Assembly (NCBI GenBank): GCA_035629175.1
Contig: DASPIL010000070.1
Location: 1 to 64,000, forward strand
Length of the DNA: 64,000 bases
From: Verrucomicrobiia bacterium
Lineage (GTDB): Bacteria; Verrucomicrobiota; Verrucomicrobiia; Limisphaerales; DASXHY01
Direction: 5' to 3'
Part shown: positions 1 to 64,000 of the stretch, piece by piece
How the letters are laid out: the number at the start of each line of letters is the position of its first letter
Numbering within the stretch: the stretch's first letter is position 1
Translations under genes and position numbers: made by a program
Notes under the pieces: generated by a model
What the model saw: the letters and a program-made list of their open reading frames with translations, nothing else
The model's database searches: none
What the model was told of the DNA's origin: nothing

Positions 1-90
1 CCTACGGCTCCAGGGACTCCGTTCCACCGAAGGGGGTGGTTTCGAAAGGGTTGAAAGATGACACAGAGATGAAAACAAAACCGGCAGGCA

Positions 91-136
91 CAGTGATTTC
101 TAATTGTCACTGAAGTGAAGAATAATTGTCATTGAA
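91..136. repeat. Direct and inverted repeat at the end of a truncated gene
   Basis: Two near-identical 14-mers, TAATTGTCACTGAA (101-114) and TAATTGTCATTGAA (123-136), differ at one base. CAGTGA (91-96) and TCACTG (107-112) also form a 6-bp inverted repeat with a 10-nt spacer. The second copy of the 14-mer contains the stop codon of the truncated NYN-like fragment at 129-227. The repeats could mark a rearrangement junction or be an operator; the sequence does not decide which. Confidence 0.4.
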
Positions 137-227
137 CATCCGCGGAAAAACGCGCCCGGCCGGGCGCCAGTTCCGGCCAATGATGCAACAGGCTGTAGCC
201 GTCGACGAGAATGCGGACGAGCGCCAT
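129..227 (-). pseudogene. N-terminal fragment of a YacP-like NYN-domain nuclease gene
   Basis: Starting at ATG 227, the minus strand reads 32 residues beginning MALVRILVDGYSLLHHWPEL and then meets TGA at 129-131. The IL-VDGYSLL-H-WPEL pattern is the start of the YacP/NYN nuclease fold, whose first strand ends in the catalytic Asp (here D9). The family is normally about 160-180 aa, so about four fifths are missing. I see no continuation in any frame of 1-128, and the sequence there becomes AT-rich and repeat-containing. It lies 37 bases downstream of the sugar permease stop. The family call rests on a short but characteristic stretch. Confidence 0.45.
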
Positions 228-264
228 GGAACGAACCTTGCAGGGCCGGCAGGAAAAGCAAGCG

Positions 265-1329
265 TCACTCGATCCTGCGATGCCGGAAACGATCGACTGC
301 AACAGCGATGATGATGATTCCGCCAATGACCATTTCCTGAACCCACTTTGGCCAGCCCATCTGCTGTCCACCCATGTACAGGATGGTGATGGTAAGGGCG
401 CCAATCAGCGTCCCAATGATGGAACCTTCGCCGCCTTTGAAGCTCGCGCCTCCAATGATCACTGCCGCGATCACAAACAACTCGTACATCACGGCAGTTG
501 TTGGCTGGCCGATGCCCCCGATGTAAGAGAATTGCATCAGCCCGGCGACGCCGCAGAAAAATCCAGAAGCAGTGTAGACGAGCAGCTTCGTTCGATGCAC
601 AGGAACGCCGCACAGGCGCGCGGTTTCTTCATTGGATCCGACTGCGAAGATGTGCCTGCCCAGGCGCATGTAGCGCAAGAGCAGCGATGAAACGATGACT
701 CCGCCAATGAGGATCCAGACTCCTGTGGGAAGGATTTGCCATGTTTGGTCAGCGCGGGAGAGCGTGGGATCCATGATCGAGCTGATCCAGGTTTCTTCGG
801 GTGGATAAATATCGCGCTCGTGGGCGATGCCCTTTGCGAGGCCGCGGATCATGCCCATGGTGCCCAATGTCACGATGAATGGCACCAGCCGCAACCCGAC
901 GACCATTGCCCCATTCGCCAGGCCCGCGAGTGTGCTCGCCAATATGCCCGCGCCGACCGCGAGAATCGGAGCCAGCGTGGGGTGCGCCAGCACAATCGAT
1001 TGTTCGCTGCCCGGTGCGCCAATATTCAAGTTGAGAACCCACGCGACGACCACCACCGACAACGCGATCAATGATCCCGCCGACAAATCAATGCCGGCTG
1101 CGATGATCACCAACGTCAGGCCCAGGCCCGCTGTGGCGTAAACGCAACTTTGCCGCAGGATGTTCTCGAGATTGCGGACGGTGTAGAATTTCCCGTCCTC
1201 GACCAACACGGCAAAGAAAGTGAAGACGATGATCAACGCGAGAAACCGCCCCAGAATGTTTCCCCACTTCGAAAGCAGAACACGGGATCGCGAAAGGGCG
1301 GGTGGTGTTGCGTCAGGAGTTGCTGTCAT
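265..1329 (-). CDS. Sugar ABC transporter permease (RbsC-type)
   Basis: Inner-membrane permease of a CUT2 (ribose/galactose-type) sugar importer, 354 aa with about nine hydrophobic segments. The family motif is visible as AGIDLSAGSLIAL near residue 80, and a second conserved block is VGSNEETARLCGV. The start is taken at ATG 1329 because it overlaps the TGA of the ATPase gene by one base (TGATG), which suggests translational coupling. An upstream in-frame ATG at 1437 would lie inside the ATPase gene. It is the last gene of a three-gene operon. The sugar cannot be read from the sequence. Confidence 0.93.
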   Translation of the reverse strand: MTATPDATPPALSRSRVLLSKWGNILGRFLALIIVFTFFAVLVEDGKFYTVRNLENILRQSCVYATAGLGLTLVIIAAGIDLSAGSLIALSVVVVAWVLNLNIGAPGSEQSIVLAHPTLAPILAVGAGILASTLAGLANGAMVVGLRLVPFIVTLGTMGMIRGLAKGIAHERDIYPPEETWISSIMDPTLSRADQTWQILPTGVWILIGGVIVSSLLLRYMRLGRHIFAVGSNEETARLCGVPVHRTKLLVYTASGFFCGVAGLMQFSYIGGIGQPTTAVMYELFVIAAVIIGGASFKGGEGSIIGTLIGALTITILYMGGQQMGWPKWVQEMVIGGIIIIAVAVDRFRHRRIE

Positions 1330-2819
1330 CAGTTGTCCTGTCCAATCGCTGCCGAAAGCAGGCCGCGTTCGTCCCATTCTTCGCGAGCGCGGGCGTCGCT
1401 GAGCAGCCCGCGTGACATCACGGCGATGCGATCGCAAGTGCCCAGAAGTTCTGGAATGTAGCTGCTGACCATCAGGACTGCCTTGCCCCGCGCTGCCAGC
1501 TCATCGATCAACTGGTAGATCTGCGCTTTCGATCCGACGTCGATCCCGCGAGTCGGTTCGTCGAGCAACAGCACGTCCACGTCGGCGTGCAGCAGGCGCG
1601 CGATCGCCACTTTCTGCTGGTTGCCGCCTGACAGGCCATTGATGCGCTGTTCGGGGCCCTGGCATTTGATCGGGATTTTCTTGATCCAGGGAGCGCATGC
1701 AGCGTTCTGCCGCGAGGGAAACACCAGCCCCAATGGACCCAGGCCCGCGAGCCGGGATAGGGTCAGGTTGTCAGCAATGCTCAAGCCGAGAGCCAGGCCT
1801 TCTGTCTTGCGATCCTCGCTGATCATCCCGACGCCCTGTGACCACCGGCGGCCGGGTGTTGCGGCTCCGCTGTAACTGCCCACGGTCACAGTGCCTTTCA
1901 CAACGGGATCCAGACCAAAGACCGCGCGCATGAGTTCGGTTCTTCCTGCTCCCACCAGTCCGAACACGCCCAGCACCTCTCCGCGATGCAATTCCAGTGA
2001 AGCACCTCTGGGTTTCTGAACGCCCCCGAGATCGCAGACCTTAAGCAGTGCGTCGCCCGGCCGGCGTTTTGAGCGCGGATATAAATCGTCGACATCCCTT
2101 CCCACCATGAGGGCGATGATCTTTTCATTGGGCGTGTCTTTGGTGAAACCGCTGCCCACCGTTTCTCCGTCACGCAAAACCGTGAATCGATCTGAAACGG
2201 TTCTCACCTCCTCAAGGAAGTGCGAAATGTAGATGATTGAAATTCCCTTTCCTCGCAGCCGGCGGATGAGCGCGAACAGTTTCTCGATGTCGCGTGCGGT
2301 CAGCGAACTCGTTGGTTCATCCAGAACAAGAACACGGCAATCGAGGGCCACGGCGCGGGCGATCTCGACAAGTTGTTGCTGCGCCAGCGAAAGGCGATGC
2401 ACGGGCAGCAGAGGATCAATGCCGCTTAAGCCGACTTCACCCAGGGCGCGTTCGGCATGTGCCCGCATCGCGCGCCAGTTTATGAAGAGCCCTGCGCGCG
2501 TTGGCTCGATGCCGAGCAGAATATTCTCCATCACGGACAGGTGGGGAGCCAGCGCGAGTTCCTGATAAATCATTGCCACGCCGCACGTCCGCGCGTGGAG
2601 TGGATTTCCGGGAACGTATGGAACGCCGTCCAGCAGCATCTCGCCGTCGTCGGGCGGGATTGCCCCCGACAGGATCTTCATGAGTGTGCTTTTCCCCGCT
2701 CCATTTTCTCCGACGAGCGCCATGACTTCGCCAGGCGCGACGCTTACTTCAACACCGCGCAAGGCTTTCGTTGCGCCAAAGCTGCGGCGCACACCACGCA
2801 TTTCCAGGCGGAGCGACAT
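1329..2819 (-). CDS. Sugar ABC transporter ATP-binding protein (RbsA/MglA-type, two ABC domains)
   Basis: A 496-aa cytoplasmic ATPase with two tandem ABC domains, as usual for CUT2 importers (about 500 aa). The first domain has Walker A GENGAGKSTL and signature-like LSLAQQQLVEIARA. The second has the degenerate P-loop GLVGAGRTEL typical of the family and the signature LSGGNQQKVAIARLL followed by LLLDEPTRGIDVG. It energises import of the sugar delivered by the binding protein encoded just upstream. ATG 2819 overlaps the TAA of that gene (TAATG). The RbsA-type fold is certain; the substrate is unknown. Confidence 0.95.
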   Translation of the reverse strand: MSLRLEMRGVRRSFGATKALRGVEVSVAPGEVMALVGENGAGKSTLMKILSGAIPPDDGEMLLDGVPYVPGNPLHARTCGVAMIYQELALAPHLSVMENILLGIEPTRAGLFINWRAMRAHAERALGEVGLSGIDPLLPVHRLSLAQQQLVEIARAVALDCRVLVLDEPTSSLTARDIEKLFALIRRLRGKGISIIYISHFLEEVRTVSDRFTVLRDGETVGSGFTKDTPNEKIIALMVGRDVDDLYPRSKRRPGDALLKVCDLGGVQKPRGASLELHRGEVLGVFGLVGAGRTELMRAVFGLDPVVKGTVTVGSYSGAATPGRRWSQGVGMISEDRKTEGLALGLSIADNLTLSRLAGLGPLGLVFPSRQNAACAPWIKKIPIKCQGPEQRINGLSGGNQQKVAIARLLHADVDVLLLDEPTRGIDVGSKAQIYQLIDELAARGKAVLMVSSYIPELLGTCDRIAVMSRGLLSDARAREEWDERGLLSAAIGQDN

Positions 2820-3793
2820 TACTGCAGCCCAACCAGCTTGCGCACGGCGGCGTCGTTCTCAAGGTTCTCGCGAGTCACCAGAACGGTGCCCGTATCAACC
2901 GTTGCCGGGACCTTCTGTTTTCGCACAACCTTGTAAAGCGTCTCGACCGCGAGATATCCCATGCGTTCTGGATTCTGCGCGACCAGCGCATCAATTCGTC
3001 CCGCCTGCAGCTCCTCGACCAGTTTCTTGGAAGTGTCAAACCCGACGAACTTCACGCTCACCTGGATGCCTCCCTTGCGCATGTCGTCCAGGGCGGAAAC
3101 CACTCCGATTGTGGAATACAGATTCGCTGCGAAGATGCCGTCCAGTTCCAGCCGCTTATTTTTTACGAATTTCTCAAGCGCGTTTGCTGCCGCGTTTTTA
3201 CAGCCTTCAATCGTGCCGGTGTCAGGGTAAGGATCCGCGGCCACTTTCAGTCCCGATGCCTTGATGGTCTGGATAAAACCTTCCGATCGGGCTTCCGTGC
3301 TGCCAGTGCCCTGCACAAAACGCATGCACATCACTTGTGCGCCTGGCTTGTCGCCGATAAGCCGGATCAGTTCGCGTGCGCCAATAACTCCGCCGTTTTT
3401 GTTGTCGGTTGCGACGTAGCTCGAATGCGCGGTGCCATCAACGCCCGAATCGAAGACCACCACGGGGATGCCTGCCTTGACGGCGTTCTCAACCTGCTTG
3501 CGCATCGCGCGCTGGTTCAAGGGGGCGAGCGCGATGCCATCAACGCCGAGGTTCACCATGTTCTCGATAATCTTGTTCTGCTCGGCAATCTCGGTTTCCG
3601 TGACCGTGCCTTCCCACTTGAGGGTGACGCCGAGATCGGCAGCTGCCTGTCGCGCGCCTTTGGCAACCGTCTCCCAGAACTCGCCGCCTGTGCTCTTCGG
3701 GATTGCAGCCAGTGTGACTTTGTCGGCTGCGTTGTTGACAAAGGTGGAGCCGAATAAAAAGCAGCTCGCCAGTGCGGAAAGTAAAAAACGCAT
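2819..3793 (-). CDS. Periplasmic sugar-binding protein of the ABC importer (RbsB-type)
   Basis: A 324-aa exported protein with a hydrophobic signal (LLSALASCFLFGS) and probable cleavage near residue 22. It has the Peripla_BP_4 fold: an early Phe-Trp ligand contact (GGEFWETVAKG), ALAPLNQRAM, VVVFDSGVDG and a C-terminal ALVAQNPERMGYLAV, a pattern typical of ribose/allose/xylitol-type binding proteins. It is the first gene of the operon with the ATPase and permease. No regulator gene lies next to it within the window. Ligand specificity cannot be called. Confidence 0.92.
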   Translation of the reverse strand: MRFLLSALASCFLFGSTFVNNAADKVTLAAIPKSTGGEFWETVAKGARQAAADLGVTLKWEGTVTETEIAEQNKIIENMVNLGVDGIALAPLNQRAMRKQVENAVKAGIPVVVFDSGVDGTAHSSYVATDNKNGGVIGARELIRLIGDKPGAQVMCMRFVQGTGSTEARSEGFIQTIKASGLKVAADPYPDTGTIEGCKNAAANALEKFVKNKRLELDGIFAANLYSTIGVVSALDDMRKGGIQVSVKFVGFDTSKKLVEELQAGRIDALVAQNPERMGYLAVETLYKVVRKQKVPATVDTGTVLVTRENLENDAAVRKLVGLQ

Positions 3794-4055
3794 AGATCAG
3801 AAGTGAAGAGGGGTTCGCCGATGTCGCGGTGCCTCAAGCGGCGCGGGTGGAAACGCGTTACGAACCGGGTTCATGGTCTCGCGAATGTGCGAATTCAAAT
3901 TCCCCTTGGCAATCCCTTTCCTCTCGACCGTTGGACCAGCGACGCCGCGCTCCTCCGTGGAACTGGGGATCGACGCGATCAAATGCAATGAGCCTTCCGC
4001 AGGACTCAGTGCAGGATGCGGAATCCCCGGCGGCATCCGCGCCTGTTCGTTCGGA

Positions 4056-4796
4056 TCAATGTTGCCGTCGCAGAACTCCGAACGCTAACACGCCAACGCT
4101 CAGCAGGAGCGCGGTGGATCCTGCATCGGGAACGTTGTTCGTTGCCACGAACTGTCCTTCCAGCGTGTCGTTCCCACACGTCATGGTCGTATGAATGTCG
4201 AATGCGTTCAGCATCCCGCCCAGCAATGAAAGATCGAGATCGATCTGATTGTGACCAAAGCCGCTCTCCCGCTGCAGTCCCAGGGCAAATGGATCGGCAA
4301 CGCCCGTAGCGTAATCAAAGCTTCCACTGCCCAGCAGATTGGCCGTTGCCGTGTCGATCGTGTAAGGGCCAGACGCAAGCACGTCTGTGGGCGCCACAGT
4401 GGTGAAGTTGTCGTAGAGCGAGTAGGTCTGGCCGTTGAAATCGAGAACGTAGGCATGGCTCCATGTCGCGGCTGAGAGCGATTTCACAAAAATCGCGCCG
4501 TAAACCACGGTGTGGGCAGGGCTCACATCGACGCCCTTGACGAAGTCGAAGGTTCCAACCACGGACAACCGGCTGCTCGCAGGATTGTAAACGAGGGCTT
4601 CAAGATCCCACTCGTCGCCAGTGGCGGTGGTGGGTTCCGTTTCGTTATCTTCAAGGGCGGATCCCAATCCGTTGCTGGCGCCCCAGACGCCTCCTCCATT
4701 ACCCGACTGGCCGTCAAACCGCGTGATGTTAACGGGAACGGCAAGTGCGTTGAGGCACGTGGAAACCGTGATGACCGCGAGGAGATTTGTTTTCAT
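4056..4796 (-). CDS. Surface protein with VPDSG-CTERM-like sorting tail
   Basis: A 246-aa exported protein of unknown function. The start is taken at MKTNLLAVITV (ATG 4796), which gives a compact signal peptide ending near NALAV; a second in-frame ATG lies three codons upstream. The C-terminus reads VPDAGSTALLLSVGVLAFGVLRRQH. That is a VPD-G motif, one hydrophobic helix and a short basic end, the three-part arrangement of VPDSG/PEP-CTERM sorting signals known in Verrucomicrobia. The middle is Gly/Ser/Thr/Asn-rich and beta-like, resembling other PEP-CTERM proteins. The tail implies processing by an exosortase, which is not encoded in this window. Confidence 0.8.
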   Translation of the reverse strand: MKTNLLAVITVSTCLNALAVPVNITRFDGQSGNGGGVWGASNGLGSALEDNETEPTTATGDEWDLEALVYNPASSRLSVVGTFDFVKGVDVSPAHTVVYGAIFVKSLSAATWSHAYVLDFNGQTYSLYDNFTTVAPTDVLASGPYTIDTATANLLGSGSFDYATGVADPFALGLQRESGFGHNQIDLDLSLLGGMLNAFDIHTTMTCGNDTLEGQFVATNNVPDAGSTALLLSVGVLAFGVLRRQH

Positions 4797-4950
4797 ACCT
4801 GGCACATAGGGTTAAAGCGGGCTTATTGCAGCACAGGTCGCGTTCGAGGAACATGGGGCGCTACGCGCCTCGGCTGGTGGGAACATTCCCCAGCACGGTT
4901 TGGACGGCGGGCCATTGACAACCGTGAGGGGCGGTTTGGGAAGCGGGAAG

Positions 4951-5024
4951 TGGCTGTCCGACATGGATTCGAACCATGACAAAAGCCTCCAAAGGGCCTT
5001 GTGCTACCATTACACCATCGGACA
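4951..5024 (-). tRNA. tRNA-Gln (anticodon TTG)
   Basis: The minus strand folds into a full cloverleaf. The acceptor stem is TGTCCGA/TCGGACA, the D-arm contains TAATGGTA, and the anticodon stem AGGCC/GGCTT (one G-U pair) encloses the loop CTTTGGA with anticodon TTG. The T-loop is GTTCGAATCC, the discriminator is G and CCA is encoded (4951-4953). The total is 74 nt including CCA. Discriminator G and the acceptor sequence are typical of bacterial tRNA-Gln(UUG). Confidence 0.95.
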
Positions 5025-5034
5025 AACCGCGTTG

Positions 5035-5064
5035 AAATTAGCCCCGTCCTCCACGGGGCGTCAA
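5035..5064 (-). promoter_or_regulatory. Possible promoter of tRNA-Gln containing an inverted repeat
   Basis: On the minus strand TTGACG (5064-5059) and TAATTT (5040-5035) are separated by 18 bp, and the tRNA begins 10 bases downstream. The spacer is almost entirely a perfect 7-bp inverted repeat, GCCCCGT/ACGGGGC (5041-5047 and 5053-5059), with a 5-nt centre. The -35 match is good and the -10 match is weak. Confidence 0.4.
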
Positions 5065-5390
5065 ATCATCTCTCGGTCGTAAATAGTTGAAACAAATGCG
5101 TTGCTGCCGGGTTAACCCTGCAGAATGAAAACCGTTGTGCGGATTAAAACGAATCCGGCGTTCAAGCGGACGCAGCCTCTGCCGTGGTGGCACGATGGCC
5201 AGATCGTGTCGCAGAATTTTGGCGGGTCGAAGGCGGCTCCCGTCGTATCCATTTTTACTCCCGGAACGGCGCGCAACCCTGCGCGCGGGGTTCGGGCGCT
5301 TCCGTTTTCCTGCCTCTATTTTTATGCAATGGCCCTGTCATCAATGTTGTTCCCCGTCTAGGCTCGGTCCGTGGCGCTCCGCCCCTGAAC
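5065..5390. other. Intergenic stretch without a convincing gene
   Basis: This lies between the tRNA-Gln promoter and the ECF sigma gene. Short open frames exist here (one starts at ATG 5125, another continues upstream of the sigma gene), but they have no recognisable domain, signal sequence or ribosome-binding site. Presumably the stretch holds the promoter of the sigma operon. I could not assign a -35/-10 pair with confidence. Confidence 0.4.
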
Positions 5391-5945
5391 ATGGACGACA
5401 CGCAATCATTCGAGGCGTTCATGCTTGATCACCAGAACATGGTGTTTGGCACCGCAGTGCGCCTGCTCGCGAATCGATCCGAGGCAGAAGACATCGCACA
5501 GGATGTTTTCCTCAAGGCATTCCATCATTTCGAAAACCTGCGGGACAATCCATCGGCAGGCGGTTGGCTGCGGACTGTCGTCACAAACCTTTGCCTGAAC
5601 CACCTCACGCGTTATCGCTCACGCTGGAACTTGTTCACGGAATGGCGATCCAGCGATGGCGAGGAGCTTGGACCTGCCGCTGAGATGACGGCACCGAGCG
5701 ATCCGCTTTCTGAAATCGCAGCCGCAGAACAGAACGAATTACTCGAGCAAGCGTTGCAGAAACTTCCCGATTCGCAGCGGGTGCCCATTGTTCTCTTCCA
5801 TCTGGAGAATCATTCGTATGAGCAAATAGCCGCCGAGCTCGGGATTTCTCTTGGCAAGGTGAAAACCGACATATTCCGGGGGCGCGAAGCGCTGCGGAAG
5901 GTGCTGCAAAGAAAAACCGGGTTTTCGGAAATCGTCCGCACATGA
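5391..5945 (+). CDS. ECF-family RNA polymerase sigma factor
   Basis: A 184-aa sigma-70 family protein with the two expected regions. Region 2 (about residues 6-75) contains SEAEDIAQDVFLKAFHHF and the WL-TV--NLCLNHLTR helix. Region 4 (about 115-170) contains LPDSQRVPIVLFHLENHSYEQIA followed by the helix-turn-helix LGISLGKVKTDIFRGREALR. ATG 5391 is chosen because region 2 starts directly after it; upstream in-frame codons look non-coding. Its stop overlaps the next start as ATGA, so it is coupled to the membrane protein that is probably its anti-sigma factor. The inducing signal is unknown, though envelope stress would fit the neighbours. Confidence 0.92.
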   Translation: MDDTQSFEAFMLDHQNMVFGTAVRLLANRSEAEDIAQDVFLKAFHHFENLRDNPSAGGWLRTVVTNLCLNHLTRYRSRWNLFTEWRSSDGEELGPAAEMTAPSDPLSEIAAAEQNELLEQALQKLPDSQRVPIVLFHLENHSYEQIAAELGISLGKVKTDIFRGREALRKVLQRKTGFSEIVRT

Positions 5946-6430
5946 AGCATTTCTCGGAACAGGATCTGGAATCGCAGGTGGATCGCGCTCTCAAGGCGCT
6001 TCCCGAAATTCCAGCGCCCCAATCCCTCGCGCGGTCAGTGCTTGCAAGAGCAAAATCCCAGAGTGCCGCGCCCTGGTACCAGCGTCCATGGCACTCATGG
6101 CCTGTCCGGTTGCGCGCTGTGTCGTTCGGCATCATGCTCGCCGCCTTTCCTGCGCTGTATTTTGGGATAATTCAGTTGATCAATCATTCCTTTGCGGGGG
6201 TTTTTGCAGAACGAGCGCGCGATTCGCTGAATGCAGTGGCCATCCTTTGGAACGTAGCCACGGCGATAGCGCAGGCCGGCTTCGCTGTCATTGCGAATCT
6301 CGGACCGCTTTTCTTTGTCTCGGCATTCCTGATTGCGGCAGTTGCATATGCTGCCTGCATCGGCATCGGAACCCTGGCCGTCAAACTTGCGCTCACCCAT
6401 CGATCCTCCAATCCCTTTTATGAAAATTAA
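5942..6430 (+). CDS. Putative membrane-anchored anti-sigma factor
   Basis: A 162-aa protein with an acidic/amphipathic N-terminal half (SEQDLESQVDRALKALPEIP) followed by hydrophobic segments at roughly residues 60-80, 95-118 and 122-148. A short cytoplasmic helical domain followed by membrane helices, encoded directly after an ECF sigma gene with an ATGA overlap, is the usual arrangement for a sigma/anti-sigma pair. I see no zinc-finger HxxxCxxC motif, so it would be a non-ZAS type. The function is inferred from position. It overlaps the next gene's start by 11 bases. Confidence 0.6.
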   Translation: MKHFSEQDLESQVDRALKALPEIPAPQSLARSVLARAKSQSAAPWYQRPWHSWPVRLRAVSFGIMLAAFPALYFGIIQLINHSFAGVFAERARDSLNAVAILWNVATAIAQAGFAVIANLGPLFFVSAFLIAAVAYAACIGIGTLAVKLALTHRSSNPFYEN

Positions 6431-7994
6431 GACGTTCGCCTTTATCAGCTTCGCGCTGCTGACCCTATCCACCTTGCCGTTGGTCGCGCAGGAAGATTCG
6501 CTGGAGTCTCCGCAAGTGCTGGCGCCGGAAATTGCAACCAATTCGGCGGCCGAGGCTGAGTCGGAATCCTCGGAAACGGCCGCGACGCCGAACCTTCGTC
6601 GCGGACCAGTCCTTGCCTTCGGCAAGACCGCAGAACTCGCTGCCGATCAAACCGCGGAGGCAGTGATCGCAATCGCTGGTACAGCCCGTGCCCATGGCCG
6701 CGTGCGTGAGGCGGTTGTTGCCATCATGGGTGATGCCGAGGCGAATAATCGCGTGGGCGATTCTGTTGTCGCGATCGCCGGCAATGTTCGGGTGAACGGC
6801 GAAACCCGGGAAGCCGTGGCGGTGCTTGGCAGCGTGATGGTGGGATCTAATGCCGTGATCCGCGGAGACGTTGTGTCTATCGGAGGGACTGTGAAGCTTG
6901 CCGAAGGAGCGAGGGTGCACGGCCAGATTCACGAGATGACCTTTGACGTACCGGGCTTGCCCCGTATTGAGGAGTTGTCGCTCTGGGTTCGCGAATGCGT
7001 ATTCAAGCTGCGGCCGCTGGCGCCGCAGGTGCGATGGGTATGGATCGTTGTGGGTGCGTTTATCGGTCTTTACTTCCTTATCGCGGTTTTATTCCCCGGC
7101 CCGATCGAACTCTGCCGTGCTGAAATCGCGCAGCGTCCAGCCACCACGTTTGTAGTCGGATTGTTCTCAAAGATTGCGATTCCGATCATCTTGCTGGTGC
7201 TTGCCGCAACCGGCATTGGACTGCTCGTCGTGCCTTTTGTTTTTGCAGCTGGAGTTTTTGCAGCCCTTGTTGGCAAGGTTGCCCTGTTGCAATTCGTCGG
7301 GGGCGCATTGACTCGCGCGTTCGGCCTGCAGGGACGGGCCGCCGAACTGCTGTCTCTCGCGATCGGATCGATCATCATGATCGTTCTTTACATGATCCCG
7401 GTGGTCGGTTTTCTCGCCTTTGCCGTTTTCGGAGTGTGGGCCTTGGGCGCAGTTGTAACGGCGGCGTTCACGCGAATCACACGGGAACGTCCCCCCCGCC
7501 CGCCACGTGGGAACCCCCCCACGTTTGGCGGTGGCGGTTCCGCAAACCCCCAGGTCGATCCAGCCGCTCCTCACCCTGCGGGAAGCGGAACGGGATTTGC
7601 GCCCACTTCCGGCCTTGTGGCATACCCACGCGCCGGGTTTTGGGAGCGCATGGGTTCAGGGTTTGTAGATCTTGCCTTGCTCAGCATTCCCTTCGCAATT
7701 CTGGGGCCTCTCGGATTGCTGGTCTTGCTCGCCTACTTCGCGGGCATGTGGACATGGAAAGGAACCACGATCGGCGGGCTCGTGCTGCAGCAACAGGTGG
7801 TTCGATACGACGGCAAACCGCTCAACTTCACGGTTGCGCTTGTCCGCGGGCTCGCCGCGTGCTTTTCGGCCTGCATGCTGTTTATCGGCTTCTTCTGGAT
7901 TGGTTGGAACCGGGAGAAACAGGCATGGCATGACCTTATCGCGGGAACCTATGTCGTCCGGCTCCCCCGAGCCATGCCGCTGGTTTGCCTATGA
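6420..7994 (+). CDS. Exported polymer-forming/RDD-domain membrane protein
   Basis: A 524-aa protein starting at MKIKTFAFISFALL (ATG 6420), with a signal peptide ending near LVAQ. Residues about 60-170 form short repeated beta units (AIAGTARAHGRVREAVVAIMG, GDSVVAIAGNVRVNG, GSNAVIRGDVVSIGGTVKL), a bactofilin-like beta-helix rhythm. Several transmembrane helices follow (about 215-360), then a Pro/Gly-rich linker. The C-terminal RDD domain (about 415-520) contains GFVDLALLSIPFAILGP, WKGTTIGGLVL and KQAWHDLIAGTYVV. It is co-transcribed with the sigma/anti-sigma pair. A role in envelope sensing is inference. It ends tail-to-tail with leuB, overlapping it by 6 bases. Confidence 0.75.
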   Translation: MKIKTFAFISFALLTLSTLPLVAQEDSLESPQVLAPEIATNSAAEAESESSETAATPNLRRGPVLAFGKTAELAADQTAEAVIAIAGTARAHGRVREAVVAIMGDAEANNRVGDSVVAIAGNVRVNGETREAVAVLGSVMVGSNAVIRGDVVSIGGTVKLAEGARVHGQIHEMTFDVPGLPRIEELSLWVRECVFKLRPLAPQVRWVWIVVGAFIGLYFLIAVLFPGPIELCRAEIAQRPATTFVVGLFSKIAIPIILLVLAATGIGLLVVPFVFAAGVFAALVGKVALLQFVGGALTRAFGLQGRAAELLSLAIGSIIMIVLYMIPVVGFLAFAVFGVWALGAVVTAAFTRITRERPPRPPRGNPPTFGGGGSANPQVDPAAPHPAGSGTGFAPTSGLVAYPRAGFWERMGSGFVDLALLSIPFAILGPLGLLVLLAYFAGMWTWKGTTIGGLVLQQQVVRYDGKPLNFTVALVRGLAACFSACMLFIGFFWIGWNREKQAWHDLIAGTYVVRLPRAMPLVCL

Positions 7995-9104
7995 TTGCTG
8001 AAGAGCAGCGGCGATCGCGTCGCCCATTTCGCGTGTGCCCACCCGCCGTCCGTTTGCCTCCGCGGAATTGAAGATGTCGCCGGTTCTATTGCCTGATTCG
8101 ATTGCTCTCCGAACCGCCTGCTCTATCGCCGCCGCTGCATCGTTCAGTTGAAAGCTGTGTCGAAGCATGAGTGCGGCGGAAAGAATCTGGGCAATCGGGT
8201 TGGCGAGGTTCTTGCCCGCGATGTCGGGAGCCGTGCCGCCTGCCGGTTCATAAAAACCAAACGTTTTTCCGCCCACTGTCGCGCCAAGGCTCGCGCTGGG
8301 CAGCATGCCGAGGGACCCCGCCAGCGCTGCTGCTTCGTCGCTCAGAATGTCCCCGAACATGTTTTCACAAAGCATCACGTCGAATTGCGTGGGCCGCAGC
8401 AGCAACTGCATCGCGGCGTTGTCGACGAACATGTGTTCAAGCGCTACATCCGGGAATTCGCGGCCGACGCGTGTCACGACATCGCGCCAGAGCACCCCGT
8501 TTTCCAGGACGTTTGCCTTGTCGATGCTTGTGACCTTGCGCCGCCGCAATGAGGCCGAGGAAAAGGCGACACGCGCAATCCGTTCGATCTCAGGGGTCGT
8601 ATAGACCATGGTGTCAATGGCGCGGTGGTGGCCATTGCCGAGCTCCTCGGTTTTTTTCGGCTGACCGAAATACATCCCGCCCGTCAGTTCACGAACGACG
8701 AGAATATCAATTCCGTCGCCCTGGCGCTCGGGTCGGAGGGGACAGGCATGTGCGAGAGCCTTGGGCAACTGAACCGGGCGCAGGTTTGCGAACAATCCAA
8801 ATTCCTTGCGAATCCGCAGCAGCGCCGCGCGTTCGGGGCGTTCCTCCTTCGGGATCGTCGGGTCGCGATCCGGCAATCCCACCGAACCGAACAAAATCGC
8901 GTCAACATTGCGGCAAAGCGCCAGCGTGTCATCGGGAAGCGCCTTTCCCGAAGCGTCGATGCCTGCCCAGCCGACGGGAGCCTCGGTGACCTCAAGAGTA
9001 AAACCGTGGGTTTTCTCGGCAGCCCGGAGCACCTTGAGAGCTTCCCGCATCACCTCAGGTCCGATTCCGTCGCCAGCGAGCGACGCGATTTTGAAATGCT
9101 TCAT
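7989..9104 (-). CDS. leuB: 3-isopropylmalate dehydrogenase
   Basis: A 371-aa cytoplasmic NAD-dependent enzyme of leucine synthesis, which oxidises and decarboxylates 3-isopropylmalate. Family landmarks are LAGDGIGPEVM at the start, LFGSVGLPDRD, the substrate-binding RELTGGMYFGQ, the metal site DVMLCENMFGDILSDEAA and the NAD-binding EPAGGTAPDIAGKNLANP. The start is taken at ATG 9104 (MKHFKIASLAGDG), matching the family's usual 350-370 aa; the open frame runs 117 codons further upstream without homology. No leuA, leuC or leuD is adjacent. Confidence 0.95.
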   Translation of the reverse strand: MKHFKIASLAGDGIGPEVMREALKVLRAAEKTHGFTLEVTEAPVGWAGIDASGKALPDDTLALCRNVDAILFGSVGLPDRDPTIPKEERPERAALLRIRKEFGLFANLRPVQLPKALAHACPLRPERQGDGIDILVVRELTGGMYFGQPKKTEELGNGHHRAIDTMVYTTPEIERIARVAFSSASLRRRKVTSIDKANVLENGVLWRDVVTRVGREFPDVALEHMFVDNAAMQLLLRPTQFDVMLCENMFGDILSDEAAALAGSLGMLPSASLGATVGGKTFGFYEPAGGTAPDIAGKNLANPIAQILSAALMLRHSFQLNDAAAAIEQAVRRAIESGNRTGDIFNSAEANGRRVGTREMGDAIAAALQQS

Positions 9105-9303
9105 GATTTGATTAGTGCGGGGAGCCATTTCGTTTCGGAATCTGCTCCAGCGCAGGGCCGCGATGCTAATGACTTCAACTGTTGCTGCAACGGAATTTTG
9201 CGATTCCAGGGCAGCGAGCGGCGACGTGCTCGAAAGCCGGATCCATTTTTGCACGTGGAAGTTCACCAACCCCCGAGTGACGCCCCAAGTCATCGTCGCC
9301 AGG

Positions 9304-9966
9304 TCAGTCGCCATTGGGCCGCCACAAGAGTTCGGGGTGATCGGTTCGCCCCTTGTTCGCCTTGAAATCCCAATACGCGGCGTTTGGAAACCGTCGCACA
9401 TGGCCATCGAGAAAGAGGATCTGGGCACCGCCGTTGTGGACATTGGTGTGCACATTGTTTTGTTGTGCCACCGCCGCGATTTTCCCGTTGTCGAACAGCC
9501 AAACAGTCGCAGCGGGATTGGGGATCTTGAAAATGCGGATCTGTTGCGCGGTTCCGTTCACCTGGGAGTTCAGGCAATAGTGAAAGAGCAGATTGCCGTT
9601 GCTTCGCCGCGCGTTGGCGGCGCAGATCCACGGTGACAGCGGGGGTTCAATCGACGCATTGGTCCGCCATGGCATTTCAATGTACGGCGCGAGTCCCATG
9701 ACCTCGGGAAGTTGCACATACCAACCGCTCGCGAAGTGCGATGCGAGGGTTGGCGTTGCAAAGCCGTCCTTTGGCAGCCGCCCATCGTTCTCCGCCGCAA
9801 ACAGGTGCGTGCCCGCCCCCCATTGTTTCAAATGCTGAAGGCAATAGGCCGCGCGCGCCTTTTCCCGAGCCCGATTGAGCGCGGGCAGCAGCATGCCTGC
9901 AATAATGACAATCAACGAGATGACGATGAGAACCTCGAGGAGAGAAAACCCTGATCCCTTTTTCAT
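9304..9966 (-). CDS. Type II secretion/type IV pilin-like protein (pseudopilin)
   Basis: A 220-aa protein that begins MKKGSGFSLLEVLIVISLIV, a prepilin leader with the Gly-Phe processing site and Glu+5, followed by the hydrophobic N-terminal helix. ATG 9966 is chosen because it places the leader six residues before cleavage. The C-terminal region (MLLPALNRAREKARAAYCLQHLKQWG, later ILFLDGHVRRFPNA) is the DUF1559/H-X9-DG-like arrangement abundant in Verrucomicrobia and Planctomycetes. No secretion or pilus assembly genes are nearby. Confidence 0.88.
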   Translation of the reverse strand: MKKGSGFSLLEVLIVISLIVIIAGMLLPALNRAREKARAAYCLQHLKQWGAGTHLFAAENDGRLPKDGFATPTLASHFASGWYVQLPEVMGLAPYIEMPWRTNASIEPPLSPWICAANARRSNGNLLFHYCLNSQVNGTAQQIRIFKIPNPAATVWLFDNGKIAAVAQQNNVHTNVHNGGAQILFLDGHVRRFPNAAYWDFKANKGRTDHPELLWRPNGD

Positions 9967-10123
9967 TCCTTTGCCCTTTCCTTGACGCTGTTTTAGCGTG
10001 CCGATCAAAAATGGCAATGGCGAAATGCCTGCCGGGACGAAAAATCGCCTTCAAAATGGCAACCCGCTGTTCGTCCTCCTAGTGCTTGGCAACCGTATCG
10101 TTCCCGCTTAGTGTCTGCGCGCC

Positions 10124-10846
10124 ATGATTCGTTTGGTGTTGTTCGATATTGATGGAACGCTGGTTCGCACAGGAGGAGCTGGGATTAAGGCGTTCGCCAA
10201 GGTCTTTGCCACGGAATTCCAGGCCGTCGATCATTTCGAGCGGCTAAAGTTCGCCGGCCGGACGGATGTCAGCCTCGTCCGTGAATTTTTTGAGTATCAC
10301 AATATCCCGGTAACAGCCGAAAACTTCGAGCGGTTCTTCAGCAGATACGTCTTTTGGCTGGATCATATTCTTTCAAGCAGCAAAACGGAGGAATGTCCTG
10401 GTATTTGGGAGTTCATTTATGACGTGAAGGAGATCGCTGAACGCCCTTTGCTTGGCCTGCTCACGGGAAACATCCGCCTGGGCGCCGAGATCAAACTGCG
10501 GCACTTCCAGCTATGGGAAGCGTTTGAGACTGGAGCGTTCGCGGACGACCATGAGGAACGCGATCAAATCGCGGAGATAGCCTTCAAACGCGGCCAGCGG
10601 CTGCTGGGCAATTCCCTGCGACCTGAGGAAGTGCTGGTGATTGGCGATACACCGCTCGATATCCGATGCGGCCGGGCGATCGGCGCCAAGGTTCTGGCGG
10701 TTGCTTCGGGGGGCGCAAGCCTCGAGGAACTTATCCGACACAAACCCGATTGGGCCGTTCCCGACTTGCGAGCCGTTTCCGCGGCTGAGGTTTGCCTGCA
10801 GGGCGAATCGGGAGAGGTGCTCGAACCTCTCGACAGGCGGCCTTAG
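10124..10846 (+). CDS. HAD-superfamily phosphatase (phosphoglycolate-phosphatase-like)
   Basis: A 240-aa soluble protein with all four HAD motifs. Nucleophile motif I is LFDIDGTLV (D8, D10), motif II is LGLLTGN, and motifs III/IV are in EEVLVIGDTPLDIRCGRAIG. A helical cap lies between about residues 15 and 90. The organisation matches phosphoglycolate phosphatases and related sugar or nucleotide phosphatases; the substrate is not determinable. It ends 6 bases before the convergent end of accC. Confidence 0.88.
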   Translation: MIRLVLFDIDGTLVRTGGAGIKAFAKVFATEFQAVDHFERLKFAGRTDVSLVREFFEYHNIPVTAENFERFFSRYVFWLDHILSSSKTEECPGIWEFIYDVKEIAERPLLGLLTGNIRLGAEIKLRHFQLWEAFETGAFADDHEERDQIAEIAFKRGQRLLGNSLRPEEVLVIGDTPLDIRCGRAIGAKVLAVASGGASLEELIRHKPDWAVPDLRAVSAAEVCLQGESGEVLEPLDRRP

Positions 10847-10852
10847 CGGAGT

Positions 10853-12235
10853 TTAAGGGTTCGGCTCGATTAATTCGCGCCGTGCTCCGCTGAGAAGTTG
10901 TTCCACGAAGCCCGTCGAATAAACGCCACGGCGGAAATTCGGATCCTGCAGAATCGCCTGCTGGAACGAAATGGTCGTCTTCACCCCTGTGATCATGTAT
11001 TCCCCGAGCGCTCGGCTCATGCGGTCCATCGCTTCACGACGGTCTTTGCCGTAAGTGATCAACTTGCCAATCATTGAATCGTAGGATGGCGGGATCGTAT
11101 ATCCCGCGTAAGCATGGGTGTCGACCCTGACGCCGCGCCCTCCAGGCTGGTAATACATCTCGATCCTGCCCGGGCTTGGGCGAAAGTCATCGAAGGGATC
11201 CTCAGCGTTGATTCTGCATTCAATCGCATGCCCCTTGAACTCAATGTCGCTCTGCTTGAACCGCAGGGGTTCGCCCATGGCGATCATGATTTGGGCGCGA
11301 ACCAGGTCGATGCCGGTTACCTCCTCCGTGATCGGATGCTCCACCTGAATGCGCTTGTTGACCTCCAGGAAATAGAAATCGCCCTTGTCGTCGACAATGA
11401 ACTCAACCGTACCCGCATTGGTGTAGTGAGCGGTCTCAGCAATTCGGATTGCCGCCTTGCCCATTTTCTCCCGCAGTTTTTTGAACTTGTTATCGATCAG
11501 CGGGGACGGGGTCTCTTCAATGACTTTTTGATTCCTGCGCTGGATCGAACAATCCCGCTCCCCGAGGTGAACGATATGGCCCTTGCCGTCACCCAGAATC
11601 TGAAACTCGATGTGATGCGGGTTCTCAATAAATTTCTCAATGTAGACCCCGGAATTCCCGAACGCCTTCTCTGCTTCACTCCGCGAGGTGTGGTAACCCT
11701 TCACCAAGGAGACATCGTTGTGCGCCACCCGCATTCCCCGGCCACCCCCGCCCGCAATCGCCTTTATCATCACTGGATACCCGATGCGCTTTGCGGTGGT
11801 CAGTGCTTCTTGCTCGTTATCGATGACGCCTTCAGAACCTGGGGGCGTTGGAACTCCGGCCTTCTTCGCGAGCGCACGGGACACTGCTTTGTCCTCCAAA
11901 AGGTTCATGGCACGGGAACTGGGTCCAATGAAGCGGATGTTGCAGCTTTCACAGACGTCGGCGAAGTGCGCGTTTTCGGAAAGAAACCCGTAGCCGGGGT
12001 GAATGGCGTCGACATCCGTGATTTCGGCTGCGCTGATCAGGCGATCAATGCGAAGATAACTCTCGTTGGCAGGAGCTTTACCGATACAGATTGCCTCATC
12101 GGCAAGCTGAACGTGCATGGAATTGGCATCCGCTTCGGAATAAACGGCGACCGTCCGAATATTGAGTTCCTTGCAGGCGCGGATGATTCTGACAGCAATT
12201 TCACCACGGTTAGCGACCAGGATTTTTTCGAACAT
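10853..12235 (-). CDS. accC: Acetyl-CoA carboxylase, biotin carboxylase subunit
   Basis: A 460-aa ATP-grasp enzyme that carboxylates biotin on BCCP in fatty-acid synthesis. It starts with [21 protein letters not shown], the family's N-terminal pre-ATP-grasp signature. The glycine-rich ATP loop is [15 protein letters not shown], and the catalytic region contains [20 protein letters not shown]. The length matches the usual 445-460 aa. It follows accB with a 63-base gap. This sequence has R instead of the more common T in the VN-R-QVEHP stretch ([10 protein letters not shown]), a small deviation. Confidence 0.96.
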
Positions 12236-12298
12236 GACTCAGGGGTAGATCGATAACGTTTCAGCCACCAACGAGAAATTCATCCGAAAGGGGCAAAA

Positions 12299-12757
12299 TC
12301 AAGCCGGACGCACCTTGAACAAGGGTTGCCCGAACTCCACTGGTTTGGCGTTGTCCACCAAGACCTGGGTAATGACACCTTTCACCTCAGCTTTGATCTC
12401 GTTCATTACTTTCATGGCCTCGATGATGCAGACGACGCTTTCTGAAGTGACTTCAGATCCAATCTCCACGTAAGAGCCTGATTCCGGGGAGGGAGCACGA
12501 TAAAACGTGCCGATCATGGGTGACTTGATTTCGATTTCGTTTGATGGGACCAGCGTCGGGACGGGAGCCGGTTGCAATAAAGCTGCGGGGGCTTGAGCTG
12601 GCAGGTAGGCTACACCGGGTCCTTCCTCGTAAACAGCCCCGCCGCCATTTCCTCCGCGCTTGAGCTTGATCTTGAAATCCTGCTTTTCCAATTCGAACTC
12701 CGAAACAGAGTTCTTTTTCATCAGATCGATAATCGCTTTGATGTCTTTAAGATCCAC
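12299..12757 (-). CDS. accB: Acetyl-CoA carboxylase biotin carboxyl carrier protein
   Basis: A 152-aa carrier protein that begins at a GTG codon (12757). Its N-terminal helix (MDLKDIKAIIDLMKKNS) leads into a Pro/Ala-rich hinge at about residues 45-72. The C-terminal biotinyl domain contains the thumb-type segment FYRAPSPESGSYVEIG and the biotinylation motif IIEAMKVMNEIKAE, with K116 as the biotin attachment site. It is upstream of accC in the same orientation. Length and order are those of bacterial BCCP operons. Confidence 0.96.
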   Translation of the reverse strand: MDLKDIKAIIDLMKKNSVSEFELEKQDFKIKLKRGGNGGGAVYEEGPGVAYLPAQAPAALLQPAPVPTLVPSNEIEIKSPMIGTFYRAPSPESGSYVEIGSEVTSESVVCIIEAMKVMNEIKAEVKGVITQVLVDNAKPVEFGQPLFKVRPA

Positions 12758-12863
12758 AGGTCAAAAATGCTGATAAGGTTCGCCCCTGAATGTTTCGGGC
12801 ATATTAAGCAAAAAAGCAGAAGCCGATCTACGACTCTGCTGATCCATGTTCCAGTTGCCGCGA

Positions 12864-12891
12864 AGATTAGCTTTCCAGAATTCGCCGTCAA
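12864..12891 (-). promoter_or_regulatory. Possible promoter of accB-accC
   Basis: On the minus strand TTGACG (12891-12886) and TAATCT (12869-12864) are separated by 16 bp, about 107 bases upstream of the GTG start of accB. The -35 is good and the -10 is weak. It lies in the 184-base gap after aroQ, so accBC may be transcribed independently of aroQ. Confidence 0.35.
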
Positions 12892-12941
12892 GAAGGAAAA
12901 CCCCTCCGCAAAATTCGTCCTTTTCCCGATTCCCTTGCAAA

Positions 12942-13388
12942 TTAACGCTGTTTTTCCGCTCCGATAACGTTCACGGCGGCTTCAAGCCCCAAAACATACG
13001 ATTGCATTCCAAATCCTGCGATAACCCCCTGGCAGACTGGGGCGATCAGGGATCGATGGCGGAATTCTTCCCGGGCGTGGACGTTCGAAAGGTGAATCTC
13101 GACCGTCGGCACGGACACTGCCGAAATCGCATCGCGTATTGCAATGCTGGTATGGGTATAAGCAGCGGCGTTCAGAACGATCGCATCGAATTTCCCCTTT
13201 GCTTCCTGAATGCAAGTGACGAGTTCGCCTTCGATGTTGGTTTGGTGGAACGCGACCTCAACTCCGATCTCGACGGCGCGCGTCCGTACCCGCGATTCGA
13301 TCTCCGCCAGCGTGAGCGCTCCATAAACGCTGGGTTCCCGTTTTCCCAGCAGATTTAGGTTTGGGCCGTTCAGGAAGAGGACTTTCAT
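12942..13388 (-). CDS. aroQ: 3-dehydroquinate dehydratase, type II
   Basis: A 148-aa enzyme of the shikimate pathway, usually dodecameric. Conserved stretches are FLNGPNLNLLGKREPSVYG near the N-terminus (the lid Tyr is in it), FHQTNIEGELV, the NAAAYTHTSIAIRDA segment and EIHLSNVHAREEFRHRS with the catalytic His region. The length is exactly that of the family. It precedes accB-accC on the same strand, an arrangement common in many bacteria. Confidence 0.96.
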   Translation of the reverse strand: MKVLFLNGPNLNLLGKREPSVYGALTLAEIESRVRTRAVEIGVEVAFHQTNIEGELVTCIQEAKGKFDAIVLNAAAYTHTSIAIRDAISAVSVPTVEIHLSNVHAREEFRHRSLIAPVCQGVIAGFGMQSYVLGLEAAVNVIGAEKQR

Positions 13389-13531
13389 CGCACGCGGAGG
13401 CTATCGAATCCAGCTCCCTTGTGTCGATTCGAATCCCAAGAAGAACATTTTGAATACCGGCGCACCAGAGGGTTGTAATTAGAGCTAAAATCGCTTTGTA
13501 TCGGACGGATCGGAACCCTCACGAAAAACTT

Positions 13532-13846
13532 ATGCAACGCGTTGCTTTCAAGATGAAACTTAAGCCTGGGAACTCGGCGGAATATAAGCGGCGTCACGAC
13601 CGTATCTGGCCTGAACTCGAATCCGAACTCAAAGCGGCCGGTGTTTCGGACTACTCAATCTTCCTGGACGAAGAGAGTCTAACGTTGTTTGCAGTGCAGA
13701 GGCTCTCTGCGGGACATACGGCAGACACGCTTCCTTCAAGGGCCATCGTTCGAAAATGGTGGGACTATATGGCGCCCCTCATGGAAGTACATCCGGATAA
13801 TGCGCCCGTAGTGACACCCCTTGCTCAAGTGTTTCATATCGACTAG
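13532..13846 (+). CDS. rhaM: L-rhamnose mutarotase
   Basis: A 104-aa protein that interconverts the anomers of L-rhamnose. Family features are the start MQRVAFKMKLKPGNSAEYKRR, HDRIWPELESELKAAGVSDYSIFLDE, and the C-terminal KWWDYMAPLMEV with the paired Trp residues. ATG 13532 gives the usual length (about 104 aa); an earlier in-frame ATG at 13496 adds 12 atypical residues. No other rhamnose catabolic genes are adjacent, but the sugar ABC importer at 265-3793 is a candidate functional partner. Confidence 0.9.
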   Translation: MQRVAFKMKLKPGNSAEYKRRHDRIWPELESELKAAGVSDYSIFLDEESLTLFAVQRLSAGHTADTLPSRAIVRKWWDYMAPLMEVHPDNAPVVTPLAQVFHID

Positions 13847-13933
13847 CCGTCTGGAATCCAAGCCGTTGCGAAGCCGGTTTATCAGGTTTTCCGATCAAAG
13901 TTGTTTGCGTTGTGCAGCGTTTCCCCACGGGAA

Positions 13934-13971
13934 TAGGGGATTTACCCTATATGGACCCCGAAATGGGGTCT
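13934..13971. promoter_or_regulatory. Two adjacent perfect inverted repeats upstream of a histidine kinase gene
   Basis: ATAGGG (13934-13939) pairs with CCCTAT (13946-13951) across 6 nt, and GACCCC (13955-13960) pairs with GGGGTC (13966-13971) across 5 nt. Both end within 64 bases of the kinase start at 13998. There is no U-tract on either strand, so an operator or 5'-leader structure is more likely than a terminator. Confidence 0.4.
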
Positions 13972-13997
13972 CCAAATTGGGCGATGCTGAGTCGTTG

Positions 13998-15152
13998 ATG
14001 AGCATCGTCCACCCAACTGAGAGCGTGAATGAGTTTGGAAGAACCAGACAGACCGAGCATCTGTACGACGTTTTAGAAGCGCTACCGGTACTCGTCGCCC
14101 ATGTGGATTCCGGAGAGCGATATATTTATAACAATGCGGCCTTCGATCGGTGGTATGGCCTGAAACCCGGCGAGTTGCGGGGCCAGTCGATGCGCCAGTT
14201 TCTGGATTGCGATTCTTACGAACGCGCAAAACCGCATATTGATGCCGCGTTGAGAGGCGTGCGGCAGGAATTCGAAGCGGAGATCCGTCAGCCCGACGGC
14301 AGCCAGCATTGCATGCACGTTCAATACGTTCCCAGGAACGAGGGGAACGAACTCGATGGGTTCTACGTTCTCATGAACGACGTGACCCTTCAGCGGGACA
14401 CCCAGCATGAGATGTTGCGGTTGAATGCAGAGCTGGAACAGCGATTTTGGGAGAGGACGGCCCAGCTTCAGGTGGCGAACAAGGAACTTGAGGCATTCTG
14501 TTATTCCGTTTCTCACGATCTGCGGGCGCCGCTTCGCGCCGTGCGTGGGTTCACGGAGGTGTTGATGGAACAATACGCGGGGCAGCTGGATCCCCGCGGT
14601 CAGGACTTCTTGCGGCGGGTTAGCGATGCGAGCTCGAAGATGGATCGGCTCGTCGAGGATCTCTTGAAGCTGTCCCGCGTTTCCCGGAGCGAAATCCGTC
14701 ATCACCCGATCGATCTTGTGCCGATCGCCGAGGAAATTATAGCGGGTTTGCGAAAGGAGGACCCTGCACGCGAGGTGGAGGTATCCATCGCGCCGAGCCT
14801 TCCCGCCCAGGGCGACGAGCGGCTCATGCGTCTCGTCCTCGACAATCTTCTTAGAAACGCCTGGAAATTCACCATCAAGAAACCGCAGGCGCGGATCGAA
14901 CTGGGAAAGATGGACGAGCCCTCATCTGCCTTTTTTGTGCGGGACAACGGCGCTGGCTTCGATATGGCGTACGCCTCCCGGCTTTTCGGCGTGTTCCAGA
15001 GGCTGCATTCAGCCAACGACTTTCCGGGTTCCGGCGTAGGCCTGGCGATTGTGCAACGTGTCATCAACCGCCATGGAGGACGGGTCTGGGCCGAGGGCGC
15101 TCTGAACGAAGGCGCCACCTTTTATTTTACCCTGCCTCCCAGTGTCGCCTGA
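13998..15152 (+). CDS. PAS-domain sensor histidine kinase
   Basis: A 384-aa soluble kinase. A PAS domain spans about residues 20-135 (LPVLVAHVDSGERYIYNNAA). A short coiled coil leads to a HisKA domain with phospho-acceptor H173 in EAFCYSVSHDLRAPLRAVRGF, a motif typical of phytochrome-like and PAS kinases. The HATPase domain has NLLRNAWKFT (N box), RDNGAGFDM (G1) and GSGVGLAIVQRVINRHGG (G2). There are no membrane helices. ATG 13998 is chosen because PAS homology begins soon after. The gene precedes a single-domain receiver and a receiver-kinase, suggesting a phospho-relay. Confidence 0.9.
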   Translation: MSIVHPTESVNEFGRTRQTEHLYDVLEALPVLVAHVDSGERYIYNNAAFDRWYGLKPGELRGQSMRQFLDCDSYERAKPHIDAALRGVRQEFEAEIRQPDGSQHCMHVQYVPRNEGNELDGFYVLMNDVTLQRDTQHEMLRLNAELEQRFWERTAQLQVANKELEAFCYSVSHDLRAPLRAVRGFTEVLMEQYAGQLDPRGQDFLRRVSDASSKMDRLVEDLLKLSRVSRSEIRHHPIDLVPIAEEIIAGLRKEDPAREVEVSIAPSLPAQGDERLMRLVLDNLLRNAWKFTIKKPQARIELGKMDEPSSAFFVRDNGAGFDMAYASRLFGVFQRLHSANDFPGSGVGLAIVQRVINRHGGRVWAEGALNEGATFYFTLPPSVA

Positions 15153-15236
15153 CCTTCCCCTCCATTCTAACTTCTGTCCCAGGAGCAACTTGCGTCCTTT
15201 CCATTCGGCATTATTCTCCCCGCAACCAGCCAGACA

Positions 15237-15677
15237 ATGAGCAAGAAAACAATCCTGTTGGTCGAAGACAACTCTAACGATGAGTTCCTGACCCTGCGCG
15301 CTCTCAAGAAATATAATATTTCCAACGACGTGGTTGTCACACGTGACGGGGCGGAGGCGCTGGATTATTTGTTCGCAACGGGCTCCTACGAGGGGCGCAA
15401 TGCGTCCGATCTTCCAGTGGTCATGCTGCTCGATCTGAAGCTTCCCAAGATCGACGGATTGGAAGTGCTTCGACAGGTTCGCCAGGACGAACGCACCAAG
15501 CTCCTCCCCATCGTGGTGCTCACCTCTTCAAAGGAAGAGCGGGACGTGATCACCAGCTACAAGCTCGGCGGGAACAGTTTCGTCCAGAAACCTGTCGATT
15601 TTTCGGCCTTCGTGGAAGCTGTGGGGCAACTAGGACTCTACTGGCTTATGCTGAATGAGCCCGTTCCCAAAATATGA
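15237..15677 (+). CDS. Single-domain response regulator (Rcp1-like)
   Basis: A 146-aa receiver domain with no output domain. It has the acidic pair in LLVEDNSNDEF, phospho-acceptor D66 in VVMLLDLKLPKIDGLEVL, the Thr of LTSSKEERD and the Lys of FVQKPVDF. The NSNDEFLTLRALKK variant and the extra loop after strand 2 are those of Rcp1-type regulators that partner phytochrome-like kinases, consistent with the kinase just upstream. Its TGA overlaps the next start as ATGA. Confidence 0.92.
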   Translation: MSKKTILLVEDNSNDEFLTLRALKKYNISNDVVVTRDGAEALDYLFATGSYEGRNASDLPVVMLLDLKLPKIDGLEVLRQVRQDERTKLLPIVVLTSSKEERDVITSYKLGGNSFVQKPVDFSAFVEAVGQLGLYWLMLNEPVPKI

Positions 15678-17221
15678 TTCATCCCACTCACCGGGAACTC
15701 AAGGTCCTGCTGGTCGAAGACTCTGAAAGCGACGCCGCATTGCTATGCCTCGCCCTGGAACGCGCAGGGTTTCAACTGGAATCTGAACGCGTCGAAACCA
15801 GCGAAGGCCTTCACGCAGCGTTGGATCGGCAGGAATGGGATGTGGTTATTGCGGATTACGTGATGCCGGGGTTTGATGGCCTGAAAGCGCTGGCGCTCGT
15901 CAAATCGCGCGGCCTCGACCTGCCGTTCATCATCGTGTCGGGTCACATTACGGACGACACCGCCGTCGCCGCGATGAAAGCGGGCGCTCACGACTACGTG
16001 ATGAAAGACAACCTGACGCGCCTTGCCCCCGCCGTGGAGCGCGAGTTGCGCGAGGTTGAGGTCAGGCTCGCTCGCAAGCAGGCAGAGAAGAAGCTTTGGG
16101 AGGAACACGCGTTCCGGCATGCGATAGAAACCTCCATTCCATCTGGAATTGCGGTAGTGAATCTCGATGGCAAGCAAACCTATGTGAACCCCGCATTCTG
16201 CCGGATGGTCGGGTGGTCGGAAGCGGAACTCATAGGCGCAAAGCCTCCCTTCATCTACTGGCCTGCCGAGGACCTCGATAATATCACTGCGATGCTGACC
16301 CGGGTGGTGGATGGTGATGTGCCATCGGACGGCTTCGAACTGCGTTATTCCCGGAAGAATGGGGACCGTTTTGACGTGCTGATTCTCGTGACGCCTTTGC
16401 GCGATAGCTATGACAACGTGAGCGGTTGGTTGAGCTCCATTACAGACATTACCCGGCTGAAACAGGCTGAGACCGCGTTGCGTCGATCGCATGAGGAACT
16501 GGAATCCCGCGTGCGGGAACGGACGGCCGCGCTGTCGAAAGCCAACGCACAGTTGCAGACAGCCATGGCCGAACGGCGCCGTCTCGAGCATGAGTTGCTT
16601 GAGATCACAGAAAAGGAGCGACGCCGAATCGGGCTCGACCTGCACGACGACCTTGGGCAAAAGCTTTCCGGCATTGCCTTGATGGTTAAGGGCTTGCAGC
16701 TGAAATTGACAAAGGATGGATCTACGGAGGCGAAGGAAGCAGGCAAGATCCATCGATTGATCCAGCAGGCCATGGATCACGCCAGCGACGTTGCCCACGA
16801 TCTCGCAACGCTGGATTTTCGGGACAAGGCATTGCCAGACGCCCTGAGGGAATTATCGCAGCACGCCAAAAACTCTTTTCGGATTGCGTGCCGCTTCGAA
16901 AGTGATGACGCAGTCCCGGCCCTGGAGAGCAACGTGGTCAGGCAGCTTTACAAGATCACACAGGAAGCCCTGACAAACGCGATCAAGCACGGCAAGGCGA
17001 AGAAGGTTGGCATCGCGCTCGCCGCCGACACAGACAAGGTGATGCTTACAATCCGCAACAGCGGGGTTCCCTTTCCATCAGTTGTCGGCCGCAATGCGGG
17101 GATGGGTCTGCGGATAATGAACTACAGGGCCAACCTGATTGAAGCTTCCATCGAGATAAAACCGGGGAAGCCAGACGGGACTGTAGTGACGTGCCTGGTG
17201 CCGATCCCGGTTCGAAAGTGA
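15674..17221 (+). CDS. Receiver-PAS-HisKA_3 hybrid histidine kinase
   Basis: A 515-aa soluble protein. The N-terminal receiver domain (about 8-125) has D61 in VVIADYVMPGFDG. A PAS domain follows (about 145-262), then a coiled coil. The NarL-type dimerisation domain has H324 in ERRRIGLDLHDDLGQKLSG, and the HATPase domain includes ALTNAIKHGKAKKV and GMGLRIMNYRA. The receiver-first order suggests that it receives phosphate from the upstream kinase, perhaps via the small receiver, and passes it to a NarL-type regulator that is not in this window. The start overlaps the preceding stop (ATGA). Confidence 0.9.
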   Translation: MIHPTHRELKVLLVEDSESDAALLCLALERAGFQLESERVETSEGLHAALDRQEWDVVIADYVMPGFDGLKALALVKSRGLDLPFIIVSGHITDDTAVAAMKAGAHDYVMKDNLTRLAPAVERELREVEVRLARKQAEKKLWEEHAFRHAIETSIPSGIAVVNLDGKQTYVNPAFCRMVGWSEAELIGAKPPFIYWPAEDLDNITAMLTRVVDGDVPSDGFELRYSRKNGDRFDVLILVTPLRDSYDNVSGWLSSITDITRLKQAETALRRSHEELESRVRERTAALSKANAQLQTAMAERRRLEHELLEITEKERRRIGLDLHDDLGQKLSGIALMVKGLQLKLTKDGSTEAKEAGKIHRLIQQAMDHASDVAHDLATLDFRDKALPDALRELSQHAKNSFRIACRFESDDAVPALESNVVRQLYKITQEALTNAIKHGKAKKVGIALAADTDKVMLTIRNSGVPFPSVVGRNAGMGLRIMNYRANLIEASIEIKPGKPDGTVVTCLVPIPVRK

Positions 17222-17233
17222 AATCGCGCAGGA

Positions 17234-17545
17234 CTACTTGCGGCGCAACAAGGCGCCCCCAATAACCAACCCCGCCACGAACGTCAGAGCGACAGCCGCG
17301 TACGGATTGCGTCGAAGCAGCTTGTCTGTCGCCTGCGCGCCATGCATCGCATGATTCTTCAAGCGTTCGCAATTCCGCTTCAAATTCTGCAGCCGCCCAG
17401 CGACTTCGCGCTGGGTTTCAATGGGAACTTCCGCCCCAATAGCACGGGCGTAGTCGTCGGCGCCTTGCACCACCATCGTCAGGTCGTCCACGAGCTTTTC
17501 GAGGGACGCGTCTTTAGAAATCAAATTTTTGAAATAAACTTCCAT
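17234..17545 (-). CDS. DUF883/ElaB-YqjD-like membrane-anchored small protein
   Basis: A 103-aa protein with a long helical N-terminal part (about residues 8-75), ending in RRNPYAAVALTFVAGLVIGGALLRRK, a single C-terminal membrane helix with a glycine zipper and basic tail. This matches the DUF883 family, whose E. coli members are ribosome-associated inner-membrane stress proteins. It is convergent with the hybrid kinase, with a 12-base gap. The family assignment is good; the function here is unknown. Confidence 0.75.
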   Translation of the reverse strand: MEVYFKNLISKDASLEKLVDDLTMVVQGADDYARAIGAEVPIETQREVAGRLQNLKRNCERLKNHAMHGAQATDKLLRRNPYAAVALTFVAGLVIGGALLRRK

Positions 17546-17625
17546 AGCAGCGGATTCAATCCAACCGAGACTTCAAGAGGAGGATGCGTGAACTGTTCGT
17601 TGACGCCATGGGGTGATCACGGCAG

Positions 17626-18066
17626 TCATTTCGTTGCACTTTCGTTCAGGTGACGCCAATAGCCGTAAATAGTTTTCGCCACCTCGACGAGCGCGTCAAA
17701 ACCGACGGGTTTGACGAGGTAGGAATTGGCGCCGAGCTCATACGCCCGTTTGATGTCGGTTTCGTGGTTCGACGAAGTGAGAATGATCACGGGCGTTTGC
17801 TTGATGTTTCCCTCGTTGCGAAGCCACGCCAGAACGTCAAACCCGCTCAGCCTTGGCATCTTCAGGTCGAGGAGTATCAAGTGAGGGAAGGGATGCTGTT
17901 GCCGATTCGAAAAGGCGTCGGTACCACGCAGATAAGCGATCGCCTGATCCCCGTCGTTCACTGACTGCAGTTCGAATCCCACCCCAGCTTTCTGGCACGC
18001 GTGCTGAAACAACAGCGCGTCGTTGGGATCGTCTTCGACGTGCAGAATATTGACTTTATCAACCAT
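17626..18066 (-). CDS. Single-domain response regulator
   Basis: A 146-aa receiver domain with no output domain. It has the acidic pair in ILHVEDDPNDALLF, phospho-acceptor D67 in LILLDLKMPRLSGFDVL, ILTSSNHETD with the switch Thr/Ser, and the Lys in YLVKPVGFDALV. It resembles the receiver at 15237 (Rcp1-type) and may be another acceptor of the same kinases, although it is on the other strand and separated by the DUF883 gene. Confidence 0.92.
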   Translation of the reverse strand: MVDKVNILHVEDDPNDALLFQHACQKAGVGFELQSVNDGDQAIAYLRGTDAFSNRQQHPFPHLILLDLKMPRLSGFDVLAWLRNEGNIKQTPVIILTSSNHETDIKRAYELGANSYLVKPVGFDALVEVAKTIYGYWRHLNESATK

Positions 18067-18142
18067 CGCGTGGGGCTATGTGGGCGACACGCTACGCCAA
18101 CCGCAATTGTTTGGAAACTCCAAATGCAGCCCGTCTGAACAC

Positions 18143-18300
18143 CCACTGGACCAGTGGTGGCAGGTTTGTTGCCTGCTGTGGAACGGGCTTCCAGGCCGGT
18201 CGAAGAAATCTCAAACGAAGCCGGGCGCATCGTGTCGTTCGTGCTTGACGGCTTTTCCGGGCGCCAAGGATGCACCCCTCTACGTCAGGCAAGATGCCTG
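18143..18300. repeat. Hairpin-rich intergenic repeat-like element
   Basis: The 341-base gap 18067-18407 contains no convincing gene but three short inverted repeats. They are CCACTGG-A-CCAGTGG (18143-18157, perfect), GCAGG/CCTGC (18160-18164 and 18172-18176) and CAGGCA-aga-TGCCTG (18286-18300, perfect). The last sits in a stretch whose conceptual translation contains RQDACATVMQ, a phrase I associate with non-coding repeats mis-annotated as protein in Verrucomicrobia and Planctomycetes; that is memory, not a search. Only one copy is visible in this window. Confidence 0.45.
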
Positions 18301-18407
18301 CGCCACCGTCATGCAGATTCTCCGCTGCGGGCCGCTTATCAAGTTTGACCAACCGCTTTTAATCACGCCCGGAGCGCTGATCGAACTTCGCAAGCAAGGC
18401 GCAGGTC

Positions 18408-19289
18408 TTACTGGATCCACCCGCGTTGCCGAAGCCAATACGTGCAATCGGCCGTCCATGGGAGCATCTTCGCCACGTTCTCGCGATTGTATTCGCGGAT
18501 GCCCAATCCAAGGCCGTGCCCGCCTTTTTCATAGATATGAAGATCGAAGGGCACTCCTGCCTTTCGTAATGCGGCGGCGAATTGAAGGCTGTTTTCCAGG
18601 GGAACCGCCTTATCCTCGAACGTGTGCCACAGAAATGCAGGCGGCGTATCCCTGGTCACCTGCAGTTCGTTCGAAAGCAGTTTCACAAGGTCCGGACCAG
18701 CGCCGGTCCCGAGCAGGTTGTTCTTCGATCCCTGATGCGTGAACTCGCCCATTGTGATCACCGGGTAGCAAAGGATGCCAAGGTCGGGACGCGAGCTGTG
18801 GCTTTCAATCGGATCGTTGCTATTGGTTTGACCGAAATCAAAATGCGTGAGCAGGGTTGCCGCAAGGTGTCCTCCTGCGCTTGAGCCCATGATACCGACC
18901 TTGTGCGGATCCACTTTCCATTCGCCAGCGCGGGCGCGCACCGTTCGAACGGCGCGCGCAGCATCCTGCAACATCACCGGATGACGGTAACCCGCGCTGC
19001 CCAGCCGGTATTTCAGGACAAAGGCGGCGATTCCATGGTCGTTCAGCCATTGCGCATAAACCCTGCCTTCATGATCGGCCAGGTGACCGTACCCGCCTCC
19101 CGGACAAATTACGATCGAAGCACCAGTCGCGTTGGTGATTGGCAGATACGGCGTGAGGGTGGGAATATCCCGTGCCTGGTCGCCCAGGGCGCCGGGCGCG
19201 CGGTCGGCCCAGAGCGGAATAGGTTGAGCTGTTTGAGCCATGGTCGATGATCCCAGCGCCAGAATCAGCAGCAACAAGCGAGCAATCAT
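18408..19289 (-). CDS. Exported alpha/beta-hydrolase esterase (BD-FAE/endoxylanase-associated type)
   Basis: A 293-aa protein with a signal peptide (ARLLLLILALGSSTMAQ). It shows the oxyanion-hole motif VICPGGGYGHLADHEG, nucleophile elbow GSSAGGHLAATLL, an acid residue in the FLWHTFEDKAVPLENS region and catalytic His in YEKGGHGLGLG. This pattern is typical of small carbohydrate esterases acting on acetylated or feruloylated xylan and of related kynurenine-formamidase-like hydrolases. A periplasmic role in polysaccharide deacylation fits the acetylxylan-esterase-like gene at 21429 and the acetyl-CoA synthetase between them. Confidence 0.82.
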   Translation of the reverse strand: MIARLLLLILALGSSTMAQTAQPIPLWADRAPGALGDQARDIPTLTPYLPITNATGASIVICPGGGYGHLADHEGRVYAQWLNDHGIAAFVLKYRLGSAGYRHPVMLQDAARAVRTVRARAGEWKVDPHKVGIMGSSAGGHLAATLLTHFDFGQTNSNDPIESHSSRPDLGILCYPVITMGEFTHQGSKNNLLGTGAGPDLVKLLSNELQVTRDTPPAFLWHTFEDKAVPLENSLQFAAALRKAGVPFDLHIYEKGGHGLGLGIREYNRENVAKMLPWTADCTYWLRQRGWIQ

Positions 19290-19403
19290 TGCGCAAGATT
19301 AAGTCCGTGATTCCGGAAACACAGGAAAAACTTCGCCAGCCCGGCTGGACCATCCGACTCGACGATTGACGCTGTGCGTCTGGTTCGGAAGACTTCGAGC
19401 ACT

Positions 19404-21407
<2,004 letters not shown>

Positions 21408-21428
21408 CAGCCGAACGCCTCTTCGCCT

Positions 21429-22763
21429 ATGCATAATACATTTGCTGTTTCCGCACGAAACCTGTGCGCCCTTGTCCTGCTGCTCTGGACGCATGGTTCG
21501 TTCGCTGCCGACGATTTCAGTGTTTCTGTTGATCGGCACAGCGGTGTCTATGAGGTGGGCGAGACGGTGCAATGGCGCATTCAGTGGCATGGCACATCGC
21601 CAGCACCTGCAAGCCGCATACGAGTGATGCGTGGGGGCCTGACCGAAGTGCAGTCGGAAAACCTGGTGGTCTCCAATGGGCTCGCGCGATATACGAGCCG
21701 CTTCGAATCTCCAGGTGCGCTGCTCGCGGAAGTGTATTGGACGGAACCGGACGGACGAAACCGTCGATCGGTCGGAGGCGCAGTCGCTGCGCCCGAACGG
21801 ATCAAAGCATCCGCTTCCCGCCCCAGGGACTTCGATCGCTTCTGGCGATCGAAAATCGAGGAACTCAAACAGATTCCAGCCAATCCGCAACTGGATCGTG
21901 CCGAATCGGGCAGAGACGACGCAGGCTATTGGAAGGTCACGCTCGACAATATCGGAAACACAAAAGTCCGTGGCCAGCTCGCCCGCCCGCTTGCAGGAGA
22001 AAAATTTCCCGCGTTGCTCATCGTGCAGTGGGCCGGGGTGTACCCGTTGTCAAAGGATTGGGTCACCTGGCCGGCTCACGGCGGCTGGCTGACACTGAAC
22101 ATCCAGGCGCATGATTTGCCTGTTGATGGCGACGACGCATTCTTCCGTGCGCAACGCCAGGGGCCTCTCGCGGATTACGCCAACCTGGGCAACACGAATC
22201 GCGACTCCAGCTATTTCCTCAGAATGTATCTCGGATGCTATCGCGCTGCAGAGTACCTGGCGAACCGGCCGGATTGGGACGGGCGAACACTTGTTGTGAT
22301 GGGAGGCAGCCAGGGAGGAATGCAGGCGCTCGCGACTGCTGCATTGCACCCGGGAATCACTGCCGCGATCGCCAACGTTCCGGCTGGCTGTGATGTTCTG
22401 GGTTCGACGATTGGTCGTGCACCGGGATGGCCGAAATGGAATGTCGCCGGCAGCCCGCTCGTCGGCGAAACCGCACGCTATTTCGACGTGGTGAATTTTG
22501 CGGCGCGCATTCAATGTCCTGTCTTGATCGGCGTTGGCCTGCGCGACGAGGTCTGTCCTCCTGAAGGCATTCTGGCCGCTGCCAATCAGATTCGTTCGCC
22601 GAAAGAAATCATTCTCCTGCCGAACGCGGGCCACAGCGGCGAGCAACGAGCCCATGAGGCGCTGGAGAATCGTCGCGATTCCGTGTGGCTTCCGGCCCTT
22701 GCCGCTGGCCGCCTGCCTCCCGTTGCAGCGGAGAGGCAGGTCTCGGAATCACGCGCTCAGTGA
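21429..22763 (+). CDS. Exported acetylxylan-esterase/cephalosporin-deacetylase-like hydrolase (AXE1 family)
   Basis: A 444-aa secreted protein with a signal peptide (LCALVLLLWTHGSFAAD). A beta-sandwich-like N-terminal region (about 28-130) is followed by an alpha/beta-hydrolase domain of the AXE1 type, which starts at ASRPRDFDRFWRSKIEELK. The nucleophile is in VVMGGSQGGMQALATAAL, the acid residue in LIGVGLRDEVCPP and the His in LLPNAGHSGEQRAHE. It probably removes acetyl groups from plant polysaccharides in the periplasm. It starts 21 bases after acsA and may be in the same transcript. Confidence 0.85.
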   Translation: MHNTFAVSARNLCALVLLLWTHGSFAADDFSVSVDRHSGVYEVGETVQWRIQWHGTSPAPASRIRVMRGGLTEVQSENLVVSNGLARYTSRFESPGALLAEVYWTEPDGRNRRSVGGAVAAPERIKASASRPRDFDRFWRSKIEELKQIPANPQLDRAESGRDDAGYWKVTLDNIGNTKVRGQLARPLAGEKFPALLIVQWAGVYPLSKDWVTWPAHGGWLTLNIQAHDLPVDGDDAFFRAQRQGPLADYANLGNTNRDSSYFLRMYLGCYRAAEYLANRPDWDGRTLVVMGGSQGGMQALATAALHPGITAAIANVPAGCDVLGSTIGRAPGWPKWNVAGSPLVGETARYFDVVNFAARIQCPVLIGVGLRDEVCPPEGILAAANQIRSPKEIILLPNAGHSGEQRAHEALENRRDSVWLPALAAGRLPPVAAERQVSESRAQ

Positions 22764-22833
22764 GGAGAGTATTCGCGTGTCAGCATTGATCGGACGGATC
22801 ACGCGCAGCGAAGAAGCGCGCACAAATTATCAC

Positions 22834-22862
22834 TTGCACAGCCTGCAGGTGCCTCGTAATGT
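22834..22862 (+). promoter_or_regulatory. Possible promoter of tRNA-Arg
   Basis: TTGCAC (22834-22839) and TAATGT (22857-22862) are separated by 17 bp, and the tRNA begins 16 bases after the -10. The -35 matches 5 of 6 consensus bases; the -10 is weak. Confidence 0.4.
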
Positions 22863-22878
22863 CACTCGCTCTTTGGCT

Positions 22879-22955
<77 letters not shown>

Positions 22956-23120
22956 ATAATGCAAGCTTCCTCAACTTCTTCTCGTTTCAAACCGTCTCTG
23001 TGCTGCTCCCTGACCGGAACCCGAAGTCGCTTGGTCGGCTCTGAGCCGCCCTATTACCGCGCTTAAGAACTCGCTCGGGTCGACAGCGTGGCTGTGAAGT
23101 GCCTCCCCGTTTTCGCGGAG

Positions 23121-23153
23121 AAAAAGCGGAGTGCGGATGAACCGCACTCCGCT
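23121..23153 (-). terminator. Rho-independent terminator of the Mn catalase gene
   Basis: A perfect 12-bp stem, AGCGGAGTGCGG (23125-23136) with CCGCACTCCGCT (23142-23153), has a 5-nt loop. Read on the minus strand it begins 8 bases after the catalase stop and is followed by a T-tract (TTTTTC). Confidence 0.9.
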
Positions 23154-23160
23154 CGGAATC

Positions 23161-24150
23161 TTACCTGCGGCCCGTGCGGGATGTGCTGCGATAACGGCGC
23201 TTTGCAGCGGCACCCCCATTCACCATAGGTTCTTCATACTTCACGTCCCCCATGGCTTTCGCGAAGTATTGGATCATGTCCGGGTCCACTCCCGGAGACG
23301 ACAACTGCGGTTCGTCGTCGAGTTCCGGCCAGGGAGCGCCCTCCGGGATCTTGTTTTCGACAATCAATTCCTCGCCATCTTCAGGATGCGGTCCATTCCA
23401 AATTTCACCGACGCGGGTGTAATCTTCGGGACTGAACCGGAAAAGAATCCGATGCAATCCTTTATCTTCGTGGCGCCGGGCCTCGGGGAACTTCTTGTTG
23501 CTGACGTCAGGAATGGGCAACAGCTTGCCGACATCGGCGCCCGTGAGCTTTTCGAGGGCCCGCGCGTACGCGACAATGTGCACGCCACCGCGGACGAGCA
23601 GGAAGCCGATCATGGCACGCGCTGTTGGATCTGAAGTCATCTCATACACCCGGATCTTGTTTGCGCGCGCGCCGCATTCGAGAAAGAAGTTGTGCAACAA
23701 ATCCAGCTTCAGGTTTCCGCTGGAGAAAACGTAGGTGCCGTTCCACGGGTTGCCCATGGAATCGACTGGCAACGCCGATTGCCCCGAGGCGATGAAGTGA
23801 TACGCATTGCGAAAGTCCTTTGCATTCGCGAGCGGCGCGTCGTTTTCCTTGGCGCCGCTTGCGGTGCGGCGATCAGCGCGTTTGGTTGTTCCGCTGCAGA
23901 GCAGGTTGATGGTGGCCGCAACCAGCTCGATGTGTGAATACTCCTCGGCGGCAATATTGGCAACGAGATCATAGAAGGGACGTAATTTGCTGCGCCCGCG
24001 AAAGTTGAAAGACTGGAACGTGTAGTTCATCAGCGTGGACATTTCGCCAAACTTCCCGCCCATCAATTCCTGGACGGCCGCAGCGGCGTTTGCATTGGGG
24101 GCTTTGGGTCTTGGCAACTCGGTGGCCAGTTTATCGATGCGCAGTATCAT
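23161..24150 (-). CDS. Manganese-containing (non-haem) catalase
   Basis: A 329-aa protein that dismutates hydrogen peroxide with a dimanganese centre. It is taken from ATG 24150 (MILRIDKLATELP). Helical-bundle ligands are visible in VQELMGGKFGEMSTLMNYTFQ (Glu) and IAAEEYSHIELVAATINLL (Glu and His), then YEMTSDPTARAMIGFLLVRGG with HIVAYARALEKL. The C-terminal tail has the family's PEGAPWPELDDEPQL. It has its own terminator just after the stop. The P450 gene lies 176 bases upstream on the same strand. Confidence 0.92.
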   Translation of the reverse strand: MILRIDKLATELPRPKAPNANAAAAVQELMGGKFGEMSTLMNYTFQSFNFRGRSKLRPFYDLVANIAAEEYSHIELVAATINLLCSGTTKRADRRTASGAKENDAPLANAKDFRNAYHFIASGQSALPVDSMGNPWNGTYVFSSGNLKLDLLHNFFLECGARANKIRVYEMTSDPTARAMIGFLLVRGGVHIVAYARALEKLTGADVGKLLPIPDVSNKKFPEARRHEDKGLHRILFRFSPEDYTRVGEIWNGPHPEDGEELIVENKIPEGAPWPELDDEPQLSSPGVDPDMIQYFAKAMGDVKYEEPMVNGGAAAKRRYRSTSRTGRR

Positions 24151-24326
24151 AAAGAGTTTCGGTGCAGTTGTTGAATGAGATCGCGCGTCGCGTGACGCGT
24201 CGAATGCAGGCACACTCTTTCAAGGAGGCAGACTCGGCAAATGGGGTGGAGACCTGACTCTATAACATGCGCGCCTCGGGGTTCCCCAACCGCTGCCGTA
24301 CGCAGGAGCGAGGATGACGGTGCGCT

Positions 24327-25481
24327 TCAGTGAAACCTCAGGGGCAATGTTGCAAATCCACTCGCAGGGTAGCTGGCGAGCGTTGCAGGCTCGTCGGCAA
24401 CCAACTGAATCCGCTCTGTGGAATTGAGCAGTTCCTCGAGGAAGGCGCGCATTTCCAGGGATGCAAGAGGCGCCCCGGGACACACATGAATGCCCGCGCC
24501 ATACAGCAGATTCTTCGCTGGATCGCGGCCGAGCCGGAATTCGTCAGGATTGCCGAACACCTTTTCATCCCGATTCGCCGAAACCCAGTTCAAAGTGATC
24601 CGTTCACCCTTGCCGATCTGCTGGTTGCCTATTTCCACAGGGCGCCTGGTGATGCGGCGATTGGAAACGAGAGGACCGCGGATGCGAAGGATCTCATCAA
24701 TCGCGGCGGGAAGGAGGTGGCGTTCCCTGCGCAGTCGATCCTGCACGTCCTGCCGTCGGGCGAGGAACTCTGCAATGATTCCAACCGCGGCCGAAATGGT
24801 GCCGATCTCGCCCGCAGTCCAATTCCGAAGAATGCTTGAAAGCTCCTCATTGCTCAGCGGGCGCTGCCAGACCTCTTCGTGCATCAAGGATGCGGTAATA
24901 TCGACATCCGGACCGGAGCCGGCGGCGCGTCTCTTCTCGAGCAGATCGTCGATGATGGCTTCGAACTCGCGCGCGATCTCCGACAGCGCTTTCCGGTCCT
25001 GCGCGAGCGTTGCGTCACGATTCCTGCGCAGCCATCGCAGCAGCGTTCCTTGCAGGGTGTCGGGCCAGCCCAGGAAGGCGCACTGCACCGCCACACCAAA
25101 CCGCGAAGCCACCTCGGACATGAACTCCACCTGTCCCCGCTGCACCAGATCGTTTACCAGGCCCTGCGCAATTTTGCGGCAAACCGGCTCGAAGGTCTGC
25201 ATGCGCTCGGGTGTGAAATATTTTTCGATGAGCCTGCGATACGGCGTGTGTTCAGGCGGGTCCATCCCGTTCGGCACTGAGAGATGCTGGGAAACGGCAT
25301 TGCTGAAAGTGTCATGATCAAGCAGGGCGCGCAGCACGTCCGCGTGTTCGTAAAGAGACCACCCGCCAGTTGAATTGTGCGCAACAGGACAACGCCGGCG
25401 TTGCGCATCGTAGTCAGCCCGCTGATCGTGAGATTGAGGTTGTGACGCGGCGTCCTGTTCAGGAAGGTGTTCGTTGTCCAT
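24327..25481 (-). CDS. Cytochrome P450
   Basis: A 384-aa soluble bacterial P450 from ATG 25481. The K-helix ExxR is in EILRIRGPLVSNRRI. The haem loop LLYGAGIHVCPGAPLASLEM supplies the axial Cys with Tyr replacing the usual first Phe. The I-helix reads NWTAGEIGTISAAVGI, where the usual AGxx(D/E)TT is modified but A-G and a downstream Thr remain. The N-terminus contains RRCPVAHNSTGGWSLYEHADV. No ferredoxin or reductase gene is adjacent. The substrate is unknown. Confidence 0.92.
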   Translation of the reverse strand: MDNEHLPEQDAASQPQSHDQRADYDAQRRRCPVAHNSTGGWSLYEHADVLRALLDHDTFSNAVSQHLSVPNGMDPPEHTPYRRLIEKYFTPERMQTFEPVCRKIAQGLVNDLVQRGQVEFMSEVASRFGVAVQCAFLGWPDTLQGTLLRWLRRNRDATLAQDRKALSEIAREFEAIIDDLLEKRRAAGSGPDVDITASLMHEEVWQRPLSNEELSSILRNWTAGEIGTISAAVGIIAEFLARRQDVQDRLRRERHLLPAAIDEILRIRGPLVSNRRITRRPVEIGNQQIGKGERITLNWVSANRDEKVFGNPDEFRLGRDPAKNLLYGAGIHVCPGAPLASLEMRAFLEELLNSTERIQLVADEPATLASYPASGFATLPLRFH

Positions 25482-25584
25482 GGGTTTCCTAGTGTTCCAC
25501 ACGGGATAGTAGACCCGCACATCCGCTCACTCAAGCGAACCATTGCGGCTCACCACGGAAGAGACTCAAGTCACGAGTGGGCTC

Positions 25585-26733
25585 TTATTCGAACCGGAAA
25601 TTAAGGCGGACGAAGCGGGGCCAATACAGACGCGCGTCGGCAACAGCATGAGAGAAGTCAAAGGAGTTCGCGACGTAGCTCAGCACGATCTCGTCGTCAT
25701 CAGCTTCGGACGGATGAGCCTTGGCCGCATAGCAGAAGACACGCGCGTCCTGCTTCATCTCGGGACACGTGTATGCGAGGCTCGGCGTGGACCATGGTCC
25801 CGCCGGATCGGCTGCGGTTCGAACCAGAATGCGATCGGATAATCCGTTTTCGTTGTAGACAAGTACGTAACGTTGGAAAGCCGGCAGATAGGTAACGGAG
25901 CATTCGGTTGCAACGTGGTCCGCAAGCGGACTCAACTTCGTGGAACCACTCTGCCAATCGCCGTTGTAATAAAACCGCCACCTGCTGAAATGTTCTAGAT
26001 CCGCTGATGGAACTTTCGCGACCACCAAACGGCGATTGCGAACTGGAACAGTAAGATCGTCATCAGTGCCGTAGACGTAAATCTCCTCACCTTTCCGCAA
26101 TACGGCTGCGCCAAAGGCCAGGTGGCGTCGGCCGGTAAAAATCGCAAACGGCAGCTTCTGTTGTTTTATATTCCAGGACGCGGGGTTGTCGTAAGGATTC
26201 GAAATGACGCCAAGCCATTGGCCTATGTGGCGAAAACCAAAAACCCCGGGATCGGCAGTTTTCTCAACTTGCGACAGAAACACATAAAGTTTCCCCCGAT
26301 GCTCAATTCCTGCCTGGAGCCAAAACCATCCCCTTCCATCGGCAGGGGTGATCAATGCATCGGGGCTCCCGTCTTCGCGCTGCTTGAAAACGAACTCGAG
26401 GCGCCCGTTGTCTCCGTTTCCAGTCTGCACTCCAATCGAATTATTAATTATGGTTGCGTTGGTCCGGCTTCCATTCCGAACTGTCCCAACCCACGTGTCG
26501 CTGAATAACCAAAGCGTGCGCTCAGCTGAAAGTGCGGCCGAATACGCGCCGTCTGCGCCGATCCACCCTTCCGTCCGCTCAAATCGTGCATTGAGTTCCG
26601 GCATCGGGGCGGCGCTCGACACGGAGAGTTCTTGATCGTTAGGGATGGCCGGATCCCGGGTGTTCCTCCGTTCGTCTGGGCTGCAGCCACACAGTATGAG
26701 GGATGCGGTGATAACCAAGAGGATCGTCTTCAT
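25585..26733 (-). CDS. DUF4185-like lipoprotein
   Basis: A 382-aa protein with a lipoprotein signal (MKTILLVITASLILCGC, lipobox LCGC, Cys17). The mature part starts near RFERTEGWIGADGAYSAAL and continues with ERTLWLFSDTWVGTVRNGSR, then repeated blade-like units with aromatic Trp/Tyr positions (GRGWFWLQAG, FRHIGQWLGVISNPYDNP, SRWRFYYNGDWQSG, RYVLVYNENGLSDRI). This is the five-bladed-propeller pattern of DUF4185/DUF5005 proteins often near glycoside hydrolases. The activity is unknown. Confidence 0.75.
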   Translation of the reverse strand: MKTILLVITASLILCGCSPDERRNTRDPAIPNDQELSVSSAAPMPELNARFERTEGWIGADGAYSAALSAERTLWLFSDTWVGTVRNGSRTNATIINNSIGVQTGNGDNGRLEFVFKQREDGSPDALITPADGRGWFWLQAGIEHRGKLYVFLSQVEKTADPGVFGFRHIGQWLGVISNPYDNPASWNIKQQKLPFAIFTGRRHLAFGAAVLRKGEEIYVYGTDDDLTVPVRNRRLVVAKVPSADLEHFSRWRFYYNGDWQSGSTKLSPLADHVATECSVTYLPAFQRYVLVYNENGLSDRILVRTAADPAGPWSTPSLAYTCPEMKQDARVFCYAAKAHPSEADDDEIVLSYVANSFDFSHAVADARLYWPRFVRLNFRFE

Positions 26734-26882
26734 TCAAGCGTGGCGGTCGTTGCCCGTTGCGCCAGATCCTGGAAAACCGCGCGCGAATGACCAAGAATAA
26801 TCACATCGCCAAAACCAATAGGCATTCCATTTTTTTCGATTTAGCCCCTGCGCCACGGGCGAATAGAGTCGGGTCCGAAACA

Positions 26883-28367
26883 ATGAAGATTTCCCGCAGA
26901 ACCTTTCTCAGGAATGCAGCCACGGCAACAGTGGCCTCGGCTGCAGGATGCATCACGATGCCGGATCGCGACGATTCAATGGTCGTGAACGATGTCCACA
27001 CGCAACTGAATCCCACGCGGGTCCACCGCGTGACTCCAGTGCGATCGATGCAAGAAGCCAGGAATGTTCTTCGCCGCGCCCGCCGCGAGCGTCGTTCCAT
27101 CAGCATCGCTGGCGGGCGTCACGCAGCCGGAGGGCAGCAGTTTGCGACAGATGTTGAACTCATCGACACGCGCTTGATGTCCCGCGTCTTGCACTTCGAC
27201 TCCGCGGCGGGGACCATCGAGGTCGAGACTGGAATACAATGGCCGCGATTGATGGGATTTCTGCGGCAGGCGCGAGTCAGCGGGAAGCCGGCCTGGACAG
27301 TCGCGCAGAAGCAAACGGGAACCGATCGGCTGAGCATTGGCGGCGCGCTCGCTGCAAATGCCCACGGCCGTGGTTTAACACTGCCGCCGTTCATAACGCA
27401 TGTTGAGTCCTTCACGTTGATCGACACGGACGGCGACGTTCACCTTTGCAGCCGCGAACACAATCCGGATCTCTTCAGCCTGGCGATTGGCGGATACGGC
27501 CTGTTCGGTTTCATATATTCGGCGACCCTTCGGCTGGTGCCTGCTCGGAAAGTGCGGCGGGTGGTGCAGTTGCTTGAGGTTCCTGAATTGCCGGGGGCAT
27601 TCGCGAACCGCATTCGCGATGGATATCTTTTTGGCGACTTCCAATTCGCGATAGATCCCAAGTCCGACGCTTTTCTTCGTCGCGGAATTTTCGCGTGCTA
27701 CGAACCCATTGCCGACTCAGCTCCGCTGCCCGCGGAGAGGAGAAAGCTCACCGCCGACGAATGGAAAATGCTGATCTATCTTGCCCACACAAATCCAACC
27801 GCAGCCTTCGAACGCTATGCAGAGCATTATTTGGCAACGTCAGGCCAGCTCTACGAGTCGGATACGCAGTACGTGAGCGATTACTTCGACCATTATCACG
27901 GCGAACTGGACACACGAATGGGAGCGACAGTTCCGGCAACTGAGGTCATTGGCGAGTTGAACGTGCCTCGCGACTCTCTTCCGCAATTCCTTGCAGCGGC
28001 AAAGGAGGAGCTTCGCCGGGACGATGCAGCGCCTCTCATCTATGGAACCATTCGGGTCATTGAGAAGGACGACGAAAGTTTTCTCTGTTGGGCACGGCAG
28101 GATTACGCGTGTGTGATCTTCAACTTGCATACACCACACACACAGGAGGGAAAGGAACGGACGGCGCGAACCTTCCGAAAGCTCATCGATCTGGCAATCG
28201 GGCGCGGCGGCAGTTTTTACCTGACCTATCATCGATACGCGACGCGTGAACAGGTGATCTCCTGTTACCCGCAGTTTCAAGCATTCCTGCAACAGAAGCT
28301 CCGTTACGACCCCGAAGAGCTGTTTCAGAGCAATTGGTATCGTCACTACAAACAGGTATTCGCGTGA
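26883..28367 (+). CDS. Tat-exported FAD-linked oxidase (PCMH/VAO-type)
   Basis: A 494-aa protein from ATG 26883. The N-terminus MKISRRTFLRNAATATVASAAGC combines a twin-arginine motif (SRRTFLR) with a lipobox-like end (SAAGC). The FAD-binding PCMH domain spans about residues 55-230: RRSISIAGGRHAAGGQQF (H78 region, a possible covalent FAD site), TIEVETGIQWPRLMGFL, LSIGGALAANAHGRGLTLPPF and FSLAIGGYGLFGFIYSATLRLVP. The C-terminal catalytic part ends with the BBE-like YDPEELFQSNWYRHYKQVF. The substrate is probably a sugar or lactone alcohol. It is divergent from the DUF4185 lipoprotein gene. Confidence 0.85.
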   Translation: MKISRRTFLRNAATATVASAAGCITMPDRDDSMVVNDVHTQLNPTRVHRVTPVRSMQEARNVLRRARRERRSISIAGGRHAAGGQQFATDVELIDTRLMSRVLHFDSAAGTIEVETGIQWPRLMGFLRQARVSGKPAWTVAQKQTGTDRLSIGGALAANAHGRGLTLPPFITHVESFTLIDTDGDVHLCSREHNPDLFSLAIGGYGLFGFIYSATLRLVPARKVRRVVQLLEVPELPGAFANRIRDGYLFGDFQFAIDPKSDAFLRRGIFACYEPIADSAPLPAERRKLTADEWKMLIYLAHTNPTAAFERYAEHYLATSGQLYESDTQYVSDYFDHYHGELDTRMGATVPATEVIGELNVPRDSLPQFLAAAKEELRRDDAAPLIYGTIRVIEKDDESFLCWARQDYACVIFNLHTPHTQEGKERTARTFRKLIDLAIGRGGSFYLTYHRYATREQVISCYPQFQAFLQQKLRYDPEELFQSNWYRHYKQVFA

Positions 28368-28501
28368 CAGCCTCGGCCTGGGGTTGTCCAGACGACTGAC
28401 CGTGCGGGGCGAACATTGGGGCCCTTGCATTCCAAACGGAACCAATCGAACTTCCGTCTACGCAAGCCTTGATAAAACCGTGAACGCGGCTGAAAAGGGG
28501 T

Positions 28502-28949
28502 GTGTGGGCGCGAACCGCTTTACTCACCGACCTGTACCAACTCACCATGGCCTATGGCTGCCTTTGTTCGAAGCGGCATTCCTTGCGTATTTGGATGATG
28601 TTGGATTCTGTTGTGATGTGGATGCCATTCCTGAAGGAACCGTTGTCTTTCCACACCAACCGCTGCTTCGTGTTCAGGGATCGATTCTTCAGGCGCAGCT
28701 GGTAGAAACGGCGTTGCTGAACATTCTCAACTTTAAGACGGCATGCTTGTTGGAGACGCACTTTACGACATGACCCGGGCGGTCCTGGTAAGTGTGTCGA
28801 TCGTTGATCCCCTGGACCCGACACGTCGCAAGCACTTCCCTGCTGAACTGGATCATGAAGATCTGTTGATTCCGGTGATGCGCAATGGACAGCTGGCGTG
28901 TGACTTTAAGACAAAACTGATCCTCGAGAATAAATCAGAGGCCTGTTGA
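28502..28949 (+). pseudogene. pncB: Decayed nicotinate phosphoribosyltransferase gene
   Basis: Three consecutive pieces in three different plus-strand frames read as one NAPRTase. The first (from about 28514) gives ALLTDLYQLTMAYG, the N-terminal signature. The second (about 28580-28740) gives CDVDAIPEGTVVFPHQPLL and then LQAQLVETALLNILNFKT. The third (28743-28949) gives LVGDALYDMTRAVLV, SIVDPLDPTRR and EDLLIPVMRNGQL, matching the C-terminal part. The real enzyme is about 430-490 aa; here about 145 codons remain, so the centre with the catalytic His and the phosphoribosyl site is deleted and at least two frameshifts are present. No intact copy is in the window. Confidence 0.75.
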
Positions 28950-28986
28950 GTCTCGCGTGGAGGAGACAACGTGAAATAATTCTCAC
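28950..28986. promoter_or_regulatory. Inverted repeats upstream of the chemosensory operon
   Basis: GTCTC (28950-28954) pairs with GAGAC (28963-28967), and GTGA (28971-28974) pairs with TCAC (28983-28986) around an AT-rich centre (GTGAAATAATTCTCAC). They lie about 210-250 bases before cheD. They could be operator sites for the operon, but no defined promoter is recognised. Confidence 0.25.
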
Positions 28987-29198
28987 AATTTCATCTCCTT
29001 ACACCTGAATGCCATCAGTCAAGTCGGCCATTGTGGCACCGATAGAACACCGGCTGCATCGATGGGCCGCGAAGCACGAATGGTTAAACTGGAATTTTAT
29101 CTCGAGACGATCTTTGCCAATTCCTTTGGGGATGCAAATTTCCACGTATTGCGAGCTGGCTGAGAGGCAGCTGTTGCCGCCGGGAACTCTTTATCATT

Positions 29199-29717
29199 AT
29201 GTCGCTCGCAGCAAAGTGGGTTATTGCCCCGCCCCGAAAGACGCTCGTCGTGGGGGTGGCGGACATGGCCGCCAGCAATGACCCGGGCGCGGAACTGGTT
29301 ACCTATTCACTGGGATCATGTCTCGGGATCACAGTTTACGATCCTGCAAAAAAGATTGGCGGACTTCTGCATGTCATGCTGCCGGATTCGGCGATTGATC
29401 CCGCGAAGGGGATCGATATGCCATACATGTTCGTCGATACGGGTGTTCCCCGGATGTTCCGCGCTGTGTGCAACCTGGGAGCTGTCCGGGATCGGCTTAT
29501 TATTAAGGTCGCCGGCGGTGCTCAGTTGCTCGACCCCCAGCGGATTTTCAACATCGGCGAGCGGAACAATCGCTGTCTGCGCGACCTGCTTAGCCGGAAC
29601 GGCTACACGATCCACGCGCACGACGTCGGAGGGCCGGCCTCACGGACAATTCGCATGGATATGGGCACTGGCCAAGTCTCGGTCAAGAGCCCGGGAACCG
29701 CTGCATACTTTTTATGA
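29199..29717 (+). CDS. cheD: Chemoreceptor glutamine deamidase CheD
   Basis: A 172-aa enzyme that deamidates Gln on chemoreceptors and can stimulate CheC-type phosphatases. The catalytic Cys is in VTYSLGSCLGITVYDP and the catalytic His in IGGLLHVMLPDS. The rest of the fold is visible as LIIKVAGGAQLL and FNIGERNNRCLRDLL. The length is typical (about 160-200). ATG 29199 is chosen because the conserved VGVADM strand follows shortly. It is the first gene of the plus-strand chemosensory block, and its stop overlaps the next start as ATGA. Confidence 0.93.
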   Translation: MSLAAKWVIAPPRKTLVVGVADMAASNDPGAELVTYSLGSCLGITVYDPAKKIGGLLHVMLPDSAIDPAKGIDMPYMFVDTGVPRMFRAVCNLGAVRDRLIIKVAGGAQLLDPQRIFNIGERNNRCLRDLLSRNGYTIHAHDVGGPASRTIRMDMGTGQVSVKSPGTAAYFL

Positions 29718-30556
29718 CTGCTGAAGAAATGGTTGAACAATCAAAGGACACGCGATTTGCATCGCAGGCGGCCTTGCGCCTCGTGAGTCTGCTGGACCAG
29801 CCCGACGCAGGCAACGACTCGGTCGTCGATATTCTCCGATGCGACAACGTGCTCACGGCGAAGCTGCTGCGCGCTTGCAATTCGCCCTATTTCGGATTCA
29901 GCGAGATCTCCTCAGTCGATCAGGCCGTCATGCTGCTTGGGCACCAACAGATCCTCGAAACGGTGCTCGCCCTTGAGTTCAGCGCGACGATGCAGGTTCC
30001 CCTGCCAGGCTACGCCGTTGAGGCGAAGGAACTCTGGCACCATTCTCTCGCCACTGCGAACGCAGCGGAGCTGATCGCGAAAACGGGAATGATCGATGCC
30101 GAACTCGGGGCAGCGTTCACGGCGGGGTTGCTTCATGACATTGGAAAATTAGTCATGAACCACGTGCTGATCCCGGAGCGTCAGTCGGAAATCCGGAGCC
30201 GCATCAGCGCGGGATCCGCCCGCGTAGTGGCCGAACAGGAAGTTCTTGGAACTGACCATGCGCGAGTGGGCGCGGCATTGCTGCGAAAGTGGAATCTTCC
30301 CGCTGCGATAGTAGAAGCCGTCGAATATCACCATCAGCCGATGCTGAAACCGAGTCCGGGTCTCTCGGCCATCGCCCACATTGCTGACGTTTCAGTGCAC
30401 CTGGCTGGTTCTGCGCCGGGCTGGGATGCTTACGCGATTGCAATCCAGGATGACCTGGCAGAGGAGTTGGGTATTACGCAAGAAAGATTGGAATTGCTCG
30501 TTATTGATGTCCGTGAATCTTTCGCCCGCGTCGAGGAAATGATGAGCATGGTATGA
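29714..30556 (+). CDS. HDOD-domain protein
   Basis: A 280-aa cytoplasmic protein with an HDOD domain at about residues 15-215. It contains VVDILRCDNVLTAKLLRACNS, SSVDQAVMLLGHQQI, the HD-like pair in AGLLHDIGKLVMN, and an extra HH in VEYHHQP. HDOD proteins are non-enzymatic or weakly enzymatic HD relatives that often sit next to chemotaxis or c-di-GMP genes and act as signalling scaffolds. ATGA overlaps at both ends couple it to cheD and cheB, implying a stoichiometric role in this pathway. Confidence 0.88.
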   Translation: MTAEEMVEQSKDTRFASQAALRLVSLLDQPDAGNDSVVDILRCDNVLTAKLLRACNSPYFGFSEISSVDQAVMLLGHQQILETVLALEFSATMQVPLPGYAVEAKELWHHSLATANAAELIAKTGMIDAELGAAFTAGLLHDIGKLVMNHVLIPERQSEIRSRISAGSARVVAEQEVLGTDHARVGAALLRKWNLPAAIVEAVEYHHQPMLKPSPGLSAIAHIADVSVHLAGSAPGWDAYAIAIQDDLAEELGITQERLELLVIDVRESFARVEEMMSMV

Positions 30557-31662
30557 TTGCCGCCCGAAAAATTCGTGTTCTCATTGTTGACGATTCAGCC
30601 GTGGTCCGGCGCGCCATTTCCGATGCGCTGTCGCGGGATCCGGAGATCGAGGTGGCGGGAACCGCATGCGACCCTTACGTCGCCCGCGATAAGATTCTCG
30701 AGTTGAATCCCGACGTAATGACCCTCGATATCGAGATGCCACGAATGGACGGGCTGACCTTCCTGCGCGTGCTGCAACAGCATCGGCCCATCCCGGTTGT
30801 GGTGGTGAGTTCCCTGACCCAGGCGGGATCGAGTGCAGCCCTTGCGGCATTGGACGCCGGGGCCGTCGATGTGCTAGCGAAGCCGGGATCGGCGTGGAGC
30901 ATCGGAAATTTAGGTGAACAACTGGCGCATCGGGTCAAAGGAGCGGCGAGGGCCCGGTTCGGAACCCTGCCTCGCACCGTTGCCGCGCCGGATGCGCCGC
31001 CCATACTCTCCGCCGGAAAATTTAATCCCCGTCAACTTGTGGTTTTGGGAGCCTCAACCGGGGGAACCGAGGCAATCAAAAGAGTTCTTACGCAGCTGCC
31101 TGCGGGACTCCCGGGGATCTGCATCGTGCAGCACATTCCCGCAGTTTTCTCGAAGGCCTTTGCAGACCGCCTGAATGACTGTTGCGCAATGGAGGTGAGG
31201 GAGGCAGCTCACGGTGACGAAGTGAAGCCTGGCCGGGTATTGATAGCTCCTGGAGACTACCATATGGCTTTGGAATGGAACGGCGGGCATTACACTGCCC
31301 GGCTGCATCAGGGCCCCCCCTTGCATTACACGCGCCCCGCGGTCGATGTTCTTTTCAACTCGGCAGCGGCCTGCGCCGGTTCGCACGCGGTGACCGTCCT
31401 GTTGACTGGCATGGGTTCCGACGGTGCCCAAGGAATGAAGAAACTGAAAGCCGCAGGCTCCCAAACGATTGCCCAAGACGAATCGACCTGTGTTGTTTAC
31501 GGCATGCCGCGCGCAGCGGTGGATTTGGGCGTAGTCGATAAGGTACTGCCGCTCGACAATATTCCTTCTGCCATCATCCGCGCACTGGAATACAATTCAC
31601 ACACGATCCCGCGGCATGCCCCCACGCCGGAGTCGTTCAACAGCACCCCGGCGGCAAAGTAA
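30553..31662 (+). CDS. cheB: Chemotaxis response regulator protein-glutamate methylesterase CheB
   Basis: A 369-aa protein. The receiver domain (about 6-125) has D59 in VMTLDIEMPRMDGLTFL and is linked to a methylesterase domain. The catalytic triad is visible: S168 in LVVLGASTGGTEAI, H194 in IVQHIPAVFS and D290 in TGMGSDGAQGMKKL. It removes methyl groups from chemoreceptors for adaptation and opposes CheR. It overlaps the HDOD gene (ATGA) and ends 2 bases before cheX. Confidence 0.96.
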   Translation: MIAARKIRVLIVDDSAVVRRAISDALSRDPEIEVAGTACDPYVARDKILELNPDVMTLDIEMPRMDGLTFLRVLQQHRPIPVVVVSSLTQAGSSAALAALDAGAVDVLAKPGSAWSIGNLGEQLAHRVKGAARARFGTLPRTVAAPDAPPILSAGKFNPRQLVVLGASTGGTEAIKRVLTQLPAGLPGICIVQHIPAVFSKAFADRLNDCCAMEVREAAHGDEVKPGRVLIAPGDYHMALEWNGGHYTARLHQGPPLHYTRPAVDVLFNSAAACAGSHAVTVLLTGMGSDGAQGMKKLKAAGSQTIAQDESTCVVYGMPRAAVDLGVVDKVLPLDNIPSAIIRALEYNSHTIPRHAPTPESFNSTPAAK

Positions 31663-31664
31663 TT

Positions 31665-32153
31665 ATGAATCAAACTTTGGATCTCTCAGGCATTCGCAAT
31701 TTCATGAAGGGCCACTTGACGGAAGTGTTCACCACCATGCTCTCGCAGGATGCCGTGCTCACCCCTGAACAGGACGTTCCGAAAATCACGGACCGTGTCA
31801 GCGGATCGGTCGGTTTCGGCGGAGACGACATCAACGGGGCGGTGTATCTTCACATGTCAGCTTCCTTTGCATCACGCGCTGCAAGCGTCATGCTGGGGCT
31901 TCCCGCCGAGGAGCCACCCGGTGATGCGGAGGTGAATGACGTTGTCGGTGAGGTTTCTAATATGCTGGCTGGCGGATTGAAGTCATGGCTGTGTGATACG
32001 GGAGCGCCGTGCGCGATCAGCACCCCGGGCATCATTCGTGGCGCATCATTTCAAATTGAGCCCATGCCAGGAGTCGAACAGACGATTCTCGTATTCCAAT
32101 GCAACAGTGATTTCGTTGTCGTGGAGGTTCACGTCAAATTTAACAACCGGTAA
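31665..32153 (+). CDS. cheX: CheX/CheC-like CheY-P phosphatase
   Basis: A 162-aa protein of the CheC-CheX fold. The phosphatase signature D-x3-E-x2-N is present in VNDVVGEVSNMLAGGLKSWL, with the Pro 22 residues after the Asn (STPGII), as in active members. N-terminal strands include SGSVGFGGDDINGAVYLHM. It should dephosphorylate CheY-P and so terminate signalling. It is next to cheY. The residues needed for activity are all present. Confidence 0.88.
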   Translation: MNQTLDLSGIRNFMKGHLTEVFTTMLSQDAVLTPEQDVPKITDRVSGSVGFGGDDINGAVYLHMSASFASRAASVMLGLPAEEPPGDAEVNDVVGEVSNMLAGGLKSWLCDTGAPCAISTPGIIRGASFQIEPMPGVEQTILVFQCNSDFVVVEVHVKFNNR

Positions 32154-32158
32154 TTGCC

Positions 32159-32542
32159 ATGAAAATTCTGAGTGTCGATGACAGCCGAACGATCCGGATC
32201 ATTGTGAAACGGGCGTTCCAGAACTACGACTGCACATTTTGCGAAGCGACCAACGGCGAGGAAGGGCTCGCAGCGGCGGCTAAGGAAAACCCGGACATCA
32301 TCATCCTGGACGTCACCATGCCCGTCATGGATGGCGTGACGATGCTGACTAAATTGAAGGAGGATCCTGCGCTGAAAGCCATCCCCGTCATCATGCTGAC
32401 GGCCGAGTCAGGACGTGAAAATGTGCTGCAGATCGCGAAGCTGGGTGTGCGGGATTATCTGGTCAAACCGTTCAAGGAAACCGAGCTGATCGAAAAAGTC
32501 AGCCGGATCATCAATCTGCAGAAAAAGGCGCCTGCCGCCTGA
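32159..32542 (+). CDS. cheY: Chemotaxis-type response regulator CheY
   Basis: A 127-aa single receiver domain with ILSVDDSRTIRIIVKRA (acidic pair), phospho-acceptor D51 in DIIILDVTMPVMDGVTML, MLTAESGRENV (switch Thr) and YLVKPFKETEL (Lys). It is the probable phosphorylation target of CheA and substrate of the neighbouring CheX. Its output, whether flagellar motor, pilus or a regulator, is not encoded nearby. It lies 5 bases after cheX. Confidence 0.93.
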   Translation: MKILSVDDSRTIRIIVKRAFQNYDCTFCEATNGEEGLAAAAKENPDIIILDVTMPVMDGVTMLTKLKEDPALKAIPVIMLTAESGRENVLQIAKLGVRDYLVKPFKETELIEKVSRIINLQKKAPAA

Positions 32543-32565
32543 ACGGGCGAAGCCGTCAAACAACT

Positions 32566-33297
32566 ATGCAAAAAGCAACAGAGTATCAGGAACTTGCAAA
32601 GAGGTACGGTTTCGCTCCCATACCCGAAAGTGTCTTGCAGTTAACCCAGTTGGTTTCGCGACAGGATGCCGATCTGGACGACGTGGCGAAGCTCGTGGAT
32701 AAGGATCCGAGCCTTCGCGCCAGGTTGCTCCGCGTCGCCAATCCGGACGCCGAGGACGAATCGGATTACTCAATCGATACTGTCGAGGCCGCATTGATGC
32801 GAAGCGGCCTCGGGTGCGCGCTGCTTCTCGCAATGGGCACACCGCTCGCTCAGGCGCTGATGCGCGCTTTTCAGGCGATGATGTCGAAAAAATTGGAAGC
32901 CGTGGATCGCAATTCCGTTCCTACGCTCCAGGGCGACCATGTTTTAGGGACGATTGGTTTCTCAGGCAAGGCGGTAGGTTCTGTTTATCTGCGCCTGAGC
33001 ACGGAATCGGCTCAGAATATCGCCGCTACAATCCTCGGCGCCGATCCGAATGAGACTCTTGATGCGTCGGAGATCAACGACGTGATCGGAGAATTGCTCA
33101 ACATCATGACGGGTAATTTCAAATCCAACCTGTGCGACGCAGGGCTGGACTGCAGGCTGTCGGTTCCCACGGTCACCTGTTCGGCAGATCTCCACACGCC
33201 AACCAGCCGCGGAGGAGGTCTGGAGCGGATGGCTTTCCGGTCAGGTGCAATTTCCCTGTTTGTAGACGTCACGGTCAACCCGTGGGGCGCCGATTAA
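32566..33297 (+). CDS. HDOD-like N-terminal domain fused to a CheX phosphatase domain
   Basis: A 243-aa protein of unusual build. Residues about 1-90 match the start of an HDOD domain (YGFAPIPESVLQLTQLVSR, DVAKLVDKDPSLRARLLRVAN, SIDTVEAALMRSGLG) but stop before the HD residues. Residues about 105-240 form a CheX-type domain (LGTIGFSGKAVGSVYLRLS), with the phosphatase motif in INDVIGELLNIMTGNFKSNL and the Pro 22 residues after Asn (LSVPTV). The active-site pattern is the same as in the stand-alone CheX at 31665. It could be a localised or regulated CheY-P phosphatase. It is in the operon between cheY and cheR. Confidence 0.8.
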   Translation: MQKATEYQELAKRYGFAPIPESVLQLTQLVSRQDADLDDVAKLVDKDPSLRARLLRVANPDAEDESDYSIDTVEAALMRSGLGCALLLAMGTPLAQALMRAFQAMMSKKLEAVDRNSVPTLQGDHVLGTIGFSGKAVGSVYLRLSTESAQNIAATILGADPNETLDASEINDVIGELLNIMTGNFKSNLCDAGLDCRLSVPTVTCSADLHTPTSRGGGLERMAFRSGAISLFVDVTVNPWGAD

Positions 33298-33315
33298 CGT
33301 TTAGCAAATACCCCT

Positions 33316-34164
33316 ATGGAACGAACCTTTGGCTCCAGCCCCCTGGCGGATGAAGATTATCACTTCATTTGCAAGGTGGTGTACGACCAAAGCCGCATCC
33401 ATCTTGGAAAGGACAAGAAGACGCTTGTGAGTTCGCGACTCGCAAAGCGCTTGCATCACCTTCAGCTTCCAAACTATGGCGAGTATTGCAGGCTGCTGCG
33501 CTCATCTGAAGGCAGCGACGAAGTTCGTTTTCTGATCGATCGAATCTCCACGAACCACACCCATTTTTTCCGCGAGATAAGGCACTTTGATTTCCTGCGC
33601 CAGACTGCCATTCCGCAGTGGAGCGCTAGATTGTCATCGAGACGGGAAACCTTTCGTCTGTGGAGCGCCGCGTGTTCCACGGGAGAAGAGCCCTTTTCAC
33701 TGGCCATTCATCTTGCCGAACATTACCAGCCGGCAGATCCGGCGGCATGGTTCATCGAGGGCACCGACATTTCGACGCGGGTGCTCGAGCAGGCGAAGGG
33801 TGCGATCTACAGTACCGAACACGCGGGAGCGGTTGGGCCGGAGCTGCTGAGGAAGTATTTCCAGAAAGGCACGGGAAAGTGGGATGGATACTTTCGAGTG
33901 AAGGAGTCCCTCCGGAGGTGCGTCCGCTTTCATCATTTGAACCTTCTAGAGGGAAAGTATCCATTCGTGGAATTGTTTCATGTGATCCTCTGCCGAAACG
34001 TCATGATTTACTTCGACAAGCCAACGCAGGAGGATTTGATTGCGCGTCTCACGGAACGCCTTGCTCCGGGCGGCTATTTGCTTGTTGGGCATTCAGAAAG
34101 CCTCAGCGGAATCCGGCATTCTCTGCGCCTTGTCCAACCCGCCGTTTACCTGAAACAGGCCTGA
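33316..34164 (+). CDS. cheR: Chemotaxis protein methyltransferase CheR
   Basis: A 282-aa SAM-dependent enzyme that methylates glutamates on chemoreceptors. The N-terminal helical domain contains YDQSRIHLGKDKKTLVSSRLAKR and ISTNHTHFFREIRHF. The SAM-binding domain has LWSAACSTGEEPFSLAI (motif I), IEGTDISTRVLEQA, FHVILCRNVMIYFDKP and LAPGGYLLVGHSESL. There are no C-terminal TPR repeats. It lies 18 bases after the fusion gene and is followed by a weak hairpin. Confidence 0.96.
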   Translation: MERTFGSSPLADEDYHFICKVVYDQSRIHLGKDKKTLVSSRLAKRLHHLQLPNYGEYCRLLRSSEGSDEVRFLIDRISTNHTHFFREIRHFDFLRQTAIPQWSARLSSRRETFRLWSAACSTGEEPFSLAIHLAEHYQPADPAAWFIEGTDISTRVLEQAKGAIYSTEHAGAVGPELLRKYFQKGTGKWDGYFRVKESLRRCVRFHHLNLLEGKYPFVELFHVILCRNVMIYFDKPTQEDLIARLTERLAPGGYLLVGHSESLSGIRHSLRLVQPAVYLKQA

Positions 34165-34208
34165 AGTTCCGCATCTTCGAGAGCAGGGCAAAATAGGTGC
34201 TTTCCTTC

Positions 34209-34229
34209 ACAAGATATGTCCTTGTTTTT
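34209..34229 (+). terminator. Weak hairpin with T-tract after cheR
   Basis: ACAAG (34209-34213) pairs with CTTGT (34221-34225) across 7 nt and is followed by a short T-run on the plus strand. The stem is only 5 bp, so at best it is a partial terminator between cheR and cheA. Confidence 0.25.
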
Positions 34230-34334
34230 CAAAAGAGCGTTTTACTCATTCCGCCGATCTTTTCATTGTTGCACCGTCAGTGTGCGCGTCCGACATTCGG
34301 GTAATCCCGACGCTACGCTGAAACTTAGAAACAA

Positions 34335-36458
34335 ATGAAAAATCCTGACCAACTGGTTCGATTGCTCGATGCGCTTGGGATGGAGATCGTCACCGCTCAA
34401 GCCGGCTCCACAGAAGGACAGTTTCCGATCCTTGACCTGCTCGGCAATCTGAGGGATTCGGCAGGGGACAATCCAGTGCTCCGCACCCGCAGTGCTGAGG
34501 CGTGGGAACGCATGGTCACTGTGGTCGAATCGGGAAAACCATTTTCCGATGCTGACATACAGTGGCTGAACAATCTGCTGATGGATTTTCAAAAGGGCAT
34601 TTCTCCCGCGGGAAGCGACGACGGTTTCCAGTCCGAGAAACCTTCGCCCGTCGCGCCTCCCAAGCCTCCGCCCACCCCTTCGGAGTCGCCGGATGAGCAG
34701 CCGATCACATTGAACATGGCCGGGGATGGCGATCTCTTGCGTGAGTTTGTCACGGAATCGCGGGAACATCTCGACAACATCGAACAGGGCGTCCTTGTTC
34801 TCGAAAATCAGCCGGCAGATTCCGAGACGTTGAACACTGTTTTCCGCGCATTTCATACCTTCAAGGGCGGCGCTGGATTTCTAAACCTTATTCCTATCAA
34901 TCGCCTCGCGCACGTTCTGGAATCGCTTCTTGACCTGGCTCGGCAGAACAAGCTGGTGATAGATGCAGCTGTGATCGAGCTGATTTTGGAAGGACGCGAC
35001 GTGCTGCGACAGTTCCTCGATGAGATTGATGGGCAGTTGAGCGGTGCGAAACCCGTCCGCGCCATTTTGATCCCGGTTGCGCGTTTAAAGGCAGAAGTGC
35101 AGGAGCTCATCGAACGCGTGCAGAGTGGCTCGATGATTCCTTCCGGTGCGAGGAAACCCGCGGATTCCGCCCCGCGGGTCGAAGCTCGCGGGAACGCCAG
35201 CGAGGCTCCGGCTGCGACTCCAGCAAGTATTCCTGCGGCGCCAGGCGCAAGTCCCGCGCCGGCGAATCAACCTTCCGCAAAGCAGGGCGCTGAGCATGGC
35301 GGCATGATCAAAGTGGATACTGCCAAGCTGGATGGGTTGCTGGACCTTGTCGGGGAGATGGTGATTGCGCAGTCACTTGTGAGCCAGGACCTCACGGAGG
35401 TTCCGGCTCTGGATCCCCAGTTCGCCCGCAACATGGCCCAGTTGGGCAGAATCACACGCGAGCTCCAACGCGTAAGCATGTCGCTTCGAATGGTTCCCAT
35501 CCGAGGCGTATTTCAAAAGATGGCGCGTGTTGTCCGTGACCTCAGCGCCAAGCAGAACAAGAAGGTTCAGTTCATCACCACAGGCGAAGACACAGAATTG
35601 GATCGCAGCGTGGTGGAGGAATTGAATGACCCGCTCCTGCACATGATCCGAAACTCGATGGATCATGGCATCGAGTCTGCCGAAAAGCGGGTCGCCGAGG
35701 GCAAGCCGCCAGTGGGCACGCTCACCTTGCGCGCATACCATCAGGGCGGCAGCATCGTGGTCGAAATCGAAGACGATGGCGCTGGACTGAAAAAGGAGCG
35801 GATCCTCGCAAAGGCGATCGAACGGGGATTGACCACAGCCGGGACGCAACATTCCGACGAGGAGATTTTCGCGTTTATATTCGCTGCCGGATTTTCAACG
35901 GCTGAAGCCGTGACCGATCTCTCCGGACGTGGCGTTGGGCTTGATGTCGTTCAACGCAACATCGAGAAATTGCGCGGGTCCGTCGATATTTCATCAACCG
36001 CTGGCAAGGGCACGCTTTTCAAGATTACGCTGCCGCTGACGCTGGCAATAATCGATGGTCTCATTGTGAGGGTTGGGAATGAGCGTTATGTGATTCCCAC
36101 GCTGTCCGTGCGTGAATCGTTCCGCCCGCAGCCCGACATGATTTCAAGCGTGCATGGGCGGGCCGAGCTAGTGAACGTTCGGGGCCGGTTGATTCCCCTG
36201 TTGCGCTTGCACCAGTTATTTGGAATCACGCCCGCGTCAACTGATCCGGCGGACAACATCGTCGTCGTTGCGCAATGCGGGACCAAGTTGCGTTGCCTCC
36301 TCGTCGACAGCCTCCTCCACAAACAGGAAGTTGTTATTAAGAATCTGAACGAGATCATGATTCACAAGAACCCGGCACTCGCCGGAGCCGCGATTCTTGG
36401 CGACGGCAGAGTGGGCCTGATTCTCGATGTGAATTCGCTGGTGCACCTGCAGGACTGA
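34335..36458 (+). CDS. cheA: Chemotaxis histidine kinase CheA
   Basis: A 707-aa multidomain kinase. Residues 1-125 are a non-standard N-terminal region ending in a Pro-rich linker (VAPPKPPPTPSESPD). The HPt domain (about 128-230) has H174 in VFRAFHTFKGGAGFLNL. A second Pro/Ala linker precedes the dimerisation helix pair (DTAKLDGLLDLVGEMVIAQ). The ATPase domain has HMIRNSMDHGIES and IEDDGAGLKKERI. A CheW-like domain is C-terminal (VNVRGRLIPLLRLHQLFG). No CheY-binding P2 domain is obvious. It sits 170 bases after cheR. Confidence 0.95.
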   Translation: MKNPDQLVRLLDALGMEIVTAQAGSTEGQFPILDLLGNLRDSAGDNPVLRTRSAEAWERMVTVVESGKPFSDADIQWLNNLLMDFQKGISPAGSDDGFQSEKPSPVAPPKPPPTPSESPDEQPITLNMAGDGDLLREFVTESREHLDNIEQGVLVLENQPADSETLNTVFRAFHTFKGGAGFLNLIPINRLAHVLESLLDLARQNKLVIDAAVIELILEGRDVLRQFLDEIDGQLSGAKPVRAILIPVARLKAEVQELIERVQSGSMIPSGARKPADSAPRVEARGNASEAPAATPASIPAAPGASPAPANQPSAKQGAEHGGMIKVDTAKLDGLLDLVGEMVIAQSLVSQDLTEVPALDPQFARNMAQLGRITRELQRVSMSLRMVPIRGVFQKMARVVRDLSAKQNKKVQFITTGEDTELDRSVVEELNDPLLHMIRNSMDHGIESAEKRVAEGKPPVGTLTLRAYHQGGSIVVEIEDDGAGLKKERILAKAIERGLTTAGTQHSDEEIFAFIFAAGFSTAEAVTDLSGRGVGLDVVQRNIEKLRGSVDISSTAGKGTLFKITLPLTLAIIDGLIVRVGNERYVIPTLSVRESFRPQPDMISSVHGRAELVNVRGRLIPLLRLHQLFGITPASTDPADNIVVVAQCGTKLRCLLVDSLLHKQEVVIKNLNEIMIHKNPALAGAAILGDGRVGLILDVNSLVHLQD

Positions 36459-36532
36459 GCGGCTGCTCTACCGAAGCGGCCGGGAACGCTTTGATGTTCC
36501 AAATCCAGCCGGAAAGTTCCTCGCTGCTTATT

Positions 36533-36574
36533 AAAAACGGCGAAGCGTTCCCAGCGAACGTCTTCACCGTTTTT
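36533..36574. terminator. Bidirectional terminator between cheA and the barrel gene
   Basis: AAAAACGGCGAAGCGTTC (36533-36550) pairs with GAACGTCTTCACCGTTTTT (36556-36574) with one mismatch and one bulge. The A-run and T-run flanking the GC-rich stem give a U-tract on both strands. It lies in the 130-base gap between the convergent ends of the two chemosensory blocks. Confidence 0.85.
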
Positions 36575-36588
36575 CGCGCCGACCCAGC

Positions 36589-37977
36589 TTACAAGAAGGT
36601 ATAGCGAACACCCAGCGCCACCAGATGCCGCGTGTATTCGCGTCCCGACGAATTCACATCATGTGTCAGGCCTCGTTCGAAGGAGTAGGAGGCTTCGACA
36701 TTGAGGTGTTTGTTGACCGCACAGTTAACAAAGCCGTTTGGCGATAGAATCCAATCGTTGCGAGTGACAGGTTCCAGAAAGTCGGTGTTGTAAGCCCGTG
36801 CACCAATTCCGGCAGTCCATCGCCCCGTGAGCTTGTGCTTCCAGCTCGCATCGTAAGTCAGGTCTTCATAGACGCTTTTCCCGCCAAAGCCGGGCTGCTT
36901 GAACTGCTTCGCAGAGACCGTGATGGTGTCTGATGTCGAAGGGCTGATTGTCACGGCCGCATCGACGAAGAAGTTGACTTCATTACGGTATCCGAGGGAT
37001 GCGGACCCGGCATCGCAATAGCGGCGAAACTCTGGTCCAAGCACGATCGAAACCTTCAGCCACGGGGCCAGTTGTCCATCCATCCCTGCAAGGATGCGAT
37101 GAAACGTATTGTCGAACTGGTCTCTGAATGCCAGGAACCTGGCTTGATTCTGGGATCCGTAGCGATATCCGGCCGACACGGAAGATTTCTCGTTCAGGCG
37201 AAATCCCAAGTCGCATCCGCCGAGCACCTCGGACCTGTCCACATAGTTTTGATAACCCGGCGTGCTGCGATGTTCGGTTTGAAAATCATGGATATACAAG
37301 GACGCAGCGGGACGAACGAACCAGCGCCCAAAGTTTTGAGTGACTCGAAACGCCGACCTGAATACCGCAGCGTCTCGCCGATCGCGCACAGCTGGACCGC
37401 CTGTGGCAGGGGCTCCGCCCGGACCGGTCCACGTGGGTCCCACATCGCTTCCGTCGATGAACACCACACTGGCCGCCGCGTCGTACGCCGTGTGTTTGCT
37501 TTTGCCGGACATTCCAACCGTCGCGCGATGAGCGACGAAGTCTTCCGTCGATTCGGAATGATAGAACGCCGCTTCGGGGGCGTAGCTGGCGCTTGCGTTG
37601 AACGAGGGTGTGGGATTCCACTGAAATCCGGCCTGTGGAAGGAAGCTTGTGACGAGCGATTCCCGATCGGCCTGTGACGTTTCAGACTGCAGGTACACAC
37701 TGCTGTCGAACGTTTCTTTCACGGTGGCGGAGGCTGCGAACTTCCAGTTCGAGGACTTCGGCTGAGCAGGCGCGGCGAGTTCCGCAGCCGTGCTTGAGGC
37801 AGCGCCATACATGAAGGACGCTCCAATCATCAGCCATTTGCTGAGGCGGCGCTTGCGGATATCAAAGACTGCTCTGCGTGTTATCACGGACGCAATTCTG
37901 GTTTGCAAAGCGCCTATGCCGGGACATAGTGAACGCCGACCCCGCAACCCTATGTATGTGTATGAGTAAGCTTTCAT
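36589..37977 (-). CDS. Outer-membrane beta-barrel protein
   Basis: A 462-aa protein from ATG 37977, with later alternatives (a GTG at 37887 would also leave a signal peptide). A hydrophobic signal (LSKWLMIGASFMYGAASSTAAE) lies about 45 residues in. The mature part has alternating aromatic/polar strands (SASYAPEAAFYHSE, ASLYIHDFQTEHRSTPG, SVSAGYRYGSQNQ, WTAGIGARAYNTDFLEP) and ends with RHLVALGVRYTFL, a terminal-Phe-type barrel closing strand near the end. It is the last gene of the minus-strand chemosensory block, 180 bases after a chemoreceptor gene. The function is unknown. Confidence 0.72.
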   Translation of the reverse strand: MKAYSYTYIGLRGRRSLCPGIGALQTRIASVITRRAVFDIRKRRLSKWLMIGASFMYGAASSTAAELAAPAQPKSSNWKFAASATVKETFDSSVYLQSETSQADRESLVTSFLPQAGFQWNPTPSFNASASYAPEAAFYHSESTEDFVAHRATVGMSGKSKHTAYDAAASVVFIDGSDVGPTWTGPGGAPATGGPAVRDRRDAAVFRSAFRVTQNFGRWFVRPAASLYIHDFQTEHRSTPGYQNYVDRSEVLGGCDLGFRLNEKSSVSAGYRYGSQNQARFLAFRDQFDNTFHRILAGMDGQLAPWLKVSIVLGPEFRRYCDAGSASLGYRNEVNFFVDAAVTISPSTSDTITVSAKQFKQPGFGGKSVYEDLTYDASWKHKLTGRWTAGIGARAYNTDFLEPVTRNDWILSPNGFVNCAVNKHLNVEASYSFERGLTHDVNSSGREYTRHLVALGVRYTFL

Positions 37978-38138
37978 TCCTTGCTTGTTTGTTTGGTGTT
38001 CTACTTCTGCAATCCGGCTGTAAATCCAATTGTGGCTCCGCCGAAAAAATCGCCTTTCAACCTGGATGGCATTCTGCATCGACTGGGTTCGCAGCCGCGC
38101 CTGGCTGGACGATTGTTCTTCCGGGAGAGAATCTCTGA
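37962..38138 (+). CDS. Possible small lipoprotein (uncertain)
   Basis: A 58-codon frame beginning MSKLSFLACLFGVLLLQSGC, which resembles a lipoprotein signal with Cys20, followed by about 38 residues without a known domain (FQPGWHSASTGFAAAPGW). It is on the opposite strand to its neighbours, in a gap between a chemoreceptor gene and the barrel gene, and no ribosome-binding site is evident. It could equally be chance. Confidence 0.25.
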   Translation: MSKLSFLACLFGVLLLQSGCKSNCGSAEKIAFQPGWHSASTGFAAAPGWTIVLPGENL

Positions 38139-38156
38139 TGGTGCGGATGGGCGGTT

Positions 38157-40115
38157 TCATCGCGCGGCGGGACATTTGCGGAGTCCTGTGTCAATAGAGC
38201 AGATGTGTGTTGCGAGCCAATCGCCCACCAAGCTTTGAAGATCCAGCAGCATTGACGTGGTCGGCCCGTGTTCTTCGAAGTTCGCCTTCAACCTGGTGAA
38301 GGATTGCAGGAACTTGAGGTGTGCCGCTTTGTTCGCCGCGGAAGTCGGGCATCGGTGTGTGGACATCAATTCTTCTTCGTGCGCGAAGTGTGTTTGCACA
38401 TAGGCAGCGAGAAAATTCATCATTCGTCCGAGTTCGTCCTTGCCGGCGCCAGCAACGCACGCGCGGTGCAGTTCGTTAATCATCTTGATCAATTCCTGGT
38501 GCTGCTCATCGATGCTCTCAACGCCAGTGGTCATGCGGTCTTGTTCCCAGCGGATGAGATCGTCCGTGCTCCGGACCGACGCATTCCGCGGCGGCGAGGG
38601 AGATCGATGATGCATACCTGGTAAACGATGTTGTGCCGCCGGCCTGGGTTGAGCGGACGGTTCGGCGCGAAGATTTCCTGAAGTTTGACCGACCGCCTGT
38701 CCCAGGAGCTTCCGCAGGTCAGCTACGGAGTCATGCATCATTCTGGCCTGGGCATGCAACTGGTCGGCCGCACCGGCACTCTCTTCCGCGCTTGCTGCAT
38801 TGCGCTGCGTGACCTTGTCCATTTCGCCGACGGCCGCATTGATCTGGCTGATTCCCTGGGTCTGCTCCTTTGAAGCGCTGGATACTTCGGCCACAAGTTC
38901 ATCGACTTCGCGGATCTGGCTGACGATTCCGCTGAGTGCAGTGACGACCTTGCCAGAAATCGCGACTCCTTGCCCGGTCCGTGAAATGGCTCCTTCGATT
39001 TTGGACGACGTTTCCCTTGCGGCCTGGGCGCTCCGTTGCGCCAAATTGCGGACCTCGTCGGCGACGACAGCAAATCCCATCCCGGCTTCACCGGCGCGGG
39101 CAGCTTCCACGGCTGCATTCAGTGCGAGGATGTTCGTTTGGAAGGCGATCTCATCGATCGTTCTGATGATCTTGCTGATATCGTCACTGGACGTTTTAAT
39201 CGCTTCCATCGCGCTGGACATCGCCTGCATATCGGTAGCGCAGGTGTCGGCGCCAGAGCGCGTCGCGCGGGCCAGTTCACTGGCGTGGTGCGCGTTTTCC
39301 GCATTGCGGCGGGTCATAGAGGCTAGTTCCTCGAGGGAGGCGCTGGTTTCCTCGAGCGCTGCTGCCTGCTGGCTCGCACCCTCGGCGAGAGTCTGGCTGG
39401 ACGAGGAAACCTGCTGGGCTGCGTTCCCCGTCAACTCCGATCCTTGCGAGAGCGCCTCGACGATTCCATTCAACGGAGACGTAATCGAGCGAACAAAGAA
39501 AATTCCAAGCGTAATCATCGCGGCGGCCAGGCCAAGTGCGGCCAGCAAGATGGCCTGCGTCACGCGATTTCCTTTTAGTTGAACCGAGGCGAGGGAACGT
39601 TTCGACTCCTCCGATTGCTGTTCGATGAACGGTTCGAGTTCCTGCAGGAAGCGTTGAGCGGCGTTGTCAAAGTCGCTCATTTTCTGATTCCCCGCGGTCG
39701 TTCCATGCTGCACGTACGCCTCAGCCATGGAGCGCCCGGCCTGGTAATAGGCATCGAACGACGCTACCAAGGCATTCATCTTTTCGACTCCCGATGAATC
39801 GGCGCGTGCTGCGAGGAATTGTCTCATCTTCTCGCCGTTGGCGACGAACGCATCTCGGGACTCGGCTGCTTTCGTAAATCCGTCGTTCAAGCCATCCTGG
39901 CCCCGCGTGGCAGAAATATCCGTCAGCCATTGCTGCACCTGGACAGTGTTGAGCTGCATCTGCCGCAGAACGTCCGCGATCATCATCCTCTCATTCTGAA
40001 CCCGGGTGATGCGCTGCATGCTGGTGACTTGCAGAAGGTACGAAGCTGTCGCGCAGACGAGCAGGCCCGCGATTGGAATTCCGCACAAGACGAGGAGTTT
40101 GGTTTTTAGGTTCAT
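38157..40115 (-). CDS. Methyl-accepting chemotaxis protein with C-terminal hemerythrin domain
   Basis: A 652-aa receptor from ATG 40115. TM1 is about residues 8-28 and TM2 about 185-208, with a four-helix-type periplasmic domain between them. The cytoplasmic signalling hairpin contains [20 protein letters not shown] and [19 protein letters not shown]. After a Pro/Arg-rich linker, the last ~125 residues are a bacterial hemerythrin: [36 protein letters not shown] and [13 protein letters not shown]. Together they supply the usual five His plus Glu/Asp ligands of a di-iron oxygen-binding site. It should sense O2 or redox in the cytoplasm. It belongs to the minus-strand receptor operon. Confidence 0.93.
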
Positions 40116-40135
40116 AGTATTTCCCTGAGAGCGGT

Positions 40136-41437
40136 TTAGAAAATCAACGTGACGCGAAGGGTCGTGATCCATGCCTCGGCCCGCCCTTCACCCCCGCCGG
40201 GATTTACGATCCACTGCATGTCCGGCTGAAGAACGATGAAGGATGTCGCCTGGAAGCTGTAGAACCATTCGACGCAGGTTTCATTGCGATGGAGAGCGGC
40301 GTCGGCAGGACTCGTGATGGCCAGGCTGCAGTAGATTCCGGACGCGTCATCATCGCGGCAGGGAAGGAATCCGATCACCACCAAACCGCAGCCCACATGG
40401 TGTTCTATCGCACTGACATTTGCATCGGCGTATCCATACTGGGCAAACAGGCTGACTCCCTGCGGGTTGTCCGGCTCCTCGAGATTTTCCTTCCAAACCT
40501 GTTGTTCGGCTACTGCGTAGAAACCTGTCGCGCTGTTCTCAAAGCTGCCGTCGAAACGCTCGACCTGTGCGACCTCGTGCCACATGCCTCCTGCCACGCG
40601 CCCGGGACCCAGACGCCGCGCCCCCTCCCAGGCGACGCCGGCCTCGCCAAGCAGGTATGCGGTTTCGAAATTCAATGGCGAACGCGAGTCCAACGGCTCC
40701 GAATACACACCTGTCCCGACGTAAGTGCCGGCCGACGGATAGACGAAGACATTCGCGCTGAGTGCGGGACACGGGTAGGTTGGCAGACAACGCAACGTGG
40801 GGCTGTAACCCGCGCTCGAATGGATGAATTGCCCCGACGATTCAATATAGGCGAATTCGGTATTTGCATCCCCCTGCCCGAGCTTCACGCGAATCCGATC
40901 GTCAAGGAGCTTTTGTTCAAACCAAAGCTCACCGATTCGATCGAAGCATTCTGCGTCGATGTTGGAATACCCTTGAAGGTCTCCCACAAAGTTGGCGCCA
41001 TTCGGTCCATGGCGGAAAAAATATTGCGCAAAGAAAGTTGAGCCGGGAATCCCGAGAACAGGTTCCGGATCGAAGGTGAAATTCAGGTCAAGCAGCCCGC
41101 GCGCGACGCTGCGTTGGCGCAGGCCCCCCGCCAGCACGGAAGAGCCATCGATTATATATGATCCCGAAAACTCCACGCCCTTCTCGGCCAGCGACGTCCG
41201 AAAGCCTCCCCAGTTCCCGCTCGCGTATTCACCTTCATGCCATGGCACATCGCTTCGACTTTGCTCCCCCGCAGCGTCCCTGGCGGGCGCTTCGTCCTCT
41301 AAGAGCCTTCGTTCGCCCAGATGCACGCGACGCAATGCGAGGTCGTTCGTGCGGGTGGCTTCGATTTCCGCGGCGTTCGCGCAGCACAGAGGAAAAAGTC
41401 CCAAAAACAGCAGCAGGGCAGACAATGTGTTGTGCAT
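40136..41437 (-). CDS. OprB-family carbohydrate-selective porin
   Basis: A 433-aa outer-membrane protein with a signal peptide ([17 protein letters not shown]). OprB landmarks are [27 protein letters not shown] at the start of the barrel, [68 protein letters not shown] and a final [10 protein letters not shown] strand. It would admit mono- or oligosaccharides. It lies between two chemoreceptor genes (gaps of 20 and 35 bases), so it is very probably co-transcribed with them. Confidence 0.9.
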
Positions 41438-41472
41438 GATTCCGGGTCCAAGACTGCGGTCCGTCAGGAATC

Positions 41473-43089
41473 TTAAAAGGCGCCCTCCAGCGGGATTTCA
41501 ATTTGCTGTTTGCTGATTTCCTCGCCACCCGCCGCCGAACGACGCGTGCTGGAAGGTTCCGCTTTCCGCGGCGGGCCTGGCTTTGGAGAGTGAGTCAGAG
41601 CGTGTTTGGGAAGAGCGTTCTCTTTGCGCTGGGCGGGCGTCGCGTTCTCGCCCACCAAACGCAGCAATTCCGCAACTGCCTGTTTCATGGATTCAGCCTG
41701 GCTGTTCAATTGCTCTGCCGCGGAAGCGCTCTCTTCTGCATTCGCTGCCGTGTTCTGCGTGATCTTGTCCATGTGGCTCACTGCTGCATTCAATTGAGCG
41801 ACTCCCTGGCCCTGTTCGTTAGAAGCGCTCGCAACTGACGCCGCGAGTTCATCCAGCGTGCGGGAGCGGGACGCAATATCGGTGAGTGCCGATGAAATCG
41901 TTGCGTTCAACTCCACTCCCAATTTGGTCTTTTCGATTGAAGCCGCGATCCGGGCTCCTGTTTCCTTGGCGGCTGCCGCGCTGCGCTGCGCTAGAGCGCG
42001 CACTTCCTCGGCGACGACTGCGAATCCAGCGCCTGCCTCACCTGCGCGTGCTGATTCAACTGCTGCATTCAGAGCCAGGATGTTTGTCTGGAACGCGATC
42101 TCGTCGATGGTTTTGATGATCTTGCTGATATCATCGCCCGCAGTGCGGATGGCCGTCATCGCCTGATCCATCTGCTTCATGTTGGCGACGCCCTTCTCTG
42201 CGGCCGCGCGGGTCTGGCTTGAGATTGTTTTCGCCTGGCGCGCGTGATCGGCGTTGTGCCGCGTGGTGGAGGACATTTCTTCGAGCGATGCGCTGGTTTG
42301 CTCGAGTGAGGCGGCGTGTTCGCTGGCGCCTTCCGCAAGGGATTGGCTTTGCGCTGAAAGCTGGAACGCGGCTGCGCTGACCTGCTCTGCCTCGCTGTTC
42401 AACGCCTGGGCGACACGCTTCAAGGGAGTTGTCAGTTGAAGGTGAATGACAACGCCCGTGAGCGCCCCCAACGCTGCAATTAGAACGAGCGCGGTCCAGA
42501 CACTTGTCGAAGTATTGGATTTTTGCAGGTCCTCCTCGAACCGGGTCCATGCGGACTGCGCCGCTTTCAGCGCGTCCGTGGAAAACTTCATACTCATCAC
42601 GCCGCAAACCTGGCCTTGTTTCCAACCCTCGTGGCATTCGATGCAGGAGCGGTCGGAAGGAATCGAGCGATACATTTCGAAAGAGTTCTCCGTTCGCCGC
42701 TTGATCATCTGGGCCGATCCGATCAATGCTCCCTGCAGCTCCGCCGGAAGCGTCTGCTTCAGCCGGGAAGGATCCGAAGAGTAGGCTGCCTTGCCGTTTG
42801 CATCGAACAGCGACACCTCCTGCAATCCCTGGACGTTTCGCTGGGCAATGAGAATTTTATCAAACTTGTCCATCTCACCTTCTGCCATGGCATCGATGAG
42901 CGGCGCATAGGTTGCCTGTTGAAGTTTTTCAACCCAACTCCAGTGCTCTCCCTCTTCAGCCGAGCAGATCTCCGATGCGAAGCGCTTAACCTCGCTTCCG
43001 TTTCGCCAGTGCTGAAAAAGAGCCGATCCCAAATAGACCGACAGCAGTCCGGATAGCAGTGCCAGTGACAGTTTCGTCTGTATTTTCAT
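41473..43089 (-). CDS. Methyl-accepting chemotaxis protein with periplasmic haem-c (CXXCH) sensor domain
   Basis: A 538-aa receptor. TM1 is about residues 7-25 and TM2 about 197-217, with a Tll0287/DUF3365-like periplasmic domain between them. That domain contains the single haem-c motif CIECH (C149, C152, H153), with [16 protein letters not shown] before it and [14 protein letters not shown] after it. The cytoplasmic hairpin has [40 protein letters not shown]. The C-terminus ends IEIPLEGAF. Covalent haem would be attached in the periplasm, where it could sense redox state, NO or CO. Cytochrome c maturation genes are not in the window. Confidence 0.9.
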
Positions 43090-43127
43090 GACTCAAATCA
43101 TTTGGCGCTGCTGCACGGGTCGCTTGT

Positions 43128-45221
43128 TTATCGCTTCTCCGCGCTATGCACTAAACTTGCTCTGCCTGGCCGATGGCCTTGAGCAGCGATTCGTTTTATC
43201 GACGCTTCGGGCCCAGATCCGGGGCTTGAGGCGACAGGCGTTGTGGATGCGGAATCATCGGCTCCAACCAACTCTCGAAGTTTGTCTACAGAGCGGGTCA
43301 TGCTTTCGGCCTGGGCGCGTAGTTCCTCAGCCGCGGCGGCGCTCTGTTCGGCACTTGCGGCATTGCCCTGCGTCACCCGGTCCATCTGGCTCACCGCGGC
43401 ATTAATCTGGGAAATTCCCTGGGTCTGCTCGCGAGAGGCGCCCGCAACTTCAGAGATCAGTTCGTCGACCTGATGAATCTGCGAAACGATCTCATTCAGC
43501 CGTGCGGCGACTTTGCCGCTGATTTCCACGCCTTCGCGTGTTCGGCTTAGAGATTCTTCGATTTTCGCAGTGGTTTCTTTGGCCGCCTGCGCGCTCCGCT
43601 GTGCCAGGTTCCTAACCTCATCAGCAACCACGGCGAATCCCATTCCCGCTTCACCGGCACGGGCAGCTTCCACCGCTGCGTTCAACGCAAGGATGTTTGT
43701 CTGGAAGGCAATCTCATCAATCGTTTTGATGATCTTTGCAGTTTCGTCGCTCGACAATTTGATGGCATCCATCGCCACGGTCATTGCGTTCATGTCGAGT
43801 GCGCCCTTGTCGGCGCCGGAACGGGTGTGTTTCGCGAGTTCGCTCGCCTTTTGCGCATTCTGCGCGTTCTGTTTCGTGAGGGAGGACATTTCCTCCAGCG
43901 AAGCGCTGGTCTCCTCGAGGGCTGCGGCCTGTTCACCCGCGCCTTCTGCAAGAGATTGTCCCGCTGCCGCAATCTGGCCCGATGCGGTATGGGTTTGCTC
44001 GGAACCGTCCTTGACCCAGGCCACGATTTGGCGGAGAGGGCGGACGATTCCGCGGGTGAGTAACAGCCCGATTGCTGTTGCAAAGAGAATTCCAAGACCA
44101 GCAACGGCCATCACCCACGTGAGAACGGATTGCTGCGCGCGACGCATCTGCGCGAGCACATCTGCAAAGTCATCCTCATAGGCTCCCGCGCCAATGACCC
44201 AGCCCCAAGGCGCAAAGCTTGTCACAGCCGCGAACTTCGTCCTCGCTGTCGGATCGTTTGGATTTTTCCAGGGATATGTCTCTACCTCGGACGATCCATT
44301 CCTGGTTTTCAAACCCTTTTCGATGATCGACTGGATGAACAACCGGCCGTTGGCATCTTTTGCTTCCCAGAGGTTCTCACCGTCGCGCTTGCCTCCTTGC
44401 GAAACAATGTATCTGCCTTTCTGGTCGCCTTGAGTGCCTACAACAAAAACGTAACCGCTTTTTCCGACCTGGATTTGCGTAATCGCCTCATGCAATTCGC
44501 GGTTGATCTGCTCCAGACCGATTCCGACATACAGCATTCCGATGACTTGCGTCTTTGCGGTATTCCAAATCGGTTCATAAATTGCGGCGTGCCATTCCTT
44601 GACCACGAACGCGCGGCCGCGGTACGTATCGCCTGCGAGAACAGCGGCGACCACTGCGTTCGGAGTGCCATCGGGATTGCGAGCGGGGATGAATGTGCCG
44701 ACCGCCCGTGTGCCGTCCTCCTTGAGGACGCTCGTGGAAACCCGGAGCATGTCGCCGGCTTCATTGATGCGCTGGAAAATTGTGCAATAGTCGCGGGTCA
44801 GGCGCCGCGTATCATCAACGACAACCGCGGTTTCGTTGGTGGTCGTGATCTGGCCGAGCCACTTGCTTCCTGCGCGCATCCTGGGAAGCGCCAGCGCGAC
44901 CTTCTCTTTTGTGAATTGATTCACGGCTTCCCACGGAATCGTTTCCTCCGACAGATTCAGGCCTCCCGCTTCCTGGACGAGCTGTTGAGCGACTCCGAGG
45001 CTGTGGGTCAATCGCTTTTGGTTGCGCGATTCGGTGCTGGCGCAAAGCCAATAAACAGTGTGAACGATTTTGGAGCCTTCGCTCACCGCCTGGTCGCGGA
45101 TTGTTCCGCGGATCTGTCTTTCGAGCTTTTGTTGTTGCACGAACACCGCCGCCAGGACAGCGATCGTTGTCACCACCGTCAGCCCGACCATTGGAAGAAC
45201 TATCTTTCCGGTTAGTTTCAT
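43128..45221 (-). CDS. Methyl-accepting chemotaxis protein with Cache sensor
   Basis: A 697-aa receptor. TM1 is about residues 10-27. A large periplasmic double/single-Cache region (about 40-345) contains [83 protein letters not shown] and [20 protein letters not shown]2 follows, then a HAMP-like segment and the signalling hairpin with [20 protein letters not shown]. Cache domains of this kind typically bind small carboxylates or amino acids directly. The ligand is unknown. Gaps to its operon neighbours are 15 and 38 bases. Confidence 0.93.
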
Positions 45222-45236
45222 TGGGTTTTACGGGAG

Positions 45237-47237
45237 TTAAAAATCGCGGAAATCGCCTTCCAGCGGTATTTCCTGCGTTCGATCTTTTTTCCCTGCGAGC
45301 TGCAGGGATTCATCTCGCGCCTTCGGGGCCGTGCGGCTTATTGGTTGCAAGGGAATCGACGTGGTGGACGGCCGAACTGCCTTCGGCTGAACGGGCGCGG
45401 CAGGTCCCCGGGATTCAACTGACTGGCCGACGAGGTTCAGCAGTTCACTCACGGAAGCTTTCATGGTCTCCGCCTGCGCATTCAATTCTTCGGCGGCGGC
45501 GGCACATTCCTCTGCGCTTGCGGCGTTGTTCTGCGTGACCTTGTCCATCTGGCCCACGGCAGTGTTGATCTGGGAGATCCCCTGCGACTGCTCGCGCGAG
45601 GCTCCTGCAACTTCAGCGATCAATTCATCCACCTGCCGCACCTTGGCTGTGATCTCGTCAAGGGCAGAGGCGACGCGCGCGCTGATGTCCACACCCTGTG
45701 CGGCGCGAGTCAGCGAGCCCTCAATTTTCGCGGAGGTTTCTTTCGCGGCCTGCGCGCTGCGCTGAGCGAGATTTCTAACTTCATCAGCGACGACGGCGAA
45801 GCCCATCCCCGCCTCCCCAGCTCGCGCGGCCTCAACCGCAGCGTTCAGCGCAAGAATGTTGGTTTGGAATGCAATCTCATCAATTGTCTTGATGATCTTT
45901 GCGGTTTCGTCGCTGGAAAGCTTGATGGCATCCATGGCCGCAGTCATGGCCTTCATTTCATGAGAACCCTTGTCGGCCGCCGAGCGTGTTTGTTTGGCAA
46001 GCTCCGTCGCTTTCTGGGCTGACCCGGCATTGTGCCGGATCATTGATGACATTTCTTCCAGCGAGGCGCTTGTCTCCTCGATGGATGCCGCCTGCTCGCT
46101 CGATCCTTCGGCAAGCCCCTGGCTGGCGGAGGAAACTTCCCGCGCTGCGCCTGCGGTATGATCTGAGCCGAGCGACAATGCGTTGGCGACATGGCGGATG
46201 GGCCTCGTAATAGAGCGCGTCACGAGCAGCCCCAGAACCGCGGCAAGCACCACGCCAATCAAAACCGAGGCGAGGCAGAACGCCTTTTGGAACGCAGCAT
46301 CTCTCCTGCCGGCAGCGACTTCTTCAAGCGCGCCTCTGCGGTGCGACTGCACGAGCCGATCGAGTATGGCAAGCGCGGCATCATGGGTTTCTACAACCGG
46401 CCCAAGAACATCTTGGTGGATTCGGTTCTGCAGGTCGCCGGCTTCCTTTACGGACGTCCGGACAATCTCGAAATGCTTGAAGACGTCCTGCATCGCAGCC
46501 GTCAGCTCGGTGTCAAAACTCGCCTGTGCCTCGGGAGTTTTGTTCTCGGCGGTGAGGCGTTTTATCTTGGCGACGGCTTCGTGGAACGCCTGGTGTGGCA
46601 CAGCGAGGGCGCGGACTTGAGACGCGAGGGTTTGGTTCCCGGTCGTAAAGGATGTGAGCCACTTGCCACAGTTGCACGCTGAAGAGTCGGTTCCGCCTTC
46701 AAAGGTCGAATCGGACGAACGGAGCAATTCCAGAACCTTCCTTGCAACTATGTGATGATCCTTCGTGCATTGTTCGATCGTATAGGCGAGTTGAGCCGCG
46801 TCCGGGATTCCTGCGGCATCGTATTGCTTGCACAACTCGATGATCTTGGTGTTCTCCGTGCGCCAGGCATCCCATGCAGGAGTGAACTGCTTCCAGATTG
46901 CGGTCTCCTCAGGCGTTTGGGGCAGGGCTTCGAAAGCCTTCCAGGCTGCCTGGTAGCTCTCACGGGATTTGACAAGGTTCTCATACTGCTGTTTGCGCAT
47001 TTCGTCCGGCAGACCGGGAATGGCAAGAGTGCGGACTAATCCCTTGATCGTTTCGCTTTCGGATTTGATGATCATCAGGTTATCGACTGTCGGAAGGCTT
47101 TCGACTCCGAGCCGCTGCACGATTCGCGTGCTCTGGATGGCGCCGTAATACCCCACGATTCCGACGGCAACGGTGATAATTGCAACGGCAAGGAAGGACA
47201 GAAGAAGCCGGGTCCCGAGCTTCAGGTTTTTAAACAT
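45237..47237 (-). CDS. Methyl-accepting chemotaxis protein with periplasmic CZB-like zinc-binding region
   Basis: A 666-aa receptor from ATG 47237. TM1 is about residues 12-32 and TM2 about 328-350. In the periplasmic part, [16 protein letters not shown] is followed by [12 protein letters not shown] and [15 protein letters not shown]. This matches the H...C-x-x-GKW...H-x3-H pattern of CZB zinc-binding domains (H161/H162, C190, H215, H219). The signalling hairpin has [20 protein letters not shown]. The C-terminus ends [15 protein letters not shown] domains are normally cytoplasmic, so a periplasmic position is unusual. It is the first receptor after cheW, with a 37-base gap. Confidence 0.9.
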
Positions 47238-47274
47238 AGCAGTGGCAATGAAAGGGTTGAGTTTGTTCTGAAAA

Positions 47275-47805
47275 TTACAGAGAAGGCGGGTTCGTCTGGG
47301 TCGAAATTCGTGCGGCGGAGCAACGTTCGGCGCCCGTAATGACGCGATCAATGTCGAGCAGCACCTTCACAGCGCCTTTCACCTTCGCCATGCCTACGAT
47401 GTATTCTGCGTGGATCTCCGATCCGAAGTCCGGGGTTTCCTCGATATCGGCGGGGGGAATGTTTGTGACTTCTTCGACACCATCAACAATCAGTCCCATC
47501 TGGGTGTTCTTGCCGTCGGGCAGCGTCACTTGCACCACCACGATGCAGGTCAGATCGGTTTCGCTGGCGTGGGGGAATCCAAAACGCAGGCGCAGATCCA
47601 TCACGGGGATGATTTTCCCGCGCAGGTTGATGACCCCGCGGACATAGGCCGGCATCTGGGGGACATCCGTGATGTTTGTGAGGCGGATGATCTCACGCAC
47701 CTTCAGCACGGCGATTCCGTAGGATTCACCATGCAACGTAAAGGTCAGGTATTTTCCTGCCAGTTTGCGGACATCGCTCGACAATTCTTTTTGGGCTTCA
47801 GCCAT
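47275..47805 (-). CDS. cheW: Chemotaxis coupling protein CheW
   Basis: A 176-aa adaptor that links CheA to receptors. Taken from ATG 47805 ([20 protein letters not shown]). The SH3-like fold is visible as [71 protein letters not shown] and [13 protein letters not shown]. It is the first gene of the minus-strand operon and the only stand-alone cheW; CheA carries the second copy of the domain. Confidence 0.94.
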
Positions 47806-48058
47806 AATCGGACTTTCTTCTGTTCTCAATCAGGGGACACCGCGTGAAGGTTCATCGGGCGGTCGAGCGCGGGCACTCACACCGAAATTGTCTTAAACCG
47901 ACCGCTTATTGCCAGCCGGTCGGATGGGTGAGAATTGGGAGGGAGGGAACTTCTTCTCTTCTATTGCTGTGTAAAAGGGGGAACCGCAATTTCGGGGCAA
48001 TAAATTGCAAGCGTCGCGCAGCGCCGTTGACCGGAATCCGTATGCTACACGGCAATAT

Positions 48059-48316
48059 ATGGTCGCAATGCAGGACAACGCGCTGGAACAGTCCCAGCGG
48101 ATTCAAGTGGAAATGGGCGCCGCCGGCACCGTGAAGGTGCGCGTCGAAAGTTTCGACCCGAAGCTCGGCTGGTACACATCCGCCTCGATTTGTCTGCCGC
48201 TGCACCAGGTCGCTTTGCTGGAACAGGCGCTCGCCGATATGCGCGACCACGGCTCGCCGATCGATCAAGCGGACGACAATATCCTTCCGTTCCCCGGCGA
48301 GCGGAAGGCAGCGTAA
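48059..48316 (+). CDS. Small conserved-looking hypothetical protein
   Basis: An 85-aa protein, or 82 aa from the second ATG at 48068. It contains RIQVEMGAAGTVKVRVESFDPKLGWYTSASICLPLHQVALLEQALADM and ends DDNILPFPGERKAA. No signal, membrane segment or recognised domain is seen. The ordered amphipathic beta-then-helix pattern and clean end suggest a real gene. It is flanked by the cheW operon promoter region on one side and the convergent ferritin-like gene on the other. Confidence 0.55.
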   Translation: MVAMQDNALEQSQRIQVEMGAAGTVKVRVESFDPKLGWYTSASICLPLHQVALLEQALADMRDHGSPIDQADDNILPFPGERKAA

Positions 48317-48355
48317 ACGCCGAAGGAAACTAAACGCCGCACCTGCGCCCGGTCC

Positions 48356-48817
48356 TCAGGAAGAAGCTGCCTGCTGCTGCGCGGGCAACGCGGACTGCGC
48401 TATCCGAACTTTCCCAAGCAGCTTCTGCAATTCTTCCACGTCCTTGTCCTCGTCGAGGATGTGATTCTCCAGCATGAACTGGGTGGGCAGATGGGTGCAG
48501 ACCTTGTGAGCGCGGGTATAAATCTCCACGGCGTTCTTCTCAACCACCAGGTCCATCTCCAGCATTTCTGTCACGTTCGTCGATTGCTGGACCTTGCCAA
48601 TTTCAGCCGTCGGAACGCCGCCGAGATAAACGATGCGTTCGCCCCACATTTTGGCGTGGTTCAGCGATTCCTTAGCGTGATGCTGAAAAATCTCCTCGAA
48701 CAGCAACTTGTCGCGACCCGTCAGCAGCATGCTGTGTTGGTTGTATTGAATCGCGGCCGTGTATTCCAGCGCGACCGCTTCGTTGAGCACATCAATTAAC
48801 TCGTCGTGTTGAGCCAT
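48356..48817 (-). CDS. Ferritin-like/bacterioferritin family protein
   Basis: A 153-aa four-helix-bundle protein from ATG 48817 (MAQHDELIDVLNEAVALEYTAA). Di-iron-type ligands are visible in VALEYTAAIQYNQH (Glu), EIFQHHAKESLNHAKMWGERIVYLGG (Glu and His) and MDLVVEKNAVEIYTRAH (Glu). The last helix has LDEDKDVEELQKLL where bacterioferritins usually have E-x-x-H, so one ligand position appears altered. It could store iron or protect against oxidation, consistent with the iron-using receptors and Mn catalase nearby. Confidence 0.8.
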   Translation of the reverse strand: MAQHDELIDVLNEAVALEYTAAIQYNQHSMLLTGRDKLLFEEIFQHHAKESLNHAKMWGERIVYLGGVPTAEIGKVQQSTNVTEMLEMDLVVEKNAVEIYTRAHKVCTHLPTQFMLENHILDEDKDVEELQKLLGKVRIAQSALPAQQQAASS

Positions 48818-48930
48818 AATTTTCCTTTGATTCGAAGAATTCGCTGTTGGCATGCGGGTGTCAAAACTTAAGTGACCCCAATTTGCGGGAGCGATCTCCT
48901 GCTGCGGAGGCGCGAATAATCGTGAGCGGC

Positions 48931-51087
48931 TTACCTGACGTAATGCCGGATCGCAGTTTGCCACCATGGCGCGAGCGACTCCGCCGAGCGAATCCAGGCC
49001 TGGCGGTGCAGCCAGGGCATCACTTCGGCATCCGACAAAACGAGCGCCTTTTCCTTCCCCTCAAGCGATTCCGGCCCCTTGCGCAACAGCTGCTCGGCGA
49101 GCTCGCGCACTCGGGGTTCGCCCGCCCCCAGCTGTTTCAGGGCGCGGCTGTATTCAGGGTTCAACCCTTTTTCGCGCAGGAGCGATACGTGGATCGCATT
49201 GACGTAGGGATCCAGCACCACTTGGGCGATGCTGGCGTCGGGCAGCTTCGGCAATGTAGCGGCACTTTTTTCAAGCAACGCCATTCGCATGCGCAGCGTG
49301 TCCAATTCCGAAGGGGGCGCAGTTTCCTCCGGGGTCAGGAAAAGTCCGAGCGAACGCGCCTTTGCCCCGATGCTTGGGCGGCTCGTGACGACACTCAACG
49401 GGATCGACAACAACATGCCCGCCAGCACTGGCAGGAACCACCAAAACGCCGGTGGATCCAGGCGCCAGATGAGCCAGCCCCAAACAATTCCAAGAAGCGT
49501 ATGCCCCAGGTGGGCGCGCACTGCGTTGGACCAGGTGATCCCGTTGGCTCCGCGTTTTTGAGGCCCCCAGTTCACACCGAGACCAAACAGAATCGTCGCC
49601 ACAAATTTGGAATGCCACAGCATTTGCAGCGGCGCATGCAGCGATGAAAACAAGGTTTCGACAACGGCGCTGAGAGTGGCGCGGCGCAATCCGCCGAAGC
49701 TCTGCTTGCGCTGCCGGTCAAATGCGAGGTCGACCAGGGCCAGGACCTTCGGCAGGAACAGGACGCTCATGCAAATGCTGAAGATCAAAAATGCGTGCCC
49801 CGTCCCGCTGAGTTTCATGAAAGGCGTGAATGCCCGGACGGTCAGGTCCGAAAGCCGCGTGTATTCCTTGAACCACAGCGCCCAGTTGTAGGTCAGCAGG
49901 AAGAACAACCACAGCGGGCTGCCGAGGTAACCGAAGATTCCGAGCAAAAGATGAATCCGGCTGACGCCGCGCAACCCTCGGGCAAACAGCACCATGGCGT
50001 GCTGCAGGTTTCCCTGGCACCACCGCCGATCGCGCTGGGCGTTCTCAATCATGTCCTGCGGCTGCTCCTCGTAACTGCCCTCGAGATCGTAGGCGAACCA
50101 CACCTGCCAGTTCTCTTTCAGCATCAACGCAGCCTCTACGAAATCGTGGCTCAAGATTTGCCCGCCAAAGGGTTTGCGTCCCGGCAACTGCGGCAGGTCG
50201 CAATAGTGCATGAACGGTTCTGTTCGGATGATCGCGTTGTGACCCCAATAATTGCCGAAGCCCTGGGTCCAATAGTTGAGGCCGGCAATGAAAATGGGCG
50301 CATACAGACGATTTGCGAACTGCTGAATGCGTCCAAACAGCGACTCGGCATTCACGAGGGCGGGAACGGTTTGGATCATGCCCACATGCGGATGGGTTTC
50401 CATCAGCTTGACGAGGTCGACGACCAGCTCGCCTCGCATGATGCTGTCGGCATCGAAGACAATGAAGTAGCGATAGCGGCGTCCCCACGTGCTGAGAAAG
50501 TCTCGAACATTGCCGCTCTTCTTGCCTTCGTTCGTGACACGGCGTCTATAATAGATGCGGCCTAACGCATCCAATTCGCGAACCAGTTCACACCAGCGTT
50601 CCTCTTCCTCGACCCACTTCGCGGGATCTGTGGAATCGCTGAGGATGAAGAAATCGAAATGCTCCGCCTGCCCTGTGCGTTCGAGCGAGAGATAGGTTGC
50701 CCGCAATCCTTCCATGATGCGCGCGACCTCCTCATTATAGGTCGGAAAAACGATGGCCGTGCTGACTCCGTCCAAGCTCTTGGAATTGTAATCTCCGAGC
50801 CGCGTGATCCGGGACGGATCGCCGATGACCCGCAGAATGAAGCCCGCTATTCCGTGCAGGCAGCCTATCGAGATCAACAGGAAGAGCAGGATGAAGAGAA
50901 TCAGCAGGATCGTGCTGGAATTGTTCCACCCGCTGCGCCAGAGGAGGTCGGCAAAGAGCATCGCCACGACTGCCGTGAGCAGCATGGCGGCGGAATAAAA
51001 CAGGAACACGCGCGCGCTGCGGCCCGCCGGCCTGGCGGGGTAGATTCTTGGGGTGTCCTTGACTGGTGCTGGCGAGGGCGCAACCAT
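48931..51087 (-). CDS. opgH: Glucans biosynthesis glucosyltransferase OpgH
   Basis: A 718-aa inner-membrane GT2 enzyme that makes and probably exports the beta-glucan backbone of osmoregulated periplasmic glucans from UDP-glucose. Two N-terminal TMs (about 25-85) precede a large catalytic loop with AIVFPTYNEEVARIMEGL, FDFFILSDSTDPAKW, IVFDADSIMRGELVVDL and the processive motif AQRDRRWCQGNLQHAMVLF. About six further TMs follow. It is shorter than the ~850-aa proteobacterial OpgH, mainly at the N-terminus. It is the third gene after opgG and the 207-aa gene. Confidence 0.93.
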   Translation of the reverse strand: MVAPSPAPVKDTPRIYPARPAGRSARVFLFYSAAMLLTAVVAMLFADLLWRSGWNNSSTILLILFILLFLLISIGCLHGIAGFILRVIGDPSRITRLGDYNSKSLDGVSTAIVFPTYNEEVARIMEGLRATYLSLERTGQAEHFDFFILSDSTDPAKWVEEEERWCELVRELDALGRIYYRRRVTNEGKKSGNVRDFLSTWGRRYRYFIVFDADSIMRGELVVDLVKLMETHPHVGMIQTVPALVNAESLFGRIQQFANRLYAPIFIAGLNYWTQGFGNYWGHNAIIRTEPFMHYCDLPQLPGRKPFGGQILSHDFVEAALMLKENWQVWFAYDLEGSYEEQPQDMIENAQRDRRWCQGNLQHAMVLFARGLRGVSRIHLLLGIFGYLGSPLWLFFLLTYNWALWFKEYTRLSDLTVRAFTPFMKLSGTGHAFLIFSICMSVLFLPKVLALVDLAFDRQRKQSFGGLRRATLSAVVETLFSSLHAPLQMLWHSKFVATILFGLGVNWGPQKRGANGITWSNAVRAHLGHTLLGIVWGWLIWRLDPPAFWWFLPVLAGMLLSIPLSVVTSRPSIGAKARSLGLFLTPEETAPPSELDTLRMRMALLEKSAATLPKLPDASIAQVVLDPYVNAIHVSLLREKGLNPEYSRALKQLGAGEPRVRELAEQLLRKGPESLEGKEKALVLSDAEVMPWLHRQAWIRSAESLAPWWQTAIRHYVR

Positions 51088-51113
51088 GAAATCAATCGAT
51101 TGAAGGGATCACC

Positions 51114-51737
51114 TCATCTGGCAGGCGCCGCCGGGAAGTAATGCGTGTAGATGAAGAATGCGACGAGCAGCACCCCACACACGATCCAGATAAATGCCCA
51201 TTTCTTGAACGGAAATTGAAAGTTCGACAGTGTTGCGATCGGTCCGAGATCCAGCGGACGCGGCGTCATTTTGGCGAGCTGAAAATCCGGCCCCGCCCTC
51301 AGATACGCCTCGCGCATCGCCGTGACGAAATCCTCGGGCCACGGCCCCGGCTTCAAGAACTGCTCCTGCCACTTGCCCGGCATGTCAGCAATCAACAACG
51401 CGAGCCGGCCCCGCGTGGACAGCATGTGATCCGTGCCTGCGGGCGATTCCTGCAGCACCTGCGCAAACCATTCGGTCACCACTGCGTCCATTTCCTCTGC
51501 CGCCAATTCCGTGGGATGGCGTTCAAGTTCCGTCTGGGCGCGCCGCATCGCACGCTTGAGGACATGGATGACTACCCGATTCAGCAGAACCTTGTTTCGG
51601 ATGCGCAACGCATGGAAATAACTTTCCACTTTCGCGTAAGCGGCATTCCAGTCCTCAAGTGGACGTCCCGCAATCCGCCCCGGCTGCTCAACCGGCGCGT
51701 CCGGGGTGGCTAGAGCGGACTCCAGAGATAGGTCCAT
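51114..51737 (-). CDS. Membrane-anchored protein between opgG and opgH (possible split OpgH N-terminal region)
   Basis: A 207-aa protein starting at MDLSLESALATPDAP (ATG 51737), overlapping the end of opgG by 28 bases. The soluble helical N-terminal part has RIRNKVLLNRVVIHVLKRAMRRAQ and GRLALLIADMPGKWQEQF. It ends in one membrane helix, FPFKKWAFIWIVCGVLLVAFFIYTHYF. I recognise no domain. Because OpgH here lacks the long N-terminal cytoplasmic region plus first helix found in proteobacterial OpgH, this protein may provide it in trans; that is inference from size and position. It is coupled to opgG and lies 26 bases before opgH. Confidence 0.75.
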   Translation of the reverse strand: MDLSLESALATPDAPVEQPGRIAGRPLEDWNAAYAKVESYFHALRIRNKVLLNRVVIHVLKRAMRRAQTELERHPTELAAEEMDAVVTEWFAQVLQESPAGTDHMLSTRGRLALLIADMPGKWQEQFLKPGPWPEDFVTAMREAYLRAGPDFQLAKMTPRPLDLGPIATLSNFQFPFKKWAFIWIVCGVLLVAFFIYTHYFPAAPAR

Positions 51738-53281
51738 GTTTCGCTCAAAACCTCCTCTCCCTTTTTCAGCGTGCAGCGGATATCCACCGAATCCTTGTTT
51801 CCTTCCTTGGGCTTGATCGTCAGCATCACGCGCCAGCAAGCCTTGAACGGATTACGAAACACCTGCGCGTCCACGATCGAGGCGTTTTCGCTGCAGCTCG
51901 CAATCGCCTGCGGTGGCGCATTCTCCGCCAGCGTGTTGAGCTTGGGCCCGCTGAAATCAATTGAGAACTGGCGCGTGCTCGCATCGCGGGTCTCGGTGCC
52001 GACCCGTGTCGCAATCACCTTGTCCTGCCGCGCCAGCTTCATTTCGGCCTCATCGCGCGTCCAATAAAGCGTGTAACCGAAATTGTAAGGCTCCATGGGC
52101 TTTGGCTTCGTCTTTGGATCCCAAAAGGCAACGATGTTGTCCAACCCCTCGTAATGCGTGCTCAATTCCACAAGGTGAACATCGCCTTCGCCCCAAAACC
52201 CGTGCGGCTCAACCCACACATTGGGAACCTGATGATAGTAGTTGAACAGGTCCTGATACGCCGCGAAGTCGCGTTCCCGTTGCAACAGCCCGAATCCGCG
52301 AAGCTCCTTCGTCGCAAACTTCTGGTGCCGCATTTCCGTCGTGTTGTTCAGCGGCCGCCACAGAACTTCCCCGTTGCCCATCTGAATGAGAAGCCCGTCG
52401 CTGTCATGCACTTCCGGCCGGTACTCATTGAACCGCCGCTCCGACGCCTTTCCGAACCAGAACATGCTCGTCAACGGCGCCAGTCCAATGGTCTTGAGCG
52501 GTTTGCGATCGGGCGCAATGGCTTTCACGTTGGCCTCCTCGCGGAAATACACGCGCGCACGAATGTCGGCAATGGTGCTTTCTCCCGGCACGATCACCAT
52601 TTCATAAGCTCCTGCGCAGCTCACGCTGTCCAGGATTGCAAAGAGCTTCAAGCGATCGTCGCCTCGAGAGGGTTTGCCCAGCCACCAGTCAGTGAAGATG
52701 GGAAACTCCTCCGTGCGATCCGACTCGCCTGAATCGATGGCCAGCCCCCGCGCGGATTGACCGTAGCGCTGTCCCTTGCCCAGCAGACGGAAATAACTGG
52801 CGCCCAAAAACGCACCCAGCTCATCCCACTTTCCGCGCTCGTTTAATTCATGGAGCAGGCGGAAACCCGCGTAACCCGTGTTCACCGGAATCTGCTTCTG
52901 GATGTTCAGGCTTCGATAATTGAACCAATCCTGCATGAAGCGAATGGGTTGCATCGCTGTCACGGTGAATTCGTTCAGATGCACGGGTTCTTCGTAGAGA
53001 TATCCCGGATGAAAAAACTCGACGCGGAACGGAAGATCTTCGGCGCTCCAGAGTGCCTTGTCGTGCCGGAACTCAATCTCTCGATATTGATCGTAGTTTA
53101 GATTGGCAGCTTTGAGTACGTCGGGCAGGTCAGCGCGCGGGGAGCGGAATGGTTTTTGGGCGCGTTGCTCCGCCCGCTTCGCCACCCAGTCCAGCGTAAT
53201 CTCCGCCGTCTCCTGCCGCGCGAATCCGTCCGCGGCAAGAACCAGTGATACAGCAATAATAAGGCAACGCAACCGCGTCAT
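51710..53281 (-). CDS. opgG: Glucans biosynthesis protein OpgG/OpgD
   Basis: A 523-aa periplasmic protein of osmoregulated glucan synthesis, from ATG 53281, with signal MTRLRCLIIAVSLVLAADGFA. The beta-sandwich domains show YRDIEFR-type YDQYREIEFRHDKALWS, FEFFHPGYLYEEPVHLNEF, GYAGFRLLHELNERGKWDELG, FLGASYFRLLGKGQRYGQSARG and FWFGKASERRFNEYRPEVHDSDG, then LQRERDFAAYQDLFNYYHQVP and GFWGEGDVHLVELST. These blocks are highly characteristic. It acts in glucan branching or turnover in the periplasm. It is the first gene of the opgG-orf-opgH operon and divergent from the DUF4912 gene. Confidence 0.93.
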   Translation of the reverse strand: MTRLRCLIIAVSLVLAADGFARQETAEITLDWVAKRAEQRAQKPFRSPRADLPDVLKAANLNYDQYREIEFRHDKALWSAEDLPFRVEFFHPGYLYEEPVHLNEFTVTAMQPIRFMQDWFNYRSLNIQKQIPVNTGYAGFRLLHELNERGKWDELGAFLGASYFRLLGKGQRYGQSARGLAIDSGESDRTEEFPIFTDWWLGKPSRGDDRLKLFAILDSVSCAGAYEMVIVPGESTIADIRARVYFREEANVKAIAPDRKPLKTIGLAPLTSMFWFGKASERRFNEYRPEVHDSDGLLIQMGNGEVLWRPLNNTTEMRHQKFATKELRGFGLLQRERDFAAYQDLFNYYHQVPNVWVEPHGFWGEGDVHLVELSTHYEGLDNIVAFWDPKTKPKPMEPYNFGYTLYWTRDEAEMKLARQDKVIATRVGTETRDASTRQFSIDFSGPKLNTLAENAPPQAIASCSENASIVDAQVFRNPFKACWRVMLTIKPKEGNKDSVDIRCTLKKGEEVLSETWTYLWSPL

Positions 53282-53438
53282 AAATGTGACCAAAGCAGAG
53301 CTTAATCGTCCTCCTTTGGCAAGAGCACGGGGGAAAGTGCCCATCGGGTCGTCGATTCAGAATACCGTTGCTAGGCTGGAAGCCCGACCGTAATCTCGCT
53401 TCACCGATGCATCCTGTTGTTTCACGAGCTAAGTCATC

Positions 53439-55274
53439 ATGAAACCGAAGAAGAAGTCCGCAAAGAAGAAGGTTGTGTCGTTGCCCGCCGTGCCCCTCCG
53501 CGAGGCCCCGCCGCTCAAATCCACCAGCGCGCAAAAGATCCGCGAACCGCTTCCGGCCCGTGGCGTAAAGAGCCAATCGCAACCCGTCGCGGCCGCTTCA
53601 CAAAAGGCTGCTTCCCCAAAAGAAACATCAGGTTCGAAACCTGCCTCAGAGGTTCGCAAAAAGCGTGTCGAAGGCGTGAAGGCGGCCGCTGCGCCCGTGC
53701 CCGAACCTGCTGCCGCAAAACCACCTCCGAAAACGGATCGTCCAACAAAGAAGCCGGAAGCGCCCGAAGTTCCGGCGCAATCGAAAGTGAAGCGGGTTGC
53801 GAGCAGGACGCCCGTTGCTCCGGTCAAAGTTTCGCCGATGAAGCGAAAGCTGTCTGCGAAGCTTCCGGCCCTTGTCCCGGAAAAGGCGAAGCCGGAATTG
53901 TCGTTGCCGAAGAAGCCGTCACCGCCGCCCGCTTTGCCTGCTGCCGTCGAGCCGAAGTTGTCGAAGCCAGCTCCTTTGTCTCCGGAACCAGGTGCTTCGT
54001 CCCCGTCAAAGTCCAGCCAGCGCTTTCCCGCCGCAAAGGCGCCGGCCCGGAAAGTGCCGGCAAAGATTCCCCCGATCCTCCTCGAAGGCGATCAACCGCA
54101 GACAGACGCTCCCAGCGGACCCGGCCAGCGTTACGCCGTCGCATATGGTTCGTCACGGGCATCGGGTGTGGAACCGGAACTGCCAAAAGCCTACGGCACG
54201 CAACAGTTGCTCGTGGCGGCCCGCGATCCCCATTGGCTTTACGTTCATTGGGATCTTACGGACGACCAGCTGCGGCATTATGTGTCCGCGTCACTTGAGC
54301 GAAACCTTGTTCTCCGCATTCACGCAGGATCCCTTTCCGACAAGGCGGAGCAGGAGATTCAACTTGCGCCCGAAGCACGCCACTGGTTCGCCCACGTGGA
54401 GAGGGCGGGAGCGAAGTACTTCGCGCAACTCGGATATTACGGCAAATCGGGCAGGTGGACCGTGGTGGCAAGTTCGTCGGCGACACTGACTCCGCCCGAC
54501 TCGATGGCCGAAGAGACAACGGCGGACTTCGCGACGATTCCTTTCGAAGTGCCGATGGAGAAACTTCTGTCGCTCGTGAAGGAAGCCTTGGAAGAAAATG
54601 AACCGCTAGCCGAGGCGCTTCAGGAGGTGCGCATTGAAGAGCGGCCGGATTTACCCGAATTCCCGCACCATTCGGCGTCCGCGCAGACCGTTTCCACCCG
54701 AACCCCAGACGCCGCACCGGCTGCGAGCGACGCTGCATGGACTCCATCGCAGGAGAAGGCGCTTGCCGAGATCATCAGCATGGATCATGTGCGGCGTGTT
54801 TGGATGGGCTCGATGGAAATTACTGAATTGATTCGCCGGCGCGTCGTACAGGAACTTGCGGAAGAGTCAGCAGCACAACGCGGCAAACCTGGCGCAGCAC
54901 CCACATCGCCGACCCCGCAAGGGGCAGTCCACGCGGAGGCGAAGGCTGTCACGAGTCCCTATGGGCTGCAGCCGCGGGAAAGAGGTTTCTGGTTCAACAT
55001 CAATTCTGAATTGATCATTTACGGCGCCACGGAGCCAGACGCGCAGGTCACGATTGCAGGACGCCCCATTCGGCTCCGATCGGATGGAAGCTTCAGCTAT
55101 CGCTTTGCACTCCCAGACGGAAATTATGAACTGCCGGTAGTCGCCGTATCGTCGGATAAAACAGACGGGCGCGCCGCAGAACTGGCATTTGCCCGGACAA
55201 CGGAGTATCGCGGTGATGTCGGCACGCATCCTCAGGATCCGAATCTGAAACGTCCAGAGCCCGACGCGCTGTAA
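53439..55274 (+). CDS. DUF4912 protein with a long disordered Lys/Pro/Ala-rich N-terminal region
   Basis: A 611-aa protein. Residues 1-245 are low-complexity, basic and Pro/Ala/Ser-rich (for example PKKKSAKKKVVSL). A DUF4912 domain follows at about 250-355 (QQLLVAARDPHWLYVHWDLT, LVLRIHAGSLSD, HWFAHVERAGAKYFAQLGYYG). A C-terminal module (about 510-610) has GFWFNINSELIIYGATEPDAQVTIAGRPIRL and FSYRFALPDGNYELPV, a beta-sandwich-like domain. DUF4912 proteins frequently accompany GH57-type alpha-glucan enzymes, as here. The function is unknown. Confidence 0.8.
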   Translation: MKPKKKSAKKKVVSLPAVPLREAPPLKSTSAQKIREPLPARGVKSQSQPVAAASQKAASPKETSGSKPASEVRKKRVEGVKAAAAPVPEPAAAKPPPKTDRPTKKPEAPEVPAQSKVKRVASRTPVAPVKVSPMKRKLSAKLPALVPEKAKPELSLPKKPSPPPALPAAVEPKLSKPAPLSPEPGASSPSKSSQRFPAAKAPARKVPAKIPPILLEGDQPQTDAPSGPGQRYAVAYGSSRASGVEPELPKAYGTQQLLVAARDPHWLYVHWDLTDDQLRHYVSASLERNLVLRIHAGSLSDKAEQEIQLAPEARHWFAHVERAGAKYFAQLGYYGKSGRWTVVASSSATLTPPDSMAEETTADFATIPFEVPMEKLLSLVKEALEENEPLAEALQEVRIEERPDLPEFPHHSASAQTVSTRTPDAAPAASDAAWTPSQEKALAEIISMDHVRRVWMGSMEITELIRRRVVQELAEESAAQRGKPGAAPTSPTPQGAVHAEAKAVTSPYGLQPRERGFWFNINSELIIYGATEPDAQVTIAGRPIRLRSDGSFSYRFALPDGNYELPVVAVSSDKTDGRAAELAFARTTEYRGDVGTHPQDPNLKRPEPDAL

Positions 55275-55299
55275 GCCGATTTGCCGCGCCGCATGTCGA

Positions 55300-55551
55300 A
55301 TGAAAAGAGCCATTCGAAACCTGATCCGGTTTGTGGCAGTGGCGCTCGTCGTCATTGGCTGCCTGCTGTGCACGCTTGAATTTATGCGACAACGCGCTGG
55401 CGATGCTGATGCAGCTGCGAGCAAGTGGATCCCGGGGGGAGCCTTGCTGGTGGCGGGTGTCATCTGTTTCGCGATCAGTGCGCGTGTTGCCGAATATTTC
55501 AGCGACGATGATGAGGACGATGGTTCAATTGAGATTCCTCCGGAAACTTGA
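55300..55551 (+). CDS. Small two-helix membrane protein
   Basis: An 83-aa protein with two membrane segments (about residues 10-27 and 45-65) and a very acidic C-terminal tail (YFSDDDEDDGSIEIPPET). No family is recognised. It lies between the DUF4912 gene (25 bases before) and the GH57 gene (8 bases after) in the same orientation, so all three are probably one transcript. Confidence 0.6.
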   Translation: MKRAIRNLIRFVAVALVVIGCLLCTLEFMRQRAGDADAAASKWIPGGALLVAGVICFAISARVAEYFSDDDEDDGSIEIPPET

Positions 55552-55559
55552 GAATTGAC

Positions 55560-57134
55560 ATGCAAGGTTATCTCTCTCTCGTTCTCCATGCGCATTTGCC
55601 GTTTGTGCGGCATCCGGAACATCCACGGTTCCTTGAAGAAAGCTGGCTCTTCGAGGCCATAACGGAGACCTACATTCCATTGTTGAAGGTGCTTGAGGGC
55701 TGGCAGCGCGATGGCATGCAGGCGAGGCTCACCCTGACGCTCACCCCCACGCTTTGCGCGATGCTGCTCGACCCGCTGCTGCAGGAGCGTTACGAACGGC
55801 ACCTCAAGGAGTTGATCGAACTGGCTGAAAAGGAAACGCATCGGACGCATTGGGATGCCGGGCTGAATTCCCTCGCCGAAATGTATCTGCAGCGATTCAA
55901 TGCCGCCCACGAGAGTTATCTCCACTACGGCCGGAATCTCGTACGCGCGTTTCGCGAATTGCAGGACGCGGGAGTGCTGGAAATCATCACCTGTGCTGCC
56001 ACGCATGCGCTGCTGCCCCTCCTCGCGGGCCATCCGCCTTCGATCCGCGCCCAGATCCTCATCGCCCGCGATCATTATCGAATGTGTTTCGGCAAAGATC
56101 CACGCGGCATCTGGCTGCCGGAATGCGCGTATGTCGCAGGGGTCGAGAAGGTGCTGCAGGAGGCGAACATCCGCTGGTTCATCACGGATACCCACGGTGT
56201 GTTGCATGCGCGCCCGCGACCGCGCTATGGCGTTTTCGCACCCATCTACACTCTGAATGGCATTGCCGCGTTCGGCCGCGACCTTGAGTCCGCCAAGCAG
56301 GTTTGGAGCAAGGATGAAGGCTACCCTGGCGATCCTGTGTACCGCGATTTTTACCGCGACATCGGGTTCGACCTGGACCTCGATTACGTGAAACCGTATC
56401 TCCCCGCGCCGGATCAGCGGGGGTTCACGGGGATTAAATATCATCGCATCACGGGCGGCACTTCGCAGAAATCGGTCTACAATCGCGCCGTCGCGGTTCA
56501 GCGCGCCGCCGACCATGCGCAGCACTTCCTGCTGGCGCGGGTGGCTCAAATGGAGAAGCTCGCGTCGATCCTCGACCGCCCTCCGCTCATCCTCTCGCCA
56601 TATGACGCCGAGTTGTTCGGACATTGGTGGTATGAAGGACCGGAGTTCCTCGATTATTTCGTGCGGAAAGCATACTTCGACCAGAAGGTCTTCACGCTGA
56701 TTTCGCCGGATGAATACCTGAAGCAGTTTCCGTCAAACCAGGTGGCGGAACCGAGCGCGTCGAGTTGGGGCGAGGAGGGATACTGGCGTGTCTGGTTGAA
56801 CGAGACGAATGAATGGATTTACCCGCACCTGCACATTGCGCAGGAGCGGATGACCCAGCTCGTGCGGAGGTTCCCTTCACCTACTCCCCTGGAACATCGG
56901 GCTCTGACCCAAGCCGCCCGCGAGCTCCTGCTCGTGCAATCCAGTGACTGGCCCTTTATCCTCCGAACTGGCACCAGTCCGAACTACGCCCGCCGCCGCG
57001 TGAAGGACCATCTCCTTCGGTTCATGGTGTTGCACGACCACCTGCTGAGCGGTGATGTCGATCCACAGTGGCTTGAGGAAATCGAAGCCAAGGATAATTT
57101 GTTCGATACGATCAATTACTATTACTGGGAATAG
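55560..57134 (+). CDS. GH57 glycosidase, 1,4-alpha-glucan branching enzyme type (DUF1957)
   Basis: A 524-aa cytoplasmic enzyme from ATG 55560. GH57 conserved regions are LVLHAHLPFVRHPEHPRFLEE (region 1), the nucleophile E188 in RGIWLPECAYVAG, RWFITDTHGV, and the acid D349 in ILSPYDAELFGHWWYEGPEFL. The C-terminal helical domain has SWGEEGYWRVWLNETNEWIY and SSDWPFILRTGT. Length and motifs match GH57 branching enzymes (about 530 aa) more than amylopullulanases. It should introduce alpha-1,6 branches in glycogen-like glucan. A 4-codon earlier ATG also exists. Confidence 0.9.
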   Translation: MQGYLSLVLHAHLPFVRHPEHPRFLEESWLFEAITETYIPLLKVLEGWQRDGMQARLTLTLTPTLCAMLLDPLLQERYERHLKELIELAEKETHRTHWDAGLNSLAEMYLQRFNAAHESYLHYGRNLVRAFRELQDAGVLEIITCAATHALLPLLAGHPPSIRAQILIARDHYRMCFGKDPRGIWLPECAYVAGVEKVLQEANIRWFITDTHGVLHARPRPRYGVFAPIYTLNGIAAFGRDLESAKQVWSKDEGYPGDPVYRDFYRDIGFDLDLDYVKPYLPAPDQRGFTGIKYHRITGGTSQKSVYNRAVAVQRAADHAQHFLLARVAQMEKLASILDRPPLILSPYDAELFGHWWYEGPEFLDYFVRKAYFDQKVFTLISPDEYLKQFPSNQVAEPSASSWGEEGYWRVWLNETNEWIYPHLHIAQERMTQLVRRFPSPTPLEHRALTQAARELLLVQSSDWPFILRTGTSPNYARRRVKDHLLRFMVLHDHLLSGDVDPQWLEEIEAKDNLFDTINYYYWE

Positions 57135-57154
57135 GATTCGATCAGTGGCGCCTG

Positions 57155-57799
57155 CTATGGAATCACGCGCGGGCGCGGCGCTTTGACAAAGGTGGTCTCT
57201 CGGAGGTAAATCGGTTCCAATCGTTCGCCCGGTGCCGCCTCGTTTCGCTGCAATGCCAGCAGCGCCAGCTGGCTTGCCGATGCAAACACCACTTGCCCTT
57301 GTTGAAACCATCGCGTCACTTCCGGTCCAATCAGCATGCAGCCAGATTGCGCGAGCTCTTGCGCTTCAATGACGGATGCGATCCGCAGTGGCGACAATTC
57401 GGCGGCGCCTGATTCGCTCATCGAATAAACGGCGAGATACAGCTCCCCGCGCTGGGCATCAATCACAACAGCGGCGGTTCCGCGCAACCCATTTGCGTGA
57501 GCCTTCGCGGCGATTGCTTCAGCGCTGCTGATGCCGAGCAACCGCACACCATTCGCGAGTTGCCATCCCTGCGCGAGAGCGAGCGACGCGCGGATTCCCG
57601 TGTAGGACCCGGGCCCCAGTCCAGCAACCACACAGTCGACGTGCTGTCGATCCAAACCGGCGCCTTGCAGTGCTTCCTCAATCATCTCGAGAGCGCGCGT
57701 GGTGCGAGGATCGCTGTTGATCACCTCGAATGGAGTTCCCGCGCGGGAGGCGGCCACGCTCCGCTGGTTTGAGGAAAAATCAATGGCCAGAATATTCAT
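57155..57799 (-). CDS. tsaB: tRNA threonylcarbamoyladenosine biosynthesis protein TsaB
   Basis: A 214-aa protein of the ASKHA (YeaZ) family, the scaffold partner of TsaD in t6A37 modification. It shows ILAIDFSSNQRSVAASRAG, the central GLGPGSYTGIRASLALAQGWQ and RLLGISSAEAIAAKAHANG, then VVIDAQRGELYLAVYSM. The length is typical. Its start overlaps the end of tsaE by 20 bases; both are on the minus strand. TsaD is not in the window. Confidence 0.93.
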   Translation of the reverse strand: MNILAIDFSSNQRSVAASRAGTPFEVINSDPRTTRALEMIEEALQGAGLDRQHVDCVVAGLGPGSYTGIRASLALAQGWQLANGVRLLGISSAEAIAAKAHANGLRGTAAVVIDAQRGELYLAVYSMSESGAAELSPLRIASVIEAQELAQSGCMLIGPEVTRWFQQGQVVFASASQLALLALQRNEAAPGERLEPIYLRETTFVKAPRPRVIP

Positions 57800-58223
57800 A
57801 GGAGATGCGGCGTTCCGTTTCGGCTACCGTTTCAATACGCACGGGATGCACGTTCGCGGGAAGCGGGCCGTGAGATTCCGAAAACCAGCGTTCCGCCCAC
57901 TCAATGACGCTTACCCCGTCAGGATCCAGATACTCATGAATTCCGGCCGATAGCAGTTGTTCACGCGTTTCGAGGCGGTAGAGGTCCAGGTGGAACAGCG
58001 TGAGGCGTCCGCCTTCATAGACGTTGACGAGCGTGAAAGTGGGAGAATGAACTCGTCCGCTGAAGCCAAGCCCGCGCGCTATTCCGCGCACGAGCTGGGT
58101 CTTGCCCGCGCCGAGGTCACCGCACAGGGCGAAGACTGTCCCTCGTTCCGCATCGCGCCCCCAGCATTCGCCGAGCGCTTCAGTTTCCGCAGGTGAGCGC
58201 GTGATCCGCTCCGTCTCATCCAT
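57780..58223 (-). CDS. tsaE: tRNA threonylcarbamoyladenosine biosynthesis ATPase TsaE
   Basis: A 147-aa P-loop ATPase of the t6A complex, from ATG 58223 (MDETERITRSPAETEALGE). Walker A is CGDLGAGKTQLVRGIARGLG, followed by VHSPTFTLVNVYEGG, the Walker B-like LFHLDLYRLE and the conserved VSVIEWAERWF. The length matches the family (about 150). Upstream sequence to 58295 is open but lacks homology. It overlaps tsaB. Confidence 0.93.
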   Translation of the reverse strand: MDETERITRSPAETEALGECWGRDAERGTVFALCGDLGAGKTQLVRGIARGLGFSGRVHSPTFTLVNVYEGGRLTLFHLDLYRLETREQLLSAGIHEYLDPDGVSVIEWAERWFSESHGPLPANVHPVRIETVAETERRISYEYSGH

Positions 58224-58302
58224 CGATTGCAAATCCACGCAAAGTGGATACAACGAAAGGGATGTGCGAAGCAACCCAGCCGGTCGCAGCAGCAAAGTTT
58301 TG

Positions 58303-58398
58303 AACAGGAGGTCGCAGAGGAAGCAGAGAGTTGCGAAAACAACTGCCCAGGCCTCTGATTCCCATTTTCCGCCTCTGCTACCTCTGCTTGCTCCTGTT
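58303..58398. repeat. Long imperfect inverted-repeat element between tsaE and thiL
   Basis: Two 26-base arms (58303-58328 and 58373-58398) match at 22 of 26 positions. They begin and end with AACAGGAG/CTCCTGTT and contain GCAGAGG/CCTCTGC. The 44-base centre holds a second hairpin, AGTTG-cgaaaa-CAACT (58329-58344). Such CAGGAG/GCAGAGG elements recur between genes in Verrucomicrobia as far as I recall; only one copy is visible here. It would form a long stem-loop in RNA and could be a nonautonomous mobile element or a mRNA-processing structure. Confidence 0.6.
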
Positions 58399-58417
58399 AA
58401 ATGCGTTTTTCCCTTGT

Positions 58418-59350
58418 TCAGCCGAAGTGTTCGTAACCGGGCAGATCGAGGCGTTGATGGCCGTGCTTGTCGCGCAGTGCAATTCCTTCACCCCTGATAA
58501 TCTTCCCGATGCACGTCAGTTTCAGCTCTGTAAAGCGCGCGCGCCAAGCATCCAGGAGCGGAACTGCGTCCTTGCTGGCAACAGTAAACAAGAGCTCGAA
58601 ATCCTCCCCGTCGGTCAGCGCTGCAAGCAACGGCGGCTTGGCGGGAGATTCTGCCCTCGACAACATCCGCGCCTCGCGGGTGATCGGAATCGATGCCGTC
58701 AACAGCTCCGCCCCCACCTTGCTGGCGTTCAGGATGTGCTTGAGATCTCCCGCCAGACCGTCGCTCAAGTCGAGCATGGAATGAATGCAGAAGTTCTCGG
58801 CAAGCCACCGTGCTTCGGCGAGTCGCGGCTCGAACGCCAGATGTTTGCCCGCCAGTGAACCGCCCAATTCACCTGTCACAAAGATCGCGTCACCTGCCTG
58901 AGCGCCAGATCGGAGAACCGCCTTGCCACGAGGAACCGAACCGACCACGGAAACGGAAATCAAAAACCGTTCGGGATTAGTGGTGGTTTCGCCACCCACG
59001 ATCGCAACCTCATGACGCCGCGCGAGGGCGTTGATGCCGGCGTAAATCCCGTCAACGCGCGCGAGATCAAATTGCTTCGGCAGGGCAATCGTAATCACCG
59101 CCGCTGTCGGGGTTCCCGCCATCGCTGCAATGTCACTCAAGCAACGCGCCAGCGCCTTGTGTCCCACGCTTGCGGGATCTGCGTCGGGAAGAAAGTGAAT
59201 TCCTTCCACCACGGCGTCGGTCTTCAGCAGCAGCAGGCGATCGGGCAGGCCGAGATCCAGAACGGCGCAATCGTCGCCCGGACCATTGACCACTGTCCGG
59301 TTCGACGGCAACGAGCGGGTAAGCCGCGCAATGAGTTCAAACTCTTTCAT
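58418..59350 (-). CDS. thiL: Thiamine-monophosphate kinase
   Basis: A 310-aa cytoplasmic enzyme that phosphorylates thiamine monophosphate to thiamine diphosphate. Family motifs are ELIARLTRSL, NGPGDDCAVLDLGLP (N-terminal metal site), LLKTDAVVEGIHFLPD, ALARCLSDIAAMAGTP, SVVGSVPRGKAVLRSGAQAGD, HSMLDLSDGLAGDLKHI and LTDGEDFELLFT. The length is typical. Its start overlaps the CPBP gene stop (ATGA), so translation is coupled. No TPP riboswitch is evident nearby. Confidence 0.95.
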   Translation of the reverse strand: MKEFELIARLTRSLPSNRTVVNGPGDDCAVLDLGLPDRLLLLKTDAVVEGIHFLPDADPASVGHKALARCLSDIAAMAGTPTAAVITIALPKQFDLARVDGIYAGINALARRHEVAIVGGETTTNPERFLISVSVVGSVPRGKAVLRSGAQAGDAIFVTGELGGSLAGKHLAFEPRLAEARWLAENFCIHSMLDLSDGLAGDLKHILNASKVGAELLTASIPITREARMLSRAESPAKPPLLAALTDGEDFELLFTVASKDAVPLLDAWRARFTELKLTCIGKIIRGEGIALRDKHGHQRLDLPGYEHFG

Positions 59351-60270
59351 GTGGGCGCAACGACACTGTGTGGATCCAACAGGAACAGCATGACGAAATT
59401 TGCAGTGTTGAGCGCCACGTGCGCCGCAACTGGTGCCGCGAGATTGCCCGTGCGTTCATAAAGCCAGATGAGCACCATCGCGAAAAATGTCAGGGGCACA
59501 AAGACACCAAGGTTGCCGTGGATCAGCCCGAAGAGAATAGCCGTGAGCCATACTGCGATCCTCGGGAATCCGAGTTGTTTGATGAATGGATAGAGCACCC
59601 CACGGAAGAGCAGCTCTTCCGCGAGCGGCGCGAAAACAATGGCGGTGAGGCCCATTACGGCACGCGACATCCACGTGTTTGCGGCGCGCAACACCTGGAC
59701 TGCTTCCTGTTCTGACGGCGGAACTCCCACCAGTTCCAGGAGCCTGGCGGAAAGCAAATGCATCACGCCCATCAGCGGCACCGCCGCCAATCCCGCGAGG
59801 ACTCCGAGACCAATCGCCCTTCCCGAGCTGTTGCGAAGTCCGAAAGCCTCGACCCAGCCGGTCGATTGTTCGCGAAGAAAATGGTGGATCAACCAGACCG
59901 TAGCTCCCTGAAAGCAGACAAGCGTCACGACAATTTTCCAAACATTCGGAACGCTGGCGGGGTCCGCCTCCGAACCGAAACGCCCGGCGATCCAAATCAG
60001 CAGCAGTCCGACGTAGAAACTCGCGAGCAAGGTGCCGAACGTGCGGACCATTCCTTGATCGCTCCAGCCGCGGCGCAGCAGGTAGAGCACGACACCCAGG
60101 AGCGCAGTCGCTCCCCCGACCGCGCCGAGGTAGACGGTATTGTAGTTCTGCGGCTCGCGAAAATATTGGATGAGCGCGACTGCGCACGCGCTCATGAATA
60201 CCGCGCATACGACAACGCTCGCGCCCAGGCGAACCGTCGCGTCAAACTTCCAGGGTTGTCCCGGCAACAT
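59347..60270 (-). CDS. CPBP-family intramembrane metalloprotease-like protein
   Basis: A 307-aa multi-pass membrane protein with about eight hydrophobic segments. The CPBP/CAAX-protease motifs are FAPLAEELLFRGVLYPFI (EExxxR), then AVWLTAILFGLIHGNLG (FxxxH) and a C-terminal LAAPVAAHVALNTANF (HxxxN). These make a glutamate/histidine metal site in the membrane. The substrate is unknown. It is the first gene of a run with thiL. Confidence 0.85.
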   Translation of the reverse strand: MLPGQPWKFDATVRLGASVVVCAVFMSACAVALIQYFREPQNYNTVYLGAVGGATALLGVVLYLLRRGWSDQGMVRTFGTLLASFYVGLLLIWIAGRFGSEADPASVPNVWKIVVTLVCFQGATVWLIHHFLREQSTGWVEAFGLRNSSGRAIGLGVLAGLAAVPLMGVMHLLSARLLELVGVPPSEQEAVQVLRAANTWMSRAVMGLTAIVFAPLAEELLFRGVLYPFIKQLGFPRIAVWLTAILFGLIHGNLGVFVPLTFFAMVLIWLYERTGNLAAPVAAHVALNTANFVMLFLLDPHSVVAPT

Positions 60271-60315
60271 GCCCGCAAGCTAGAGAAGCGGCCCGTCGGA
60301 GACGAGTCCAGAGCG

Positions 60316-63300
60316 TCACCCAAATTTTTCCAGAGGCTCGGCTCCGATGGTCCCCAACAGCGACTCCAGGTGTTCCGGGGTTTGCACCCGTTCGAGGGTG
60401 TCGCGGGCCTGTTGCAATCGCTCCGCGATATTGAGCCGCCTGACTTCCTCCGCATAGCTCACGCGGCGAACGAAACGTTCCAGGTACTCGACATGCCGGG
60501 TCCAAAGGCGGATATCCACCTGTTGCTTCGCTTTGAGCCGCGCCTCATACCACTCGCTTTCAAGCAGCGATTCCCGCGTGAACAGCGCGCGAACGTCGGG
60601 ATGGTTGAGCCCTTTCCCTTTCCATTCATCGTGCAGCATGATCGTGAGCAGCGCCTGGAGTGGCGGGCACGCCTGGGCGAAGCTGCCGTCGTCGAAATAT
60701 GCCTTCGCCACGCGCTTCTGCGTCGCAACGATGTTTTCCATTCCATCAACGAACACATCGAGCCCCTGCAACTCGGGCCGCAGCATGGAGTCGGTGAAGA
60801 CTTCGTGCGGATGGTTGAAGACGCGGCCGAAGAAGGCGCGAACGAACTGGGCATTGATGCGATACCCGAGGCGGCTTGCGAGCACCTTTTTGCCCTGGTA
60901 TTCGAAATCCTCACACTTCTCCAGGAATCCGTTGCGGATCAGGAATTGCGGATCGCGCTCTTCAGGACGCAGGCGGCACCACAGTTCGGGAACCAGCAGG
61001 CTCACGTCGTGATCCACCCGCACCTTCGGACCGACATACCCGGCCGCCGTGACAAACCCGTGATGACCCGTAAGCAGCCAGGACACCAGGGCATTGTTCA
61101 GATCAATGATCGGCGGCAACGCGTTGAACGGACCTTTCGTGAGCGCGCCTTCTGATCCCGCGCCGGTCGTGGAGGGCGATTTGCCAGTCATGCTGCAAAT
61201 GAATTCCATGAACAGCTCGGGCAGTTCGAAGTAATGGATCGGATTGAACACTGCGAGCGGCCGAATACCAGGCTCAGGTGGATTGTTCCGGCGCCCGGGC
61301 AACACCGCTCCAACCGGCGTATACAACGGCTTGTCTGCCGAAAGCCGGCGCCGGAGTTTCCCCGAAACCTGGGCCAGATAACTTTCAACGGGTTTCATCA
61401 GGTCCGGACGCACCTGGAGGTATCGCGGATTCTTGCTGGGTTTGCCCTCAACCAGGCGTGGGTTTGCCGTGGAAACGAAGAATCCCGGTTTCCCGGTCTG
61501 GGCCACATCAAGAATCAGACGCCGCATCGGCTCGGTGAACTGATGCAGCCCGATCGTGTCATTCAACAGTTCGCGCGCATATTCCACCGTCAGCGGCTGG
61601 TAATTGGAGAAGAAGTTGTCCGTGCGGACAAAATCCGCCTCCGTCATCTTGTCGTAACCCCGATGGATGGCATCATCGGGACGTTGGAACAGGCGCAATT
61701 CGCAGTTCGTAACGAACTTCACCGCGGCCGACGAATCACCCTCGGAAAGTTCCTTCAACGCAGCCGACGGCACAACGATGGATGCGGTGATGTCGTCCTC
61801 CATCTGGATCTTCAGGGAAGGACTGAAATCCTTGCGCAACCCGAACGTGCGCCACGACCCGTCGGAATCGAAGCCGACGCGCAGGTGCGTGGTGACAAGC
61901 TTTCGGTTGTCACACTTTAATTCGTTGCCAGGCGTGCCGTTGATGATATCGACGCTGAAATGCTCGCGCCAGTTGGCGCCCCATTCGGGTTCATAATAAC
62001 GCTTTACGACGAACACCAGTTCTTTCAGGTATTGCGGCGTATTTTCCAGCCATTCATTGAACTCGGGCTTGTAGTTTTGATCGTCAGGCGTAAGCAGCTT
62101 GATCACCGATCCCAGGGAGCGTTCCGCGCTGAGGATCGGCCGCTTGTCCACGCGCGATGGATCCTTGAAGCGATCGCCGTAGTCCCGCTGAATGAGCTCC
62201 TGGACCGTGTCGAAGTCCTTTTTGAAATCAGCCACAAACACTGGCCCGGTCAGGATGGCGTCCGTAATCGGTTTTGAGATTTCGGATTTGCCGCCGCCGG
62301 AAACGGTGCACGGTTTGTGGCACAGAACGCCTTCGGCGACGGTGCCGACGAGGCGCCAGGGACGATTTTCGGAGGGCCGTTCCATGCGCACTTTGTAGCC
62401 CGAGGGACGAACGTAGGTGCGATTGGGAACGAGCGGGATGGCTTGCTCCTCTTTGCCGCGAAGCCATAGAACCTTTTGCAAATGGAGGTCGAAGCGCGCG
62501 TCCTCGGGCACGTAAAAGACCTCAGGAAAGGTTTTGTCGACGGCGTAACCCTCAGGCTTCACCTCAATGCGATCCCCCAGGAGTTTCGTCACCTGGCTGA
62601 ACGAATGCCCCTTCTGCTTGACGTGCAGCTCGCCGCTGAATTCATCCCCCAGGTCGTAGCTCTGGAACACTAGCGCGCCGCCCGCGTGTTCCTCCTCGCA
62701 CGAACCGAACAGGTTTGCGGCGTAACTGATTTGCGTTTTGACCTCCTTCTTGCAGTAGCCGAAGTAGTTGTCCGCAATGAGGGTCACGACAATGCCGCTC
62801 TGATCGCGGCAGGTGAGCTTGAAGGCAGTGCCGTTGTTGTAGAGTTCCCCCGCATCGCGCCAGCACATGCCATCGCGGCGCTGTCGTTCTGTTGCGTCCT
62901 TCCACTCCGGCAGGCCGGCCTCCTTCTTGGTGACCTTGATCAGGTGAGGCGCGAGGATCACGCAACCTGTGTGGCCCGTCCAATGTTCTGGATCCAGTCC
63001 CGCGTCGTTCTCGGGGAGATCGGGATCGCCGCCATTGCCGAAGATGCTTTCAACAAAATCGAGGTTGCTGACCAGGTTGCCGGGGGCGAAGAAGCGAACC
63101 TCCATGCATTTCTGCGGCGTGTAGCCTGGAACTTCCGGGCAGACAATCGGGCGCAACAGCAGCGACACAAAGCATTCAGCCTGGCGCGGCTGATTCGCCG
63201 TGAACGGAAGCCGCATGATCTCGGCCGGAGGCTGCAAGGCGAGCTGCAGCATTTTTCCGAACACGGCCTTCGGCACCGCAATCTTGTCATCGGGCACGGG

Positions 63301-63738
63301 TAGTCCGCCCTCGGCGACGTGGAAAATTCCCTGTGTGGTGCGCCGATCCGCCTTCGGATTGTGCAGCACGCCCTGTTTGACTCGATAGGAATTCAGGATG
63401 CCGGATACAAATTCGTCGCCATCCACGGGCAGCGAAAGCACGCGTGCCATCCCCGGGCGGTCGAGCGAAAGCGTGTGAAGCGGCAGGCGGGCGACGGGAA
63501 TTTCCTGGAGGTAATCGTAGAGGAAGGTCTGGATTCGCTGATCGGCTGGGCAGAGATGATTGGACAGGAGCCGCTCCATTTCCCGGTTTTGGGCGATCAA
63601 GGAGGAGACGATATCGCGGAGGGCTTCGTTCTGCCGTGTGGGCACCGGCGCAAAACCGAGCATGGCCAGCTTGACGTTGATGTATTCGATCAGACGATCG
63701 ACGTCCGTCTGGCTCGTAAAAGTATTCGCAAGAGTCAT
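60316..63738 (-). CDS. Very large conserved cytosolic protein, probable PPi-type phosphoenolpyruvate carboxykinase
   Basis: A 1,140-aa protein with no signal peptide or membrane helix. Notable segments are FGNGGDPDLPENDAGLDPEHW, HTGCVILAPHLIKVTKKEAG, DGMCWRDAGELYNNG, IADNYFGYCKKEVKTQISYA, NLFGSCEEEHAGGALVFQ and LRPELQGLDVFVDGMENIV. Length, overall sequence style and lack of any classical kinase or ATP-grasp motif match the ~130-kDa PPi-dependent PEP carboxykinases described from Entamoeba and propionibacteria. Those enzymes interconvert PEP and oxaloacetate using pyrophosphate instead of ATP/GTP. I identify it from memory of that family, so the call is tentative. It stands alone. Confidence 0.6.
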   Translation of the reverse strand: MTLANTFTSQTDVDRLIEYINVKLAMLGFAPVPTRQNEALRDIVSSLIAQNREMERLLSNHLCPADQRIQTFLYDYLQEIPVARLPLHTLSLDRPGMARVLSLPVDGDEFVSGILNSYRVKQGVLHNPKADRRTTQGIFHVAEGGLPVPDDKIAVPKAVFGKMLQLALQPPAEIMRLPFTANQPRQAECFVSLLLRPIVCPEVPGYTPQKCMEVRFFAPGNLVSNLDFVESIFGNGGDPDLPENDAGLDPEHWTGHTGCVILAPHLIKVTKKEAGLPEWKDATERQRRDGMCWRDAGELYNNGTAFKLTCRDQSGIVVTLIADNYFGYCKKEVKTQISYAANLFGSCEEEHAGGALVFQSYDLGDEFSGELHVKQKGHSFSQVTKLLGDRIEVKPEGYAVDKTFPEVFYVPEDARFDLHLQKVLWLRGKEEQAIPLVPNRTYVRPSGYKVRMERPSENRPWRLVGTVAEGVLCHKPCTVSGGGKSEISKPITDAILTGPVFVADFKKDFDTVQELIQRDYGDRFKDPSRVDKRPILSAERSLGSVIKLLTPDDQNYKPEFNEWLENTPQYLKELVFVVKRYYEPEWGANWREHFSVDIINGTPGNELKCDNRKLVTTHLRVGFDSDGSWRTFGLRKDFSPSLKIQMEDDITASIVVPSAALKELSEGDSSAAVKFVTNCELRLFQRPDDAIHRGYDKMTEADFVRTDNFFSNYQPLTVEYARELLNDTIGLHQFTEPMRRLILDVAQTGKPGFFVSTANPRLVEGKPSKNPRYLQVRPDLMKPVESYLAQVSGKLRRRLSADKPLYTPVGAVLPGRRNNPPEPGIRPLAVFNPIHYFELPELFMEFICSMTGKSPSTTGAGSEGALTKGPFNALPPIIDLNNALVSWLLTGHHGFVTAAGYVGPKVRVDHDVSLLVPELWCRLRPEERDPQFLIRNGFLEKCEDFEYQGKKVLASRLGYRINAQFVRAFFGRVFNHPHEVFTDSMLRPELQGLDVFVDGMENIVATQKRVAKAYFDDGSFAQACPPLQALLTIMLHDEWKGKGLNHPDVRALFTRESLLESEWYEARLKAKQQVDIRLWTRHVEYLERFVRRVSYAEEVRRLNIAERLQQARDTLERVQTPEHLESLLGTIGAEPLEKFG

Positions 63739-63894
63739 TGCCGCAAACCTGACGCAGGAGTGTGATGCATTTCAAGCGCGATCAGTCCGCATTTATTGCA
63801 ATAATTCCACGCATTTTGCTGTAGGGGGCGCAGCGTCGACGCGGCTTTACGGGTGAAATGTGCGTAAATCGAAGAAATACTGCGAGCCAGGACC

Positions 63895-63910
63895 GCAGCC
63901 TTCGGGCTGC
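63895..63910. repeat. UUCG-tetraloop hairpin in the upstream region
   Basis: GCAGCC-TTCG-GGCTGC is a perfect 6-bp stem with an extra-stable UUCG loop. It lies 157 bases upstream of the PEPCK-like gene start. There is no T-tract on the plus strand. The remainder of 63739-64000 shows no supported gene; one 69-codon minus frame lacks any recognisable feature. Confidence 0.45.
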
Positions 63911-64000
63911 TTCATCGGCGGACGTGCGCTTATCGTGGGAAACGCGCCTAGGTTTTATCCAGCCGATGCCATGGGGCTGCGTGGCCGCCAACCTTGCATC

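Follow-up and report, generated by a model that had tools for sequence, protein, structure and literature searches.

A predicted periplasmic c-type heme chemoreceptor in an Opitutae genome and its hydrogenase-linked relatives

INTRODUCTION

Chemoreceptors (methyl-accepting chemotaxis proteins [MCPs]) with a c-type heme in the periplasm are already known, and the closest described ones are GSU0935 and GSU0582 from Geobacter sulfurreducens. Met60 of GSU0935 serves as the distal heme ligand; its binding is strong when the heme is reduced, and this redox-linked binding is the published switch (PMC8396549). A 2026 preprint groups Tll0287, GSU0582, and GSU0935 as c-heme single-Cache domains (sCache_heme, the new name for Tll0287-like/DUF3365) and reports the CxxCH motif in 99% of the members (PMC12889525).

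Here, we analyze a receptor gene in a 64,000-nucleotide stretch of DNA from a Verrucomicrobiia bacterium (contig DASPIL010000070.1; hereafter, the window). An earlier note had described the product as a chemoreceptor with a periplasmic c-type heme motif. It is a further member of this known kind of receptor, and it led to a subfamily in which many relatives are encoded next to a [NiFe]-hydrogenase.

RESULTS

Layout and fold of the sensor

The gene and the features of its product are as follows:

41473..43089, minus strand: c-heme chemoreceptor gene, 538 aa, ATG start (open reading frame and MCPsignal domain)
43015..43071, minus strand: first membrane helix, about aa 7-25 (hydropathy)
42505..43014, minus strand: periplasmic single-Cache sensor domain, aa 26-195 (AlphaFold2 model, Foldseek matches, hydropathy)
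42886..42888, minus strand: Met68, aligned with the distal heme ligand Met60 of GSU0935 (putative ligand)
42871..42873, minus strand: Met73, invariant across the aligned sensors, candidate alternative ligand (alignment)
42631..42645, minus strand: CIECH heme attachment motif, aa 149-153 (translation; conserved in 59/59 sensors)
42439..42501, minus strand: second membrane helix, about aa 197-217 (hydropathy)
41758..42222, minus strand: MCP signaling domain, aa 290-444 (Pfam)

The position of CIECH between two membrane helices, as originally proposed, is borne out by this map. The MCP signaling domain is the sole Pfam match in the protein; no HAMP domain (PF00672) was detected in the Pfam search at E = 10, and HAMP is present in 3 of 19 relatives.

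AlphaFold2 modeling from a 19-row alignment predicted (mean pLDDT of 88) a sensor fold that has two helices, of which the N-terminal one is long, and a five-stranded sheet, with the motif helix (147-152) located between strands 136-144 and 161-170. A Foldseek search of the PDB with this model retrieved WalK, GSU0935 (3b42, E = 3.0e-5), CitA, GSU0582 (3b47, E = 2.4e-4), and DctB; the large rmsd to 3b42 and 3b47 fits the domain-swapped crystal form of both (PMC8396549). The same two structures surfaced in sequence searches with CxxCH in register, 3b42 ranking first in the single-sequence search (E = 0.36) and 3b47 and 3b42 ranking second and third in the profile search (E = 0.11 and 0.21), matches that are suggestive and not significant alone. 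The Pfam model PF11845 (Tll0287/DUF3365) does not match the window protein even at E = 10. Weak matches (best E-value, 0.0036) were obtained for 11 of 19 family members, with one relative (L086) reaching 21.5 bits against the cut-off of 24.1. A search of the host genome with this model found nothing, a negative that carries no weight alone, as no control genome gave a match either. We place the window domain in the c-heme single-Cache structural class, beyond the reach of PF11845. Thus, the designation as a Tll0287/DUF3365-like sensor in the earlier note stands with respect to the fold class and the CxxCH motif but not as a Pfam call.

Conservation of the heme attachment motif

When 146 related genomes were searched with the whole domain, 18 homologs, each of which has CxxCH, turned up in 10 genomes other than the window's own. 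Further relatives were collected by scanning genome contigs with a seed pattern, [SA][LM]x[RE]GEM[EDA][KR]F (the GEMxKF motif), derived from a 6-row alignment. Because this seed is a different stretch of the domain, the scan is independent of the heme motif; CxxCH is present in all 45 scanned sensor genes that reach it, and only the truncated L070 is without it. In the joint alignment, CxxCH is retained in 59 of 59 sensors, and five columns are identical throughout, namely, G71, M73, C149, C152, and H153; G71 and M73 belong to the scan pattern and are also invariant in the 18 homologs found without it. Two further cysteines of the window protein, Cys42 and Cys162, were considered as a family-wide ligand or disulfide and rejected, Cys being found at these positions in 1 and 8 of the 59 sensors, respectively.

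Several receptors depart from the common architecture. Two from Magnetococcales (L065, 10001-12139, and L069, 10001-12115) contain a second CxxCH motif, at a distance of about 51 residues from the first, and may represent a two-heme variant. In Omnitrophota, the same c-heme sensor is part of a hybrid histidine kinase, not an MCP, in L052 (9803-12565), for which the kinase domains were read; L059 (9803-12610) contains a frame of similar length. Neither of these two loci has an adjacent hydrogenase.

Maturation, motility, and respiration genes of the host genome

A cytochrome c maturation system, whose absence the earlier note would have taken as a refutation, was found in the host genome (96% complete) and is of the System II type (ResB, CcsA), so that this objection falls away. 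Contig C11 encodes one ResB and two Cytochrom_C_asm proteins, of which one is a 665-aa CcsA with a WWD-type motif (QSWGRFWGWDPKEN), near ResB, and the other, smaller one, preceding a hemA-like gene, may be HemX by inspection. Taken together, the invariance of the motif, the match of the fold to GSU0935 and GSU0582, and the maturation genes indicate that the receptor very probably carries a periplasmic c-type heme, predicted to be covalently attached, as initially suggested.

The host genome also encodes flagellins, a cbb3 oxidase, NrfA, and a quinol NO reductase (L075; E = 9e-262 for its top PDB match). No [NiFe]-hydrogenase large subunit was found in this genome by a search that did give matches in control genomes; a role of the window receptor itself in H2 sensing was therefore rejected.

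The chemoreceptor gene cluster

The receptor gene is flanked on the same strand by three other MCP genes, a cheW gene, and a porin gene, separated by short gaps or small overlaps:

47275..47829, minus strand: CheW, at the head of the receptor cluster (PF01584, E = 1.7e-38)
45237..47351, minus strand: MCP, four-helix-bundle sensor and weak CZB match (Pfam)
43128..45221, minus strand: MCP, Cache_3-Cache_2 sensor, directly upstream of the c-heme MCP (PF17201, E = 1e-84)
40136..41437, minus strand: OprB-type porin, between the c-heme and hemerythrin receptors (PF04966, E = 2.8e-40)
38157..40172, minus strand: MCP with a C-terminal hemerythrin domain (PF00015; PF01814, E = 3.6e-11)

On the plus strand, at 30-36.5 kb, the window encodes CheB, CheR, and CheA, along with CheD- and CheY-like open reading frames named by inspection only. 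A similar set of genes, encoding a Cache_3-Cache_2 MCP, CheW, OprB, and a four-helix-bundle/CZB MCP, lies beside the c-heme MCP gene in an Opitutaceae metagenome-assembled genome (L027). The presence of an OprB-type porin gene among chemoreceptor genes is common to the window (40136-41437) and this locus (5185-6420). The CZB (zinc-binding) match in the MCP encoded at 45237-47351 is weak (aa 217-263; 27.1 bits against a cut-off of 29.4) and precedes the second membrane helix, so that the domain would be periplasmic; in the neighbor MCP of L027, CZB is C-terminal.

The hemerythrin receptor that had been assigned to the same operon is real and belongs to the same cluster and strand, but the operon itself is deduced from strand and short gaps only. 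The proposal that the two receptors complement each other gains support from other genomes, in which the c-heme sensor and the hemerythrin domain are fused in one MCP (L017, 212-2356; and L030, 1-1968, whose protein is also that of L008) or encoded side by side, the MCP gene of L041 overlapping at its end with a separate hemerythrin open reading frame (6465-6911).

Heme ligands and phylogeny

His153 of the CxxCH motif is the putative proximal ligand. Residue numbering in the single-sequence and profile alignments makes Met68 of the window protein the counterpart of Met60 in GSU0935. Position 68 is occupied by Met in 12, Leu in 46, and Ile in 1 of the 59 sensors; the invariant Met73 has a counterpart in GSU0582 and none in GSU0935. 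From these alignments, Met68 is most likely the distal ligand, with Met73 as the alternative; given that position 68 is Leu in most of the subfamily and Met73 is invariant, the ligand may be Met73 or water.

In an IQ-TREE phylogeny of the 59 sensors, the window protein belongs to a clade of eight (support 100/98), all of which have Met68 and none an adjacent hydrogenase gene. The window genome belongs to an Opitutae clade in which hydrogenase is lacking and Met68 is retained. All 37 hydrogenase-linked sensors fall on the other side of the midpoint split, which is weakly supported, and 36 of these have Leu68. The association between Met68 and hydrogenase linkage (Fisher's test, P = 3.8e-5) was computed over related rows and thus reflects a difference between clades, not a large number of separate events. 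Two additional relatives (L086 and L087) likewise have Met68 and no hydrogenase next door. In L086 (5076-18640; genome G420, one contig), the c-heme MCP gene has the ResB and CcsA genes on one side and, upstream, a run of genes encoding multiheme c/cytochrome b561 proteins and an NapC/NrfH-like cytochrome, a gene context that suggests a link to periplasmic electron transfer. In L043, the receptor gene follows fliD. The subfamily is rare in Verrucomicrobiota, being present in 4 of 388 genomes, the window's own included.

Hydrogenase-linked relatives

In 37 of the 57 sensors with a readable gene context, the receptor gene is directly preceded, mostly within 100 bp, by a gene for a [NiFe]-hydrogenase small subunit. 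Because the scan was seeded with a pattern, this count is no unbiased estimate of frequency; the whole-domain search within the same order gave 3 linked homologs among the 16 whose context was readable. Linkage was assigned in every row from sequence motifs, one of the 37 belonging to a tandem pair of receptors in L032, of which it is the second, and was confirmed by Pfam or NCBIfam in all six loci tested (L034, L042, L058, L068, L048, and L041). The large subunit gene usually precedes that of the small subunit, giving an operon of large subunit, small subunit, and c-heme MCP, as in L034 (507-4793), L042 (7544-11551), and L058 (651-5152), and likewise in L031, L032, L041, L048, and about 25 further loci. 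Hosts of these relatives include Verrucomicrobiota, Thermodesulfobacteriota, Myxococcota, Omnitrophota, Sumerlaeota, Planctomycetota, Calditrichota, Riflebacteria, Magnetococcales, and one gammaproteobacterium. The hydrogenase genes are absent upstream of the window receptor, the neighbors of which are MCP, CheW, and OprB genes.

The linked small subunits carry a twin-arginine signal, and the cysteines and histidines expected to ligate Fe-S clusters are invariant in 36 aligned sequences; the best PDB match of the L034 protein is the small subunit of the NiFeSe hydrogenase from D. vulgaris (2wpn). No hydrophobic C-terminal anchor was found in the twelve small subunits inspected. The 33 distinct large subunits all end exactly at DPCxxC..H, without a C-terminal extension. 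A large subunit that lacks the extension is the usual form in sensory hydrogenases, HupV and HoxC among them.

Taken together, these gene arrangements suggest that the hydrogenase-linked relatives are a candidate class of undescribed, hydrogenase-coupled H2-taxis receptors; no description of an H2-taxis receptor or an MCP-linked [NiFe]-hydrogenase was found in the open-licence papers searched. We consider it likely that, in many phyla, this subfamily functions in H2 taxis, with an anchor-less, Tat-exported [NiFe]-hydrogenase reducing heme c with H2-derived electrons that travel along its Fe-S chain; the Opitutae branch would have lost, or never had, the hydrogenase and would keep Met68, with the heme acting as a free redox or gas sensor. 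These operons are a more surprising result than the window receptor itself. Since H2 gradients shape anaerobic communities, a class of H2-taxis receptors, if real, would also matter more. One carrier of the operon is a named culture, Desulfosarcina cetonica JCM 12296 (L063), which makes H2 taxis directly testable.

DISCUSSION

A proposed mechanism and its alternatives

The analysis shows a gene, an invariant motif, a fold match, maturation genes in the host genome, and a che cluster, from which a mechanism can be sketched. The ResB/CcsA synthase would attach one c-type heme through Cys149 and Cys152 in the periplasmic single-Cache domain, with His153 as the proximal and Met68 as the most likely distal ligand. 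A change in the redox state of the heme would make or break the distal bond and thereby shift the helix leading into the second membrane helix, and the signal would pass, without HAMP, to the MCP hairpin and then to CheW and CheA. The receptor would thus report the redox state at the cell surface, and the neighboring hemerythrin receptor would report oxygen inside the cell. Heme occupancy, the ligands, the stimulus, and the direction of the response are predicted elements of this scheme.

On balance, we lean toward such a periplasmic redox sensor, with one c-type heme attached by System II and ligated by His153 and probably Met68, functioning in energy or redox taxis. Sensing of redox, NO, or CO had been proposed from the start, and all three hold up as possible roles. 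Besides switching with redox, the Geobacter domains bind both NO and CO (PMC8396549). The chief rival is NO, which would bind to the heme in the periplasm and steer the cell, the redox state only setting the ability to bind; given the dual behavior of the Geobacter domains, the two readings are not exclusive. A c-heme Cache protein of P. azotoformans that is linked to signaling releases NO slowly and forms no stable oxygen complex (PMC12889525), and the quinol NO reductase and NrfA of the window genome also fit this possibility. Nevertheless, Met at the position of GSU0935 Met60 throughout the window's clade points to a redox-closed heme, and genes of NO metabolism are absent from the window cluster; we regard NO sensing as less likely than redox sensing.

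It appears distinctly improbable that the heme of the window receptor is reduced by a periplasmic redox protein, such as a cytochrome or dehydrogenase, instead of responding to a diffusible signal, although this is the mode that we propose for the hydrogenase-linked relatives. The small subunit genes that precede 37 of 57 receptors and the multiheme cytochrome cluster of L086 would fit such a partner-driven sensor, but the window genome lacks a [NiFe]-hydrogenase large subunit, and there are no redox enzyme genes beside the window receptor. The difference between Met68 and Leu68 allows mutational separation of redox-switched from partner-driven sensing. A haem-free Cache chemoreceptor for a small molecule, with CxxCH as a chance or relic motif, has the failure of PF11845 to call the protein as the sole point in its favor and seems highly improbable against a motif that arises, in any CxxCH form, in 0.04% of trials after shuffling of the whole protein, with both cysteines and the histidine invariant in all 59 sensors and a fold that matches c-heme domains. 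We thus retain the redox sensor as the preferred reading for the window receptor.

Comparison with known systems

The window receptor widens c-heme chemoreception to Opitutae and to proteins missed by the Pfam model. With GSU0935 and GSU0582, it has in common two membrane helices, a periplasmic Cache/PAS-like domain, one CxxCH in the same place, and MCP output, but the identity is only 16-18% over the fold match, and the Geobacter receptors have a HAMP domain (PMC8396549), whereas none was detected in the window receptor. The Tll0287-like/DUF3365 proteins share the fold class, the CxxCH element between strands, and the fusion to a signaling output; in the window subfamily, no conserved residue corresponds to the Cys that serves Tll0287 as distal ligand. 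DcrA from Desulfovibrio vulgaris, which is likened here by description, is also a chemoreceptor with a periplasmic c-type heme and a proposed oxygen or redox sensor (PMC8396549) and carries a cytoplasmic PAS domain besides.

For the hydrogenase-linked relatives, the point of reference is the HydDB class table, which lists a putative chemotactic class for [FeFe]-hydrogenases (C2) and none that is MCP-linked for [NiFe]-hydrogenases (PMC5037454). The sensory [NiFe] group 2b (histidine kinase-linked) and [FeFe] group C2, as given there, combine a hydrogenase with a signaling protein, as the linked relatives do; compared with these listed groups, the linked relatives are distinct in tying a predicted Tat-exported, periplasmic [NiFe] enzyme to a c-heme MCP.
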